Source: Niallia circulans (GTDB taxonomy: Bacteria; Bacillota; Bacilli; Bacillales; Cytobacillaceae). Taken from it: a stretch of 64,000 bases of DNA. Position 1 is the first letter of the stretch. Each line of letters begins with the position of its first letter. The notes beneath the pieces were generated by a model. That model worked only from the letters and a program-made list of their open reading frames with translations, was not told the DNA's origin and ran no database searches. Location: contig NZ_CP026031.1 of assembly GCF_003726095.1 (NCBI RefSeq), forward strand, positions 2,790,001 to 2,854,000, read 5' to 3'. Positions 1 through 64,000 of the stretch are shown here, piece after piece. The position numbers were made by a program, and so were the translations under genes.

Positions 1-213
1 AATCAGCTGAATTCCACATTCGCTGGCTAATTTTTCTGTAGCCTTTGACGTTGCTACACCTTTTAATTCCACCCCCTTCTTAATCATTTCTCCCATTTTT
101 TTTATCACATAATAGGCAGTAGATCCCGTGCCAAGTCCGACTGTCATCCCATCTTTCACAAATTGAATGACTGCTGCTTCTCCGACTAATACTTTTTCAT
201 CCTGTCTTTCCAT
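1..213 (-). CDS. rpiA: ribose-5-phosphate isomerase A, N-terminal part (cut by window edge)
   Basis: The first 71 codons of a minus-strand gene are visible; the rest lies left of the window. The ATG is at 211-213. The segment VGLGTGSTAYYVI (about residues 26-38) is the conserved phosphate-binding signature of RpiA, followed by GVATSKATEKLA. The enzyme interconverts ribose 5-phosphate and ribulose 5-phosphate in the non-oxidative pentose phosphate pathway. It is structurally unrelated to the two RpiB proteins further right, so the organism has at least three candidate pentose-phosphate isomerases. Only the N-terminus could be judged. Confidence 0.85.
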   Translation of the reverse strand, partial: MERQDEKVLVGEAAVIQFVKDGMTVGLGTGSTAYYVIKKMGEMIKKGVELKGVATSKATEKLASECGIQLI

Positions 214-599
214 TCTGTTCACCTACACACTTTTTTTTATTCATCCAAATAGTTATCCTCCTTCTATAATAGATGATAACGCCTTCTCTTTCATCTATTT
301 TCCTTAGAAATTTTCTCCTAAATATACTTTCACTTTATTTTTCACTTGTTCCATTTTATCTGCATTCCTCCTATAGATCGCTTTTGCTGCAATAATCATA
401 TTTTCCTTCAAAAAAAGAAGCCATTATATTTTTTGAACTGTCCGATTTCCTTTTTTGTGCCCTTTTAAATGATTTCATTTCCTCCTTAGTTATTCCGCAA
501 AAAAAATTCCAATTTACCGAGTCATAGTTCGTTTGTCTTTCATTTGAAACTTTTTCATGCGTTTTTCGTATTTGTTAATAAACAATATAAGGGAGTTAT
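214..599. other. intergenic region with no recognised gene
   Basis: This AT-rich gap lies between the divergently oriented rpiA and the small membrane protein. I see no convincing ORF, RNA or hairpin. Promoters for both neighbours must lie here, but no box pair close to consensus stands out. Confidence 0.5.
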
Positions 600-821
600 A
601 TGATGATTATTATTGTGATTGTAATAGCTATATTCTTGAGTTCCCTAGCTGGAATTATCACGGATCATTTAGAAAAAAGGGCCAAGCTCAACAAAGCAAT
701 GCTAAAAGATCAGTTAGAGCTGGAAAGATTAAAACATGAAAATTTCTTATTAGAAACAGAAAAATTGAAATTAGAAGTGGAAAAAATGGAGAAGGAAAAC
801 AACTTATTAGAAAAGAAGTAA
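600..821 (+). CDS. small membrane-anchored coiled-coil protein, unknown function
   Basis: A 73-residue ORF with a strongly hydrophobic N-terminus (about residues 2-20, rich in I and V) followed by a long charged helix with heptad-like leucines (about residues 24-73, e.g. LELERLKHENFLLE). This predicts one membrane segment and a cytoplasmic coiled coil. AAGGGAG at 589-595 is a ribosome binding site; either ATG at 600 or the adjacent ATG at 603 could be used, the latter with better spacing. It is transcribed opposite to almost everything else in the window. I do not recognise the family; FtsL/DivIC-like or YtxH-like small proteins share the general build but no sequence motif supports either. 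Confidence 0.6.
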   Translation: MMIIIVIVIAIFLSSLAGIITDHLEKRAKLNKAMLKDQLELERLKHENFLLETEKLKLEVEKMEKENNLLEKK

Positions 822-845
822 TGGTGAATTCTATTAAAACGAAAA

Positions 846-882
846 CCGGAATACACTTCCCTTTCGGGTGCGTGGATTCCGG
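846..882 (-). terminator. probable terminator of zupT
   Basis: CCGGAAT (846-852) pairs with ATTCCGG (876-882), with a further possible inner stem. Read on the minus strand the stem is followed by TTTTCGTTTTAATAG. The sequence partly resembles the repeat family described at 4763, 28002 and 30968. Confidence 0.5.
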
Positions 883-927
883 CTGAATCAATCCAGTATT
901 CAAGGACATTGACCATATAATTTTTCA

Positions 928-1737
928 TTATATAAACAATAACAAACTTACTGCCATCACAGCCATCCCTGCTATCAGGCCGTATATGGATAAGTGGCCT
1001 TCGTCGTATTTTTTGGCTGCTGGCAGTAATTCATCTAAAGAAATAAACACCATGATTCCTGCTACTGCTGCAAATATGAGACCGAACATAACATCATTTA
1101 GAAATGGCATCAAGATGAGAAAAGCAACTAATGCGCCAACTGGCTCTGCTAATCCTGATAAAAACGAAAGTTTAAATGCCTTTTTTCGATCACCTGTTGC
1201 AAAGTAAATGGGTACTGCCACAGCAATCCCCTCTGGTATATTATGTATGGCGATGGCAACAGTAATTGCTACCCCCAGTCCTGGATCTTGTAAAGCTGCC
1301 GTAAAGGTTGCAATTCCTTCTGGAAAATTGTGAATAGCAATTGCCAATGCTGTAAAACTTCCCATCTTTAATAAAGAATGATCTGTCCTTTTTAGATTAG
1401 ATTTATTAATTTCCTCTACTTTCTTTAATTCATGTGGGTTTCCTTGCTCTGGAACAAATTTGTCGATCAAGGCAATAAGGAGAATTCCACCAAAAAAACC
1501 CGCCACCGTAAGCCAATTCCCAGTCTGTATCCCCAATGATCCTACTAATGCATCCTTTGCCTTCACAAAAATTTCAATCATCGATACATAAATCATTACT
1601 CCTGCTGAAAAACCAAGCATCCAAGAGAGAAACTTTGTGTTTGTGGTGGATGTAAAAAAAGCAAGGACACTTCCTATCCCAGTAGCAAGGCCTGCTAATA
1701 ATGTTAAACCAAAGGCAATTAATAAATTTTCGGGCAT
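928..1737 (-). CDS. zupT: ZIP-family zinc transporter
   Basis: A 269-residue polytopic membrane protein of the ZIP family, ZupT subtype, which imports zinc and other divalent metals. Two HN-[FI]-PEG motifs at residues 136-141 and 165-170 form the paired metal-binding centre of transmembrane helices 4 and 5; their neighbouring GIAT and GIAV residues are also typical. About eight hydrophobic segments are visible, and length matches the family (250-270). The start at 1737 has GGGGGATTTAA upstream. It is monocistronic, with a hairpin at 846-882. Whether zinc represses it cannot be told; no clear Zur box was seen. Confidence 0.9.
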   Translation of the reverse strand: MPENLLIAFGLTLLAGLATGIGSVLAFFTSTTNTKFLSWMLGFSAGVMIYVSMIEIFVKAKDALVGSLGIQTGNWLTVAGFFGGILLIALIDKFVPEQGNPHELKKVEEINKSNLKRTDHSLLKMGSFTALAIAIHNFPEGIATFTAALQDPGLGVAITVAIAIHNIPEGIAVAVPIYFATGDRKKAFKLSFLSGLAEPVGALVAFLILMPFLNDVMFGLIFAAVAGIMVFISLDELLPAAKKYDEGHLSIYGLIAGMAVMAVSLLLFI

Positions 1738-2030
1738 TTAAATCCCCCTTTATCTACTATAATATTTCTGTGTTTTTCATTTATATAAAATTTATTTCTT
1801 CATTAAAAAATGTTTCTCTCAGGAAAAATTTTATCTAAATTCCAAATATTCGTCAATCTATACATTATGTATTATGGGTGAATTATCCATATCTCTATGC
1901 TAATCTTTTGCTTTTTTTATCCTTCTTCCCTAACCATTAACATCACTTAATACATTATACGCAAAAAGATCACTTTCTTTCCTTCCTTCTTTGTTTTTTC
2001 GAAATCAGCTCCATCTTCTAGGTAATAGTC

Positions 2031-2240
2031 TTATTTTTTATTATTTATCCCTTTAAACACTCTTTTAACTCCCTCAGTAATAATCGTACTTCCTATTAAA
2101 TCAATAAGGAGATTGCCATTAATCATTTTAATTAAATAATAGGACAAAGTGCCGATTCCCATATCCATCATTAAAAATCTTTTCATTTGTGAAAATTCTA
2201 AAACCACAATCATTACTTCTTTTCCTCTATTGTCTTTCAT
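2031..2240 (-). CDS. small hypothetical protein
   Basis: A 69-residue protein beginning MKDNRGKEVMIVVLEF. An upstream in-frame ATG at 2279 exists, but GGGGAG about nine bases before the ATG at 2238-2240 favours the shorter form. The middle is moderately hydrophobic and the end basic (RVFKGINNKK). No motif or family was recognised. It stands alone between zupT and the flavoprotein gene; it may be a genuine small gene because of its good ribosome binding site, but function is unknown. Confidence 0.45.
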   Translation of the reverse strand: MKDNRGKEVMIVVLEFSQMKRFLMMDMGIGTLSYYLIKMINGNLLIDLIGSTIITEGVKRVFKGINNKK

Positions 2241-2336
2241 TTTCCACAGCTCCCCTTTGCATTTAACGTATGAAAGCAAGAGATTGTCCGATGTCCCTAA
2301 TTAATTTATTTAAGACAATAATCTTAATAGCAAAAT

Positions 2337-2370
2337 AAAAGGTCCAAATCAAAAGTGATTTGAACCTTTT
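2337..2370 (-). terminator. terminator of the flavoprotein gene
   Basis: AAAAGGTCCAAATC and a near-complementary GATTTGAACCTTTT form a 14-bp stem with a four-base loop. On the minus strand a TTTTATTTTG tract follows. Confidence 0.8.
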
Positions 2371-2427
2371 ATCTATCAGCCTAATTGGCTAATGAAACTG
2401 AAATATAAGCTTTCACAGTACTATCGA

Positions 2428-3945
2428 TTATTTTGCTTTTACATAATCTGCAGATTTCACACCAGCCTGACGACCAAAAATAATTATTTCTGCGACAGAA
2501 TTACCGCCAATTCGATTTTCTCCGTGAAGTCCACCGGTAACTTCCCCTGCTGCAAATAAGCCTGGGATTGGCGCTCCTTCTTTATTAAGGACTTCTGTGT
2601 TTGTATTAATTTTTACTCCTCCCATTGTATAATGGATACCTGGGGCAATTTTAATAGCATAGAAAGGAGCTTTGGATAAATCATTGTCTATTCCTGTTGT
2701 TCTTCCGAAAGCTTGATCATCCTTATTTTTAACAGCACTATTCCATGTTTCTAGCGTGGCAGTTAACTCGTCAGCAGAAACATTCATCTTTTCCGCTAGA
2801 GCCTCGACTGTTTCTCCTTCTAATACAAATCCCATTTTTTTATACTGCTCAATAGCTTTTACACGAGATTTCACCCCAGCATCAAACACTAAAAATGCCG
2901 CTTTTTCTGGAAGCTCATTGATTGCCGCAGTAACTTTATCACGCGTGTCTAATTCGTTTGTAAATCTTTTTCCTTCTGCAGAGACCATTATTGCACCTTC
3001 TCCACGAACTGCTTCTCCTATTAAATATGATTCATCTTGTTGTACAGTTGGATGGACTTGAATTTGATCTAAATCAACGGTTGTCCCACCTAGTTTTTCA
3101 ATCATTTTAATTCCGTCACCAGTACTACCAGCTTGGTTTGTTGTCACATAGTCTCCTAAATCACTTCTTACTTCTTTAATCATTTCCATATTGGCGCCGA
3201 ATCCACCAGTAGTGACAACAACTGCTTTTGCAGCAATTTCTTTTTCATCGGTTTGATTGAATAATACATGGACGCCATTTACATTCCCGTCTTTTACTGT
3301 TATTTCTTTCACATCTGCATTAACAAATAATGGTATATCCTTTTCTTGCACATTTTTCAATAATCCATCTACAATGTACTGCCCAACTGCTGAGCCATCT
3401 TCAGGACGATGAGTACGTTTTTCGCTCATTCCACCTGTGATCGTTAAATTATTTAACCGGATACCAATGGAATCTAGCCAATCAATAGCACTTGCAGAAT
3501 GATCAACAAAGAAACGTAACATTTCTTTATTATTTGTTCCATGACCACCCTTTAATGTCTCTTCATAAAAATTATCATTACTATCCTTAATGCCTTGTTC
3601 TTTCTGAAATTTAGTTTCTGAAGCATTCATTCCAGAAGAAGCCTTTGTTGTATTACCTCCTGCAACCGGCATTTTTTCAAGGATAACTGGATTTAATCCC
3701 TTGGCCTTTGCTTCTAACGCAGCTGTCATTCCAGCTCCGCCAGCGCCAACAATAATAATATCATAGCTGTCTTTAAGTTCTTCATATGGCGTATAACTAG
3801 TTTTGGACGCTCCTGATACTGTTTCTGCCCCCTTATCTTTTTTTTCTTGCTTTTGCGTGTTACTTGCTTTGTCGTTTCCACAACCAGCAAGGACAAGCAC
3901 TAGGGAAAAAACTAAGATAAGCATAGATGTTATTCTTTTTTTCAT
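2428..3945 (-). CDS. secreted lipoprotein flavoprotein, fumarate reductase / flavocytochrome c family
   Basis: The protein is 505 residues when started at the ATG at 3943-3945, which has GGAGGT six bases upstream; an ORF extension to 3966 is less likely. Signal peptide with lipobox LAGC (lipid-modified Cys22), a short linker, then an FAD-binding GAGGAG at 67-72. Residues matching those that bind and protonate fumarate in flavocytochrome c are present: His298 (QVHPT), Arg335 (DTRD), His438 (GIHYT) and Arg478 (HGENR). A covalent-FMN domain is absent, so electrons must arrive from another carrier. It probably reduces fumarate or a related enoate outside the membrane. Other members reduce urocanate or methacrylate, so the substrate is unproven. 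Confidence 0.85.
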   Translation of the reverse strand: MKKRITSMLILVFSLVLVLAGCGNDKASNTQKQEKKDKGAETVSGASKTSYTPYEELKDSYDIIIVGAGGAGMTAALEAKAKGLNPVILEKMPVAGGNTTKASSGMNASETKFQKEQGIKDSNDNFYEETLKGGHGTNNKEMLRFFVDHSASAIDWLDSIGIRLNNLTITGGMSEKRTHRPEDGSAVGQYIVDGLLKNVQEKDIPLFVNADVKEITVKDGNVNGVHVLFNQTDEKEIAAKAVVVTTGGFGANMEMIKEVRSDLGDYVTTNQAGSTGDGIKMIEKLGGTTVDLDQIQVHPTVQQDESYLIGEAVRGEGAIMVSAEGKRFTNELDTRDKVTAAINELPEKAAFLVFDAGVKSRVKAIEQYKKMGFVLEGETVEALAEKMNVSADELTATLETWNSAVKNKDDQAFGRTTGIDNDLSKAPFYAIKIAPGIHYTMGGVKINTNTEVLNKEGAPIPGLFAAGEVTGGLHGENRIGGNSVAEIIIFGRQAGVKSADYVKAK

Positions 3946-4087
3946 CTTTTTACCTCCATACAGCACCTATTCTATTCATTGCTCAGGTGCCTTCATCTAC
4001 CAAAGTATAGCACCAAAAACATAGTTTGTGCATAAGTTCACAAAAAAGTTAGAATTTCATTTACCTGTCACAATGGAAAATCTAAAA

Positions 4088-4126
4088 AGGCTGCCAATAC
4101 TCTTATAAGGAGTATATCGACAGCCT
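4088..4126 (-). terminator. terminator of the MaoC-like gene
   Basis: AGGCTG...CAGCCT with an inner ATACTC...GAGTAT stem; CTTTTTAGATTTT follows on the minus strand. Confidence 0.75.
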
Positions 4127-4139
4127 ATTTCCCTCTTTT

Positions 4140-4565
4140 TTATCGTTTTATTAATACAGATAATTCTCCTGTAAATACTTCCTCTTCTTTATCATTAAAC
4201 GTCTTAAGCAATACAGTAAGAATACCGGTAGCACTTTTATTGGCTTTTTTTTCAAGAACTTTTACAATCGTATACAACTTATCACCTGGATATACAGGTT
4301 TAATAAATTGTACGTTATTCATCCCTGTTCCGGCAATAACATCCTCACCATATTTCTCCTCTTCGACCCATAGTTTAAAGGAAATAGCTAAAGTATGAAT
4401 CCCTGAAGCAATTATGCCATTGAATCTTCCTTCTTTCGCTTTCGTTTCATTTACATGCAAATACTGCGGATCAAATTCTTCTGCAAACTTTATAATCTCT
4501 TCTTTCGTTAATGAAAGCGTCTTCGTTTGAAAAGTTTGTCCGATTGTAAATTCATCTAATTTCAT
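4140..4565 (-). CDS. MaoC-type (hot-dog fold) enoyl-CoA hydratase-like protein
   Basis: A 141-residue single hot-dog domain of the MaoC dehydratase family. The hydratase-2 region reads FDPQYLHVNE at 31-40, so the usual catalytic Asp and His would be Asp32 and His37; the GIIASGIHT segment just after it is also characteristic. Such proteins hydrate (R)-specific enoyl-CoA thioesters. The physiological substrate is unknown. It is monocistronic with its own terminator; the upstream neighbour is the cyd operon, with no obvious functional link. Confidence 0.8.
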   Translation of the reverse strand: MKLDEFTIGQTFQTKTLSLTKEEIIKFAEEFDPQYLHVNETKAKEGRFNGIIASGIHTLAISFKLWVEEEKYGEDVIAGTGMNNVQFIKPVYPGDKLYTIVKVLEKKANKSATGILTVLLKTFNDKEEEVFTGELSVLIKR

Positions 4566-4896
4566 CGTTACTTCCCTCTTCTTCTTGTAAATAATGTTTT
4601 TTCTCTAAAACAATGTAACTGGGTTCACAATTAATGATTACACTAATCTTTCATTTCCGCAAATCAAATTTATGAGGCTTAAGAGCGGGGCTTACCCTCT
4701 GATATAAAGTATTGTTACGTTATTGATACAAATACTATGTAGCGCATGAAAAAGTAATGGGAGTGGAGATCACCTGCAGACTGAATACACTTCACTTTCT
4801 AGGGCAAGCGGTGAGTTAATGCAATGGATTCGGTCCGCCAGTTTCTCTATTCCCATCTTTTGCAAAGTTCAAAACAAATAACTTTTCATTTTTTCC
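4566..4896. repeat. intergenic region holding a degenerate repeat copy
   Basis: No gene is visible. The 31 bases at 4763-4793, read on the minus strand, match 28002-28032 and 30968-30998 with only a few differences (see the MITE-like elements). The rest of this copy has decayed. No cyd terminator was evident. Confidence 0.55.
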
Positions 4897-6615
4897 TTAA
4901 AGCAAGCTTTCTTCTAGTACCTTCATTTGATAAAAATAACCTTGCTTATCCATTAAATCCTTGTAAGAACCGCACTCGATAATTTCGCCATGATCCATTA
5001 CAATAATTTGATCCATGGACTCTAAGCCATTTAAACGATGACTGACAATAATAAATGTATCCTGATCAGCATCTTTAAAAATTTCTTTGTAAATAGTTTG
5101 TTCTGTCTGTGCATCAAGTGATGAGGTTGGCTCATCTAATAACCATAGATGTCCTTTTTTCAAAAATGCTCTGGCAATAGCTAAGCGTTGTTTTTCTCCG
5201 CCTGAAAGATTTTCTCCTTTTTCTAATACGCGATGATCTAGGGAAAAATGTTCTAGCTGCACCTTTGCTAATACTGCTTCCATTTGTGTGTCACTAAGTT
5301 CTGATGCAGCTAATTGAAGATTTTCACGAATCGTACCATAAAAGTAATAATTCTCCTGCAAGACAACTTTTGTTTGTTCCCATATAGCCTCACCAGATAC
5401 AGATGTTATATCTGCTTCTCCCCAATAAATATTTCCGGCATCTACTTCTTGCAGCTTTAAGATCAGCTGAAGGACAGTCGATTTTCCAGAACCACTGGCA
5501 CCAACAATTGCCGTCTTTGACCTAGCTGGTATCGTAAAGGATATGTTAGGAATCGTGCTGCGCCAATCCCCCATGTAAGTGAATTGCACATCTTTAAACT
5601 CTAATGATGGCGGAAGGCTAGATAACTTATTAATAGCAGAATCACTATGATTCTTTTTATAACTAGGATCTTCTACCACTTCATATAAGCGACTTGATGC
5701 ATCTCTACTTTCTTGCATATAAATTGGAAATACAGCCATTGGAGCTGCAGACTCAAAGACAGTTAAAGAAATCATAACAAGCATTGCTAAAAATATCCCC
5801 TCAAGCATGCCATTCGCAACTAAATAGGCTCCAACTCCTATGACAGTCCAACTTGTAACCAACGTGATAAAACCATTAAATGATTGACTCGATACTTTAT
5901 TTAAATTTTCTCGTTTTTGTTCATTGATATACGATTCAGAACGATTTAATAGCTGTTGTTGTTTATATGGTAATTGATGAAACAGCTTTAATTCGCGAAA
6001 CCCATACATCACCTCTGTAATATGGGTGGATAAATCACCTCGCGCATGCCTAACTTTCCCTTTAATATTAACCTGCTTTAAGGAAAATAGTGCCGGAATG
6101 ATAATTGTCGTCAAGAAAAAACCAAGTAAGAGAATCAGCGCAATGGTGATGGAATAAAAACTAGTAAATAAGATCGTGCTGACAAAAACAAGTAAGAGCA
6201 CAAGCGGTGGGTAAAACACCCTTAAAAAGAAATTTTGCAAGCTTTCTACATCTCCAACTACACGCGCAAGTAAATCTCCGCTTCTATATTTATGAAATAT
6301 TTGCGGAATAAGCGGCGTCAATTTTTCAAAGAAAGCCACTCGCAAATTACTTAAAATCGTAAAAGTTGCTCGATGTGATGAAAGACGTTCTCCATATTTT
6401 GCTCCTGCTTTAACAAGACCAAGTAACTTAACAGTTGAAGTTAATATAATTAAAGTATAGAAGGGAGGAATTAATGCCGACTTAGATATAAGATAACCAC
6501 TTGCAGCAAATAAGCCGACACTGCTAATTCCAGCAATAAAACCACATACTACCGCTATAATAATGTCTTTTTTCTCTATTAACATTAATCTCATTATTTT
6601 CTGCAGCGCACTCAT
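4897..6615 (-). CDS. cydC: heterodimeric ABC exporter subunit CydC, cytochrome bd assembly
   Basis: A 572-residue fused membrane/ATPase ABC half-transporter. Six N-terminal membrane helices are followed by a nucleotide-binding domain with Walker A GASGSGKST, signature LSGGEKQR and Walker B LWLLDEPTS. With CydD it exports thiol compounds (cysteine, glutathione in E. coli) or handles heme, and is needed for cytochrome bd assembly. The start overlaps the stop of the upstream subunit by one base (TAATG), implying translational coupling. B. subtilis names the two subunits in the opposite sense (its second gene is cydD), so the symbol depends on convention. Confidence 0.9.
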   Translation of the reverse strand: MSALQKIMRLMLIEKKDIIIAVVCGFIAGISSVGLFAASGYLISKSALIPPFYTLIILTSTVKLLGLVKAGAKYGERLSSHRATFTILSNLRVAFFEKLTPLIPQIFHKYRSGDLLARVVGDVESLQNFFLRVFYPPLVLLLVFVSTILFTSFYSITIALILLLGFFLTTIIIPALFSLKQVNIKGKVRHARGDLSTHITEVMYGFRELKLFHQLPYKQQQLLNRSESYINEQKRENLNKVSSQSFNGFITLVTSWTVIGVGAYLVANGMLEGIFLAMLVMISLTVFESAAPMAVFPIYMQESRDASSRLYEVVEDPSYKKNHSDSAINKLSSLPPSLEFKDVQFTYMGDWRSTIPNISFTIPARSKTAIVGASGSGKSTVLQLILKLQEVDAGNIYWGEADITSVSGEAIWEQTKVVLQENYYFYGTIRENLQLAASELSDTQMEAVLAKVQLEHFSLDHRVLEKGENLSGGEKQRLAIARAFLKKGHLWLLDEPTSSLDAQTEQTIYKEIFKDADQDTFIIVSHRLNGLESMDQIIVMDHGEIIECGSYKDLMDKQGYFYQMKVLEESLL

Positions 6616-8345
6616 TACTGTGCCCTCCCTTTTTGAATCATTACTATCTCCTTATATGCAGGTGAAATTTCTAATAATGATTCATGTGTCCCAACAGCTT
6701 GGAGTCTCCCATTTTCTAAAAAAAGAATTTGGTCAGCATTTTTTATCGTATGCAAACGATGAGCAACGGTAATCACCGTAGCTGTCTCCTTTAATTTTTG
6801 AATTGACTGCTGTAAGATTTTTTCAGTAGCTAAGTCAAGTCCACGCGTTGGTTCATCCAACAATACAATATGAGGCTTTTTCAGAAAAGCACGTGCTATC
6901 GAAACTCTTTGTTTTTCACCGCTAGAAAGCCCTCTGCCAGCTTCACCAATTCGAGTATCAAAGCCATGTTCTAATGAATTAACTAGTGGTGCAATTCCCG
7001 CTAATTGTGCTGCCGTTTCAATTGCCTGCATCCCAACTTCCTCTGTCGTTCCCATCGCAATATTCTCGCCAATCGTTCCTGAAAAAATATAAGGAGTTTG
7101 CGATATATAAGAAATCCTTTCTAACCAAGCAGCTTCTGTATATTTAGTGAGTGCTTCATGATTAATATAAATCGTCCCTTTTTCAGGAGTAATCATACCT
7201 GCTAATAAGTGAAGCAAGGTTGTCTTGCCAGCACCACTTGCGCCTACAATGGCAATTTGCTGCTTAGGTAAAAAAGTTGCTGTTATCGACTGTAGTCGGA
7301 AGTTAGTATTCGTATAAGCAAAATCAACTTGATGAAGCTGAATGGTTGGCGGTACTTTCCACTTAGGAAAGGTTTGCTTTCCCCATAAAGTGGGTTCATC
7401 TTCCTCTTCAAACACTTCTAATACCTTTTTTGCCGCTCCCATGCTGCTTCTGCCATTATGAAACGTTACACCCAGTTCTTTTAAGGAAGTATAAAATTCT
7501 GGAACCAATATTAATATCAAAAAAGCCGTAAAAAAGGAAATACTTTCATAAATAATTAATTGAATAGCAAGTTCTAAAGCCACAATTCCAATACTTAGCA
7601 TAGATATTAGTTCAAGTGCAAAGGATTGTGTAAAAGCAATCTTCAATATTTCTAGTGTTGTATCGCGAAAGCTCAAACTACTTTTTTCTAATTCGCCTTT
7701 TTGCCGATTTGTTTGAGCAAATAGTTTTAACGTCACTAGCCCTTGTAAAGTTTCTAAAAATTTACCAGAAAAAGAAGCTAGTTTTTCCAGCTTCTCCTCC
7801 GATTTTTTTTGGGTTTTGATTCCAATTACGATCATATAAATCGGAATAAACGGGGCAGAAACAATTAAAATAATCCCTGAATTCACATGCTGAGTAAGAA
7901 TAACAAGCAGCATTAAAATTGGCACAAAGGTACTCTGCATAACCTGGGGGATAAACTGGCTATAAAAACTATCCATCTCATCCACACCGTCAAGAAGCAT
8001 GCTTACCTTTTCGCCTGTCTGTCCTTTTTCATTCAGCTGGACAGAATTAGCAACATATTTTTTTAATAAATTCTTTCGTGTTTCCCCTTTTACCTTGCTC
8101 GCAATCGAAACACCAATTCGTTTACTTATATAATCGGTACTTGACCTTACAAATAGGATAATAAGCAGCAGCAGCAACCACGGTATAATCGCTGAAAACG
8201 ACTGTTCTTTTAGGAAAACACCGTCTACAATGGACGTCATCACATATGCCTGGGCAACAATCGCAAATCCTAGTATTAAGGTTAGTCCAAATAAACAATA
8301 AATCTTTTTCTTATGCATCCAAACTGTTTTCTTTATATTTTGCAT
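6615..8345 (-). CDS. cydD: heterodimeric ABC exporter subunit CydD, cytochrome bd assembly
   Basis: A 576-residue ABC half-transporter: membrane domain to about residue 310, then an ATPase domain with Walker A GASGAGKTT, signature LSSGEKQR and Walker B VLLDEPTRGLD. It pairs with the product of the next gene. It begins 15 bases after cydB, consistent with one operon. The B. subtilis equivalent at this position is called cydC. The fourth gene in a bd-oxidase operon makes the assembly role more likely than a drug exporter. Confidence 0.9.
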   Translation of the reverse strand: MQNIKKTVWMHKKKIYCLFGLTLILGFAIVAQAYVMTSIVDGVFLKEQSFSAIIPWLLLLLIILFVRSSTDYISKRIGVSIASKVKGETRKNLLKKYVANSVQLNEKGQTGEKVSMLLDGVDEMDSFYSQFIPQVMQSTFVPILMLLVILTQHVNSGIILIVSAPFIPIYMIVIGIKTQKKSEEKLEKLASFSGKFLETLQGLVTLKLFAQTNRQKGELEKSSLSFRDTTLEILKIAFTQSFALELISMLSIGIVALELAIQLIIYESISFFTAFLILILVPEFYTSLKELGVTFHNGRSSMGAAKKVLEVFEEEDEPTLWGKQTFPKWKVPPTIQLHQVDFAYTNTNFRLQSITATFLPKQQIAIVGASGAGKTTLLHLLAGMITPEKGTIYINHEALTKYTEAAWLERISYISQTPYIFSGTIGENIAMGTTEEVGMQAIETAAQLAGIAPLVNSLEHGFDTRIGEAGRGLSSGEKQRVSIARAFLKKPHIVLLDEPTRGLDLATEKILQQSIQKLKETATVITVAHRLHTIKNADQILFLENGRLQAVGTHESLLEISPAYKEIVMIQKGRAQ

Positions 8346-8360
8346 AATGATTCCGCCTTC

Positions 8361-9374
8361 TTATTTTTTTCCTTTGGCATAATCTGCATCGAATAAAAAC
8401 AGGCGCATCAATAATATTAGGGACGGAATTAACAGTAAAAGTCCTCCAATGAAGGCAATGATAAGCGCCATTGCCATGGATGGATTTGTGGCACTATCCT
8501 CAATATTGATGTATGGATAGAGCAAATAAGGATATTTAGCCATTCCGTATCCGAAAAAGGCAAAGAGAAACTGCAGCATAATGGCAATAAAAGCAATCCC
8601 ATAATTCCTGCCTATATATAATAGACCGATCCCAATAATAAAAAAGCCCATTGATAAGCCAAATACCCACCATAAATCCAGCATATTTTCGTAGTTAACT
8701 TGGTTTCTCTGACTTAAAGCAATCATTGTTGTCAACGCCATAATAATGGTTGGCGTTGCCCAAAATAATGCCCATTTACGTACTAACTGAAGTGCAGCTA
8801 GATCTTTTGCCCTTGAGGCATAATAAGTAATAAAGCTTGCACTAATAAATAGAACAGATACAATCGCTAGCGCAACAATACTCCAAGCTAGCGGACTAGT
8901 AAATAATTCGAAATACTTTAACGAAACTTGGCCATTATGTTCAGAAATATATCCTCCTTCTGATATCGTTAAAGCGACTGATAATGATGCTGGGATAAAT
9001 AGTCCTGTCGCTCCATATAGAAACATATAAACATTACTTTGTTTAGAACCGTAATTTTCAAAAGCATAAAAGGAACCGCGAATAGCTAGCAAAACGATTG
9101 CAAAACTTGCAGGTACCAGCAATGCGGAGCCATAATAATAGGCTGAAGAAGGAAAGAAACCAACAATACCTACAAAAAAGAAAACTAAAAACACATTCGT
9201 TACTTCCCATACTGGTGATAGGTAACGTGAAATGATTTGATTAATGATATGGTCTTGCTTTGTAATCTTTGCATAATAAGCAAAAAATCCTGCGCCAAAG
9301 TCAATCGATGCTACAATTAGATAGCCATACAGAAATAACCATAGTACCGTAATCCCGATTACCTCATAACTCAT
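8361..9374 (-). CDS. cydB: cytochrome bd-type quinol oxidase subunit II
   Basis: A 337-residue integral membrane protein with about eight or nine hydrophobic helices, beginning MSYEVIGITVLWLFLYGYL and carrying the DFGAGFFAYYAK segment typical of CydB/YthB. It partners subunit I, which holds the hemes, in the terminal quinol oxidase that reduces O2 to water with high affinity. The start overlaps the end of cydA by four bases (ATGA). Confidence 0.92.
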   Translation of the reverse strand: MSYEVIGITVLWLFLYGYLIVASIDFGAGFFAYYAKITKQDHIINQIISRYLSPVWEVTNVFLVFFFVGIVGFFPSSAYYYGSALLVPASFAIVLLAIRGSFYAFENYGSKQSNVYMFLYGATGLFIPASLSVALTISEGGYISEHNGQVSLKYFELFTSPLAWSIVALAIVSVLFISASFITYYASRAKDLAALQLVRKWALFWATPTIIMALTTMIALSQRNQVNYENMLDLWWVFGLSMGFFIIGIGLLYIGRNYGIAFIAIMLQFLFAFFGYGMAKYPYLLYPYINIEDSATNPSMAMALIIAFIGGLLLLIPSLILLMRLFLFDADYAKGKK

Positions 9375-10723
9375 TTTTCAATCCCCTCTTTCCATTCAGG
9401 GTAGTTCTTTTCTAACTCCAGTTCTGCTGGATTGTCTTTAAATAATTTTCGTAAGGTGATCGTAAATAGAGTGCCAAGGACTATATACAGTGCTAGAAAT
9501 AGAAAAAACATCTGCAAAATATAAGGAGATGATGTAGCTGCCTCATCCACAGTCATATATCCTCTTACTATCCATGGCTGTCTTCCCAATTCTGCAAAAA
9601 CCCATCCAAGTTCTACAGCTAACATGGCAAGCGGCCCACTAATAGCGATTAACCATAGCATTAATCTATTATGCTGGTTCCAGCGTTTAAACCTAGCTAA
9701 TACAATATATAAGAACGAGATTCCTAAAAGGAAGAATCCAATGGATACCATCGAATCAAATAAATAGTGGATGACCAATGGCGGTCTTTCTCCTTCTGGG
9801 GTAGCTTCTAACCCTGTTACTTCGCTCGTAAAATCGCCATGTGCTAAAAAGCTTAAAAAGCCAGGTACTCGAATCGCTCCAACGACCTCATTCTCATCAT
9901 TCAACCATCCAAATAGAAGGAGATCTGCATTCTCTTCTGATTCAAATAGCCATTCTGCTGCAGCTAGCTTTTCTGTCTGATGTTTGGCTAAATATTTGGC
10001 CGATACATCCCCTGCTAATGCAGTAATTACGGAAAAGATAAACATAGCGATAACCGTCATCTTTAGTGCTTTTTTATGATATTCTCGTGCACCTTTGTTT
10101 CGCAATAACGCAATAGCAGCAATCGTTGCTAGTATAGCTGCTACAGTCAAATAGGAACCTCCTAAGACGTGAAAAATTCTAGTCGGTGATGATGGGTTTA
10201 ACATCGCTTTTAACGGATTAACCGCAACAAATTCTCCATCGACCATAGTAAATCCATTAGGCGAGTTCATAAAAGAATTTACTGTCGTTATAAAAACCGC
10301 AGACATCCCTGCACCAATTACAACTGGTAATGTTAATAGCCAGTGCGTATATTTCCCTTTAAAGCGATCCCATGTATATAAATAAATTCCTAAGAAAATC
10401 GCTTCAAAGAAAAATGCAAATACTTCCATAAATAGTGGCAGTGCTATGACATTACCTGCAAGCTGCATAAAGTTTGGCCATACTAAAGATAGCTGTAGAG
10501 CAATGGCTGTTCCCGTTACTACTCCAATCGCAACCGTTATCACAAATCCCCTCGACCATCTTTTGGCTAGCAATTCATAATGCTTATCCTTCTTTCTAAT
10601 ACCGATAAATTCAGCTATAGAAATAAACAATGGTACTCCAACCCCTAATGTAGCAAAGATAATGTGAAAGATAAGGGTCATTGCTGTAATCATCCTGCTA
10701 ATGGTGACTGTATCAAACTCCAT
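9371..10723 (-). CDS. cydA: cytochrome bd-type quinol oxidase subunit I
   Basis: A 450-residue heme-binding subunit. The ATG at 10721-10723 has AGGAGGGAG seven bases upstream and gives the usual N-terminus; the ORF could extend 13 codons further without support. His20 corresponds to the high-spin heme ligand, and GRQPWIVRGYMT (late in the protein) is the conserved region around the low-spin heme Met. The Q-loop is short compared with E. coli (450 versus about 520 residues), as usual in Firmicutes. B. subtilis has two such enzymes, CydAB and YthAB; the following cydDC argues for the Cyd operon, although the N-terminal sequence could also be YthA-like. Confidence 0.92.
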   Translation of the reverse strand: MEFDTVTISRMITAMTLIFHIIFATLGVGVPLFISIAEFIGIRKKDKHYELLAKRWSRGFVITVAIGVVTGTAIALQLSLVWPNFMQLAGNVIALPLFMEVFAFFFEAIFLGIYLYTWDRFKGKYTHWLLTLPVVIGAGMSAVFITTVNSFMNSPNGFTMVDGEFVAVNPLKAMLNPSSPTRIFHVLGGSYLTVAAILATIAAIALLRNKGAREYHKKALKMTVIAMFIFSVITALAGDVSAKYLAKHQTEKLAAAEWLFESEENADLLLFGWLNDENEVVGAIRVPGFLSFLAHGDFTSEVTGLEATPEGERPPLVIHYLFDSMVSIGFFLLGISFLYIVLARFKRWNQHNRLMLWLIAISGPLAMLAVELGWVFAELGRQPWIVRGYMTVDEAATSSPYILQMFFLFLALYIVLGTLFTITLRKLFKDNPAELELEKNYPEWKEGIEK

Positions 10724-11089
10724 GTTTCTCCCTCCTGTTTTCCTTAGTGAAATATTGAGCAAGTTTAAGCTATATATTAATATTTTGGATTTTAATCATG
10801 GATACTATCTATACTTCTTTATTAATACCCTAATTATTAAGTACTTATGTACTTATCCAAAATATACGAATACTGATATTAACACTATGATTATAATGTT
10901 AACATAAGGAGGTGGAAGTAATATGTGTACACTTTTAGAAGGATTTTTTTTCCATCTTCACAGTGGCGTTTTTTACATAAAAAAGAACCAACTCCATTTT
11001 GGATTGGTTCTTGCTGGCTTATTTATTTTTTCTACTTAAGATGATTAGCAAAATTAAATCTACTTGAACATTCAGCAGACAGTACATTT
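10724..11089. promoter_or_regulatory. cydA upstream region with an 18-bp interrupted palindrome
   Basis: This gap holds the cydA promoter (minus strand) and the minJ terminator. TAAGTAC-TTAT-GTACTTA at 10838-10855 is a perfect 7+4+7 inverted repeat about 115 bases upstream of the cydA ATG, a plausible regulator site. A good match to the Rex consensus TTGTGAA-N4-TTCACAA, expected for cyd genes, was not found. A 38-codon mini-ORF at 10923-11039 on the plus strand is discussed in findings. Confidence 0.4.
10983..11012 (-). terminator. terminator of minJ
   Basis: AAGAACCAA (10983-10991) pairs with TTGGTTCTT (11004-11012) with partial inner pairing; the minus strand continues TTTTTTATG. Confidence 0.75.
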
Positions 11090-12283
11090 TTACACTGCTT
11101 CATTTCCATGAACTTTTTCATCCGGAATCAATAACAGACCTAATTCGTGGTGATCGCCCTCAAATAGAGCCCTTTGTACGAAACGAATTTCGCCATGACT
11201 ATCAAAGACCTCCAATTTACAATGGGCAGAATTCTTCTGTAAAGCTTTATACAATTGAATTTTATCTTGAACGGGAATACTATTTACTTTCGAAATCATT
11301 TCTCCAATTCTAAGTCCCATTTTATCAGCAGGCGAATCTGGTACAATTCCTAAAATTACTACCCCATTATTTTTTCTAGAAAAATAAAAGGATCTGTTTT
11401 TTTCTTTATTTCTCTGTTTTGAGGTAATCCATTCACGACCGATAATTGCTACAAACACTAGACCAAGTGATGCAAGCGGGTATAAATAAGTTGCCGCTCC
11501 ACCTACTATGACAAAAGAACCAAGGATAATTAGATTTCGCCCCACATTTCTAATAGCAACAATAGGATGCTCTCCTTGCACTTCTAGCTTTGCGCCAATC
11601 AAGAATGGAACGAAAATTAAAGAATAGGTTTGATTGGCAATAGTAAACATAGGCCACCATTCAAATGGAATTGTCAGTACGCCTGAAGGGATAAATAAAA
11701 ACACCGGCATGAGCCATGCTCTTTCAAGTAAATGAACACCTATAACTTGGCCTCGTTTACTTTTCTTTAATCGCGGGGAAGTCCCTTTTACTCCGTTTCC
11801 ACGAACAAATATTCCCTCGGAAATAATCAATAATCCTAATAAGATAATTGCCGTTGGAAAAATATACTCAGAAGGCTGAAGATTGCTTTTAGAAAACAAG
11901 AAATAATCCAAGCCAAGAAAAACAGACACACTACTTGCTATAATGCCTAGACCAGCCGTGTAAACAGGTGATAATATTCTTGTTTTTCCAATTAAAGCAA
12001 ATATTATGGTGAAAATTCCTGTGAAAATAATAAATTCCATTGGAACTACTAAAACAAGACCAATTGAAAGAATAGAAACACATAGCCCTACAATTATCCC
12101 TCGTGGAAGTAATTGTCTCAGTTCAAAATAAGCATCCTGTGCTCTTACTGTGAAATTTCTTCTTTCTTTTTTCACTCTAGAAACCCCTAAAAAAGCGGCA
12201 AATAGAAATGATAAATAAAAAACAGGATTCAAAAATAATTTACCAAATCCTTTTAATAGTTCAAGCAGCCAATCTTGCCACAT
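11090..12283 (-). CDS. minJ: MinJ-like polytopic PDZ protein, division-site topology
   Basis: A 397-residue protein when started at the ATG at 12281-12283, which lies eight bases after GGAGG; a start at 12298 would overlap that ribosome binding site. About eight membrane helices fill residues 10-280, followed by a cytoplasmic PDZ domain near 295-375 (GIVPDSPADKMGLRIGEMIS). Length and layout match B. subtilis MinJ, which bridges DivIVA and MinD to restrict FtsZ to midcell. In B. subtilis minJ sits near ctpB and ftsEX; here ctpB is some 19 kb away behind accessory genes. Confidence 0.8.
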   Translation of the reverse strand: MWQDWLLELLKGFGKLFLNPVFYLSFLFAAFLGVSRVKKERRNFTVRAQDAYFELRQLLPRGIIVGLCVSILSIGLVLVVPMEFIIFTGIFTIIFALIGKTRILSPVYTAGLGIIASSVSVFLGLDYFLFSKSNLQPSEYIFPTAIILLGLLIISEGIFVRGNGVKGTSPRLKKSKRGQVIGVHLLERAWLMPVFLFIPSGVLTIPFEWWPMFTIANQTYSLIFVPFLIGAKLEVQGEHPIVAIRNVGRNLIILGSFVIVGGAATYLYPLASLGLVFVAIIGREWITSKQRNKEKNRSFYFSRKNNGVVILGIVPDSPADKMGLRIGEMISKVNSIPVQDKIQLYKALQKNSAHCKLEVFDSHGEIRFVQRALFEGDHHELGLLLIPDEKVHGNEAV

Positions 12284-12463
12284 AAAAACTTCCTCCATCC
12301 TTACAATAAGCTTTCAATCTATTCATTCCTCGAAATAAAGGAATTTAATCTTTTTGATAGTATAAATCTATTATATTCTACTCATATGGTAATAGAAAGA
12401 CTATGTGGAAGAAATATCTATCTTTTTATCTGCTTTTCTAATTATATACTAGTTTTTTATACT

Positions 12464-12500
12464 AAAAAAGCTAACAACCCATTACAGTCGTTAGCTTTTA
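12464..12500 (-). terminator. terminator of the first transketolase cassette
   Basis: AAAAGCTAAC (12466-12475) pairs with GTTAGCTTTT (12490-12499), followed on the minus strand by TTTTTAGTATAAAAAA. Confidence 0.7.
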
Positions 12501-12511
12501 TTCATTAATGT

Positions 12512-14524
12512 TTAGTTTCTTGCCATGGAAGCTTTCACTTTAGCTACAACATTTTCCACCGAAAATCCATACTCTTGGAAAAGTTTATCCGCCGGAGCTG
12601 AAGCACCAAAATGATCAATGGTGATACATTCTCCTTTTGCTCCGACATATTCTCTCCAGCCAAGTGATGCACCAGCCTCGATAGCAACACGTGCTTGAAC
12701 GCTTTCTGGCAGAATACTTTCTTTATATTCAGGAGATTGCTTTTCAAAAAGATCCCAGCTTGGCATACTTACCACATTTACAGAAATTCCTTCTTCTGCT
12801 AAAGCTGCTTGTGCATTGATTGCAAGGGATACTTCTGATCCTGTTGCCAGAATTAATGCCTGCGCTTCTCCTTGAGCTGGGGAAACAATGTATGCACCTT
12901 TTTTCACCCCTTCGTAGGCTTCTCCCTTCGTTAAGTCGAGAGTCGGCAGGTTCTGACGTGTCAATACTAGTGCTGTTGGTGTATCTGTACTTTCTAATGC
13001 CAGTTGCCATGCTGCTGCTGTTTCTTTGGCATCTGCTGGACGAATAATCGATAATCCTGGCATAGCGCGTAGGGAAGCCAATTGTTCAATTGGCTCATGT
13101 GTTGGACCATCTTCTCCGACAGCAATACTATCATGTGTGAATACATATGTTACTGGTAGTTTCATTAATGCTGCTAAGCGGATTGCTGGGCGTAAATAAT
13201 CAGAGAATACGAAGAATGTTGCGCCAAATACTTTTACACCACCATGTAGTGCTAATCCGTTTAATGCAGCACCCATTGCAAATTCACGTACACCAAACCA
13301 GATATTTCTACCAGCATATCCATCGATAGCAAAGTTCTTTTCAGCAGTCATTAACGTCTTATTGGATCCTGCTAAATCAGCTGAGCCACCAAATAAAAAT
13401 GGAAGTTCTTTCGCTGCTGCTTGAATCGTTTTCCCAGAAGATTCTCTTGTTGCCATCGATTCCCCTGCAGTAAATTCAGGTAGCTTTGCTTGCAAATCAG
13501 CTGGTAATTTCCCCTTGATTGCTGATTCTAATTGAGCAGCTAATTCCGGATAGGCTGCTTTATAATTTTCATAAAGTTCATTCCATGCTTTCTCTTTATC
13601 TGCGCCTGCTTGTGCTAATGCCGCATAATGCTCCGATACTTCTGCTGGAATATAGAATGCTTCTTCATATGCCCACCCATACGTTTGTTTTGCTAATTGT
13701 GTTTCAGAAGCTCCAAGCGGTGCACCATGTGATGCAGATTTTCCGCCTTTATTTGGAGAACCATATCCAATTACGGTTTTCACTTCAATGAGAGAAGGAA
13801 TATCTGATTGTTTCGCCTTTATAATAGCCTTATGAATTTCTTCTATATTATTTCCATCTTCCACACGAATAACTTCCCATCCATATGCTTCAAAACGTTT
13901 TGGAACACTTTCAGAGAACGAAAGATGCAAATCACCATCTAACGAGATATCATTGGAATCATATAATACTACTAATCTACCTAATTTTAAATGGCCTGCA
14001 AGAGATGCTGCTTCTGCCGATACTCCTTCCATTAAATCGCCATCACCGCAGATGCTGTACGTATAGTGATCTACTACTGGATAATTTTCTTTATTATAAG
14101 TTTCTGCCAAGTGTCTTTCTGCCATTGCCATTCCTACTGCCATCGCGATTCCTTGTCCCAATGGGCCAGTAGTTGCTTCCACACCTGGAGTATGGCCGAA
14201 CTCTGGATGACCTGGCGTTTTACTTCCCCATTGACGAAAATTTTCCAAATCATCAACCGTTACATCATATTGAAATAAATGCAACAAGCTATAAAGAAGC
14301 ATGGAACCATGTCCTGCTGATAAGACAAACCGATCACGGTTAAACCAATTAGGATTAGCCGGATTATGATTCATTTCCTTTGCCCATAATGTGTATGCCA
14401 TTGGTGCTGCCCCCATTGGCATTCCTGGGTGACCAGAATTTGACTTTTCAATAGCATCAATGGATAATGTTCGAATTGTATTAACTGCTAGTTTTTCTAC
14501 ATTTGCAACAACTGTATTAGTCAT
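12512..14524 (-). CDS. tkt: transketolase, cassette copy 1
   Basis: A 670-residue thiamine-diphosphate enzyme transferring two-carbon ketol units between pentose, tetrose and hexose phosphates. The TPP-binding run GDGDLMEG...[11 protein letters not shown] (about residues 155-190), the N-terminal [17 protein letters not shown] and the [14 protein letters not shown] segment are intact. Its ATG overlaps the stop of the PFK-like gene by four bases (ATGA), so the two are probably translationally coupled. It is highly similar to the second copy at 23392-25407, far more so than the linked PFK-like pair. Pentulose phosphate delivered by the PTS dehydrogenases would be its substrate. Confidence 0.95.
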
Positions 14525-15408
14525 ACTATCATTCCTTCGTAATTTTTATTTAAATAAAGAACTCCTTCTTTTTTAACTGCTATTTCTCCTGTTGGACTAT
14601 CATTTTTTATCCATAATGAAATGATTTCCGCTATTTCGTTTGCTAAAATTCGGTCAATTGTTGTTGGATTGGTTCCCATGCACAGAGCTTCATCAATTTC
14701 CGTGTATTTCCAATCCACATTTAAAGAGCGAATCAGGTTCTTCTCTACACTTGCTTTGTTTAAATGACTATAAACTAGTACAGAAGAAGTTTGAAGAGAA
14801 TTAAAACTATTATCGATTTTATTGCATAAAAGCTCTACTTCTTCTAATTCATCCGTATTTGCTAAAAAATGACCATCTACCGCCATGGAAATATCTTGGA
14901 GCATATGATTCGATGGGAACCCGTTTATAGCAAAACCAAACAATCTTGGTTTATCATATTTTAGCGAATGAATGGTATCTTTTACCTTCAGAACCATTTG
15001 CGTGATACTATTAATTGCGGTGTCATAGCCTAAAGACCAATCTGAACCTTTGATATTATTATAAATAGAGACAGGAACATATAAGGAATGGATCGTTTCG
15101 CTCGCTGCAAATGTCTGCGTCCATCGTTCTTTTGCCTGTTCATCGCCAATAAAAATTATACTGTCCATCGGAGAACAGATTTCTTCCCATCTGATATTGT
15201 CTACTAATGGTGATGGCTTCAATACAGAATCACTTAAATAGGGAGAATCATTATTCACAATAAATTCAAGATAGTCCGCTTTCCCTGTTTCTTTATTCAC
15301 TTCAATCCCAAATAATTGATGAGTTGGAGTCCATTCATTAAACATTTTATGAATAATCTGCTTTACCCCTGCAGGCAGTAGCCCTGCAATAATGATGCCT
15401 ATCTTCAA
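14521..15408 (-). CDS. degenerate 6-phosphofructokinase-like protein, copy 1
   Basis: A 295-residue protein that aligns along its length with ATP-dependent PfkA but lacks its active site. The PfkA catalytic segment [20 protein letters not shown] corresponds here to [20 protein letters not shown], so the catalytic Asp127 equivalent is Tyr and Asp129 is Asn. MGRHAG is replaced by INGFPSN, and LGHVQRGGSPTAFDR by [15 protein letters not shown], removing the substrate-binding His and Arg. The GGDGS motif is only GDEQ. The fold appears retained, catalysis as PFK does not. TTG start at 15406-15408 with CAGGGGG upstream. Lies between rpiB and tkt; a regulatory or scaffolding role is inference. Confidence 0.75.
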
Positions 15409-15506
15409 AATGGATGCCCCCTGTTTACCGTTATTTATTTAGTCTTATAGATTTCTATTGATTAGCTGTTTTCCATCCTTTTATCTTTATAAGCTTTATC
15501 GATCTA

Positions 15507-15953
15507 TCAACATAGGTATTTCTCTAATTCCCCAATAGCTCCGACTCTTCTTTCATGTCTTCCACCTAAAAATTCCGCCTGAAGCCATGTTTCTACTATT
15601 AGCAAGGCCAAACCTTCTCCTGTCACTCTCTCTCCTAAACATAGGACATTACTATTATTATGTTCCCTAGTAGCTTTCGCGGAAAAAACATCTCCAACTA
15701 CAGCTGCTCGTATACCATTTATTTTATTTGCCGCAATACTCATTCCGATACCAGTTCCACAACAAAGAATTCCTAAATCATTTTGCCCTCTAACAATCGA
15801 TTCTCCCACTTTTTTGGCATAGTCTGGGAAATCTACACTTCCTCGACTGTGACAACCAAAATCTTCTACTTCTACTTCTTGTTCTAATAAATACTTCTTC
15901 ACTGCTTCCTTGAGCAAAAATCCACCATGATCACATGCAATAGCTAACTTCAT
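15507..15953 (-). CDS. rpiB: RpiB/LacAB-family sugar-phosphate isomerase, copy 1
   Basis: A 148-residue isomerase; the ATG at 15951-15953 is preferred because GGATGAGGAG lies upstream and its length then equals the second copy. ACDHGG near the N-terminus binds the phosphate and opens the ring, GILCCGTGIGMS places the catalytic Cys at 65, and REHNNSN provides His98. Family members interconvert ribose/ribulose 5-phosphate, or allose, galactose and other 6-phosphates. In this locus pentose 5-phosphate is the simplest substrate. It heads the first cassette, about 100 bases before the PFK-like gene, with a candidate cre site at 16131. Confidence 0.9.
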   Translation of the reverse strand: MKLAIACDHGGFLLKEAVKKYLLEQEVEVEDFGCHSRGSVDFPDYAKKVGESIVRGQNDLGILCCGTGIGMSIAANKINGIRAAVVGDVFSAKATREHNNSNVLCLGERVTGEGLALLIVETWLQAEFLGGRHERRVGAIGELEKYLC

Positions 15954-16265
15954 GCTCCTCATCCTTTCTATTAGTCAACTCTATTAATCGGATTCAGAAT
16001 GGGAAAAGACGTATTATTTCCTTCCAGGAAGAACCAAATAATAGAATCATGAAACAATCAACTCTCATGCCCATTACATTCTGTTAGTTCCTTTTGGCAT
16101 GTTCATTTTATCACATAAATCCTAGTTGACTGTATACGTTTTCATCCTCAATATTGTTTTACCTTTTGTGCCATCTAGTGATGGAAGATAATTTATAATA
16201 AAGTAAACAGATAAAAATACCCCACTTTTATGATGGAAGAGGAGTATTTTTTATCTGACAGCTGC
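15954..16265. promoter_or_regulatory. rpiB1 upstream region with candidate cre site
   Basis: TGTATACGTTTTCA at 16131-16144 fits the CcpA cre consensus TGWAANCGNTNWCA with one mismatch, and lies about 180 bases before rpiB1. The right end holds the terminator of the dehydrogenase genes. No gene is seen. Confidence 0.5.
16212..16253 (-). terminator. terminator of the PTS/dehydrogenase operon
   Basis: ATAAAAATACCCC pairs with GGAGTATTTTTTAT with a mismatch; TTTTTATCTG follows on the minus strand. It separates the operon from the rpiB1 cassette. Confidence 0.65.
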
Positions 16266-17297
16266 TTAAGATTCAATTAAAACTTTTATCTCATCACCAG
16301 CCATTACTTTTTCAAAACCATTGCGCCATTCAGCAAGTGATACGATCTTTGTAATCATTTTATCTGTATCGATTTTTCCATCTTCAAGTAATTTCAGGGC
16401 AATATCCCAAGAACTAGGTTTTTGAGAACGACAGCCGATATAGTTAATTTCGCGTTGAATAATGGACTCTTGATCGATTTCATTTGCTTTCTTTGCAAAT
16501 AATCCTACTTGAACGAATGTTCCTTTTTTCTTTGTTAGTGCAAGACCTTGGTTTACAGCTGGAACTGCTCCCGAACAATCAAATACTTTATCTGCACCAT
16601 AGCCATCCGTATATTGGTAAACCATTTTGCTCAAATCTTCTTGTAAAAGATCAACGACAACATCTATTCCTAATTCCTTTGCAAGATCTAATCGCTTTCT
16701 ATCTTTTGTAATGCCAGCCAATATAACGAAGGCGCCTTGTGCTTTTACTACTTGACTTAATAACAATCCAATGGGACCAGGACCAAATACTAAAACAGTA
16801 TCGGTTTCTGCAATCGTTGTTTTTTCTAACGCGGCATGAACACAACAAGCTAATGGTTCTGTTAAAGCAGCTGCTTCTAAACTAACCTTTTCGTTTAAAA
16901 CATGAACGCTCTCTTCCCTAGCAATCACATATTCTGCCATACTACCATTTACTTGTGTACCAAGACCTGTTCGATTTGGACAAAGATTATAGTCCTTTTC
17001 TTGACAATAGATACATTCTCCGCACGTTGTAAAGGTCGTTTCACTTGTTACTCGATCTCCGACTTTTACTCTTGTAACATCTTTGCCAACCTCCACTACT
17101 ACACCAGAAAACTCATGTCCTAAGACAACAGGAGTATTTTTGCTATTGTATTCCCCTTTAAAGGTGTGAATATCAGATCCACAAATCCCTGTGTATGCAA
17201 CTTTTATTTTTACTTTATCGTCATATGCAGAAGGCTCATCGATTTCGATTAGCTCCATTTCATCATAGCCGGATTTTAATTTTGTTACAGCTTTCAT
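16266..17297 (-). CDS. zinc-dependent polyol (phosphate) dehydrogenase, sorbitol-dehydrogenase-like
   Basis: A 343-residue medium-chain dehydrogenase. GICGSDIHTF and GHEFSG carry catalytic zinc ligands; four cysteines in CGECIYCQEKDYNLC form the structural zinc site at about 95-110; GPGPIG near 175 is the nucleotide-binding glycine motif. It starts immediately after the stop of the adjacent GatD-like gene. As the last gene of a PTS operon it probably oxidises an imported polyol phosphate to a ketose phosphate. A pentitol phosphate is inferred from the nearby rpiB and transketolase genes; the two dehydrogenases may serve different stereoisomers. Confidence 0.85.
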   Translation of the reverse strand: MKAVTKLKSGYDEMELIEIDEPSAYDDKVKIKVAYTGICGSDIHTFKGEYNSKNTPVVLGHEFSGVVVEVGKDVTRVKVGDRVTSETTFTTCGECIYCQEKDYNLCPNRTGLGTQVNGSMAEYVIAREESVHVLNEKVSLEAAALTEPLACCVHAALEKTTIAETDTVLVFGPGPIGLLLSQVVKAQGAFVILAGITKDRKRLDLAKELGIDVVVDLLQEDLSKMVYQYTDGYGADKVFDCSGAVPAVNQGLALTKKKGTFVQVGLFAKKANEIDQESIIQREINYIGCRSQKPSSWDIALKLLEDGKIDTDKMITKIVSLAEWRNGFEKVMAGDEIKVLIES

Positions 17298-18350
17298 TTA
17301 ATTCTCACTCCCATTTGGTAAAATTAACACTTTTCCATAGTTCTCTTCACGATTAATAATTAGATTAAAAGCCGCTTGAGTATCTTCTAAAGGAAATCGA
17401 TGAGAAATTAAATCTTTCAACTTAATTTGTCCCTTTTGTAAAAAGGTAATGCTTTTTGTCCATTCTTCACCAGGGAAAGGAGCTGAATAGGAATTCCAAA
17501 ATCCCTTTAAGGTTAACTCTCTTCTAAAAATATTTTCAAATGCTTTTTGTGATAAAGTTACATCAGAATATGCAATGCCTAAATATCCGATCTTTCCCTT
17601 CTTACGTGTAATCAATAAACATTGTTCTTGTGTAATTTTTGAACCTGCACATTCTAAAGCTATATCTACACCCAGGCCATTGGTATATTCATCTATTTTT
17701 TGATATAAGTCTTCTTTTTTTGCATTAATAGTTTTTTCACAGCCAAATGCTCTTGCTTCTGCTAACTTTTCATCGGAAATATCAATAGCTATTATTTCTT
17801 TAACCCCGGCTATTTTTAACCACTGAATAACGAGCATACCAATTGTTCCTGCACCAAAGACTGCGACTACATCACCTAAATGCGGCTTAATATTTAATAC
17901 TCCATGTAAAGCAACTGCCAGTGGTTCAATCATTGCTGCCTCTTCAAAATCCATTTCGCCAATTGATAAAATATTCGTAGCAGGAACATTACAATACTCT
18001 GCAAATCCTCCATAAGATTGGGATCCTATCATTCCATGATTTTCACACAATGAAAATTGTCCCTTTAGACAATATTCACATTCGTTACAAGGTATAAAAG
18101 GAATGACAACAACTCTTTCACCAACTTTTACATTTGTAACCTTAGATCCAATTTCAGTAACAATTCCGGAAAATTCATGCCCCATTATTGCTGGTAATGG
18201 ATATTTCCAAACACTTGTCATTTTATGTGTATCAGATCCGCAGATACCAGCCGCCATTACTTTGACCTTAACTTCTGTGGCTTTACATGATTCTAGCTCT
18301 ATATCTTCATAAATAATTTTGTTTTCAGCGTGGAGAACTGCTGCTTTCAT
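17298..18350 (-). CDS. gatD: galactitol-1-phosphate 5-dehydrogenase-like polyol phosphate dehydrogenase
   Basis: A 350-residue zinc medium-chain dehydrogenase resembling GatD. Structural zinc cysteines lie in CNECEYCLKGQFSLC; GAGTIG marks the NAD-binding fold; the late segment GFWNSYSAPFPGEEW corresponds to the WMNYSSPWPGQEW signature of GatD that contacts the phosphorylated polyol. It would oxidise the product of the PTS. The name follows similarity only; the D-arabitol/xylitol PTS loci of Listeria use the same enzyme family for pentitol phosphates. Confidence 0.8.
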   Translation of the reverse strand: MKAAVLHAENKIIYEDIELESCKATEVKVKVMAAGICGSDTHKMTSVWKYPLPAIMGHEFSGIVTEIGSKVTNVKVGERVVVIPFIPCNECEYCLKGQFSLCENHGMIGSQSYGGFAEYCNVPATNILSIGEMDFEEAAMIEPLAVALHGVLNIKPHLGDVVAVFGAGTIGMLVIQWLKIAGVKEIIAIDISDEKLAEARAFGCEKTINAKKEDLYQKIDEYTNGLGVDIALECAGSKITQEQCLLITRKKGKIGYLGIAYSDVTLSQKAFENIFRRELTLKGFWNSYSAPFPGEEWTKSITFLQKGQIKLKDLISHRFPLEDTQAAFNLIINREENYGKVLILPNGSEN

Positions 18351-18383
18351 CGTTTAAACCTCCATTTCTTATTTTCATTTCAT

Positions 18384-18432
18384 AATAAAAGCAGACGCAC
18401 CAGCATAATTGCTTAAATCATCTGCTTTTATT
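18384..18432 (-). terminator. hairpin between EIIC and dehydrogenase genes
   Basis: AATAAAAGCAGA (18384-18395) pairs perfectly with TCTGCTTTTATT (18421-18432) across a 25-base loop. TTTTATT is part of the stem, so it may be a leaky terminator setting the PTS to dehydrogenase expression ratio. Confidence 0.5.
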
Positions 18433-18445
18433 CATTAAGTTCTAG

Positions 18446-19723
18446 TTATTTTCCAAATAAAAAGGCAACCGCTTCAGAGAATTTTAAGATTAACCAGTTA
18501 AATAAGTTACCTCCTAGATCTAAGCTAGAAATTTGGGTAGCACCCTCAGGTAAAGTAAATTGCGCACCAGAAATCATCTGAGTATGAACCTCCGCAAAAT
18601 TAGTAGCCATATATAGTGATAACGCTACCATTACGATTCCAGCTAAAACAGAGTGAATGATATTTCCTTTACGAGATCCTACAACAAACGCAATATAAAA
18701 TGGAATTGTCGCTAAATCACCAAATGGCAACACTTTATTACCTGGTAAGATTACAGCTAAAAATAATGTAATTGGAACTAAAATAAGTGCAGTTGCCATA
18801 ACTGATGGATGTCCTACAGATACTGCTGCATCCAATCCTATATAAATCTCTCTATCGCCATATCTCTTTTGTAAAAATGACCGTGCTGACTCTGAAATAG
18901 GGATTAAGCCTTCCATTAAGATCTTAACCATACGCGGCATTAATAACATTACTGCTCCCATTGAAATACCTGTTTGTAATATTTTTCCGATATCATAACC
19001 AGCAAGTAATCCAATAAGTGCACCGAGGATTATGCCCATCATCATTGGTTCACCAAAAATTCCAAAACGCTTTTGAATAGTTTCAGGGTCTGCATTTAAT
19101 TTATTTATTCCTGGAATTTTTGCGATAGCCCAGCCTACTAATATACCAATTGGTCCGAATGCCGCTGTAGAACCAGTTGGTAATGAAATTCCATCAAGCC
19201 CATAAAATTTTTGAACCATAGGAGCCGTTTTATCAGCAACAAACAGAACAGCATATTGATAAATAATTGCACATAAAATTGCAAACCACCAACTATCTGT
19301 TACAATATAGCCAGTTGCACCAGCTGCAATAAAGTGCCAGTAATTCCAAATATCAATATCCAAAGTTTTTGTCATCTTTGTTAATAAGAAAAAGATATTT
19401 GCAAATAAACAAATCGGAATTAAAATTGCTGCAACAGGTGATGCCCAAGATAGAGCTGCTGCTGAGGGCCATCCTGTATCAATTACTGTTAGATTCAATC
19501 CAAAACGCTCAACCATCTGCTGTGCAGCTGGGCCTAGAGTACTAACAAGCAAATCAATAACTAAGTTAATCCCAACAAATCCAATCCCAATAGTTATTCC
19601 CGCTTTTAATGCCTTTTTAAAGCCTGTCTTAAATGCAAGACCCAATAGAATAATAGCAATAGGTAAAATTACAGTTGGTCCAAGATTTAATACATACTGA
19701 ACGCCATCTAATAGCTTTTGCAT
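18446..19723 (-). CDS. gatC: PTS galactitol-family permease, EIIC component
   Basis: A 425-residue integral membrane protein of the galactitol PTS family. Typical features are the N-terminal LNLGPTVILPIAI, the FGEPMMMG loop and repeated hydrophobic helices. It translocates the polyol while EIIB donates the phosphate. Together with the flanking EIIB and EIIA genes it forms a complete EII complex. Galactitol is the name of the family, not a proof of substrate; Listeria pentitol transporters also fall here. Confidence 0.9.
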   Translation of the reverse strand: MQKLLDGVQYVLNLGPTVILPIAIILLGLAFKTGFKKALKAGITIGIGFVGINLVIDLLVSTLGPAAQQMVERFGLNLTVIDTGWPSAAALSWASPVAAILIPICLFANIFFLLTKMTKTLDIDIWNYWHFIAAGATGYIVTDSWWFAILCAIIYQYAVLFVADKTAPMVQKFYGLDGISLPTGSTAAFGPIGILVGWAIAKIPGINKLNADPETIQKRFGIFGEPMMMGIILGALIGLLAGYDIGKILQTGISMGAVMLLMPRMVKILMEGLIPISESARSFLQKRYGDREIYIGLDAAVSVGHPSVMATALILVPITLFLAVILPGNKVLPFGDLATIPFYIAFVVGSRKGNIIHSVLAGIVMVALSLYMATNFAEVHTQMISGAQFTLPEGATQISSLDLGGNLFNWLILKFSEAVAFLFGK

Positions 19724-19759
19724 ATTTTTCCCTCTTCTCTTTTGTTATATATTAGATTT

Positions 19760-19797
19760 AATTTCTGTTAATTGTTATATAACAATTAACAGAAATT
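19760..19797. repeat. perfect 38-bp palindrome between EIIB and EIIC genes
   Basis: The arms 19760-19778 and 19779-19797 are exactly complementary (AATTTCTGTTAATTGTTAT and its reverse complement), with no spacer. As RNA this would be a long AU-rich hairpin 36 bases before gatC. No T-tract follows, so it is not a standard terminator. Confidence 0.8.
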
Positions 19798-19819
19798 TCA
19801 TCCAAATTCACTTAACTTC

Positions 19820-20101
19820 TTATTTCAAATGATCGAGAATTTTTTTATCTAAACTTTCCATTCCAATTCCAGTGATATAAGCCGTAGCTATAATTGCTGG
19901 TATCTGATAAGTTGTAGGAAGAATAGTAGTTGAAACGATAATATCTGCCTCACTTTGTTTTGAAGCTACTTCTGCTATTTTACATTGAATAACTTCCGCA
20001 TTAATATTGTTATCCTTCACCAAATTCTCCACTCGATTACAAACTACAGTTGAAGTTGCGATACCTGCTCCACATGCTACTAAAATTTTATATTTTTTCA
20101 T
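19820..20101 (-). CDS. gatB: PTS galactitol-family EIIB component (distal copy)
   Basis: A 93-residue soluble phosphocarrier. The phosphorylated cysteine is Cys10 in ILVACGAGIATST. It takes phosphate from EIIA and passes it to the sugar at EIIC. It follows a second, related EIIB gene by 32 bases, so the operon encodes two EIIB proteins for one EIIC. It ends ESLDKKILDHLK, resembling the IEKLDKEILSYF end of the other copy, indicating a tandem duplication. Confidence 0.9.
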   Translation of the reverse strand: MKKYKILVACGAGIATSTVVCNRVENLVKDNNINAEVIQCKIAEVASKQSEADIIVSTTILPTTYQIPAIIATAYITGIGMESLDKKILDHLK

Positions 20102-20133
20102 TTTTAAAATCCCCTTCCATTCTTTTAACGTAT

Positions 20134-20433
20134 TTAGATTGTTTTGCTTGTTCTTTCAAAATAACTTAGAATCTCTTTATCTAGTTTTTCTATACCTAAC
20201 CCACTAATATAAGCAGTAGCACTGATTGCTGGGACTTTATATTTTGTAGGCAATATAGTAGTTGATATGATTAAAAATGCATCATCTTGTAAACTTGCCA
20301 CTTCTGCTATTTTACATTGAACAAGCTCTACCTTTAGATTTTCTCGTCTAAATAATTCTTCTAAATGATCTAAAACAACTGTTGATGTAGCAATCCCTGC
20401 ACCACATGCCACAAGTACTATTGGCTTGTTCAA
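20134..20433 (-). CDS. gatB: PTS galactitol-family EIIB component (proximal copy)
   Basis: The protein is 99 residues from a TTG start at 20431-20433, which has AAGGTGG at good distance and puts the active cysteine at position 10 (VLVACGAGIATST) exactly as in the other copy. A GTG at 20445 would leave no room for the ribosome binding site. It is clearly paralogous to the downstream EIIB. It may phosphorylate a different partner or one substrate stereoisomer; both share the same single EIIC and EIIA. Confidence 0.85.
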   Translation of the reverse strand: MNKPIVLVACGAGIATSTVVLDHLEELFRRENLKVELVQCKIAEVASLQDDAFLIISTTILPTKYKVPAISATAYISGLGIEKLDKEILSYFERTSKTI

Positions 20434-20448
20434 TCTAATCACCACCTT

Positions 20449-20916
20449 TCATGAAATTTTAATGCTTTCAAATAATAATGTTATATCTGATTTATCCTTT
20501 GCATGAATAAGCTTTTCAAGATGCTCTTCTACTTGGATAACCTGCATTAACTCCTGTAGAACCTCAATTTGGCTATGTGGTTGATTTAAGCCAAGCATTA
20601 ATACAGCTTGCACCTCCGTTGTTTTTGTATTATCTTCCATTAAATGAAAGGATACTGGTTTTTCTAAAACAGAAACGGCGATAAATTGCTCCACTACATG
20701 TTCCGGATCTGTATGAGGGATAGCGATACTATAATTATTGACACTGAGCCCTGTTGGGAAGATCGATTCTCTCTCTTTAATTTTCGGTAGAAAGGTTTCT
20801 TTTACAAAGCCTTGCTCATATGCCTTTTCGAACATTGCATGGAAAAGCTCATCTTGATTTTCTACCTTTAATCCGATGTTTATTAAACTTTCTTTAATAA
20901 ATGAAGCAACTGCCAT
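20449..20916 (-). CDS. gatA: PTS EIIA component, fructose/mannitol type
   Basis: A 155-residue EIIA-2 domain protein from the ATG at 20914-20916 (GGAGG eight bases upstream); an upstream GTG at 20937 overlaps that site. The phosphorylated histidine is in IAIPHTDPEHV. It transfers phosphate from HPr to the two EIIB proteins. Its stop overlaps the ribosome binding site of the proximal EIIB gene. Confidence 0.9.
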   Translation of the reverse strand: MAVASFIKESLINIGLKVENQDELFHAMFEKAYEQGFVKETFLPKIKERESIFPTGLSVNNYSIAIPHTDPEHVVEQFIAVSVLEKPVSFHLMEDNTKTTEVQAVLMLGLNQPHSQIEVLQELMQVIQVEEHLEKLIHAKDKSDITLLFESIKIS

Positions 20917-20943
20917 TTTAAACTCCTCCACTTTCACTTAACT

Positions 20944-22998
20944 TTAAGAATATTTTTTAATGATTTCATATAGTTGATTGGAATCATTACTGTTTTTTAA
21001 ATTGCTGATATCTTCTTCATTTTTTGATAACTTCATCAGCTGTCTTAATGCATAAAGATGTTTATGCTTATCTGTAGATGCCAATACCACAATAAAATGG
21101 ACGCAAACGTTATCATTAAATGGAATACCTTCTTCTATTTTTAATAAGCTCATGCCGACATTATTTACACCATCTTCTGGTCCTGCATGAGGTATGGCTA
21201 TTACGTTTCTTAGTAAGATATGCTGTACCATTGTAGGATACTGTTTCACCATTTCTGCAATATAATTTTCTGTGATGCTGCCATTTTTCAGCAGCTTTTC
21301 TGCTGCAAGTTGGATTCCTTGCTGCCAACCTTCTATTCTTTTCACCACGGTAATCATTTTTGGTGCTAAGAGAGAGGAAAGGGATAAATCTGTCTTCGCC
21401 ATTGGTTCTTGTGAATCATTAGCTGGTGTAATGGAGAAATGTTCTTGTAACGTACTGCGCAAAGACTCTTTATCTTTTATAGAAGCATATTTCTCAATTT
21501 TCCCCATTAATTGTTCAATGTTGATCACACTAGTATTTAAGTCAAATATTTCTCTTAATACTCTTTGTCTAAGCTGAACTTTTTCAAAATCTGTTAATAT
21601 GCGATTAATGACAAATTGCTTTGTATCCGTTTGCAAAGGCACTGGTGAAAAAATAATATCCACTTGGTAATTAAGTTGTTGAAATTCCCGAATAGATAAA
21701 GCATGATAAAAGTAAAATTCAGGGAATAACTCACGTAATGTGCTTTCCATTAGGCGTGATATCGATACACCATTTGGACAAACAACGACCGCTTTCTTCT
21801 TCTTCTGAATTGTTTCTCCTGAGCTGATTAAATGTCCGCCAATGAAGATGGTGATGAACATTAGTTCACTTTCTGGTATGGGACAGCCGATATATTCTTC
21901 TACTGGAGAAATCGAATCCTTTACAATAAAATGAATTGTTTCAAATTCTTCGCTTACTTTTTCCATCATCGTGTAATTCGTCGTTAGATTATATTTCATT
22001 CGATAATAAGCAGGCTTCATATGAAGAACTAATCTTTCAAGTAATGCCGCTTTATCCTTGAAGGCTATACACGCTTTATATTCAAAAGTATGAAGAAATT
22101 GTTCCAAGGCCCTCGTCAGCTCTGGGATTTGGTGATCAGCTAAAAACTGTGCAGATAATATTTTGGATGTAAGCAGCTGCAAGGTCAAAAACAGATGCTC
22201 TTCTTTCGGAATAGCTTTCATATCTTTAATCAAGATTTCTGCAGCAATAAATTCTTTCGTATCGGACAAGGAGCGATAATCAATATGGTAAAAATCTTGA
22301 ATTACTTTCCCTTGTTGAATACGCTTTAGTATGACTGCTAAAATATATGGCAAAAGATTAATTCGTTCATCAATAAACTGAAGGTGTAAACTGCTTTCGA
22401 CTTCTGCAAGCCTTTCTTTAATCGTTGTCAGATTGTCTTTTGATATATCAATAAACTTTTGAATATAAACTTCTCCATTATAAATCGATAAGATATTTTC
22501 CAATACTTCCACTAATAATTTTCGGACATCCCATTCCTTTCCTTTTAATTCATATCCTTTCATTCTTGAATAACTAACTTCAAGCTCGTATGGTTCAATC
22601 ATTTGCTGAACATTTTTCATATCACGAAGGACCGTGTTTTTACTTACACCTAAGGCGGTAGTAAAATGCAGTAAGGAAAGCTCTTCATTGCTACTGATAA
22701 TATACAATAGAATAAATTGAGCTCTTTCCGTTTCAGATGGAATATAATGTTTATCCACTTGTTCGTCTGTCTTTTCAGCGAATAATTCCATAATGACTGG
22801 GCTAATAATGAATTTTCCGCCATTTGTTCTTTTGATAGCTGGATAATTATTCGATTCAAGCCAATCATTAATCTTCTGAAAACTGTAACTAACTTGCCTT
22901 CTAGATAACTGAAATTTTTTCTCTAGCTTTATGTTAGAAGTATCGGGATTACTCAATACTTCCTTTAATAAGATATTACTTCTTTCGTCAAGATACAT
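20944..22998 (-). CDS. PRD-containing transcriptional activator with EIIB- and EIIA-like domains (BglG/LicR/MtlR type)
   Basis: A 684-residue regulator. Order: N-terminal helix-turn-helix (about 1-65), second HTH (near 85-150), two PTS regulation domains (about 185-400), an EIIB-gat-like domain with the cysteine in VVCPNGVSIS (about 405-490), and a C-terminal EIIA-2 domain with the histidine in IAIPHAGPEDGV. The PTS controls it by phosphorylation at these sites. It is the first gene of the PTS operon and probably activates it when the polyol is present. LicR and MtlR have the same architecture and bind DNA rather than RNA. Confidence 0.9.
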   Translation of the reverse strand: MYLDERSNILLKEVLSNPDTSNIKLEKKFQLSRRQVSYSFQKINDWLESNNYPAIKRTNGGKFIISPVIMELFAEKTDEQVDKHYIPSETERAQFILLYIISSNEELSLLHFTTALGVSKNTVLRDMKNVQQMIEPYELEVSYSRMKGYELKGKEWDVRKLLVEVLENILSIYNGEVYIQKFIDISKDNLTTIKERLAEVESSLHLQFIDERINLLPYILAVILKRIQQGKVIQDFYHIDYRSLSDTKEFIAAEILIKDMKAIPKEEHLFLTLQLLTSKILSAQFLADHQIPELTRALEQFLHTFEYKACIAFKDKAALLERLVLHMKPAYYRMKYNLTTNYTMMEKVSEEFETIHFIVKDSISPVEEYIGCPIPESELMFITIFIGGHLISSGETIQKKKKAVVVCPNGVSISRLMESTLRELFPEFYFYHALSIREFQQLNYQVDIIFSPVPLQTDTKQFVINRILTDFEKVQLRQRVLREIFDLNTSVINIEQLMGKIEKYASIKDKESLRSTLQEHFSITPANDSQEPMAKTDLSLSSLLAPKMITVVKRIEGWQQGIQLAAEKLLKNGSITENYIAEMVKQYPTMVQHILLRNVIAIPHAGPEDGVNNVGMSLLKIEEGIPFNDNVCVHFIVVLASTDKHKHLYALRQLMKLSKNEEDISNLKNSNDSNQLYEIIKKYS

Positions 22999-23391
22999 TA
23001 TCTATCACCTCTTAACTTGATTTCATTGTAGCATGTAAAAACAAGATATTGTATCCGTTTTCATTTCCATTACTAGTTTGTGAATTGTGTCACTAAGTGA
23101 TTAACTTGCACAAATCCCCTTCTTTTCTCCTTCTATCATAAATACAAACTTGTTGCCAAGATTAATCTGATTATGTATATACAGCATGAAGCATATTTCT
23201 CTATTGTGACTGTATTTAACTACTTTTGCTACTTAAACTAATGATAAAGTTGACATCGATTCCTAAGACAAGATTTAACAATTTTATTTTTTCATTGGCG
23301 CCTACTTCTTTTTCTTTGTACAAAAAAGAAGCTAATAACCATCTCACATGGTTATTAGCTTCTGTCCTTTTCACCTAGAAACTTGCGGATA
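22999..23391. promoter_or_regulatory. PTS operon promoter region with candidate cre site
   Basis: TGTATCCGTTTTCA at 23050-23063 fits the cre consensus with one mismatch and lies about 50 bases before the regulator start, consistent with CcpA repression of the whole PTS operon. The rest is AT-rich with no gene; the tkt2 terminator is at its right end. Confidence 0.55.
23322..23363 (-). terminator. terminator of the second transketolase cassette
   Basis: AGAAGCTAATAACCAT (23327-23342) pairs perfectly with ATGGTTATTAGCTTCT (23348-23363); TTTTTTGTAC follows on the minus strand. Confidence 0.9.
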
Positions 23392-25407
23392 TTATTTTGC
23401 TTTTGCGATAGATGATTTTACTTTTGCCACAACATTCTCAACAGTAAATCCATACTCTTGGAATAATTTATCTGCTGGAGCAGATGCACCGAAATGATCA
23501 ATTGTAATGTGCTCCCCTTTAGAACCGATGTATTCTCTCCAGCCTAGAGATGCACCAGCCTCGATTGCAACACGTGCTTGAACACTTTCTGGCAATACAC
23601 TTTCTTTATATTCAAGAGATTGTTTTTCAAAACGATCCCAGCTTGGCATACTTACTACATTTACAGAAATTCCTTCTTCTGCTAAAGCCGCTTGTGCCTT
23701 GATTGCAAGAGATACTTCTGAACCAGATGCTAAGATTAATGCCTGAGCAGCTTCTTTACCAGCTACAACTGTATAAGCACCTTTTTTCACGCCTTCGTAT
23801 GCTTCTGCTTTTGTTAAATCTAATGTTGGTAAGTTTTGACGAGTCAACACTAGTGCTGTTGGAGTATCTGTGCTTTCAATTGCCAGTTGCCATGCAGCTG
23901 CTGTTTCTTTTGCATCTGCTGGACGAATGATAGAAAGCCCTGGCATTGCACGTAAGGAAGCAAGTTGTTCAACAGGCTCATGTGTTGGACCATCTTCTCC
24001 GACAGCAATACTATCATGTGTAAATACATATGTTACTGGTAATTTCATTAATGCTGCTAAGCGGATTGCTGGGCGCAAATAATCAGAGAACACGAAGAAT
24101 GTTGCGCCAAATACTTTTACTCCACCATGCAGTGCTAATCCGTTTAATGCCGCACCCATTGCAAATTCACGTACACCAAACCAGATATTTCTGCCGGCAT
24201 ATCCATCAATGGCAAAATTTTTCTCACTAGTCATTAATGTTTTGTTCGACCCAGCAAGGTCTGCAGAACCACCGAAGAAAGCAGGAACCGCACTAGCAAT
24301 TGCTTGAATTGTTTTCCCAGAAGAATCTCTTGTCGCCATAGAATCTCCAGCATTAAATTCTGGTAATTTTTCTTGTAAATCAGCAGGTAGTTCTCCTTTA
24401 ATAGCTGTTTCTAATTGAGTAGCTAATTCTGGATATGCTGCTTTATAATTTTCATAAAGCTCATTCCAAGCTTTCTCTTTTTCTGCGCCTGCTTGTGCTA
24501 GTGCCGCATAATGCTCCGATACTTCTGCTGGAACGTGGAATGCTTCTTCATATGCCCAACCATATGTTTGTTTTGCTAATTGTGTTTCAGAAGCTCCAAG
24601 TGGTGCACCATGTGATGCAGATTTTCCGCCTTTATTCGGAGAACCATAGCCAATAACTGTTTTCACTTCAATTAATGTCGGTATATCTGATTTTTTCGCT
24701 TGAGCAATTGCCGCTTGAATTTCAGCTAAGTCATTGCCATCTTCTACACGAATAACTTCCCATCCATATGCTTCAAAGCGCTTTTGAACACTTTCAGAGA
24801 AAGAGAGATTTAAATCACCATCTAAAGAAATATCATTGGAATCATATAATACTACTAGTCTTCCTAATTTTAAATGACCTGCAAGAGACGCTGCTTCTGC
24901 AGATACGCCTTCCATTAAATCACCATCACCGCAGATGCTGTACGTATAATGGTCAACAACTGGATAATTTTCTTTATTATAGGTTTCTGCAAGATGTCTT
25001 TCTGCCATTGCCATCCCAACAGCCATCGCAATACCTTGTCCTAATGGACCAGTAGTAGCTTCCACACCTGGTGTGTGTCCAAATTCTGGATGTCCTGGAG
25101 TTTTGCTTCCCCATTGACGGAAGTTCTTTAAGTCATCTACAGTAACACCGTAATTGAAAAGGTGCAGCAAGCTATATAGAAGCATAGAACCATGTCCAGC
25201 TGATAAAACGAAACGGTCACGGTTGAACCAGTTAGGATTAGCCGGATTATGATTCATTTCCTTAGCCCATAATGTATAAGCCATTGGCGCTGCCCCCATT
25301 GGCATTCCTGGGTGACCAGAATTAGACTTTTCAATTGCATCAATGGATAAAGTACGGATTGTGTTAATAGCTAATTGTTCGATATCTGTTTTTACTTGAT
25401 TACTCAT
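23392..25407 (-). CDS. tkt: transketolase, cassette copy 2
   Basis: A 671-residue transketolase from the ATG at 25405-25407; an ATG three codons earlier sits too close to AAGG. All TPP and substrate motifs seen in copy 1 are present. The two proteins are near-identical over long stretches by eye, with differences concentrated near residues 230-250 and 340-390. The nucleotide sequences also share long identical runs. Copy 1 starts inside the stop of its PFK-like partner; copy 2 has about 72 intervening bases. It has its own terminator and lies just upstream of the PTS operon promoter. Confidence 0.95.
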
Positions 25408-25479
25408 TTTCCTCATCCTTTTTTGATTTATTTAATGCTAGCCAAAATTAAAAAGAGTTTATTTCTTTTGGCTTAGCGT

Positions 25480-26340
25480 TTATTTAAATTGAATTCCATC
25501 CTTTTGAACGGTGAGTTCACCTGTTAAGCAATTATTCTTTATCCATCGCAAGACTTCATCCGCAAGTTCATTTGCTAGGATTCGATCGATGGCTGTTGGG
25601 TTTACTCCCATACATAATGCTTCGTCAATTTCTGTATATTTCCAATCTACCTCTAGCTTACTAATAACTGAATTTTCGATTACCTCTTGTAAAGCTTGGC
25701 TATATATTAGAACATTAGATGTTTTTGTATATGTATAGCTTTTCTTTATCGCATCACATAAAGTGGTAATTTCCTCTTCCTCGTAATCTACTGCTAAATA
25801 GTTACCATCCACCGCAAGAGAGATATCCTGCAGCATATTAGTCGATGGGTTACCCTCTATCGAAAAACCAAATAATCTTGGCTTATCATATTTAAGAGAA
25901 TGAATGGTATCTTGAACCTTTAACACATTCTGAGTAATACTGTTCAGTGCGGTATCATATCCTAGAGTCCAATCATTTCCTTTAATATTATTATAGACGG
26001 AAACTGGGACAAATAATGTACGTAGCGCTTCTTTATCAGCTATAGAAGTTTGCCATATTTCTTTTGCCTGCGCATCCCCCAATACAACAGTCATATCCAT
26101 TGGAGCAAATGTTTGTTCCCATAGATTATTTACTGGTGCAGCGCTTACCTTTAAGATAGTATGGCTTAAGTATGGTGAATCACTCACTTCTTTTATCTCT
26201 GTATAATTGACTTCACCGGACTTTCTATCTATTTCCATTCCAAATAGTTGATGCTTAGAAGATAACTCTTCATATAAGCGATGAAGAATTTGCTTTACTC
26301 CCGAAGGCAAACAACCTAAGACAATTACACCAACCTTCAA
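25480..26340 (-). CDS. degenerate 6-phosphofructokinase-like protein, copy 2
   Basis: A 286-residue paralogue of the protein at 14521-15408, roughly 60 percent identical by eye. The same PFK positions are lost: SVYNNIKGNDWTLGYDTALN in place of the TIDND catalytic loop, and DEALCMGVNPTAIDR in place of the fructose-6-phosphate-binding loop. These altered segments are almost identical between the copies although the rest has diverged, which argues they are functional, not decaying. A TTG start at 26338-26340 mirrors copy 1; a GTG one codon earlier is possible. It sits between rpiB2 and tkt2. The role is unknown. Confidence 0.75.
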   Translation of the reverse strand: MKVGVIVLGCLPSGVKQILHRLYEELSSKHQLFGMEIDRKSGEVNYTEIKEVSDSPYLSHTILKVSAAPVNNLWEQTFAPMDMTVVLGDAQAKEIWQTSIADKEALRTLFVPVSVYNNIKGNDWTLGYDTALNSITQNVLKVQDTIHSLKYDKPRLFGFSIEGNPSTNMLQDISLAVDGNYLAVDYEEEEITTLCDAIKKSYTYTKTSNVLIYSQALQEVIENSVISKLEVDWKYTEIDEALCMGVNPTAIDRILANELADEVLRWIKNNCLTGELTVQKDGIQFK

Positions 26341-26579
26341 CACCTTACCCCCTAACCTTTACAAGCTATTAAGTAACTAATAATATACAGAAAAATGTAC
26401 ATACTTATTGAAGAAAAAGGACCAATTTCCCTTTTCTTCTCCGTGATATATTTTTCCAAACTCATTATAGCATACAACTTACCAAGAATAAACCATACAT
26501 ATTTAGTATAACCTATTAATAGTACGTACAAGTTATAATATGTTTCATTTAACAAATCCGAGGTTAATTTGTCCTACTA

Positions 26580-27026
26580 TTAACAATAATATGATTCTAA
26601 TTCTTTAATTCCACTGATACGCTTTTCATGTCTGCCGCCTAAAAATTCTGCATTTAACCAAGTATCTACTATTAAACACGCTAGTCCTTCCCCAGTCACT
26701 CTTTCTCCTAAACAAAGAATATTGCTATCATTATGCTCTCTTGTTGCCTTTGCTGAGAAGACATCACCAACAACCGCTGCACGAATTCCAGTGATTTTAT
26801 TGGCAGCAATACTCATGCCTATTCCTGTTCCACAGCATAAAATACCTAGTTGGTTTTCACCATTCACAATCGATGCACCAACACTTTTTGCATAATCTGG
26901 AAAATCCACACTTTCTCTACTATGACAGCCAAAATCTTCTACTTCCATCCCCGCATTATGAAGATGGGCTTTTACTGCTTCCTTTAACTGATATCCACCA
27001 TGATCACTGGCTATTGCAATTTTCAT
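26580..27026 (-). CDS. rpiB: RpiB/LacAB-family sugar-phosphate isomerase, copy 2
   Basis: A 148-residue isomerase, about three quarters identical to copy 1. It keeps ASDHGG, the catalytic Cys65 in GILCCGTGIGMS, and His98 in REHNDSN. First gene of the second cassette; 240 bases separate it from the PFK-like gene, more than in copy 1. A weaker cre-like sequence lies at 27091-27104. Substrate is inferred to be a pentose 5-phosphate. Confidence 0.9.
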   Translation of the reverse strand: MKIAIASDHGGYQLKEAVKAHLHNAGMEVEDFGCHSRESVDFPDYAKSVGASIVNGENQLGILCCGTGIGMSIAANKITGIRAAVVGDVFSAKATREHNDSNILCLGERVTGEGLACLIVDTWLNAEFLGGRHEKRISGIKELESYYC

Positions 27027-27239
27027 AAACTCATCCTTTCTAGATAAGATGGTTCTATTTCAGATGTATTCTAACATAAAAACTATTATTTGTATTCGGT
27101 TGCATGTGAAAACTTTATTAATTTTCAACCACAAACAAATGGGAATAAGATCTATACCTAAACAATTCCCAGATCATATAGAAATTTGTGTGATAACATA
27201 CTTTAGTCCAACCCAATGTATTTAGTAATATTTAAAAAT
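27027..27239. promoter_or_regulatory. rpiB2 upstream region with weak cre-like site
   Basis: TGTATTCGGTTGCA at 27091-27104 fits the cre consensus with two mismatches. It occupies a position similar to the cre of the first cassette. No gene is seen. Confidence 0.35.
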
Positions 27240-27282
27240 AAACAAAGAACGATGAATTTTAAAATTCTCTCGTTCTTTGTTT
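27240..27282 (-). terminator. terminator of the DUF3923 gene
   Basis: AAACAAAGAACGA (27240-27252) pairs perfectly with TCGTTCTTTGTTT (27270-27282); the minus strand continues TATTTTTAAATA. Confidence 0.75.
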
Positions 27283-27356
27283 GGATGTTTTCTTGTGAAC
27301 TAAATATATTAGTTTACAAGAAAGCATTACAATTATTTATTCATAGGATAGCTGAA

Positions 27357-27572
27357 CTAAGAATGTCTTGTTCTTTTGTGAATAAAATAAAACCAAATTA
27401 ATTGGACTATAAGGATAAATACAAATGGAACGGCCAAAATTATAAATGTAATAATTCTGATTTCAGGAGTTTGCACAGCCCCTGATCCATCTATTTGCCT
27501 TGTTGCGATGATAATCGATAGTATTGAAAAAACGACTACCCAAAAAACATTTGCAATCCACCAGAGTTTCAC
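27357..27572 (-). CDS. DUF3923-like small membrane protein
   Basis: A 71-residue protein from a GTG at 27570-27572, chosen because GGAG lies seven bases upstream. It has two hydrophobic helices (about 4-22 and 40-64) separated by a loop containing IDGSGAVQTPEIR, which resembles the D-GAVQTPE loop of DUF3923 proteins. The C-terminus is basic (HKRTRHS). Function unknown; monocistronic. Confidence 0.65.
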   Translation of the reverse strand: MKLWWIANVFWVVVFSILSIIIATRQIDGSGAVQTPEIRIITFIILAVPFVFILIVQLIWFYFIHKRTRHS

Positions 27573-27761
27573 CTTTTTTCTCCTTCCTTCATTACTAATT
27601 TCTGCACAAATTGTATTACGGTAATTCAAGAGAAAAGGTTACATTTTTTTGATTTCCACCCTAATTTTAGAATATAAGTAATTGATATAATGACTTATTA
27701 ACTGTTATTATTACTAATTTGGCTGGAACTTATTTGTATGCTTATTCAGATGTTTTCAAAA

Positions 27762-28140
27762 GTGGCTGGACAAAACAAAATATATAATGAATAAAACGAA
27801 CAATCTCTAATTTAATGGTGAAACCAATTCGTTCCATTTCACTCCGTTTTTAAAGATTATTTAGTTTTTCAGCAAACTAAAATTACTAGAAAAAAACAGA
27901 GCAGCCTGAATACACATAGACTCCTACGGGAGCTGCGAGAAAGTCCAAGGACCCGCAGGAACGTAGTGACGAGGAGGCTTGGCGCTCGCCTCAAGGAAAG
28001 CGAAGTGTATTCAGGCTGCGGGTGATTACCACAAACCTTCTTTCTTAAATTTAATTAACCCCGAACAATTATACGAATTTTTTTAGTGTGTACGTATAAT
28101 TGTTCGGGGCTATATTTGATTGAAATACTTATGTCCCACC
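27762..28140. repeat. MITE-like noncoding element, copy A
   Basis: A 379-bp noncoding element. Its ends are imperfect inverted repeats: GTGGCTGGACA at the left and TGTCCCAC at the right. Internally it contains GC-rich palindromic sequence (CCTGAATACAC...GTGTATTCAGG), the 31-base conserved segment at 28002-28032, and the long hairpin at 28059-28109. The same order of parts recurs at 30784-31106. The two copies flank the aldo/keto reductase, MFS and HxlR genes. Confidence 0.65.
28059..28109. terminator. 17-bp stem hairpin inside repeat copy A
   Basis: CCCCGAACAATTATACG (28059-28075) pairs perfectly with CGTATAATTGTTCGGGG (28093-28109). It lies about 80 bases beyond the end of the aldo/keto reductase gene and could terminate it, although it is part of a repeat. 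Confidence 0.5.
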
Positions 28141-28191
28141 CTTTCGTACTACTTTTATTTGTTTCTTTTCCGAAACGGGATTAATGCTCCA

Positions 28192-29031
28192 TTAAAAATC
28201 GAAATTATCTGGATCAGGACCAACTCGTTGATCCAAATTTAAGGCATCAATTTGTGCCATTTCTTCTTTTGATAACGTGAAATCAAAAACATTTCCATTT
28301 TCGATGATACGGTGCTCTTTAACGGATTTAGGAATCGTAATAATTCCATTTTGCAAGTCCCAACGAATAATTACTTGTGCAACAGATTTCTGATGTTTTG
28401 CAGCTATTTCCACTAATTCCGGCTGATCGAATAATTGTCCTTGCATTAATGGAGACCATGCTTCCACCTGTATGCCTTGCTCTTGGCAATACGCTATTAA
28501 TTCTTTTTGTGTAAGTCTTGGATGCAATTCAATTTGATTAATCATTGGTTTCATTTCCGCATCTTTCATCAGGTCTTCTAAATGATGGATTTGAAAATTA
28601 CTTACTCCAATTGCTTTTACCCTGCCTTGTTTATATAGTGTTTCTAACGCTTTCCATGCGTCTTTATATTTTCCTTCTTTTGGCCAGTGAATAAGATATA
28701 AATCTAAATAATCGAGTCCGAGCTTTTCTAAGCTTACTTCATATGCCTTTATTGTTTCTTCATATCCTAAATCATCTGTCCATACTTTTGAGGTAATAAA
28801 CAAATCATCTCTTGTAATGCCTGCTTCTTTCATACCCCTCTTTATGCCTTCGCCAACCCCTGCTTCATTAGCATAAATAGCCGCTGTATCAATACTACGG
28901 TAGCCATTCTTAATTGCAGAGCTTACAGCATCCACAAGCACTTGCCCTTCCTCCACTTTAAATACTCCTAATCCTAGCCAAGGCATTTTGATTCCGTTTG
29001 TTAGTTGAATTGTATCTTGTAAGTTTTTCAT
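28192..29031 (-). CDS. aldo/keto reductase
   Basis: A 279-residue NADPH-dependent reductase from the ATG at 29029-29031 (AAAGGAG upstream). Family motifs: GLGVFKV near the N-terminus, DTAAIYANEAGVG with the catalytic Asp and Tyr, LDLYLIHWP with the catalytic His, and IPKSVKEHRIIEN for cofactor phosphate. These enzymes reduce aldehydes and ketones such as methylglyoxal. The start overlaps the MFS stop by four bases, giving one operon, next to a divergent HxlR regulator. A detoxification role for reactive carbonyls or quinones is likely but inferred. Confidence 0.9.
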   Translation of the reverse strand: MKNLQDTIQLTNGIKMPWLGLGVFKVEEGQVLVDAVSSAIKNGYRSIDTAAIYANEAGVGEGIKRGMKEAGITRDDLFITSKVWTDDLGYEETIKAYEVSLEKLGLDYLDLYLIHWPKEGKYKDAWKALETLYKQGRVKAIGVSNFQIHHLEDLMKDAEMKPMINQIELHPRLTQKELIAYCQEQGIQVEAWSPLMQGQLFDQPELVEIAAKHQKSVAQVIIRWDLQNGIITIPKSVKEHRIIENGNVFDFTLSKEEMAQIDALNLDQRVGPDPDNFDF

Positions 29032-30212
29032 CGTGTTATTACTCCTTTTTGCAATGAATTTTTTTCTAAAATTAAACTGAAACCAGTCAGGATAATAGCG
29101 GCAATAACCATAATTCCGCCTACCCATGAAGTATGGATAAGCCCCAATGAATTGGTCACTATTCCTCCCAAGTAAGAACCGATTGCTATTCCTGCGTTAA
29201 AAGCTGCAATATTAACAGCAGAGGCTACATCTACTGCACTTGGTACATAGCGTTCTGCTAGCATTACTACATAAACCTGCAGCCCTGGAACATTCATGAA
29301 TGCTAATAAGCCCATGAAAAGAATACTTATTAAGCCAATTACCTTAAATGGAAGGGTAAAGGACAAAACAAATAGGATAATAGCTTGGATAATAAACATA
29401 AAAAATAATGCCCGAAGCGGGTTTTTGTTGGATAGCTTGCCGCCAATCATATTACCTATGGCAATTGCTACACCATACAATAGTAAAATCCCAGCAACTG
29501 TATTTTGCTGAAAGCCAGTTACTTCATGCAGTAATGGAGAAAGATACGTGAAAACAACAAATGTTCCTCCATAGCCTAATGCTGTAATTAAAAAAAGCAT
29601 TAATAGTCGTGGATTTGTAACTAACTGCAACTGATCTTTAAAGGTTGCTCGGCCTCCTTTAGATAAGTTACTTGGCACAAGCAAACTATTGGCGATAAAC
29701 GCTATGATTCCAATAATAACAATGGTGATAAATGCTAATCTCCAGCCAAAGTGCTGACCGATAAATGTCCCAAAGGGAACTCCTGTTACAGTGGCAACCG
29801 TTAATCCGGAGAACATGATAGAGATAGCACTTGCTCTTTTTTCTTTCGCTACTAAATCTGCTGCTATCGTGGAACCAATCGACATAAATATACCGTGAGC
29901 AAAAGCTGATACAATACGTGCAATCAGTAAAATAGTGATATTTGGAGCAATTGCAGCCATACTATTACCAATAATAAAAACAATCATGATCCACAATAAT
30001 AAAGATTTTCGTGAAATATTAGAGGTAATGGCTGTCAAAACTGGAGCTCCGAATGTGACGCCCAGTGCATAAATAGAAACAGTTAATCCTGCTGTTGTAA
30101 TCCCTACCCGAAAGTCATCGGCAATCAAAGGTAATAATCCAACGCTTATGAATTCAGTAGTACCAATAGCAAAAGCACTAACAGCCAAGGCTATTAACGC
30201 AAAAGTATTCAT
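29028..30212 (-). CDS. MFS efflux transporter (AraJ/YdhP-like, DHA1 family)
   Basis: About 394 residues from the ATG at 30210-30212; a TTG four codons upstream also has a usable ribosome binding site (GAGGAGG). Twelve hydrophobic segments are visible. FAIGTTEFISVGLLPLIADDF at the first helix is characteristic of the YdhP/AraJ group of small-molecule exporters. It is coupled to the aldo/keto reductase and divergent from the HxlR gene. The exported compound is unknown. Confidence 0.88.
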   Translation of the reverse strand: MNTFALIALAVSAFAIGTTEFISVGLLPLIADDFRVGITTAGLTVSIYALGVTFGAPVLTAITSNISRKSLLLWIMIVFIIGNSMAAIAPNITILLIARIVSAFAHGIFMSIGSTIAADLVAKEKRASAISIMFSGLTVATVTGVPFGTFIGQHFGWRLAFITIVIIGIIAFIANSLLVPSNLSKGGRATFKDQLQLVTNPRLLMLFLITALGYGGTFVVFTYLSPLLHEVTGFQQNTVAGILLLYGVAIAIGNMIGGKLSNKNPLRALFFMFIIQAIILFVLSFTLPFKVIGLISILFMGLLAFMNVPGLQVYVVMLAERYVPSAVDVASAVNIAAFNAGIAIGSYLGGIVTNSLGLIHTSWVGGIMVIAAIILTGFSLILEKNSLQKGVITR

Positions 30213-30328
30213 ATTTTGCTTCAACTTCCTTTTCCTCCTCTTACATATATCGCTAACCACTAGTGGTATTTTTTGTAGTTTTGCATTTTAACCGGCAAGT
30301 GTTATTATGAATCATATAAGACAAATAG

Positions 30329-30344
30329 AAAAGTACGTACTTTT
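30329..30344. promoter_or_regulatory. candidate HxlR operator
   Basis: AAAAGTACGTACTTTT is a perfect 16-bp palindrome in the divergent promoter region of the MFS and HxlR genes. A second inverted repeat, TAGGAACTT (30353-30361) with AAGTTCCTA (30383-30391), lies closer to the HxlR start and may be an autoregulatory site or an RNA stem. Confidence 0.55.
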
Positions 30345-30407
30345 TTGTAATGTAGGAACTTAAAGGTAATATAGGTACAAAAAAGTTCCTATAAAATGGA
30401 GGTTATT

Positions 30408-30770
30408 ATGGAAAATAAAAAATATAATATATCAGTTGAAGCCACTTTAGAAGTAATCGGCGGTAAATGGAAGTGTGTGATTTTGTGCCACTTAACACAT
30501 GGCAAAAAAAGAACAAGTGAATTAAAACGATTAATGCCAAATATTACGCAAAAAATGCTTACACAACAATTAAGAGAATTAGAAGAAGATGGTGTTATTA
30601 ATCGCATAATCTATCAACAAATACCACCGAAAGTAGAATATGAATTAAGTGACTATGGAAAAAGTTTAGAGCCTATTTTAAATGCACTTTGTGAATGGGG
30701 AGATACTCATATCACAAAAATATACGGAGATAAGAACTTAATGCTGGAAGATAGTGTGTTAAATAAATAA
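30408..30770 (+). CDS. HxlR-family winged-helix regulator
   Basis: A 120-residue regulator. The ATG at 30408-30410 has GGAGG five bases upstream and is preferred over the in-frame ATG at 30396, which precedes the ribosome binding site. The HxlR signature is clear: LEVIGGKWKCVILCHL, RTSELKRLMPNITQKMLTQQLRELEEDGVINR and VEYELSDYGKSL. Two cysteines (in WKCVILC and again in NALCEW) could be redox sensors as in YodB/CatR, but their positions were not checked against those proteins. It probably represses the divergent MFS/aldo-keto reductase operon. Confidence 0.9.
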   Translation: MENKKYNISVEATLEVIGGKWKCVILCHLTHGKKRTSELKRLMPNITQKMLTQQLRELEEDGVINRIIYQQIPPKVEYELSDYGKSLEPILNALCEWGDTHITKIYGDKNLMLEDSVLNK

Positions 30771-30783
30771 AACATTATAGAGA

Positions 30784-31106
30784 GTGGACAAAGATGAACA
30801 TCTTCTAATTTAGCTAGAAACCCCTTTTTTCCATTGTGCTGCAGCACCGGAGAGCAAGTTTTAGAACACAGTATCTTTAGGTGTAGAAGACAGGCTATAT
30901 TATGAACCTACATTATCATCATGGACAATGCAGTGATAATGAAGCTTAGGTGCAGCCCCTGGAAGGCGAAGCGTATTCAGTCTGCGGGTGATGTCCACAA
31001 ACCTTCTTTCTTTAAATAAAATAAGCCGAACAATTATCCGATATACCTAATAGTATCTTCGTATAATTGTTCGGCTTTATATTTGGCTGAACTCCTTGTG
31101 TACCAC
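30784..31106. repeat. MITE-like noncoding element, copy B
   Basis: A second, more decayed copy of the element at 27762-28140, in the same orientation. Shared parts in order: GTGGACA near the left end, a TCTAATTTA segment, the 31-base segment at 30968-30998, an ACAAACCTTCTTTCTT stretch, the CCGAACAATTAT hairpin, and a right end TGTACCAC. The centre is unrelated or rearranged. Confidence 0.6.
31023..31077 (-). terminator. hairpin inside repeat copy B, probable ctpB terminator
   Basis: AAGCCGAACAATTAT (31023-31037) pairs with ATAATTGTTCGGCTT (31063-31077); TATTTTATTT follows on the minus strand. Confidence 0.55.
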
Positions 31107-31112
31107 GTTTTA

Positions 31113-32534
31113 TTAATGAACTAAATAGCGGATAGCTGTTTGTAATTGAATATCGTTTTCGTCTTTTTGTTTTTCTGTTCTAACAGCTTCCTCCAGCTTT
31201 GCAGCTGTTTTTCCATCTATTACACCAGTAACCTCCAGTGCATTTTTGCTTTGGAATGCTCTTACAGCTACTTCTGTTTGCGGACTATAATAGCCATCTT
31301 GCCTATCTGTTGTAAATCCTAAGCTTGTTAAAATTTCTTGTGCGTATTGAACCTGCTCATCATTATCCTCCAGCTTAAGTGAATCTACAATCTGCAAAGG
31401 ATGGGTATGATATAAGTCCGTTTGCTCGACATCGATAGTGGGTTTTATTCCTTGTTTATGAATCCAATTTCCATCAGGAGTAAGCCATTTAGAAACTGTT
31501 AATTTGATTTCACTGCCATCATCCATTAATATAGGCTGTTGGACGGTTCCCTTTCCAAATGAATTTTCGCCAATTAGCGGATAACCAGCTCCCTCTTTTA
31601 AGGCAGCAGCTAAAATTTCGGACGCCGATGCACTTCCATTATCAATCAATACTACAACTGGATATTCCTTTTGTTTCTTCAAATCAGAATAAAACTGTTC
31701 ACGATCTCCATTTCGATTCTCTACTTGCACATAAGGTTTTTTATTTGTTAAAAATTGTTCTACGATTGCATTTACACTTGTTAGCAAGCCACCAGGATTA
31801 CCACGCACGTCTAAAATTAGACTTGAAATGCCATTCTTCTCTAATTTGTTTAATTCCTTTTCAAACTCACTTGCAGTATCTTTAGAAAATGATGTAATTT
31901 CTATATAACCAATCTTTTCTCCGCCATCTTTTTTGATATCAGAATAAACTGTTATTTGGGGTACTTCATCGCGGACAATTTCCATTTTTAATGGTTTATC
32001 GACTGTTGCTCGCTTTATTTCTAATTCTACCTTTGATCCTTTTTCCCCTCTGATTTGGCCGATAACATCATTAAGATCTTTTCCTTCTACATTTTCTCCA
32101 TTTACCGAAATGATTTGATCTTGAGCTTTAATACCTGCTTTTTCTGCTGGAGATCCTTTTATTGGTGATACTATGATCATTTTATCCTCCTCTATACTAA
32201 TTTCTGCACCAATTCCTTCAAAAGAAGAATCAAGAGCTTGTTCAAATTGCTTGGCGGCTTCTTGATCCATGTAAACAGAGTATGGATCCTCCAATGTAGC
32301 CAGCATCCCTCTTATTGCACCATCTTCTAACTTTTGCTTGTCTACATTTTCCACATAGTTTTGCAAGATTATTTGATAGGCTTTATCCAATTTATCAAGC
32401 GAACCAGCCTCCATTGTTTGATTATTTAATTGTTCCTCCTGTCTTTTTTCTAACATATTTATTCCTATATAAGTCATTCCTGATCCTGCTAATAAGGAGC
32501 CTGCCATATAAATAGCCAACCACTTCCGATTCAT
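31113..32534 (-). CDS. ctpB: S41 carboxy-terminal processing protease with PDZ and peptidoglycan-binding domains
   Basis: A 473-residue protein from the ATG at 32532-32534; a further 52 codons are open upstream but lack support. Order: N-terminal membrane anchor (about 5-25), PDZ domain (about 95-175), S41 protease domain, and a C-terminal peptidoglycan-binding repeat (about 395-450). The serine nucleophile is in GSASASE and the general-base lysine in FGKGT. Length is close to B. subtilis CtpB (480), which cleaves SpoIVFA to activate sigma-K. Its neighbourhood (ftsEX, minJ) supports orthology. Divergently transcribed from the catalase gene. Confidence 0.88.
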   Translation of the reverse strand: MNRKWLAIYMAGSLLAGSGMTYIGINMLEKRQEEQLNNQTMEAGSLDKLDKAYQIILQNYVENVDKQKLEDGAIRGMLATLEDPYSVYMDQEAAKQFEQALDSSFEGIGAEISIEEDKMIIVSPIKGSPAEKAGIKAQDQIISVNGENVEGKDLNDVIGQIRGEKGSKVELEIKRATVDKPLKMEIVRDEVPQITVYSDIKKDGGEKIGYIEITSFSKDTASEFEKELNKLEKNGISSLILDVRGNPGGLLTSVNAIVEQFLTNKKPYVQVENRNGDREQFYSDLKKQKEYPVVVLIDNGSASASEILAAALKEGAGYPLIGENSFGKGTVQQPILMDDGSEIKLTVSKWLTPDGNWIHKQGIKPTIDVEQTDLYHTHPLQIVDSLKLEDNDEQVQYAQEILTSLGFTTDRQDGYYSPQTEVAVRAFQSKNALEVTGVIDGKTAAKLEEAVRTEKQKDENDIQLQTAIRYLVH

Positions 32535-32689
32535 TGCAATCGTCCCTTCTTCTACCACGATATATTTATCCTTTTTTATGTATATGAAGGGCTCGGACAA
32601 TTTATGATTGAAACTATTTTTTAAACAGGACACGTACCTATAAAGAAAGCTTGCATAGTATATAGAGTATTTTATGAGGAGGGGAACCA

Positions 32690-33517
32690 ATGTTTTTTCA
32701 CATTAAAGAGCTAGCCTATGAAGCAAAACCGGAGAGACCCGATCCAGTTTTCGCGAAAAAAATACAAGAACTAATTGGTGGACAATTTGGAGAAATGTCC
32801 GTTATGAATCAATATTTATTTCAAGCTTGGGGAACAAGAAAAAATGATAAATATCGTGATTTATTATTAGATACGGGAACAGAAGAAATTGGTCATATTG
32901 AATTATTATCAACCATGGTGGCAAGATTATTAGATGATGCGCCCGTTACCGAGCTTGAAACAGCAGCTGCAACAAATCCAGCAATGGCTGCTATTATTGG
33001 GGGAATGAACCCGCAGCATGCGATTGTTTCAGGACTTGCCGCAATGCCCAAAGATAGCGTAGGGGTACCTTGGAATGGAGGTTATGTAGCTGCAAGTGGA
33101 AATCTACTAGCAGATATGCGCGCAAATTTAAATGCAGAATCGCAAGGTAGACTTCAAGCAGTCCGGTTGTTTGAGCAAACCGATGATCGAGGCATAAAAG
33201 ATATGTTATCATTTCTAATCGCCCGTGACACGATGCATCAAAACCAATGGCTTGCCGCAATTTACGAATTAGAGCAAAAAGAAGGCGTAGTTGTACCAAG
33301 CACTTTCCCTAGACATTTAGAAAAGACAGAAGTATCTTATCTCTTTCTTAATCATTCGATGGGAGACGAAAGCAGTAAGGGGAGATGGGCATCTGGACCA
33401 AGCATGGATGGCATGGGGACATTCCAATATGTCCGAGATGTACCACCATTTGGTTCTGCACCTAAATTAAAGCCTGCTCCTCCAGCTGAACATAATACTC
33501 CTCCTAATCTTAAATAG
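32690..33517 (+). CDS. manganese catalase
   Basis: A 275-residue non-heme catalase. The dimanganese ligands are visible in QFGEMSVMNQY (Glu), TEEIGHIELL (Glu and His), NLNAESQGR (Glu) and RDTMHQNQW (His). The C-terminus is proline-rich. AGGAGGGG lies five bases before the ATG. It removes hydrogen peroxide; B. subtilis YdbD and spore-coat CotJC are relatives. The 155-bp gap shared with ctpB must hold its promoter, but no clear sigma-B or PerR site was identified. Confidence 0.93.
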   Translation: MFFHIKELAYEAKPERPDPVFAKKIQELIGGQFGEMSVMNQYLFQAWGTRKNDKYRDLLLDTGTEEIGHIELLSTMVARLLDDAPVTELETAAATNPAMAAIIGGMNPQHAIVSGLAAMPKDSVGVPWNGGYVAASGNLLADMRANLNAESQGRLQAVRLFEQTDDRGIKDMLSFLIARDTMHQNQWLAAIYELEQKEGVVVPSTFPRHLEKTEVSYLFLNHSMGDESSKGRWASGPSMDGMGTFQYVRDVPPFGSAPKLKPAPPAEHNTPPNLK

Positions 33518-33536
33518 GAGACAATTTCATTCATAA

Positions 33537-33575
33537 AAAAAACGGAGCCAGTCGTAAACACTAGCTCCGTTTTTC
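33537..33575. terminator. bidirectional terminator between catalase and cadA
   Basis: AACGGAGC (33541-33548) pairs with GCTCCGTT (33564-33571), with A-tract on the left and T-tract on the right, so it can serve both convergent genes. Confidence 0.85.
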
Positions 33576-33619
33576 CTTGAAGTAGAATAAATGCAATTCT
33601 TCTCTCCGAAATCCTCTCT

Positions 33620-35803
33620 TTATATCCCTTTCACTTGCAATACTCTCATTGCATTAAGAACGGCAAGTACAGTAACACCTACATCTGAGAAAACTGCTTC
33701 CCACATCGTTGCAATCCCAAATGCACCTAGAAGGAGAAAGATTGCTTTAACTCCTAGTGCAAATATTATGTTCTGCCAGACGATTCGACGTGTACGTTTT
33801 GCAACAGAGAGTGCAGTGGCTATCTTAGAAGGCTCATCTGTCATAAGGACGATATCTGCTGCCTCTATTGCTGCATCAGCACCTAAACCTCCCATTGCCA
33901 TTCCCACATCTGCTCTTGCTAAAACAGGGGTATCATTAATACCGTCTCCAATAAAGAGAATTTTTTCCTTTGCTTGCTTATGCTGATCAAGCTTTTCGAT
34001 TTCTTCTACTTTATGCTGTGGCAATAATTCTGCATGAACTTCATCTATTTTTAAAAGAGACCCAATCTTCGCGCCAACCTTTTGAGCATCACCAGTTAAC
34101 ATCACTGTTTTCTTAATTCCTTGCTCTTTTAGTAGTTGAATAGCTTTCTCTGCATCTTCTTTTATCTGATCAGAAATAACAATAGAACCGATGAACTCTT
34201 GATCTGCTGCCACATAAATAACTGTTCCGACTTCTTCGTTTGGTAAATAATTGATATTTTCTTTGATCATTAATTTTTGATTACCAGCTAACACTTTTTT
34301 TCCATCTAGCTCAACCAAAATTCCATGACCCGATAATTCTTGATATTCTCCAATGCGTTCCTCTATGATCTGTCCTTGATATGCTTTGCGAATGGATTCA
34401 GCAATTGGATGATTGGAATGCACTTCTGCATATGCTGCATATTCCAGCACTTCCTCTTCTGTAATTCTAGGTGCTGGGTGAATGGAGTCTACTTCAAATA
34501 CTCCTTTTGTTAAAGTACCAGTTTTATCAAAAACCACATATTTCACATCATTTAAAGCTTCTAAATAATTGCTTCCTTTTACTAAAATTCCTTTTTTAGA
34601 AGCTGCGCCAATTCCGCCAAAGAATCCTAATGGAATCGAAACAACAAGCGCACAAGGACAAGAGATAACAAGAAAGACAAGGGCTCGATACAGCCAGTCT
34701 GAGAAAGTAGCACCACTTATTAAGAGAGGTGGTACGATAGCTAATAATGCAGCTGTTATTACAACTACCGGCGTATAATATCTTGCAAATTTAGTAATAA
34801 AGTTTTCGGTAGGCGCTTTGCGGTTACTGGCATTTTGAACAAGCTCCAGTATTTTCGTAACAGTTGATTCTCCAAAGTCCTTTGTCACTTCGATTGTTAA
34901 TAAACCATGATTATTAATATAACCACTAAGTACCTCATTGCCAATTTCTATATCTCGCGGAATGGACTCTCCTGTTAAAGCGGATGTATCAACAGAAGAG
35001 CTTCCTTCTATCACTCGCCCATCAAGCGGGATTTTCTCTCCAGGCTTCACAATAATAATATCGCCAATGTTCACTTGCTCTGGAGATAGCTTCTTCAGTT
35101 CAGATCCATCTTTTACATTGGCATAGTCTGGTCGTATATCCATTAAGCTAGTAATCGATTTTCTAGAACGATTGACAGCTATCCCTTGAAATAACTCGCC
35201 TATTTGATAAAAAAGCATAACAGCTACTCCTTCAGGATATTCCTGAATGGCAAAGGCTCCTAATGTAGCGATAGACATCAGAAAATGCTCATCAAATATT
35301 TGCCCACGTAAAATATTTTTTATCGCTCTAAATAAAATGTCTCCTCCAACAATTAAATAGGCCAAAAAGAAAAGAGCGAATTCCATTATTCCGGTTAAAG
35401 GAGCAAAAAATCCAATTGCTGCAACAAATGTTCCCGCTACTAATCTTCCAACTAATCTCTTTATATTCTCTGTACCATGGTCATGGGAATGCTCATGACC
35501 ATGACCATGACCATGTTCGTGATGATGCGAATGATCAGGAGATGGAGAAGTAGCCTTTTTCCTCTTTTCTACCATCTTCACATGTGGTTCTAGTCTTGAA
35601 ATTGTTTTTTCCGCTTTTGCTAAAATACTCTTTTCTTCTATTTCATCCACCTGTAATTGTAATGTTTGTGTAGCAAAGTTAACCGTGCATTCTCTAACTC
35701 CATTAATGGATGCTATTCCATTTTCTATTTTCATTGCACAATTTGCACAATCTAAGCCTTCTAATATAAATTCTTTTTTCCGTAGCTGCTTCTCTTCCTC
35801 CAT
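33620..35803 (-). CDS. cadA: zinc/cadmium/cobalt-exporting P1B-type ATPase
   Basis: A 727-residue protein from the ATG at 35801-35803; an upstream GTG at 35854 is less likely. Order: heavy-metal-associated domain with Cys19 and Cys22 (GLDCANC), a histidine-rich linker (about residues 90-113), eight membrane helices with the CPC motif in ISCPCALV, phosphorylation site DKTGTLT, and hinge GDGINDTP. The CPC plus His-rich linker indicates Zn2+/Cd2+ export. A CzrA-type repressor gene lies just upstream and a palindromic operator sits at 35861-35882. Confidence 0.93.
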   Translation of the reverse strand: MEEEKQLRKKEFILEGLDCANCAMKIENGIASINGVRECTVNFATQTLQLQVDEIEEKSILAKAEKTISRLEPHVKMVEKRKKATSPSPDHSHHHEHGHGHGHEHSHDHGTENIKRLVGRLVAGTFVAAIGFFAPLTGIMEFALFFLAYLIVGGDILFRAIKNILRGQIFDEHFLMSIATLGAFAIQEYPEGVAVMLFYQIGELFQGIAVNRSRKSITSLMDIRPDYANVKDGSELKKLSPEQVNIGDIIIVKPGEKIPLDGRVIEGSSSVDTSALTGESIPRDIEIGNEVLSGYINNHGLLTIEVTKDFGESTVTKILELVQNASNRKAPTENFITKFARYYTPVVVITAALLAIVPPLLISGATFSDWLYRALVFLVISCPCALVVSIPLGFFGGIGAASKKGILVKGSNYLEALNDVKYVVFDKTGTLTKGVFEVDSIHPAPRITEEEVLEYAAYAEVHSNHPIAESIRKAYQGQIIEERIGEYQELSGHGILVELDGKKVLAGNQKLMIKENINYLPNEEVGTVIYVAADQEFIGSIVISDQIKEDAEKAIQLLKEQGIKKTVMLTGDAQKVGAKIGSLLKIDEVHAELLPQHKVEEIEKLDQHKQAKEKILFIGDGINDTPVLARADVGMAMGGLGADAAIEAADIVLMTDEPSKIATALSVAKRTRRIVWQNIIFALGVKAIFLLLGAFGIATMWEAVFSDVGVTVLAVLNAMRVLQVKGI

Positions 35804-35860
35804 TCCTTTCCCTACTTTCTTTAAATTTAATTTATTATACACAATTGCTTCCACTCTTAA

Positions 35861-35882
35861 TATATGAACAATTATTCATATA
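35861..35882. promoter_or_regulatory. ArsR/CzrA-type operator upstream of cadA
   Basis: TATATGAA (35861-35868), six bases, then TTCATATA (35875-35882): a perfect 8+6+8 inverted repeat of the kind bound by CzrA, CadC and SmtB. Another TATATGAATA half site lies at about 35897. It is about 60 bases before the cadA start. Confidence 0.75.
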
Positions 35883-36001
35883 CTCATATTTATATTATAT
35901 GAATAGTCTAATAAAAGTGTCAATCTATTTTCTGATTTTTTATAAAAAAACCATTCAAATCTAGAGCAAAAAACCTCTAATCTGCAACGGCTATAAAAAC
36001 A

Positions 36002-36040
36002 CCCCTAAATCGTTAGATTTGATGTCTAACAATTTAGGGG
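36002..36040 (-). terminator. terminator of czrA
   Basis: CCCCTAAATCGTTAGA pairs with TCTAACAATTTAGGGG with one mismatch; TGTTTTTATAG follows on the minus strand. czrA and cadA are therefore separate transcripts. Confidence 0.85.
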
Positions 36041-36098
36041 CAGTACAGCATCTATCTATTATATAGAAGCATCTACAGTCTAGATAATTGGTATTTTT

Positions 36099-36437
36099 TT
36101 AATGATGTCTTGCGTGATCAATCATTTGTTTTAACACGCCCATTACATGCTCATCATCACAAGAATAAATCATCGTAGTTCCTTCGCGCTTATATTTAAC
36201 TAAGCGCAAATTCTTAAGGAAGCGAAGCTGATGAGAAACCGTGGATTGGAGCATACTTAGGCTTTCCGCTATTTCATTAACAGAATGTTGTTTTTTTGAT
36301 AATAGATGGAGAATTTTTATTCTGGTAGGATCTGATAATGCTTTAAACGTTTGAGAAACAATAAATAATGTTTCTTCATCCAATTCAGACTTATTTATGG
36401 GATTCATTGATTCCTTTTTCTCATTAAATTCGCTCAT
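36099..36437 (-). CDS. czrA: zinc-responsive ArsR/SmtB-family repressor
   Basis: A 112-residue winged-helix repressor from the ATG at 36435-36437; the open frame extends upstream to 36551 without a ribosome binding site. The DNA-binding helix is in [19 protein letters not shown]. The C-terminal helix [19 protein letters not shown] keeps the alpha-5 zinc ligands Asp, His, His and His in the spacing of S. aureus CzrA. Zinc binding would release it from the operator before cadA. Confidence 0.88.
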
Positions 36438-36550
36438 CTCTATTCTTACCCCTTCATTATTACAAACCTTTCCATCTATTATAGCATAGAAATGATTGCT
36501 TTCTGTAGTAACATGATTCTTGTTCAGCTCGGTTCTTACTACAAAAAACA

Positions 36551-36577
36551 ATGGCGTTCATTTAATATGAACGCCAT
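36551..36577 (-). terminator. terminator of the ftsEX/M23 transcript
   Basis: ATGGCGTTCAT (36551-36561) pairs perfectly with ATGAACGCCAT (36567-36577); TGTTTTTTGTAG follows on the minus strand. Confidence 0.85.
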
Positions 36578-36654
36578 AAAGTCAGGTTATAGGAGAATAA
36601 AGAGATTATGTTTAACTCTCCTTATTTCGGATAAACTAATACTATACTAATCTA

Positions 36655-38053
36655 TTACAATGGAACAATTCCAACTGGGTTAATAGCATTTGATTTCGCT
36701 TGATTCCATGGTCCTTTATGCAATTCGAAATGTAAATGCTGACCAGTAGAATCACCTGTATTACCCATTGTACCGATTTGTTGTCCTTTGGAAACGACAT
36801 CGCCAGCATTTACTAAACGACTGCCTTCTCTCATATGTGCATACACGGTTGTGTATTGTTGACCATTAATATAATGACTAATAAAAATAACTTGTCCATA
36901 ACTGGTTGAAGGATATGATCTAATAACTACGCCATCAGCAGCTGCGTATATTGGAACTGTTCCAGTCGCTGCAATATCAACACCTGCATGGAAAGTACCC
37001 CAACGATGCCCTAGCCCTGAAGATAAATATCCTGCGCCTGCTGGTCGGGTAAAGCTGCCAGATGATACAGAAGTTTTTGGCTTGGATGCAGGAGAATTGC
37101 TTCCGCCATTAGATGAAGCAGTTGTCTTTGAAACTGCTTTGGAAGTAGCCTTTGTATTATTAGCCGCTTGTTTTTGTGCAGCCGCTCTTTCAGCCGCAGC
37201 CTTAGCTTCCTCTGCTTTTCTTTGTTTTTCTGCTTCTGCTGCTTGTCTTGCTAATTCAGCTTGTCTTTCCTTTTCTAACTTGATTGCTTTTTCCATCGCC
37301 ACTTGTTGATCCTTCAATAACTGTTCTTCCTCTTCTAAAGAGAGCATTTCTGCATGAACGTGATTTTCTTCTTTTTCCAATTGAGCCATTAATTTATCTT
37401 TTTCTTTTTCTCTGCGTTCAATTGAGAACTTAGTGATTCAAGATCAGCAAGCATTGTTTCAAGAGAGCTTAATTTTGACTTCAGCTCAGCTTTTGATTGT
37501 TCCAATAACTTTTTATCTGCTTCTTGTTCTTTAATGATTGTTTGATCCGCTTCTACGATTGTTGCTACTGCACCAACTCTATCAATGAAATCACTGATGC
37601 TTTGCGAACCCATTAACACATCTAGGTAATTAACCATACCACCCGTTTGTTGATAAGATCTTGCACGTTCCTTCAATAATTCATTTCTTTTTTCAATTCT
37701 TGCTTTTACTTCTTCAATTTGCTTCTCTAATTTTTTACTTCTTCTTTCGTAGTGGAAATTTGTTCTTTTTTCTCTGTGATTTTCACTTGTGTACTAGAGA
37801 TAGAAGTATTTATTCTTTTAATCTCTGTTTCTACTGAATCTTGTTGGGAATGGATATCACCTAATTTATTGGATGAATCATCTAGTTTTTTCTTTACGTT
37901 GCTATGCTTATTCTCAAGATTACTTTTTTCCTTATTCAATTCACTGAGTGAACCTTGGGCAGATACTGGTGATGCCGTAATAGATGTATATGCGATCATA
38001 CTACTTACACTTAGTGTAGATACAAGTGTTAATTTTGCTAGTTTCTTTTTCAT
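36655..38053 (-). pseudogene. FtsEX-associated M23 peptidase, frame broken twice at A-runs
   Basis: Three successive reading frames join to one protein of about 466 residues if one A is added at each of two A-runs. Frame 1 (38053-37727) has a signal peptide ending ASPVSA and coiled coil; frame 2 (about 37725-37389) continues it with LEKQIEEVKARIEKRNELLKE; frame 3 (to 36655) has an Ala/Glu-rich helix and an M23 domain with zinc motifs HAGVD and HLHFE. The breaks are at GTAAAAAATTAG (about 37728) and GAAAAAGATAAATTAA (about 37400). Architecture matches PcsB/EnvC-like hydrolases activated by FtsEX. Whether the breaks are real, sequencing errors or slippage sites is unresolved. Confidence 0.75.
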
Positions 38054-38269
38054 TTAGTACAAGCTCCTCCCCCGTATACCAATCGTTAAAATTGGTAAAC
38101 CTGATGTTTTCTCTCTTTTTATAAGTTTTATTTCTTTAATCCCACGTCTAAACAATTGCCAATACATCTCTTTAAAGTAGCATTTTTTCCAATATAATAG
38201 CTTGAAGCACTGTAGTTCTCGCTCTTCAAGCTATTGACCATAAGACTAATTTATTTATCGACGACTACT

Positions 38270-39163
38270 TTACACTCTTAAAAACTTGCGGATACTCATT
38301 ACGGAACCCCATATTCCAATCACCGCTCCCATTACTAGGAGTAACGTAGATACTTGGAATACAAATGGAGTATAATCCAAAATTTTAATATAGCTTCCTG
38401 CTAATTTTGCTTTTAAGAACTGATATGCATAGTAATATATTGCGCTAACCGCAGCTATCGGAATAATCGACCCTAAGAGGCCCAGCCACATACCTTCTAA
38501 GAAAAATGGCCAGCGAATAAACCAGTTAGTCGCTCCGACTAAACGCATAATTTCAATTTCTTTTCTTCTTGCTACAATCGTAATCTTAATTGTATTAGAG
38601 ATTAGGAACATCGCTGTAAATAGCAAACCAATAATCAGGACAATTCCTACGTTTCTACTCATATTGATTGCGCTAAACAGCTTTTCAACCGTTCCTTGTC
38701 CATACCTTACTTTTGCAACATGTTCAAATTTCTCAATCTTCTTTACTACAGCTAATGTATCCTCTGGATCTTTCGTTTTCACCACAAATACGTCGTTCAA
38801 CGGATTATCCTGTTCAAAGAGTTTAAAGGCATCCCCATCTTCTCCAAGACTGGTGATTAAGTTGTTCAATTCTTCTCCTTTAGGCGAGAAAATAACACTA
38901 CCAACTTCAGGAATCGCCTTAATTTCTTCTTCTAGAGCGTTTTTTTCTTCTTTCGTTGCTGCCACATCAATATGCACTCTGATCTCTACATTTTCTTCAA
39001 GGGAAGTCGCTACATGATTTAAATTCATCATAATAACGAAAAATACACCAACAAGGATTAATGTGATCGTTACTGCGCTGACAGAGGCAAATGTCATCCA
39101 ACCATTACGAAGAAGGCTTTTAAAACTTTCTCTTGTATGTCTCGCTACTGTTCTAGCCTTCAT
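38270..39163 (-). CDS. ftsX: cell-division ABC transporter-like permease FtsX
   Basis: The protein is 297 residues from the ATG at 39161-39163, which has AGAGGTG nine bases upstream; the first 11 bases overlap ftsE. Topology: cytoplasmic N-terminus, one helix near 22-45, an extracellular domain of about 120 residues, then three helices. FtsEX uses ATP to activate a peptidoglycan hydrolase (CwlO in B. subtilis, PcsB in streptococci). The adjacent M23 gene is the probable partner here. Confidence 0.93.
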   Translation of the reverse strand: MKARTVARHTRESFKSLLRNGWMTFASVSAVTITLILVGVFFVIMMNLNHVATSLEENVEIRVHIDVAATKEEKNALEEEIKAIPEVGSVIFSPKGEELNNLITSLGEDGDAFKLFEQDNPLNDVFVVKTKDPEDTLAVVKKIEKFEHVAKVRYGQGTVEKLFSAINMSRNVGIVLIIGLLFTAMFLISNTIKITIVARRKEIEIMRLVGATNWFIRWPFFLEGMWLGLLGSIIPIAAVSAIYYYAYQFLKAKLAGSYIKILDYTPFVFQVSTLLLVMGAVIGIWGSVMSIRKFLRV

Positions 39164-39839
39164 AGCCGTATTCACCTCTCGTTTCGTCCCTTACAATTCT
39201 GCCGCCCTCAATAGCAATAACACGATGCTTAATCGTATTAACAATTTCACGATTATGTGTTGCCATTACAATGGTTGTTCCTCTATTATTTATCGTTTCA
39301 AAAATATTCATAATATCCCATGATGTCTCGGGATCCAGATTACCTGTAGGCTCATCTGCAATTACTAGTTTCGGAGAATTAACGATCGAGCGCGCAAGCG
39401 AAACACGCTGCTGCTCTCCTCCAGATAATTCTGTTGGCAGCATTCTTGCCTTATGCTTTAATCCAACTAGCTCTAAAGTATCCATGACTTTTTTCTTTAT
39501 ATTTTTTGGGTTTTCTTCAATAACTTCTAATGCAAAAGCCACATTTTCAAATACAGTTAACGTAGGAAGGAGTTTGAAATCCTGAAAGACAACTCCCATG
39601 TTTCTTCTTAATAACGGAACTTTCTTATCTTTTAATTTTTCTAAATTAATACCATTTATTCGGATACTTCCTTGAGTGGGCTTTTCCTCACGATACATCA
39701 TTTTTATGAATGTAGACTTCCCCGCACCACTTGGTCCTACTACATAAACAAATTCACCTTGATTAATCCTAACATTTATTCCATTAGCGGCTATTACACC
39801 GTTCGCATACTTCTTCATTACATTTTTCATTTCTATCAT
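39153..39839 (-). CDS. ftsE: cell-division ATP-binding protein FtsE
   Basis: A 228-residue ABC ATPase: Walker A GPSGAGKSTFIK, signature LSGGEQQR, Walker B VIADEPTGNLDP, H-loop ATHNRE. The sequence begins MIEMKNVMKKYANG as in other FtsE proteins. It is translationally coupled to ftsX. The FtsEX complex couples ATP hydrolysis to cell-wall hydrolysis during elongation or division. Confidence 0.95.
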   Translation of the reverse strand: MIEMKNVMKKYANGVIAANGINVRINQGEFVYVVGPSGAGKSTFIKMMYREEKPTQGSIRINGINLEKLKDKKVPLLRRNMGVVFQDFKLLPTLTVFENVAFALEVIEENPKNIKKKVMDTLELVGLKHKARMLPTELSGGEQQRVSLARSIVNSPKLVIADEPTGNLDPETSWDIMNIFETINNRGTTIVMATHNREIVNTIKHRVIAIEGGRIVRDETRGEYGYEG

Positions 39840-40450
39840 CTATTATCACACCTGAATTATTTTTTGTATGGATTATTGAAAAGCGAAGAAGGTACATATG
39901 AGTTTGAAAACATAAACGAATCACTGAAGAGTTATGGTAGAAGTGATTTGGTTTATGAATTTATCCTCTAGCAATAAGCTTTATTTCTTTCACTTATTCC
40001 TTCCACTCTTCCATATGATTCAAAAACCAAAATTCGACAAGTTTCAACCGACTAAAAATGACAATCTGCAAATAGTTGCAGGTTGTTACTTTTCTTACTT
40101 AAATTATTATAGCATCATAATACGACAAATTAATGTAAAAAATTATTACATTTTCTTTTCAAACATAACATAAAGTACTATCAATTTCATCATATGCCAA
40201 CAATTCCTATTATTATAGTACTACAAATCGACCTATTTCCCCTTTATTTCTGTAATTTTTCTTGATAAATAGTAATATATACCTAAAAAATATACTGGGT
40301 ATATCCAGTATTTACATAATGAAAGGGGGCGTTTTAGGTGTCCAAAAAAGTTCATAGAATTAATTTCATCTGCATTATAGGAGTTAAAAAGAAAATTCGA
40401 CAAAAACAGGCTAGCTTTTTTTCCTATTTCTGTTAAAACCCACAAAAAAA
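39840..40450. other. intergenic region with no recognised gene
   Basis: About 600 AT-rich bases between ftsE and the yvjA terminator. Short open frames exist but none has a convincing ribosome binding site or motif. It must contain the ftsEX promoter. No cccB gene, found near here in B. subtilis, is visible. Confidence 0.5.
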
Positions 40451-40500
40451 TATCTTTTTTAGTCCAATTCCCATTTCACGAATCAACTCTAAAAAAGATA
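40451..40500 (-). terminator. terminator of yvjA
   Basis: TATCTTTTTTAG (40451-40462) pairs with CTAAAAAAGATA (40489-40500) over a 26-base loop; TTTTTTTGTG follows on the minus strand. Confidence 0.6.
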
Positions 40501-40511
40501 CTCTCATTAAT

Positions 40512-41330
40512 TTATTTAAATCCTCTACCAAGAACCTCTGAAGCATCTGTTACAACAACAAAAGCTGTTTCATCGATTGATTGCACTAATTGCTTAAGCT
40601 TGATAAATTGGGATTGGTCTACGACACACATTAAAACAGGTCTTTCTGAATCTGTATAACCACCATGCGCTGTTAATCTTGTTACACCACGGTCAATCTT
40701 ATTTAAAATCCCTTCTCTTACTTCCTCTTGCTTATCTGTAATGATTAAAGTCATTTTGGAACTGCCAAAGCCCACTTGAACAAAATCGATGGTTTTGCTC
40801 GTTACAAATAGGGCAATTAAAGCATATAAACCTTGTTCAATACTGAAGACGATAGAAGCGGTGATGACGATTACGCCATCGATCATAGCTACACATTTCC
40901 CTAACGAAATGCCTGTATATTTGTTGATAATTTGTGCGGCTAAATCTGTGCCGCCAGTAGATGCCTTGCCTCGAAAAACAATGCCAATTCCTAGGCCAAT
41001 ACCAATGCCCCCATATATCGCAGCTAATAATGGTTCATTGGTCCATGGCTCCAATCCTCTAGAGAGATACACAACAAATGGCAAGAATACGGTACCTATT
41101 AATGTTTTCACTCCAAAGTTTCTTCCTAATAATACAACCCCTAAAACAAATAAAGGAATATTAAGGGCCCACTGAACATAGGCTGGCTCCCAATGAAATA
41201 CCGCCTTCGTAATAGTACTTATTCCACTTACTCCGCCAGATGCAATATTATTAGGTAATAAAAATAAATTAAAGGATAAAGCGACAAAAGCCGACCCTAT
41301 TAGCACATAAATATATTCGCGCCATTTCAT
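40512..41330 (-). CDS. yvjA: YitT/YvjA-family membrane protein (DUF161 and DUF2179)
   Basis: A 272-residue protein with five or six membrane helices up to about residue 180 (including GGVSGIST and KASTGGTDLAAQI) and a soluble C-terminal DUF2179 domain (TRLTAHGGYTDSERPVLMCVV). AGGTG lies before the ATG. B. subtilis yvjA lies in the same neighbourhood as prfB and ftsEX. The function is not established. Confidence 0.88.
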   Translation of the reverse strand: MKWREYIYVLIGSAFVALSFNLFLLPNNIASGGVSGISTITKAVFHWEPAYVQWALNIPLFVLGVVLLGRNFGVKTLIGTVFLPFVVYLSRGLEPWTNEPLLAAIYGGIGIGLGIGIVFRGKASTGGTDLAAQIINKYTGISLGKCVAMIDGVIVITASIVFSIEQGLYALIALFVTSKTIDFVQVGFGSSKMTLIITDKQEEVREGILNKIDRGVTRLTAHGGYTDSERPVLMCVVDQSQFIKLKQLVQSIDETAFVVVTDASEVLGRGFK

Positions 41331-41710
41331 TTTTTTACACCTCTATTTTTTTGTCAGTTTATGTCATATTTTCACGGTGTTCTTATTCGACATCTTTATT
41401 AATGATAAAGAGTATAATCCAGAATATGACATGGTTTTAATATCAGCTTATTCTATAGAAAAAATCCACATGAAAAAGAGGAAGCGATGTACCTTTCCCC
41501 AGTTTTATGCTTCTAAAAAACAAAATGATTCTTCCAAGCAGAGAGTATATCATCTATTATTTGAAGTGTAAATGGTGGCAAATTAGCGTGGTAAAGCAGT
41601 GAAATAACGGGAATCATCTTCAGACGGGTTCGTTATTTTCCGTATTTATGGAAAGTTGGGATAGAATATAGGACCTCACATCAAATGTATGCGAGGTCTT
41701 TCTTTCAAGC
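41331..41710. other. intergenic region with inverted repeats
   Basis: No convincing gene. AAATAACG...CGTTATTT arms lie at about 41604-41641, and the uppP terminator-like hairpin follows. A 64-codon frame at 41377-41571 has no ribosome binding site. Confidence 0.4.
41672..41698. terminator. possible terminator of uppP
   Basis: GACCTCACAT pairs with ATGCGAGGTC with one mismatch. The tract on the plus side (TTTCTTTC) is better than that on the minus side, so its direction is uncertain. Confidence 0.4.
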
Positions 41711-42511
41711 TTATAAAATAAAAATCCAAAAGAGGAAGGCAAGTACAAAACGATAGTAGGCAAAAGGAGCAAGTTTAATTTTATTGATTAGTTTTAAGAA
41801 GAATTTGATCGCTAATAATGCAACAACAAAGGCGGTGATAAATCCAGTCAAGAAAAGAGGGAGATCCTGTGGGGATAAATAATTCCAGCTTTCGAATAAG
41901 TCTTTTCCTGTCGCTGCTGCCATAATAGGAATGGCCATAATAAATGTAAATTCAGATGCTGCTTTATGGCTCATTCCAGCAAGAACCCCGCCAGATAAAG
42001 TCGCTCCAGAACGAGAAAACCCTGGTACTAATGCAAAACACTGAAACATTCCTACTGTAAAGGCTTGCCGATAAGTAACCTCATCAAGTGTTTCTGCTGT
42101 AGGCTTACGTGGCTTCCATTTCTCAGCTGCAAGCATCAGTAAGCCGCCAATTATAAGGGTTATCACGACCGTTCCTGACCGAAAAAGCACTTCCTTAATA
42201 AAATCATAGAACAGGATGCCACCTACCCCAAACGGGATAATGCCAATTGCGAGATGAAAAATACTTAATGTCCCAACATCCTCTTCTGTCTGCCATTTTT
42301 TCATTCCAAGAATACTTAAAATCCGTCTCCAAAATACAAATACAACGGCAAGAATGCTTCCTAGCTGAATAATAATCTCAAATGTTTTTGCTTTTTCTCC
42401 TGTGAATTCCAGTAAATGTGCTACCAATATAAGATGTCCTGTTGATGAAACAGGTGCAAACTCGGTTAATCCTTCCACTATTCCTAATATAATAGCAATG
42501 ATAATCTCCAT
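41711..42511 (-). CDS. uppP: undecaprenyl-diphosphatase
   Basis: A 266-residue integral membrane phosphatase of the BacA/UppP family. The two catalytic motifs are [13 protein letters not shown] (near the N-terminus) and [13 protein letters not shown] (about residues 163-175). It recycles undecaprenyl diphosphate to the monophosphate lipid carrier and gives bacitracin resistance. AGGAGG lies six bases before the ATG. The upstream three-gene glycosylation unit would also use the undecaprenyl carrier, though a terminator separates them. Confidence 0.95.
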
Positions 42512-42613
42512 GAAGCTCCTCCTATAAGAACAGTATGTGTAAAAGTGGCTATTAACGCCTGTCCATTTTAATATATTTTTTTACCTTCCTATCTAGAATC
42601 AAAAATAAAAAAA

Positions 42614-42648
42614 TACCTGACTTCTTCTTGATTAGGAGAAGTCAGGTA
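42614..42648 (-). terminator. terminator of the glycosylation unit
   Basis: TACCTGACTTC (42614-42624) pairs with GAAGTCAGGTA (42638-42648); TTTTTTTATTTTTG follows on the minus strand. Confidence 0.9.
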
Positions 42649-42653
42649 CTCTT

Positions 42654-44339
42654 TCACATCACTTTATATAAATAAATATGCCAATTGCTATTTTTTGATT
42701 CAAAGTCCTTCATAAAGGTGAGATTAGTTTCTGCTGCATTATTTATCGGAACGGCTGAGAGAACATATTGGCCACCCATCTCTTTCAACGCCTCAACATT
42801 TAGTTGTAAATGATTGATTTCTTTATTAGATCGCTTTGAGTATTGATAATTCTTGCCCAGTTCATCGACGAAAATATAGCATCTCCCGCCCCAGTCATCA
42901 TAATAAGTTCTCAGTGCTTTATTTTTATCAAGCTCTGGCTCTATTATTTTCCTAAATTGAAGCTTGTAATCTAGTGGATAAATATTGCTATAGGAATCAA
43001 GGGTATACAAGCCATTGTATTGTGCTATATTCGGATGAATACCGATGCTCACTACTCTATATTGGTCAAGCGGTTTTCCAATGTATTTCTTTATGTCAGT
43101 AAACTGATCTGTAGCAAAGTACGCTTTATAGCTTGGTTGATTTTTGTACATGATTTGTTCATTTGTTGGTACTAACACAAGTAATTGACCAATAATCAGT
43201 ACATAGACTAACTTTCGTCCCATGTTACGGTTCTTCCATAACATTTTTAAGGTAAGAGCAAATAAAACATATATAATCATTGGGCGCAGATAATGGAAGC
43301 GCGCAAAATTGAAGCTTGTTAAAATACCAAACTTCTCTTTTAATGGCTGCCAGCCTTCAAAAAACCAAAAAGCATACCATGTGGATAAGACAATATTCAA
43401 TAGGTGAAGACCTATGTAAAGTTTATTTTCTCGCCACTGTTTTTTCAAAAGAACAAAAAGTAATCCAATTATAGTCACCGGTAAAATAATATATTGATGA
43501 ATGGTACGATCTTGATTATGACTGATGACATAATTTTTTCCTACAAGCTTTAAGGTTTGGACAAAATCCAACTTTGATTGGTAAAATACATCTCTGTTCG
43601 TTAATTCATCGGATATCGGGGCAATCATCGAAGCAACAAGGCGATAATCGATTGCCAAATAAACCATTGTCATATACAAAATAGCAAAAAATAAAGCCCA
43701 GTTGCTTTTTTTATTCCGCACAAAGTCATAAAGCCAGAACAGTCCCATGACAGCTAGGAAATAGAAAAAGCCGATAACAAAGGTGGAAAAGAAAGGAAGC
43801 AGCGTTAAAACGGCTAAATCTTTCCAGCTTCTTTCACCCTTATAAATATTCAGCATACTCCATAAAGCAAGAGGCATTCCAAGAATACTAAGCATTCCTG
43901 ACGGCCAATAGGGTGTTAAGCTAAAGGCAAGCGCCACACCAATAGTTAAGATATAAGCTTTATTATGCTCTTCTTTCATCACATATTTTTTCAATAATAA
44001 ATACATGCCAATAAAAGCAACAAAATGTGTTATTGCTTGGCAAAGGCCATAGGCAATGACTGGTGGCAAGAATTGAAATAGAAACACCATTGCATAATAC
44101 TCTGAATAATAGGTGTCTCGTGAAAATTCCCCATTCATAATTTGTTCCACTGGTGTATGTAATGGCGAGAAGGCAATTCCGTTATCCTTCATCACCTCAT
44201 ACCAGCCTAAATTAGAATCTAGATTATCATGTACACGCATATGTGCATCTTCATTTAACACAAAATAAGGAAGTACCCATACGAAAATAATGGCAATTGC
44301 TATATAAAAAAACTTTCTTTCTCTTTTTAGATAATTCAT
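42654..44339 (-). CDS. polytopic membrane protein, YkoS/DUF6044-like, probable envelope glycosyltransferase
   Basis: A 561-residue protein with about 11-13 hydrophobic helices (to about residue 390) and a C-terminal extracellular domain of about 160 residues. The build resembles GT-C-type glycosyltransferases that use polyprenyl-phosphate sugars outside the membrane; EDAHMRVHDNLDSNLGW early in the protein contains acidic residues at the place where GT-C enzymes keep a catalytic loop. The start overlaps the GtrA stop by four bases. With the GT2 and GtrA genes it forms a CsbB/GtcA/YfhO-like set. Assignment rests on topology and context. Confidence 0.7.
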   Translation of the reverse strand: MNYLKRERKFFYIAIAIIFVWVLPYFVLNEDAHMRVHDNLDSNLGWYEVMKDNGIAFSPLHTPVEQIMNGEFSRDTYYSEYYAMVFLFQFLPPVIAYGLCQAITHFVAFIGMYLLLKKYVMKEEHNKAYILTIGVALAFSLTPYWPSGMLSILGMPLALWSMLNIYKGERSWKDLAVLTLLPFFSTFVIGFFYFLAVMGLFWLYDFVRNKKSNWALFFAILYMTMVYLAIDYRLVASMIAPISDELTNRDVFYQSKLDFVQTLKLVGKNYVISHNQDRTIHQYIILPVTIIGLLFVLLKKQWRENKLYIGLHLLNIVLSTWYAFWFFEGWQPLKEKFGILTSFNFARFHYLRPMIIYVLFALTLKMLWKNRNMGRKLVYVLIIGQLLVLVPTNEQIMYKNQPSYKAYFATDQFTDIKKYIGKPLDQYRVVSIGIHPNIAQYNGLYTLDSYSNIYPLDYKLQFRKIIEPELDKNKALRTYYDDWGGRCYIFVDELGKNYQYSKRSNKEINHLQLNVEALKEMGGQYVLSAVPINNAAETNLTFMKDFESKNSNWHIYLYKVM

Positions 44340-44764
44340 TTGACGCTCCTAGAATTTTGTTGATATCTTTTTGGAAAAACAAAATATTTTTGTCCAGCAT
44401 AATTTAACAAAGTATAGAAACCACTTCCAAACAAAACGGCGATTTCATCGGTATAGGAAGCGAAAATGTTCCATTCACCAAGCAGCATTTCAACCAGCAC
44501 TAATCCTGCTTTATATGCCAGCAGATAAGAGGCTAAAATTACGGCAATAAAGCGAAGTCCACTGCTTCCTAGAGCGGCATTGCTTTTGAATGTAAATCGC
44601 TTATTTAAAAAGTAGCTCACACATGCTCCTACTGCATTTCCTATAAAAGTTGCGGCCCAATAATCGAAATGAAAGGCGGTCAAGCATAAATAAATCATCG
44701 TTAAACCAATAAAAGTATTCATAAGACCAACTACTAAAAATATAAGAAATGATTTATCCTTCAT
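44336..44764 (-). CDS. GtrA/GtcA-family flippase-like protein
   Basis: A 142-residue protein from the ATG at 44762-44764, starting within the stop of the GT2 gene (TGATG). Four membrane helices and the FVVGLMNTFIGL and FLNKRFTFKS segments are typical of GtrA. Members are thought to flip undecaprenyl-phosphate-linked sugars, or help do so, for wall or lipoteichoic acid decoration. Confidence 0.88.
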   Translation of the reverse strand: MKDKSFLIFLVVGLMNTFIGLTMIYLCLTAFHFDYWAATFIGNAVGACVSYFLNKRFTFKSNAALGSSGLRFIAVILASYLLAYKAGLVLVEMLLGEWNIFASYTDEIAVLFGSGFYTLLNYAGQKYFVFPKRYQQNSRSVK

Positions 44765-45744
44765 CAAGATTGTACCTTTGATCTTTTTTCTATTTTTTTG
44801 CATAGATTGCTTTCAATAATATAACGTGGACGCTGCTTCACTTCTTCATAAATTTTTCCTATGTACTCACCAATTAAACCGATGCTCATTAGCATTAATC
44901 CACCAAGCAGCCAAACAGAAATCATTATAGAAGTCCATCCCGATTCTGTATGTCCCATAAATTTTTGAACAATGGCATATACACCAGCAAATACGCTAAT
45001 AACAGAAAATAAGAAACCTAGTATGGTAATAAGTCGGATTGGCTTGACACTAAAAGAAGTGATTCCATCTAAAGCAAAAGCAATCATCTTACGGAACGGA
45101 TATTTGGATTCTCCTGCCGCTCGTTCCTTTCGCTCATAATAAACCTTTGTTGATTTAAAGCCTAGTAAAGGGACAATCCCTCTTAAAAATAAGTTAGACT
45201 CTTTAAAGCGCAGCATTTCCTCAATCGCTCTTTTACTTAATAATCGGTAGTCAGCATGGTTATAAACAAGGGATAATCCCATTTTCTCCATTAAACGATA
45301 AAAGCCTTGGGCAGTATTTCTTTTGAAAAAAGTATCTGTTTCTCTCTTACTTCTTACCCCATAAACTATCTCATTGCCTTTTAAATACTCTATGATGAAA
45401 TCTCTGATTACACCCGTGTCATCTTGAAGGTCAGCGTCAATGCTTATTACACAATCTGAAAACTTCACAGCCTCTTCCAAACCAGCTAATAGTGCCCGCT
45501 GATGGCCAAAATTTCTTGATAGCTTAATTCCACTAACTAAAGGATCAAACAAAGTTGCATTTTCTATTTTCTCCCATGTCGCATCTTTACTGCCATCATC
45601 AATAAACAATAATTGGCTTTGTTCACTGATTAAATTTTCTTCCATTAAATCGCGCAAAACAGTACGTAGATTCCCCATTGTCTGCTCAAATACCTCTTCC
45701 TCATTGAAACATGGTACCGCAATGGTTAATATTGTTTTTTGCAT
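44764..45744 (-). CDS. family 2 glycosyltransferase, polyprenyl-phosphate sugar synthase (CsbB/YkoT/GtrB-like)
   Basis: A 326-residue membrane-associated GT2 enzyme. A catalytic GT-A domain (VPCFNEEEV, IDDGSKDATW, ISIDADLQDD) covers about 1-225, followed by two C-terminal helices (about 230-310). Such enzymes transfer a sugar from a nucleotide donor to undecaprenyl phosphate at the inner face. It is the first gene of the three-gene unit and has its own AGAGGT ribosome binding site. The sugar is unknown. Confidence 0.92.
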   Translation of the reverse strand: MQKTILTIAVPCFNEEEVFEQTMGNLRTVLRDLMEENLISEQSQLLFIDDGSKDATWEKIENATLFDPLVSGIKLSRNFGHQRALLAGLEEAVKFSDCVISIDADLQDDTGVIRDFIIEYLKGNEIVYGVRSKRETDTFFKRNTAQGFYRLMEKMGLSLVYNHADYRLLSKRAIEEMLRFKESNLFLRGIVPLLGFKSTKVYYERKERAAGESKYPFRKMIAFALDGITSFSVKPIRLITILGFLFSVISVFAGVYAIVQKFMGHTESGWTSIMISVWLLGGLMLMSIGLIGEYIGKIYEEVKQRPRYIIESNLCKKIEKRSKVQS

Positions 45745-45932
45745 TTGTACTACCTCTTTTCTTTCCGTTTATTGCTCAAAATAAAATATCCCTTTTAAAT
45801 TATCCCACTTAAGTAAGACGAACAAACTGTAGAATAGTTTCATAAATTGGAAAAAATTATATGAAAAATATGTAAAAAATAGTGAATAGCTAGTGATAAC
45901 GGATACATTTTCCTGAACTCCCAATAAAAAAG

Positions 45933-45981
45933 GCCAAATTCTAGGATAGATTAGCACATACTAATCCATCCAGAATTTGGC
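45933..45981 (-). terminator. terminator of prfB
   Basis: GCCAAATTCT (45933-45942) pairs with AGAATTTGGC (45972-45981), with further inner pairing; CCTTTTTTATTGGG follows on the minus strand. Confidence 0.85.
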
Positions 45982-45989
45982 TTCATTTA

Positions 45990-47094
45990 TTAAGCATTAA
46001 TTTTTGAACGAAGATAAGCATTAATAAAGATATCAAGGTCACCATCCATAACAGATTGTGTATTCCCGACCTCTGTATTTGTGCGGTGATCTTTCACCAT
46101 GGAATATGGATGGAAAACATAAGATCGGATTTGGCTGCCCCAACCGATTTCTTTTTGTTCTCCACGGATTTCCGCAAGCTTCTCTTCTTGCTCTTCAATT
46201 TTACGTTGATACAATTTCGCTTTTAACATCTTCATGGCTGTTTCTCTGTTTTTTATTTGGGAACGTTCTGTTTGACAGGAAACAACAACCCCTGTAGGAA
46301 TATGTGTAATACGTACAGCAGAGTCCGTGGTGTTAATATGCTGACCACCCGCTCCACTTGCACGGTACGTATCAATTTTTAAATCTTCTGTGCGCACTTC
46401 GATTTCGATTTCATCATTAAACTCAGGCATTACATCACAAGAAACAAAGCTTGTATGTCTGCGTCCAGATGAATCAAATGGGGAAATACGAACTAAACGG
46501 TGCACCCCTTTTTCTGCTTTTAAGTACCCATAAGCATTATGGCCTTTAATTGCCAATGTTACACTTTTAATCCCAGCTTCATCCCCTGGCAAATAGTCCA
46601 AAGTTTCCACCTTGAAGCCTTTTTTCTCTGCATATCTTGTATACATACGTAATAGCATGCTGCCCCAGTCTTGAGACTCTGTTCCACCAGCTCCTGGATG
46701 AAGTTCCAAGATGGCATTGTTTTTATCATATGGTCCACTTAATAATAAATTTAATTCGAACTGGCTTAAACGACCAACTAATTCTGTAAGCTCCTCTTCT
46801 AACTCCGCACGAAGTTCAGCATCGTCTTCTTCTTTAACCAATTCATATGTCAACTCAAGATTTTCAAAAGTTTCCACTAATTTATAGAACTCATGAACTT
46901 GATCTTTTAATGCATTGCTTTCTGATATGACGGTCTGAGCAGCCTGCTGATCATTCCAGAAATCAGGATGAAGCATATCATCTTCTAACATAGCAATACG
47001 TGCCTCTTTGTTTTCTAAGTCAAAGAGACCCCCTAAAGTTTTCTAGTGTTACATTTATCTTTTCTAACTCATTACGAATATCTGCTAATTCCAT
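45990..47094 (-). CDS. prfB: peptide chain release factor 2, with programmed +1 frameshift
   Basis: The gene starts at the ATG at 47092-47094. The first 24 codons end at an in-frame TGA (47020-47022) in the context AGGGGG-TCT-CTT-TGA-C, the canonical RF2 autoregulatory frameshift: an internal Shine-Dalgarno three bases before the slippery CTT TGA. A +1 shift enters the long frame ending at 45990, giving about 367 residues. SPF in [10 protein letters not shown] is the stop-codon-recognition tripeptide and GAGGQHIN the peptidyl-tRNA hydrolysis motif. Low RF2 raises frameshifting and so its own synthesis. Confidence 0.96.
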
Positions 47095-47337
47095 TCATGT
47101 CACCCTTTATATAAATTATAGTACTAGGTAGTTTACTACTTCCTTTATGTATTATATGGCTTTTTGCAAAAAAATGCATGTTTTCCTGTTAATTTCATGG
47201 TGGATAATGTTTTTACTGGAGGAAAAAGAGAAATAGTTGTGCGTTTTTTTTATATGCTTGCGGCTTCTCCACCTTTACTTGCGACTCTCCCTTTCACCTA
47301 CAAACTTGCTCCGCAAACCAAAACCAAGAAAAAAAAA

Positions 47338-47363
47338 CTATCCTTCCTTAAAAGGAAAGATAG
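47338..47363 (-). terminator. terminator of secA
   Basis: CTATCCTTCCTT pairs with AAGGAAAGATAG (one mismatch), followed on the minus strand by TTTTTTTTTCTTGG. Confidence 0.85.
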
Positions 47364-47381
47364 GCTGCTCACGAAATTCTT

Positions 47382-49901
47382 TTATAAATTTGCTCCATGG
47401 CAATTTTTATATTTCTTGCCGCTTCCACAGAAGCATGGTGCGTTACGTCCAATATCTAGTTGTTTTACTGCTGGCTTTTTCTTTGGTTTCTTGTCGCCGC
47501 CTTCTTCTTTCGGGTTTACTGCTTGGCCTTTTGCCACTTCTTCCCTTTCCAGATTATTGCGGATTTCTGCTTTCATGATATATTTAGCGACATCTTCTTC
47601 AATGGCAATAACCATTGCTTCAAACATAGCAAAACCTTCTGATTGATATTCACGAAGCGGGTCGATTTGTCCATATGCACGAAGGTGAATACCTTGGCGT
47701 AACTGATCCATTTGGTCAATATGGTCAATCCACTTGCTGTCTACTGCACGAAGCACGATAACTTTTTCAAATTCGCGCATTTGCTCAGGAGAAAGCTTCT
47801 CTTCTTTTTCATTATAGCTTTGTAGTACTTTCGCAAAAATGAATTCAACGATTTCATCGCCTTCTTTTCCGCGAAGATCACTTACTTCTACTTCGCCTTC
47901 GTTAAGAAGATTTCCACTTACATAATCCACGATCGCTTGTAAATCCCAGCTTTCTCTATCAGCATTATCTGGAGTATGCGCTTGGATATTTCTCTCTAAT
48001 GATGATTTAATCATATTTTCTACAATAGAGCGCAGATTTTCCGAAGTTAATACCTCGTTACGTTGTGAGTAGATAATCTCACGTTGTTGACGAAGAACAT
48101 CATCATATTGTAGCAATTGCTTACGTGAGTCAAAGTTATTTCCTTCAACACGTTTTTGGGCAGATTCTACAGCACGAGAGACCATTTTACTTTGAATTGG
48201 CTGAGAATCATCCATGCCTAGTCTTGTCATCATATTTTTCATATTATCGGAACCAAAACGGCGCATCAATTCATCTTCCATCGAAAGATAGAATTGTGTA
48301 ACCCCTGGATCTCCTTGACGACCAGAACGACCACGAAGCTGATTATCAATACGTCTACTTTCATGACGCTCTGTACCGATAACGGCTAATCCGCCTAATT
48401 CTTTTACACCTTCACCAAGTTTAATATCCGTACCACGACCTGCCATGTTCGTTGCGATTGTGACGGAACCTTGTTCTCCGGCAGTTGCAATGATTTCCGC
48501 TTCTCTTTCATGGTTTTTCGCGTTCAAGACATTATGTGGAATGCCCTTTTTCGTCAAATATTTAGAAATAATTTCAGATGTTTCAATCGCAACTGTACCA
48601 ACAAGTACTGGTTGGCCTTTTTTGTGGCGCTCCGCAATGTCCTCCACTACCGCTCTAAATTTCCCATCCATAGAAGCATAGATTAAATCTGCGCGGTCAT
48701 CACGAACGATCTCACGATTTGTTGGAATAACAACAACGTTCATATTATAAATGTTGCGGAATTCTTCTTCTTCTGTTTTCGCTGTACCAGTCATCCCTGC
48801 AAGCTTTTCGTACATACGGAAATAGTTTTGGAATGTGATGGTTGCAAGGGTCATACTTTCATTTTGAATCTCTAAGTTTTCCTTTGCTTCAATTGCTTGA
48901 TGCAAGCCATCGCTGTAGCGGCGACCTTTCATCAGACGACCTGTAAATTGGTCAACAATGACAATTTCGCCATCTTGAACCACATAGTCTACATCCTTAT
49001 GCATACTTGCATGGGCTTTTAGCGCTTGGGTAATATGATGGTTAATCGCAACATTGGAAACATCAAAGAGGTTTTCAATTTGGAATACACGCTCTGCTTT
49101 GGACATTCCTTCTTCTGTTAATTGAACACCCTTTGTTTTTTCATCATACGTATAATCTTTTTCTGGTTTTAAGCTGCTGACAAAAATGTTGGCACGAACA
49201 TAAAGCTGTGTTGATTTTTGCGCGGAACCGGAAATGATCAGCGGTGTACGTGCTTCATCAATTAAAATAGAATCGACTTCATCGATTACAGCATAATACA
49301 ATGGTTTTTGTACCTTCTGCTCATTATAAAGAACCATGTTATCACGCAAATAGTCAAAACCAAACTCATTATTTGTTCCGTAAGTAATATCTGCATTATA
49401 AGCAGCTTGCTTATCTTCTCTTGAAAGGCCATTTAAGTTAAGCCCCACTGTTAAGCCAAGAAAATTATACAATTGTCCCATTTCTGCCGCATCACGAGTA
49501 GCAAGATATTCGTTGACTGTAACAACATGGACCCCTTTACCAGAGAGAGCATTTAAATATACAGGCATTGTCGCAGTTAACGTTTTACCTTCCCCCGTTT
49601 TCATCTCTGAAATATTACCTTCATGAAGGGATGCTCCCCCCATTAACTGGACAGGGTATGGATAAAGTCCAAGCACACGCTTTGCTGCTTCTCGAACAAC
49701 TGCAAATGCTTCTACCAATAAGTCGTCTAATGTTTCACCTTTTTGGAATCGCGCCTTGAATTCTTCTGTTTTTCCCTTTAATTGCTCATCCGATAATGCT
49801 GCTGTTTCATCTGCAAGCAATTCAATCTTATCCGCAATTTTAGTTAATTTTTTAATATCGCGTTTGTTTTGATCAAATACTTTATTTAAAATTCCAAGCA
49901 T
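47382..49901 (-). CDS. secA: protein translocase ATPase SecA
   Basis: An 839-residue motor ATPase, matching B. subtilis SecA in length (841). Walker [16 protein letters not shown]-like [15 protein letters not shown], helicase motif [10 protein letters not shown], and a C-terminal zinc-binding [14 protein letters not shown] are all present. It drives Sec-dependent export through SecYEG. The order secA then prfB is conserved in Bacilli. The hpf gene usually upstream of secA is missing; accessory genes start there instead. Confidence 0.97.
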
Positions 49902-50223
49902 TAAAAAACGCTCCTTTTTCTATTATAATGAGAAATCGCACTAGTTATTGGGAAGATTATCTTTTTATCATTAAAAACAGATGAAAAATATTTGTCTTCT
50001 TTGTTAACTTATCCTGTGATTTCATCCTTTAAAATCCATTTTTTGATTATTTATCTATAAGACTGACGTAATACTATATATTATAGAAGAAAAATGATCG
50101 CTAAATACCCATTTTTCTTTAAAATGAAACTAGTATCATCTATACATCTTACCATTTCCACAATAGCGTGACAACTTATACCTAGTAAAACAAAGCACTC
50201 TATCAAGCAAACGGACACAAAAC
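49902..50223. other. intergenic region upstream of secA
   Basis: About 320 bases; no gene or structured RNA is recognised. Presumably contains the secA promoter. Confidence 0.5.
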
Positions 50224-50270
50224 AAATAAAACGAGAGGCATGAATATTATTCTGCACTCTCGTTTTATTT
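50224..50270. terminator. terminator of the oxidoreductase/ABC operon
   Basis: AAATAAAACGAGAG (50224-50237) pairs perfectly with CTCTCGTTTTATTT (50257-50270). Confidence 0.75.
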
Positions 50271-50311
50271 GTTTTGCCTATCGCCAATTCACTAACACTC
50301 TTTTAATCGAC

Positions 50312-52186
50312 CTATTCGATTTTTATCGCTTTTTCCTGTGCTTCAATACATAATGCTGCAGCAGTAAAGGCATGTTCCTGTGTCATCGCATTTTCTGTGC
50401 CATTTATGCAATCTAAAATAAATTGACCGAAAAATGGATAGCCTACTTTACCGCTTAATTGATAGTATTTTTCTCCTTCTCCATTTACCAAAAATAAATG
50501 GTTCCCCTCCTTGCTGCGTGCTATATCAATATACTTTCGCACTTCAATATAGCCTTCTGTCCCAATAATTGTCACACGGCCATCTCCCCAAGTTCCCAGC
50601 CCATCCGGAGTAAACCAATCGACACGGAAATAAAAGGTAGCGCCATTATCTGCCACCAAGGTTGCATCCCCATAATCCTGAAATTCTGGGTATTGCTTAT
50701 AGTGATAGTTAGCAACCGTACTATGGAGGACTTTCGCACTTTTCGCATTTGCATAATGCAAAAATTGCTCGATTTGATGACTGCCAATATCCGTTAAAAT
50801 TCCGCCATATTGCTCTGGATCAAAGAACCAGTCAGGTCGGCTATTTACATTAGCACGATGTGGCCCTGTGCCCATTACAGAAATAACCCGGCCAATCGCT
50901 CCTTCTTCTATTAATTGACCAGCAAATACGGCACTTTCTACATGTAATCGTTCACTATAATAAATCCCCCATCTTAGACCTGTCTCTGCTACCTTTTGCT
51001 TTGCTTGCTCGACTTGTGCCATTGTAGTAAAAGCAGGTTTATCCACAAAATAGTGTTTCCCAGCATCTAATACTCTTAACCCTAGTGGGCCACGCTGGAC
51101 TGGAATATTCGCACTTGCTACAAGCTGAATCGTTTTATCTTGGAGGATTTCCTCTTCTGACGCTGCTGCCCTTGCTTGTGGATAGATTTGGATAAATTTT
51201 TGCACTTTTTCAGCATATAGTGATAGGTAAACCTTTGAGGCCATCTCCAGCTTTTCCCCCACTTCACACCGTGCATGAGACTTTCATCTCACACGGCGTT
51301 CCATTGAAAATTCCAAAAGAATCGTGTGTTATTTATTATGTATCTAGCATTCTTGGAAATTTCCAACTAGAGCCTATCCCTCCCCCATTTATTATCATGG
51401 TTTCATAGGTACTGTGACTCCACTCTCACGAAAGGTTAATCTGTTTTAATAGGTTAGATTGTTCCCCTTTATATACAGAACTGCTTCATAAGCAGGTTAA
51501 TGCCTCCACATCCTTCCGCTTTCCACGTTCCAATTTCTCTATCCTTCCCATATATCCTTAGGTCTCTCCTATGGTCCTGTATGTATAACTTGCCTGTAAC
51601 AAGCTATGGGCTTTCATAATCCAGATTCTTACTTACCCACCCATACGATCGCAATTTTGCCACCTGCTGCATTTCTACAGCATTTATGTCTAGAACCGTA
51701 CATTCGGAGATTTGTCAGTATATCCCTATTCATTCTAACCATAGATACTTTATGGACTCCCGGCATATAGGATACACCATCTACCGCTAGACAGCTTTCG
51801 TGATTGACAAGGAAAGCCCCTTATCAACTTACGGTATCTCTCTGCCGACTTCACCGAGCTTCATACCAATCTATTTAACCATAGAAATGGCATGTCGGAG
51901 TATTAGAGTAGGCGTTTCAGAGCGTTACCTCTTCATTCCACCTATCGAGAAATCAGTTCTCCTAAGGTGATTAAAGAACCTTAGTGTCTAACCTTTTCCG
52001 TTAGAAACGTGTCGCACCTGGATCATAAACAGCTACTAACGTGCCGCCTGCTTCTATTAATCCATTACACATCCCATAGATATGCCCATGGTCTAAGCCA
52101 ATCGCAGCAAACAGAAATTCCCCTTCTTCGACTACCTTATTTACTTGACCTTTCGGCGCATAATTCATTCCATCATTTTTATTCAC
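50312..52186 (-). CDS. Gfo/Idh/MocA-family oxidoreductase, interrupted by a group II intron
   Basis: Exon 1 is 52186-52018 and exon 2 is 51216-50312. Joining them gives 357 residues without a gap, with the junction VAVYDP-DAEKVQKF. Exon 1 holds the start of the NAD-binding domain (FLFAAIGLDHGHIYGM); exon 2 has HYFVDKPAF, where DKP replaces the common EKP, and the DIGSHQIEQFLHY segment with the catalytic His. A GTG at 52184-52186 follows AAGGAGGAG and is preferred; frames upstream begin within the previous gene. The unspliced transcript would give a truncated protein. It would oxidise or reduce a sugar or sugar acid; substrate unknown. Confidence 0.85.
51217..52017 (-). mobile_element. ORF-less group II intron
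   Basis: 801 nt in the sense orientation of its host gene. The 5' end is GTGCGACACG. A domain V hairpin lies at about 51266-51299 (CGCCGTGTGAGATGAAAGTC, GAAA tetraloop and matching 3' arm), followed by a domain VI region ending ACCTATCACTAT. CTGGAT (51619-51624, EBS1) is complementary to ATCCAG, the last six bases of exon 1, and CATAAA (51683-51688, EBS2) to the six bases before it. No reverse-transcriptase frame exists, so mobility needs an enzyme supplied in trans. Confidence 0.9.
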
Positions 52187-52205
52187 ATTTTTCTCCTCCT
52201 TCATA

Positions 52206-53360
52206 TTACTCATATTTACCGCCTACCGTAATATCATTATCTTCAAAATTTTCAACGGCTGTTTTCTTTTCGTAAAAATGAATTGCATTTGTCTGTGTAC
52301 CTTCTCTTGTGTAGAATAAATTATCTTTTGTTAATGGCAGCTTAATGGTTTTCCCTGTACTCGCAGATTCATAGATTGCTGAAATAAGCTCAAGTGTTTG
52401 TCTGCCTTGTTCTCCATCTACTAGCACTGCTGTTCCTTGTTCCAACGCTGTTAACACATCATCGATTTGACCAGGGTGCCCTTCATATGGAATATCATCT
52501 AGCTGCTCATAATAGCGCTGAATTTTTTCTTCCAGTTCTGTATCCGCTACTGGAAAGCCATTTCCCTTTGATTTAGACGCTTTTACTTTCCATGGTACGG
52601 AGACTCTAGCATTTTTACCCTGAAAGATTAACTGCTGTTCTTCTCCATGATGGATAACAGAGCTTGTTATTTGTGCAAGGCTGCCATCATCATAACGGCA
52701 AATAGCAACAGAAATATCCTCTACTTCCGCATTATCATGAGAGGCATTACTCATCACAGCAGTTACCTCTGAAGGCATTCCATTCATCCATTTAAAAATA
52801 TCAATATGATGGACTGCATGATTTAAGGTACAACCACCACCCTCTTTTTCCCAAGTACCTCGCCACCATAAATCATAATAGCTATGCCCGCGCCACCAAA
52901 AGGAATCAACCTGTGTATGGACAATTGGTCCCATCATTTTCGTATCAAGTACGCTCTTTAACTTCATCATTGGACTTTGAAAACGATTTTGCGAAATAAC
53001 GGACAATAACTTGTCATTTCTTTCTGCCGCTGCATTCATGGCATCACACTCTTCTAAAGAAGAAGCCATTGGTTTTTCCACCAATACATTTTTTCCAGCA
53101 TCAAGAAAATCAATGGCAATTTTTGCATGAGTATAAGGCGGCGTACACACCGAAACTAAATCAATGTCTGTTCGCTCCAGCATCATTTGATAGTCTTCGT
53201 ACACGGTTGCATTCAAATGGAATTCTTCGGCCTGTTTTTTTGCCTTTTCAGGATACAAATCACATAAGGCAACAATCCTACAGCGCTCAGGAAATTGTTG
53301 ATATGCTTCAATATGAGCAGATGAAATAGCTCCTGAACCGATAATAGCTACATTTAGCAC
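52206..53360 (-). CDS. Gfo/Idh/MocA-family oxidoreductase
   Basis: A 384-residue NAD(P)-dependent dehydrogenase. GSGAISSAH is the N-terminal nucleotide-binding glycine motif, VLVEKPMA carries the catalytic Lys, and NHAVHHIDIFKW the catalytic His. A GTG start has GGAGAGGG upstream. Its end overlaps frames leading to the intron-containing oxidoreductase. Such pairs often act on inositols, sugar acids or amino sugars; here they probably follow uptake by the upstream ABC transporter. The substrate is unknown. Confidence 0.88.
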   Translation of the reverse strand: MLNVAIIGSGAISSAHIEAYQQFPERCRIVALCDLYPEKAKKQAEEFHLNATVYEDYQMMLERTDIDLVSVCTPPYTHAKIAIDFLDAGKNVLVEKPMASSLEECDAMNAAAERNDKLLSVISQNRFQSPMMKLKSVLDTKMMGPIVHTQVDSFWWRGHSYYDLWWRGTWEKEGGGCTLNHAVHHIDIFKWMNGMPSEVTAVMSNASHDNAEVEDISVAICRYDDGSLAQITSSVIHHGEEQQLIFQGKNARVSVPWKVKASKSKGNGFPVADTELEEKIQRYYEQLDDIPYEGHPGQIDDVLTALEQGTAVLVDGEQGRQTLELISAIYESASTGKTIKLPLTKDNLFYTREGTQTNAIHFYEKKTAVENFEDNDITVGGKYE

Positions 53361-53546
53361 AAAACCCTCTCCTTTTCCTTAATCTATTTATTCTTGTTAA
53401 AAGAGATTTAGAATTGTTAATCTCCTCGAAATACCTTCTTAACGTTTCATATAAGTCTAGCAGTCTTCTTTGTTTGAAATGCTTCTAAGTAATTCTATGC
53501 GACTATTTCACATAAATATTTTTTTCGAAATCAGCGAATTACCATT

Positions 53547-54440
53547 TTATTTTTTACCAAGCCGTCTTTGGGTAAAGCTGGAAATCCATAAGCTTATAAA
53601 AGCAAATAACAATAAGGGAAACATTAATGTTAATGCTAGTGAATTAAGCATTGGCTGCGGCTGGGAACCTGCTCCTTGAAGGACACTAAATACCATGACA
53701 CTTAATGTCTGTGTCTTCGGTCCGGAGATTAATAGGATAATGGTAAATGTGCTAAACATACGAATGAAAATATTAATGGCAGAAGCCGTTAACCCAGGGA
53801 CTAATTGCGGGATAACAATTCTACTAAATAATTTAAATTTAGTTGCACCTAAGGATTCAGCAGCCCATTCCAATCTTGGATCCAGCGACTCCATAAATGG
53901 AAGCAAAATGAAAACAGAAAACGGAATACCGACAATTAAGTTAACTAATATTAAGCCAGGAATTGTTTCCGCTAGACCTGTTGAATAAAAAATGGAAGCA
54001 ACAGGTATAGCATAAACAAGTTCTGGTAAGGTAAAAGGCATCTGAAAGAAACTAATCAAGCCTTCTTTAAAAGGAAATGACTTACGCCCCAATACATATG
54101 CAGTTGGAATACTTAGCAACAATGATATAATGGTCGCAGTTACAACAATTTGTAAGGTTATTTTATAAAAATGCCCTATTTCATAAACCTGCCAAGCCTG
54201 AACAAACCAGTCCACTGTGTACCCCGCTGGAAGGAAAGTACCATACCATTCTGTTCCAAAGGCAGTTAATAATACCGCGATCGTCATCCCAATAATGGAG
54301 GTAATACATACTATTATTAAAAGCCATGTTAGAAATTTATAGAGTAGTTTGAGTAATCCTGCCACTTTACTGTTCTTAGGTACACTTGCTTCCGTAGGAT
54401 TGTTTATACCACCCTTTATGGTATTCTCCACAATTCTCAC
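53547..54440 (-). CDS. ABC transporter permease (PotC/binding-protein-dependent type)
   Basis: A 297-residue membrane protein with six helices and the EAA loop EWAAESLGATKFKLFSRIVIPQL that docks onto the ATPase. GTG start with AGAGGTGA upstream. It follows the first permease by 17 bases. It belongs to the polyamine/iron/thiamine/phosphonate type, not the carbohydrate CUT1 type one would expect beside a glycoside hydrolase. Confidence 0.88.
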   Translation of the reverse strand: MRIVENTIKGGINNPTEASVPKNSKVAGLLKLLYKFLTWLLIIVCITSIIGMTIAVLLTAFGTEWYGTFLPAGYTVDWFVQAWQVYEIGHFYKITLQIVVTATIISLLLSIPTAYVLGRKSFPFKEGLISFFQMPFTLPELVYAIPVASIFYSTGLAETIPGLILVNLIVGIPFSVFILLPFMESLDPRLEWAAESLGATKFKLFSRIVIPQLVPGLTASAINIFIRMFSTFTIILLISGPKTQTLSVMVFSVLQGAGSQPQPMLNSLALTLMFPLLLFAFISLWISSFTQRRLGKK

Positions 54441-54457
54441 TACATCTCACCTCTTTG

Positions 54458-55321
54458 TTATTTAAATGTACTTGCTGAACCGACGAATCCTCGTTTACGT
54501 AATGCAAACACAATTGCCAGGATTACTAATTGCGTAATTGCCATTACTACAGCAACTGTATTAGCCATACTGTAGTTAAAGTTTCGCATCGCCTCTTCGA
54601 AAGCAACTACAGCAAATGTCCGGGTTGCCGATGCAGGGTTACCTACAATCACGGCAGAGGTATACACACCAATCTGCATAATAATATTTAAAGCAAATAC
54701 TCTTAAAACCCCACCACGAATAAGTGGATAAAATACTCGTCTAAATGTAACCCATTCGCTGGCACCAAGCGATCTGGAAGCCTTTTCTAAATTTGGGTCA
54801 ATGGAATCCATCATCCCGATGAAATTAGTAGCAAGGAATGCCACACCCAAAATAACACAAGCAATAAATGCACCAGTATAGTTATAGACAAGTCTGACTG
54901 GCTCATCAATAAGGCCAATTTGTAAAAGAATCGTGTTGAACCAGCCTGTTGGCTTGAAAAATGAAATAATCGCCATATCAATAATTAAGGAACCTAATGT
55001 AAGGGGGAAAATAATTAATCCGGCAATTATTCCTTTGCCCTTCATCTTTCCTCTTATATAATAGGTAATCGCGAAAGCAATAAATAGCTCTAGAAATGCT
55101 GCTGGAATCACTAAAGCAAGCGTTCGAAAAATAGTTTGATAATAATCTGGATTTGTAAAAAACTCAATATAGTTACCCATCGTGAAATGAGAGGTTCCAT
55201 TTTCTTGGAACGTCATCATAATCCCTCTTATTAAGGGATAAACAAATATCAAAAGTACTGGAAGCAGACTCGGCAGAAGCATTAAATAATCACTTTTTTT
55301 CGGTTTTGCCTGATGATTCAT
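54458..55321 (-). CDS. ABC transporter permease (PotB type)
   Basis: A 287-residue membrane protein from the ATG at 55319-55321 (GAGGGGT upstream, next to the ATPase stop). The EAA loop is EKASRSLGASEWVTFRRVFYPLI. Six helices are visible. It forms a heterodimeric channel with the next gene product. Confidence 0.88.
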   Translation of the reverse strand: MNHQAKPKKSDYLMLLPSLLPVLLIFVYPLIRGIMMTFQENGTSHFTMGNYIEFFTNPDYYQTIFRTLALVIPAAFLELFIAFAITYYIRGKMKGKGIIAGLIIFPLTLGSLIIDMAIISFFKPTGWFNTILLQIGLIDEPVRLVYNYTGAFIACVILGVAFLATNFIGMMDSIDPNLEKASRSLGASEWVTFRRVFYPLIRGGVLRVFALNIIMQIGVYTSAVIVGNPASATRTFAVVAFEEAMRNFNYSMANTVAVVMAITQLVILAIVFALRKRGFVGSASTFK

Positions 55322-55325
55322 GTTT

Positions 55326-56456
55326 TCACCCCTCATCCAAAATAATAATCTTAGCGGGATTCAAATATAGCTTTACTTTTTGGTGGGCCTTATAAGGATC
55401 CAGCCCTAAAACACTGGTCTTCAAAATAGAACCATCTTTGGTTTTAATTTCATAGCCAGTAGTGCTTCCAACATAATCCCCAACCAATATCTCCCCTTCT
55501 ATTACATTGGCTCCGATTCGATCATTTGAGACAATTTCAATCATTTCTGGCTTAATTGTTAGAAGTACACTATCCCCTACCTGATGGCGACCATCCCCTT
55601 TTATTTCCAAACGAAGCTTTGCATCTGATTCAAAAATAAAGTGATCATTATTTTTACTGACAATTTTTCCTTTAATAAAGTTAGCGTAGCCTAAGAAATT
55701 GGCAACAAAGTGATTTTTAGGCTTTCCGAAAATTTCCTTTGGAGTGCCTAGCTGTTGAATTTCCCCTTTAGACATTACTGCTATTTTGGTGGAAAGCGAC
55801 AATGCTTCTTCTTGATCATGTGTTACATAAATGGTGGTGATCGCTAGTTCATCATGAATTTTTTTAATTTGAATTCGCATATCTTTACGAAGCTTTGCAT
55901 CCAAATTACTTAATGGTTCATCTAATAATAGAACCTTTGGGCGAATAACTAGTGCTCTTGCAAGGGCAACACGCTGCTGCTGTCCTCCACTTAACTCTTT
56001 AATAAATCTATTTTCCAGTCCATTTAGCTGAACCATCTCCACTGCTTCTTGTACTCTGCGCTTTTTTTCCTTTTTTTCTACTTTGCGCATATCTAAACCA
56101 AATGCGATGTTTTGAGAAACAGTCATATGAGGAAATAAAGCGTAGTTCTGAAAAACCATGCCAATATCTCGCCTATTCATAGCAATATGATTAATCGGAG
56201 AGCCATTAAATAGAATATCTCCTGAAGTCGGCTCAAGGGTTCCTAATACCATCGATAAAATAGTTGTTTTCCCACAGCCGCTCGGTCCAAGGAATGTCAT
56301 AAATTCGCCGCTTTCAATGGTCAAATTCGCATTATTCACAGCTGTTGATTCACCAAATTGTTTTGTTAAATTCTTGATTTCAACCTTTGTACTTGTCGTA
56401 TTCTTGATTGCTTTAGATGCTGCCGACTCCGTATTTGCCAATACTGATTGTTCCAT
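55326..56456 (-). CDS. ABC transporter ATP-binding protein (PotA type)
   Basis: A 376-residue ATPase from the ATG at 56454-56456, which has AGGAGG nine bases upstream. Walker A GPSGCGKTT, signature LSGGQQQR, Walker B VLLLDEPLSNLD, and a C-terminal TOBE domain (about 290-376). It energises the two permeases. TOBE domains often hold regulatory or substrate-sensing sites. Confidence 0.92.
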   Translation of the reverse strand: MEQSVLANTESAASKAIKNTTSTKVEIKNLTKQFGESTAVNNANLTIESGEFMTFLGPSGCGKTTILSMVLGTLEPTSGDILFNGSPINHIAMNRRDIGMVFQNYALFPHMTVSQNIAFGLDMRKVEKKEKKRRVQEAVEMVQLNGLENRFIKELSGGQQQRVALARALVIRPKVLLLDEPLSNLDAKLRKDMRIQIKKIHDELAITTIYVTHDQEEALSLSTKIAVMSKGEIQQLGTPKEIFGKPKNHFVANFLGYANFIKGKIVSKNNDHFIFESDAKLRLEIKGDGRHQVGDSVLLTIKPEMIEIVSNDRIGANVIEGEILVGDYVGSTTGYEIKTKDGSILKTSVLGLDPYKAHQKVKLYLNPAKIIILDEG

Positions 56457-56516
56457 ACTAATTCTCCTCCTTCTCTCCCTAGTCTCTAGCAAACAAGAGA
56501 CTAGGGAAAATACTTC

Positions 56517-57686
56517 CTATTTGAGTGCTTGAATTTTTTCTTCCCAAAGACCGTATAATTCATTGGTCTCTTCTAAGTCTGGGAATAGTATCCATTCTCC
56601 GTCTGGAACTTTCATTTTGTCGCCTTCTTTAAACTCTGGCATTACGGACTCCACTAGAGTTTCATATGATTTTTGATATTTAGGTTCTAGCATATCAGGT
56701 GTTGCTAGACTATTTGCTGGAAGGAAGCCTCGAACATATCCTTGTGCTTGTATTTCCTTCGAAGTAGCAAACTTTAGAAACTCGAGCGCAGCATTTTTAC
56801 GATCTTCTGGTAAATCTTTTACCATTACATAAAATTGAGAATCGATAACTTGTTTGGCATCCTCCAATTTCACAGCTTCAATATGCGGCGGGATTGTTTT
56901 AATCGCTTTATTATCCGCATACCAGAATGGGATGTGCGGTACAATATCTACTGCTCCCTCATAAAGAAGATCAAAGGAGTCAGATGTTTTTGCTGGGTAG
57001 TATTCAATCGTTTCTCCAATTTCTTCTAAATAATCCCACGTTTTATCTAATGAGCTTGGATTATTTAAATCTTCTCCCATTGCTTGAATAAGACCAAAGA
57101 AGAATCCTCGTGCTGGACCACTAGATGGAACTGCAGGGTATGTAAATTTTCCTGGATTTTCTTTAATCCACTTTCTTAATTCTTCATATGTTTTCGGTGG
57201 GTTTTTAACTGTTTTTGTGTTATACATCAAGATAGGACCACCAGAACCAGTTGTAACTGGTGCACCATAGCCTTCGAATTTATCAATATACTCCTGACCA
57301 ATTTCATTCCATTCTGCAGAATGAGTCTCTTCTGAGTATTCGGGTAATATCTTTTCCCATAAGCCTTCTTTAATGCCAAGTGGAAGACCATCTAAACCAG
57401 TCACCACTAGATCAATGGTTCCATTTTTACCTTGTGTTTTTATTTTGTTGATTACTTCTTGGGGTGTACCTCGACCATATTCCACGTTGTATTTTCCATC
57501 TGTTGCTTCTTCAAACATCGGTATAACAATATCCTTATAGTATTCATCTCCACCAGCGGCCGAATAAATCGTAAGCGTTATTTTACCATTTTTTCCTCCA
57601 GAACTTTTTTCAGCTCCTCCGCATGCAGATAGTAATAAACTAATTGTCATGATTATTGTTAAAAAAGGCCATCTATGCTTTTTCAA
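56517..57686 (-). CDS. ABC transporter substrate-binding lipoprotein
   Basis: A 389-residue extracellular solute-binding protein. Signal peptide with lipobox LSAC (Cys22), then a type-2 periplasmic binding fold (LTIYSAAGGDEYYKDIVIPMFEEATDGKY, DLVVTGLDGLPLG). TTG start with GGGGGG upstream. It resembles the family 1/iron-polyamine-type binding proteins. A cre-like site (57828-57841) and the ATACTAGTAT motif (57895-57904) lie upstream, shared with the GntR regulator gene. Substrate is inferred to be a sugar acid or glucuronide from context only. Confidence 0.85.
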   Translation of the reverse strand: MKKHRWPFLTIIMTISLLLSACGGAEKSSGGKNGKITLTIYSAAGGDEYYKDIVIPMFEEATDGKYNVEYGRGTPQEVINKIKTQGKNGTIDLVVTGLDGLPLGIKEGLWEKILPEYSEETHSAEWNEIGQEYIDKFEGYGAPVTTGSGGPILMYNTKTVKNPPKTYEELRKWIKENPGKFTYPAVPSSGPARGFFFGLIQAMGEDLNNPSSLDKTWDYLEEIGETIEYYPAKTSDSFDLLYEGAVDIVPHIPFWYADNKAIKTIPPHIEAVKLEDAKQVIDSQFYVMVKDLPEDRKNAALEFLKFATSKEIQAQGYVRGFLPANSLATPDMLEPKYQKSYETLVESVMPEFKEGDKMKVPDGEWILFPDLEETNELYGLWEEKIQALK

Positions 57687-58233
57687 AATAATCCCCCCAA
57701 TTCTCCTGTATTATTAATGCTCGCAAATAAAAATGCAGAATTGTTACTGGACTAAGATGTATTTTGTTTCCCCTTCTAAGAATCACCCCCTTTAAGTAAC
57801 CTCGGCATCGTATAACGCTAAAATAATTGCAAACGATTACAATTATACAAATTCAAGATATTCGTTCTATATCCTTCTTTTACTCAAGAAGAATATACTA
57901 GTATGGCAGTTTGAAGTTTAATTATTATTTATCGTAAGATTTATGCTTAAAGTTTACGATTCTATTTTGAAAGATCTTTGCGCTGTGTAAACAATGGGAG
58001 AAATGATTTGTTTTAAAACTACTGTTAAATGAATCTGTTTTATTCAAAAAGGGTGGTTTTTTGGATGCTTTAGCTTTCACGATTTAACTTCCTCTATTAA
58101 ACATGATCAATCAGTGGAGTTGTTGCCCCCCACTAATTGAAAGGTGACCAAATTGGTCTTTAAGCGCAGCTGTTCCTCCACCTTTGTTTTCTTTAGGTGT
58201 AAAAGTCGATTTTGCGGGGAAGAGTGGTACTAA
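57687..58233. promoter_or_regulatory. ABC operon promoter region with cre-like and GntR-type sites
   Basis: TGCAAACGATTACA at 57828-57841 fits the cre consensus with one mismatch. ATACTAGTAT followed by GGCAGTT at 57895-57911 is matched at 61098-61114 before the GntR gene. The section 58110-58200 contains CACC/GGTG and GACCAAATTGGTC inverted sequences but no T-tract; no gene was recognised there. Confidence 0.5.
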
Positions 58234-60312
58234 TTAATAGATCATTCTATTTTTTTCGTCGGCAATTCCTGATTTTCTATAAAAATACGTATTAATGCGA
58301 TCACACCATTCTTTTGCATTTTCTAACTGCAGCTGTAAACGTTCTTGCACATTTTTAAAAATCCAATCCTCTACTTTTCCTTCTAATTCATGCCATTTCT
58401 TAATAAACATCGCCACTTCTTCTACCCCTTGAAAATGGGTATTATAAATATGCTGAATGACCGTCTCTCCAGAATTAAGTTTATGTAAGTATGGGACATG
58501 GTGGAAAAATAGCAGAAGCTCATCTGGACAATCTTCTAAAGAATTGTATCGTTGTGCATTTGGTCCAAAATATTGCCCTGCGTAGCCAGTTCCCGTTTCC
58601 ATTGTACGATCTACCCCAATTCCATCACGATCTGCAAAGTGATAGGTACCCCATTTGGAATATTCGTATCCGTCAACATTCGGACCATAATGATGATCTG
58701 GATTAACCATCCAGCCAACACCAAGGGGGGCAGTATAATTTTCATATGTGTTCCATGATGAAAGTAAAATCTCTTTAACAACACTTGCAACTTTTGGATT
58801 TTCCCCAAATGTTAATTGAATCCATTCATTTGTGATTGTTTCTGTCGTTAAGTCAGGATTCCATGTTAATCTGCCAAAGCCATAAAGATTTGCCTGTGCT
58901 AAAGTATTTCCAGTCCAATTTATATCATTGCCAATATTGGAGACAGCAGCAATGCCACTATGGCTATAGTTATAAAGTGTGCCAGCTACGATTGATTTAA
59001 CGGTCGATCCTTCTCCATCCGAATAGGTATCAAAATCTAGCACCTCTTTCCATTGTGGTACTAAATAGCAAACATCCTTCTGTTGACCGGTATATTCCTG
59101 TGCAATTTGAAATTCCACAACTTGATTTGTTTCCTTCATAGCACCTATTAGTGGAGAGATTGGTTCCCGCACTTGAAAATCCATGGGTCCGTTTTTAATT
59201 TGTAAAATGACATTATCAAGAAACTGCCCATCAAGCGGCTTAAAATGATCATACGCAGCTCTGGCACGATCTGTTTTTCTATCACGCCAATCCTGTAAGC
59301 AATTATAGACAAAACAACGCCATACTACTTTTCCATTAAAAGGCTGTAATGCTCGTGCTAAAACATTTGCCCCCTCAACATGGCCTCTTCCATAACTGAA
59401 TGGTCCCGGTCTGCCCTCTGAATCTGCCTTCACCACAAAACCGCCGAAATCAGGGATATAGCGATAAATTTCTTCTGCCTTTCTCGCCCACCACTTTTCT
59501 ACCTCTTTATCAAGTGGATCAGCAGTCGCCAGGTTTCCTAACTCTATTGGACTAGCAAAGTTTATACTTAAATAGGTAGTTATTCCATAAGACCTTAAAA
59601 TATTTGCTACCTCTTTTACTTTAGGTAAAAACTCCTTTGTAAGCAATTTCGTTTCTACCTTCCATACATTAACATTATTAATAGAAATAGCATTGACACC
59701 TACAGATGATAAAAGACGAGCATAATCCTTTACCCTTGTTAAATCCTCATTGAAATCGTTATCATTAAAAAAGATTGATTTTCCAGAATAACCACGTTCA
59801 ATGGATCCGTTCATGTTATCCCATTGATTCATCATCCTCAACTGATTCTGCGGTGCTTCCTTTATTTCTAAGCCAATTAACGGCTCTTCTTGCTGTAAAA
59901 TTCTTAAGAAATGAAAAGCTGCATATAATGCGCCTCTATCTGTTTTTCCAATTAATAACATCTGTTTATTATCTTCAGTGGTTTTTAATAAATAGCCTTC
60001 CTCATTTAAGTCATCAAATAACGTGGATGAAATTCCGTAATCATTTAAGTTAACGCTTTCATATGTACCTAAAATAATAGAGCTTTTCTTTGAAGTATAT
60101 GGTTGAAGAGTTGGATTAACGTCTAACATGGATTTAATTGCATTCTGGAGTTCCCTTGCAGCAGAATTAATAATGGGTGTATCTTCTGCTATTCCAATCA
60201 TAGAGGCGATATTACTGTATTGATGAGCGTTTTCTATTTTACGATACTGTAGCCAACAATGATAACTATTGGTTACGAATTGTTGATTTTCTTTATCCAC
60301 CATTTTTTCCAT
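58234..60312 (-). CDS. aguA: GH67 alpha-glucuronidase
   Basis: A 692-residue enzyme matching the family length. It removes (4-O-methyl)glucuronic acid from the non-reducing end of aldouronic acids derived from glucuronoxylan. By spacing and motif, Glu299 ([12 protein letters not shown]) is the acid and Asp378 ([10 protein letters not shown]) and Glu406 ([10 protein letters not shown]) the bases, equivalent to Glu285, Asp364 and Glu392 of the Geobacillus enzyme. No signal peptide: it works inside the cell, so its substrate must be imported. AGGAGG lies nine bases before the ATG. It follows the GntR gene. Confidence 0.95.
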
Positions 60313-60389
60313 TTACTTAATCCTCCTATAATTAACCAATAAAGATTGATTAAAATTCTGTGAAAAGGTTAGGTTAGATTCTGTTCATT

Positions 60390-61076
60390 TTAACGAAAAT
60401 AATCAGGATACGTCTTCTTTAGTTCCTCTTTCTCAAAGTTAACTAAGTTTAAATGTATTCCTATTAGTTTTTCTGCTTCACTTGCTTTCTTTTCCTTTAT
60501 AAACTGAAAAATATCTTTATGCTGAGAAACAAGCATATCCCATTCCAGATTGGATTCCACTCGAAGCACACGCAAGCGGTCAAAGTGACTATTCATTTTT
60601 CTAATCATCTTCCAAGTTCTCAGCTTGTTACATCCCTCAAATAATAAACGATGGAACTGATCATCCAATTCCAATAATTGATGGTAGGATTGATTTTTTA
60701 AGCATAATTCCTGCATGGCAATATTAGATTCCAATTTAAATAACTGCTCTTGTTTAAAAACCTGACAAGCTTCTTTCACAACTGCTTTCTCCATATTTTC
60801 CCGGACAAACCTTGCTTCTTCCACAAGCTCTAAATCAATCAAGGAAACAATCGTACCAATTTGCGGATATATCCCCAGCAAATCTTCTTGTGACAGCTTT
60901 AAGAAGGCCTCTCTTACAGGCGTACGACTTACATTTAACTCACTTGCGATTTCTTGTTCAGAAATCTTTAGCCCTGGTTTTAACTCTAATTCTGTAATTC
61001 TATTTTTTAATGATTCATACACAAAATCTCTGGTAGAGATATTTTCCTTTTTCCAAATCGAAACGATTATACTCAC
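60390..61076 (-). CDS. GntR/FCD-family regulator of the glucuronide locus (UxuR-like)
   Basis: A 228-residue regulator with an N-terminal winged helix (KISEQEIASELNVSRTPVREAFLKLSQEDLL, about 35-70) and an FCD ligand domain; the metal-binding residues typical of FCD fall around DDQFHRLLFEG and VSQHKDIFQFI. GTG start with GAGG upstream. ATACTAGTAT at 61098-61107, just upstream, recurs before the ABC operon, suggesting autoregulation and control of both units. Uronates or aldonates are usual effectors in this group. Confidence 0.88.
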   Translation of the reverse strand: MSIIVSIWKKENISTRDFVYESLKNRITELELKPGLKISEQEIASELNVSRTPVREAFLKLSQEDLLGIYPQIGTIVSLIDLELVEEARFVRENMEKAVVKEACQVFKQEQLFKLESNIAMQELCLKNQSYHQLLELDDQFHRLLFEGCNKLRTWKMIRKMNSHFDRLRVLRVESNLEWDMLVSQHKDIFQFIKEKKASEAEKLIGIHLNLVNFEKEELKKTYPDYFR

Positions 61077-61096
61077 CTTTTCCTCGGTATTCTAAT

Positions 61097-61114
61097 CATA
61101 CTAGTATGGTAGTT
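61097..61114. promoter_or_regulatory. candidate GntR operator
   Basis: CATACTAGTATG (61097-61108) is a perfect 12-bp palindrome and is followed by GTAGTT. The core with its right flank is shared with 57895-57911. It lies about 20 bases from the GntR start. Confidence 0.6.
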
Positions 61115-61295
61115 CGTATTTTCATTATAAAAGGACTCCCTTGGAATTTCAATCCTTTTTATTAGACTAATTTTGCATTTCTGACTATTTAAATTTTTAT
61201 GATATAGGGAAAATAGGCGGTTGCAGTTTGGAATGAAGAATTAAAATTTTTAAAATTATCTCAATTGCATTAAACTATGAACGTTAACAATATCA

Positions 61296-61324
61296 AAAAA
61301 CTCCCATATTAATAGGGAGTTTTT
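61296..61324 (-). terminator. terminator of the chromate transporter genes
   Basis: AAAAACTCCC pairs with GGGAGTTTTT; TTTTTTGATATTG follows on the minus strand. Confidence 0.85.
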
Positions 61325-61336
61325 CTGCATTTTCAT

Positions 61337-61867
61337 TTAATCCAAGAATATTGCTCCATACACTAGAGAACCCGCTATCACATAAGCTGGATGAACCTTA
61401 ACCTTTTCCAATAAAATCAGGCTGACAGCTCCAAGAAATACAGTTTGCAAGATTCCTATTCCATGATAAGAATTCTGGAAAAAACTAATCGTCATCATGG
61501 CGAGTAAGACAGCAATCACAGGTCTCACTAAGTTTGTCAGCAAACTTACTTTAGGTGAATCTTTAAAATTCATTAACAGCCGTAATAAGGCAATCATTAA
61601 TAATAAGGACGGTGCAACCGTTGCAAAAACCCCAATACTCGCACCAATTATTCCACCTTCTTGATATCCAATATAACCTGCCATTTTAGTCGCGATCGGG
61701 CCTGGCAGTGCATTTCCCATTGCCAGTATTTCACTAAATTCATTTTCGGTTACCCAGCCATACCGATCGACCACTTCTTTTTCCACTAAAGGGATCGATG
61801 CTGGTCCCCCTCCATAGCCAAGAATACCCGGAAGAAAAAATGCCAAAAAAATATGCCAAAAAATCAT
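61337..61867 (-). CDS. chromate transporter family, half-size subunit 2
   Basis: A 176-residue CHR-domain membrane protein with FFLPGILGYGGGPASIPLVEKEVVD at the N-terminus and GNALPGPIATKMAGYIGY in the middle. It starts within the stop of its partner (ATGA overlap). Two half-size CHR proteins together equal one long ChrA; B. subtilis YwrA and YwrB form such a pair. Chromate efflux is the family activity; other anions are possible. Confidence 0.9.
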   Translation of the reverse strand: MIFWHIFLAFFLPGILGYGGGPASIPLVEKEVVDRYGWVTENEFSEILAMGNALPGPIATKMAGYIGYQEGGIIGASIGVFATVAPSLLLMIALLRLLMNFKDSPKVSLLTNLVRPVIAVLLAMMTISFFQNSYHGIGILQTVFLGAVSLILLEKVKVHPAYVIAGSLVYGAIFLD

Positions 61868-62427
61868 GACGCTTTCACCTCTTTCACTTCCTCTTTTTGC
61901 TTCTTGCTAAGTAGAGAGACGACAATGACAACTCCAATGACAATCGCGGGATGGATTTGGAGAAGGACTAAAAGAATAAGACTTGCGGCCATCAACCCAA
62001 TAGTCATCTTCAGACGAAAATGACTATTTACTTTCTTTAGAAAGTCTACTGTCAATACCCCTAGCATTACACCAACCACAGGAACAACAGCCTTTGTCAT
62101 TCCTAATACCCAAGGCTTATCTTTAAAGGAATTTAAAAAAGTTAATAAAACAATCATTAATAATATCGTCGGAACAACAGATGCAATAATAGCGTTTATC
62201 ATCCCGAATACGCCCTTTACTTGCCAGCCAATATAACCAGCCATTTTCGTGGCAATTGGTCCTGGCAACGCATTTCCTAATGCCAAAACATCAGAAAACT
62301 CATCATCTGTCATCCATTTATATTTATCCACTACTTCGTTTTTTACAAGAGGAATTGAAGAAGGACCACCGCCATATCCTAAAATCCCTACCCGAAAAAA
62401 AGCAAGAAATAGATGCCAATGTGTCAT
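61864..62427 (-). CDS. chromate transporter family, half-size subunit 1
   Basis: A 187-residue CHR-domain protein paralogous to the next gene, with FFRVGILGYGGGPSSIPLVKNEVVD and the same GNALPGPIATKMAGYIGW motif. It has a longer charged C-terminus (SKKQKEEVKEVKAS). The two copies probably insert in opposite orientations and act as a heterodimer. It starts 24 bases after the Ggt-like gene, so all three may be co-transcribed. Confidence 0.9.
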   Translation of the reverse strand: MTHWHLFLAFFRVGILGYGGGPSSIPLVKNEVVDKYKWMTDDEFSDVLALGNALPGPIATKMAGYIGWQVKGVFGMINAIIASVVPTILLMIVLLTFLNSFKDKPWVLGMTKAVVPVVGVMLGVLTVDFLKKVNSHFRLKMTIGLMAASLILLVLLQIHPAIVIGVVIVVSLLSKKQKEEVKEVKAS

Positions 62428-62451
62428 AAACTCAACAACCTTTCTGCAGCT

Positions 62452-64000
62452 TTACCAGGAGGCAATCGTTCCATCTGTTCTTGATTCTGTTCCTCCAATT
62501 AATACACCTGTTTCTTCATCTCTCCAGATAATCTGTCCTCTGCCGAAATGTCCAAACTCTGTAGCCGTTTGAATCTCATGTCCCCGCCTTGCAAGTGCTT
62601 GAGCTAAATAGTTAGGAAAATGCGGCTCTACTAGTATCTTCTTCCCTTCCGTCCACTGCCAGCGCGGCGCATCTAAAGCCGCTTGTGGATTCAAATGAAA
62701 GTCGATTGTATTGGTGACAATTTGGAAATGACCTTGTGGCTGCATATAACCGCCCATCACCCCAAAAGGTCCGATTGGCTTATTATCTTTCGTAAGGAAT
62801 CCAGGGATAATTGTATGATAGGTTCTTTTCCCCGGTTTTAATGCATTGGGATGAGCTGGATCGAGGGAAAAATCATGCCCCCTGTTTTGCATGCTAATCC
62901 CTGTTCCGGGAATGACAATTCCTGAGCCGAAGCCCATGTAATTACTTTGAATATAGGAAATCATATTTCCTTCTTCATCTGCTGCGGCTAAGTAAACCGT
63001 TCCTCCCTTTGGAGGTGATAGCGGTTCAGGTGTAATGGCTTGGTCGCCAATTTTTTTTCTTCTTAAAGCAGCATATTCTTCGCTTAATAATTCCTTTACT
63101 GTATGAGGCATTTCCTTTTCATCGGTAATAAATGCTTTTCCATCCGTAAATGCAAGCTTCATTGCTTCTATATGTTTATGGTATGTATCAACAGAATCCT
63201 TCTCTGTTAACTTGAAGCCTTTAGCAATATTAAGTGCCATTAATGCGACCAATCCTTGCCCGTTCGGCGGGATTTCCCAAACATCATAACCTTTATAAGA
63301 AACAGAAATTGGCTCCACCCATTCAGGATAATAACGCTCTAAATCTTCTTTTTGAAGATAGCCATTATGCTCTTTCATAAACTGTGCTATTTTATCAGCT
63401 AATTCCCCACGATAAAAGCTCTCTGCATTTGTTTCTGCAATAGAGCGCAATGTAGAAGCATGACCTGGTGATGACCAAATCTCCCCAATTTGTGGTGCTT
63501 TTCTATTAGGAGTAAACGTATCAAACCAAGGCGTATATTCATCTCCTTGAAAACTTTCTTTAAAGCGATTATAGGCCAGATTCCAATACTTTCCGAGAGT
63601 TGGGCTAACTGGATAGCCTTCTTCAGCAAGACGAATAGCTGGTGCCAATGCTTCTTTCAAAGGTAATTTCCCAAACTTTTCTGAAAGTGACGCCCAGGCA
63701 GATGGAACACCTGGTACTGTTACTGGAATAACGCCATAAGTTGGTATCTTTTCTAGCCCTTTTGCTTTTAACGAATCAATGGAAATAGAGCTTGGTGCAG
63801 GTCCGCTCGCATTTAATCCATGCAGCTTATCCTTGAACCATACAAGTGCAAAGGAATCTCCGCCGATTCCATTAGAAGTTGGTTCCACTACTGTTAATGC
63901 CGCGGCTGTTGCAATTGCTGCATCAATCGCATTTCCGCCCTTTTGTAAAATCTCTAAACCAGCTTGAGCAGCAAGAGGCTGCGACGTAGCAACCATTCCC
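62452..64000 (-). CDS. gamma-glutamyltranspeptidase-like Ntn-hydrolase (5' end beyond window)
   Basis: At least 514 residues are visible; the frame stays open through 64000 (a Gly codon precedes the first Met), so the true start lies outside. N-terminal VATSQPLAAQAGLEIL and GGNAIDAAIA, and GIGGDSFALVW are typical of Ggt. The processing site appears as GGTVYLAAADEEGN, where the Thr would be the nucleophile, in place of the TTHFS of classic Ggt. GMGGYMQPQG-like sequence GVMGGYMQPQGHF follows. The neighbour ChrA pair suggests the B. subtilis ywrD group, whose function is unproven. No signal peptide can be judged. Confidence 0.85.
   Translation of the reverse strand, partial: GMVATSQPLAAQAGLEILQKGGNAIDAAIATAAALTVVEPTSNGIGGDSFALVWFKDKLHGLNASGPAPSSISIDSLKAKGLEKIPTYGVIPVTVPGVPSAWASLSEKFGKLPLKEALAPAIRLAEEGYPVSPTLGKYWNLAYNRFKESFQGDEYTPWFDTFTPNRKAPQIGEIWSSPGHASTLRSIAETNAESFYRGELADKIAQFMKEHNGYLQKEDLERYYPEWVEPISVSYKGYDVWEIPPNGQGLVALMALNIAKGFKLTEKDSVDTYHKHIEAMKLAFTDGKAFITDEKEMPHTVKELLSEEYAALRRKKIGDQAITPEPLSPPKGGTVYLAAADEEGNMISYIQSNYMGFGSGIVIPGTGISMQNRGHDFSLDPAHPNALKPGKRTYHTIIPGFLTKDNKPIGPFGVMGGYMQPQGHFQIVTNTIDFHLNPQAALDAPRWQWTEGKKILVEPHFPNYLAQALARRGHEIQTATEFGHFGRGQIIWRDEETGVLIGGTESRTDGTIASW

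Follow-up and report, generated by a model that had tools for sequence, protein, structure and literature searches.

The window analysed here, a stretch of 64,000 nucleotides (G000:C1:2790001-2854000) from the 5.18-Mb genome of Niallia circulans (G000), carries two copies of a gene for a degenerate phosphofructokinase (PFK) homologue, here termed pfkL. Each copy stands between genes for ribose-5-phosphate isomerase B (rpiB) and transketolase (tkt), and all features described lie on the minus strand (Table 1). Copy A belongs to operon A, which runs from a BglG-type regulator through PTS proteins and two zinc dehydrogenases to rpiB-pfkL-tkt. Module B, running from 27026 to 23392, consists of rpiB-pfkL-tkt, and a hairpin of 16 pairs with a T run comes after it. 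In copy A, the pfkL stop and the tkt start overlap as ATGA (pfkL end 14521, tkt start 14524), an overlap that an earlier sequence-only reading had taken to support a joint function; it is not general, and in copy B a gap of 63 bp separates the two genes.

Table 1. Features of operon A and module B, in positions of the window
Feature	Position	Strand	Remarks
tkt copy A, transketolase	12512..14524	-	NCBIfam TIGR00232, 959 bits; ATGA overlap with pfkL
pfkL copy A	14521..15408	-	295 aa, TTG start; catalytically degenerate PFK homologue
rpiB copy A, ribose-5-phosphate isomerase B	15507..15962	-	TIGR01120, 184.8 bits, above cut-off
cre-like site (CcpA consensus), upstream of rpiB-pfkL-tkt copy A	16131..16145	-	exact match to the consensus as we take it
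zinc-dependent alcohol/polyol dehydrogenase	16266..17297	-	family level only; no NCBIfam model above cut-off
zinc-dependent dehydrogenase, nearest galactitol-1-phosphate 5-dehydrogenase (below cut-off)	17298..18350	-	
PTS IIC, galactitol type	18446..19723	-	TIGR00827, 561.6 bits, above cut-off
PTS IIB-like protein	19820..20101	-	by sequence and position
second PTS IIB-like protein	20134..20445	-	by sequence and position
PTS IIA-like protein	20449..20937	-	by sequence and position
BglG/MtlR-type regulator	20944..22998	-	by sequence and position
cre-like site, upstream of operon A	23050..23064	-	exact match to the consensus as we take it
terminator-like hairpin, between module B and operon A	23327..23363	-	16 pairs and T run
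tkt copy B, transketolase	23392..25416	-	
pfkL copy B	25480..26343	-	287 aa, GTG start; 56% identity to copy A
rpiB copy B	26580..27026	-	ORF; sequence homologue of rpiB copy A
cre-like site, upstream of module B	27091..27105	-	exact match to the consensus as we take it

The gene order at 16266-22998, with a BglG-type regulator, PTS proteins and polyol-phosphate dehydrogenases, resembles the bglG-atlABCD arabitol operon of Bacillus methanolicus (PMC6685057), and the substrate of operon A would therefore be a pentitol. The excerpted text of that article names no PFK-like gene in bglG-atlABCD. The two adjacent IIB-like genes of the PTS operon (19820-20101 and 20134-20445) resemble each other in sequence. 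The genome has three full-length transketolase genes (G000:C1:1152693, 2803502 and 2814385), two of them inside the window.

Exact matches to the cre (CcpA) consensus, as we take it to be, number nine in the window where 1.08 would be expected; one site is counted twice among them, once per strand. Three of them are placed upstream of operon A, rpiB copy A and rpiB copy B; given the excess over expectation, both pfkL-tkt modules are likely under CcpA control. Near pfkL such sites are not general, with one present between -1500 and +300 in 6 of 38 loci. Promoter-like matches were no commoner than in shuffled sequence (49 versus 60.1), and thus no promoter is claimed. Terminator-like sites also stood at chance level (8 found, 8.3 expected), the one at 23327..23363 being that with 16 pairs and a T run, and a search of window positions 8000-32000 with Rfam gave no RNA element match.

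Sequence comparison places the homology between PfkL and PFK far above chance. The copy A protein matches the Pfam PFK family PF00365 with 53 bits (cut-off 30.9) over residues 81-260, a PfkL profile aligns to the PFK profile with an E value of 2.4e-20 in HHalign, and phmmer finds PFKs of known structure in the PDB with E values down to 1.1e-9. The PFK fold is predicted for PfkL in a single-chain model, and the fold search listed no other family at comparable Z, which does not by itself exclude any. The proposal that 14521..15408 encodes a PfkA homologue is thus borne out, and the profile-profile search and structure prediction suggested with it did not bring up an unrelated fold. No NCBIfam PFK model reaches its cut-off on PfkL (TIGR02482, PfkA, 56.7 versus 371.35 bits). 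Across the G000 genome, PF00365 matches a single normal PfkA (395.6 bits) besides the two degenerate copies of the window.

Residues were counted in 86 distinct rows of the PfkL family aligned with 15 PfkAs (MAFFT; PfkA numbering). In copies A and B, respectively, PfkA TIDND reads SIYNN and SVYNN, GGDGS is replaced by GDEQ and GDAQ, MGRxAG by INGFPS and IEGNPS, and the loop motif is DEALCMGxNPTxIDR. The sequence-only reading had quoted the altered motifs correctly and had held them to be almost invariant between the two copies; among homologues the exact replacements vary, and it is the absence of the catalytic residues that recurs. Catalytic Asp127 occurs in none of the 86 rows (Y34/F29/H10/L6/S3/I1/A1/Q1, one row gapped). 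At the positions that we take to form the ATP/Mg site of PfkA, Gly11 is found in 0, Arg72 in 1, Asp103 in 2 and Ser105 in 4 rows, and among other ligand residues Arg171 and Arg252 are never retained, with Glu222 in 27 and Asp129 in 29 rows. Glu161 is likewise absent from all 86 rows (P51/V29/L6). His249, which with Arg252 presumably holds phosphate within its own subunit, is lost, its position being taken by Glu240 in the MAFFT alignment, where this column is acidic in 80 of 86 rows, or by Ala241 in HHalign. Judged by its residues, PfkL is a pseudoenzyme without catalytic, ATP-binding and most of its own F6P residues, which upholds the earlier view of a catalytically dead PFK homologue; with Asp127 in 0 of 86 rows, an active or promiscuous PFK is ruled out. 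Several relatives lacking Asp127 are nevertheless annotated as 6-phosphofructokinase in public databases, which would mislead metabolic models.

Two positions follow a different pattern. The Arg162 column holds Arg in every one of the 86 rows (PfkL Arg155), and the Arg243 column is always basic (Lys 81, Arg 5; PfkL Lys234). PfkA Arg243 is, we assume, a residue lent across the subunit interface of the homotetramer. HHalign pairs R155 with Arg162 and K234 with Arg243, as does the MAFFT alignment. Among 40 rows from 38 fetched loci, R155 is kept in all 39 that have a residue there, and position 234 reads K29/R5/N5/Q1, with N or Q in deeper branches. Constraint peaks around these two positions, at residues 111-163 and 231-260 (35 rows less than 70% identical). 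In active PFK, the F6P phosphate is bound by an Arg162 that the adjacent subunit contributes, and in the T state Glu161 replaces this residue (PMC12203962). We read this pattern as that of a protein apparently under selection to supply residues to the site of a neighbour and not to run its own. Arg155 may also be conserved for a structural role or for a PfkL homo-oligomer, for example through a salt bridge to Glu240.

A phmmer search returned 53 PfkL relatives, the closest, 92% identical, being named for Niallia circulans, and a profile search returned 95 proteins, 87 with at least 243 bits and 8 with at most 76. All 13 Niallia genomes carry the family, with 17 copies above 400 bits. In an order-level sample, 27 of 397 genomes bear PfkL, G000 included, and represent 16 genera; the 25 bearers outside family f38 score at least 126 bits, the two f38 genomes 96 and 83, and other PFKs at most 86, and members weaker than this range would escape the count. 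Four high-scoring other PFKs (L061-L064) carry TIDND. At class level, at least 6 of 398 genomes were found among the matches listed, all six in the same order. The f38 proteins (L089, L102) are outliers on long tree branches without the usual PfkL motifs, so that their membership is unsure, and they are possibly a second kind of dead PFK. Their genes sit between a ROK-family gene and a regulator with two GFO/IDH/MocA oxidoreductases, and no PF00923 match was found in these genomes.

Between Niallia genomes, dN/dS was 0.135-0.177 for pfkL copy A (three comparisons) and 0.036-0.141 for copy B (two comparisons, one on 180 codons), and 0.033-0.113 for tkt (six comparisons, one between paralogues). 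pfkL is kept by purifying selection; the five pfkL values, 0.036-0.177, together with the spread over 16 genera, rule out a decaying pseudogene. A plasmid-borne origin was rejected as well, with 3 weak matches in 72,556 plasmid records and none covering 80% of the query. At one locus (L069, G014), the only frame called for pfkL is C-terminal and 125 aa long, so that the gene appears broken, by either decay or an assembly error.

Gene neighbourhoods of pfkL, 9-18 kb each, were compared for 12 Niallia genomes besides G000 and for 26 bearers outside Niallia; neighbours were identified on representatives and otherwise by cluster. In 17 of the 26 non-Niallia loci, pfkL is directly followed by tkt in the same orientation (L065, L067, L068, L070-L076, L078, L079, L084-L088); it lies three genes beyond pfkL in two (L066, L069) and is not beside pfkL in seven (L077, L080-L083, L089, L102). 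It adjoins pfkL in 10 of the 12 other Niallia genomes, the exceptions being G005 and G008. The distance from pfkL to the longest possible tkt start ranges from -65 to 190 bp, often -4 to 40. The survey of rpiB-pfkL-tkt neighbourhoods that had been proposed shows a lasting link to tkt, whereas that to rpiB is local: it is seen at the majority of Niallia loci and, outside Niallia, in a single other genus (L069). Of the two results that the sequence-only reading had named as refuting it, the second, homologues lacking conserved altered motifs and any link to rpiB/tkt, came true in part, for the precise motifs and for rpiB but not for the loss of catalytic residues or for tkt. On the tree, the tkt link is spread over the majority of clades, f44 and f38 being without it, and although several forks are weak the pairing is probably old. 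At L070 (G285), the linked tkt, located at a contig end, is split over two reading frames (189 and 400 aa).

Genes for pentitol PTS, xylose, arabinose or gluconate lie upstream in 12 of the 26 non-Niallia loci and vary by clade: xylA-xylB at L071, L074 and L075, an FGGY kinase alone at L072, araD-araA at L076 and L078 (the latter also with araB), gnd-gntK at L080-L083, and a pentitol-type PTS with dehydrogenases at L066 and L069. The other 14 have no pentose gene directly upstream (Na+/alanine symporter, peptidase, lar genes, chemoreceptor and others). Downstream of pfkL-tkt, 9 of the 26 loci (L065, L068, L073, L076, L078, L085-L088) have a sugar-binding regulator of the DeoR type.

Bacterial PFK is classically described as a homotetramer under small-molecule control. 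We tentatively propose that PfkL is a stand-alone non-catalytic subunit that would join PfkA when carbon enters via the pentose phosphate pathway, the best of the readings considered here, though somewhat short of even odds. PfkL would lend Arg155, and usually also Lys234, to the sugar-phosphate pocket of PfkA across the subunit interface, mirroring the donation of Arg162 and Arg243 within the PfkA homotetramer. On pentoses, pentitols and gluconate, the mixed PfkA-PfkL enzyme would stay active, because PfkL is without the Glu161 that replaces Arg162 in the T state, or would accept another sugar phosphate. PfkL has the residue pattern expected of a hetero-oligomer subunit, a dead site of its own beside kept neighbour-donated residues, and this combination, with the Arg162 equivalent invariant, favours action on PfkA, one of the roles suggested by the sequence-only reading, and is no proof of it. 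Gene linkage to an active PFK would be typical of such a subunit, not obligatory; among the neighbours identified at pfkL loci, a subset of all neighbours, no pfkA was found, and tkt is the conserved one. All bearers examined contain one or more additional PFK-family matches; as the 397 order-level genomes without exception have a PFK match, this co-occurrence is uninformative. We infer the hetero-oligomer, its resistance to PEP and its benefit in pentose growth. A more specific version, which we consider rather unlikely, is an operon-encoded specificity subunit that replaces one or more PfkA protomers, Arg155 and Lys234 completing the pocket, to give a PEP-insensitive, sedoheptulose-7-phosphate (S7P)-tolerant PFK during pentose growth, as a bacterial hetero-oligomer evolved independently of eukaryotes.

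Eukaryotes are known to have PFK units that are dead or regulatory and accompany active ones (PMC12203962; PMC3653104). Compared with bacterial ATP-dependent PfkA (PF00365, TIGR02482), PfkL is without the catalytic base, the ATP site and most of its own F6P residues. It aligns also to the dead C-terminal half of human PFK, which has TVSNN for TIDND and keeps the Arg after a longer loop. Both PfkL and the C-terminal half of eukaryotic PFK-1 are thus degenerate PFK units in which the ATP site is lost and the Arg162 equivalent kept; however, the eukaryotic unit is fused to an active half, whereas PfkL is a separate gene, and the former keeps a sugar-site His (LGH), used for fructose 2,6-bisphosphate, that PfkL lacks. 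Plant PFP alpha, a regulatory subunit of the PFK family encoded apart from the catalytic one that it accompanies (PMC3653104), is alike in principle; it belongs to the PPi-dependent PFP and is likened to PfkL by description, not by sequence. In the open-access literature, we found no description of a dead bacterial PFK linked to transketolase, and a search for the terms 'pseudo', 'non-catalytic', 'inactive' and 'transketolase' in the partial text of a PFK review (PMC12203962) found none of them. What would be new is therefore a separate bacterial dead PFK tied to transketolase, of which the open-access literature gave no instance, and not dead or regulatory PFK units as such. If PfkL is indeed a subunit of PfkA, bacteria would be able to exchange a subunit of the enzyme that guards entry to glycolysis for a regulatory one, depending on diet, and PfkL would offer an experimentally tractable counterpart, evolved independently, of the dead half of eukaryotic PFK.

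It is conceivable, with a lower probability, that PfkL is a homo-oligomeric sensor of sugar phosphates, binding an intermediate of the pentose phosphate pathway, or nothing if Arg155 and Lys234 are paired to the neighbour's Glu240, and regulating an enzyme or the operon. In a PfkL dimer, Arg155 and the basic residue 234 would also face each other's pockets, the mostly acidic Glu240 could pair with both, and the DeoR-type regulator that follows tkt in about a third of the loci (9/26) is consistent with such a role. However, the loss of His249 and Arg252, which we take to be the intra-subunit phosphate holders, would leave PfkL's own pocket poorly suited to a sugar phosphate, and no DNA-binding domain was found in PfkL with Pfam and NCBIfam models.

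We regard it as improbable that PfkL acts on the adjacent transketolase as a partner or modulator of its activity, despite the recurrent adjacency, the stop/start overlap at some loci and the presence of tkt-linked members in most clades. The seven non-Niallia loci without adjacent tkt include four f44 gluconate-operon loci (L080-L083) in which R155 is kept, and tkt is not beside pfkL in Niallia G005 and G008. The linked transketolases compared are ordinary, full-length and close matches to that of the window, and we know of no transketolase-binding feature in the PFK fold.

Slightly more improbable still is that PfkL and PfkA together form an S7P kinase that bypasses transaldolase by the SBP pathway. 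A precedent exists in cellulolytic clostridia, where a PPi-dependent PFK acts in place of transaldolase (PMC7029132); this enzyme is also tied to pentose use, but it is active, unlike PfkL, and it replaces transaldolase, whereas most PfkL bearers have a transaldolase-family gene. At order level, 5 of 27 bearers lack a PF00923 match, as do 17 of 370 non-bearers (Fisher p 0.012; genomes non-independent), so that transaldolase loss is weakly associated with PfkL, and without the two f38 genomes the association fades (3/25 versus 17/370, p 0.12). Within Niallia, transaldolase is patchy: the match is absent from 2 of 13 genomes (G004, G012), and in G001 the sole one is fructose-6-phosphate-aldolase-like and below cut-off. 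G031 and G075 have no PF00923 match and their pfkL-linked tkt is the only full-length one. Against a general bypass, which we reject, 22 of the 27 bearers have a PF00923 match, G000 itself has a TIGR02134 transaldolase (366 bits, above cut-off), and S7P is bound very poorly by E. coli PfkA (PMC7029132). In a small number of genomes, G031 and G075 for instance, the S7P bypass may be of importance, but it does not explain PfkL in general. Besides its full-length tkt, G031 carries a half transketolase of 285 aa. The three genomes of genus g25 that were compared, all bearers and one with transaldolase, are too few to decide the matter. In Niallia G002, a PF00923 gene interrupted by three stops lies beside an intact shorter one.
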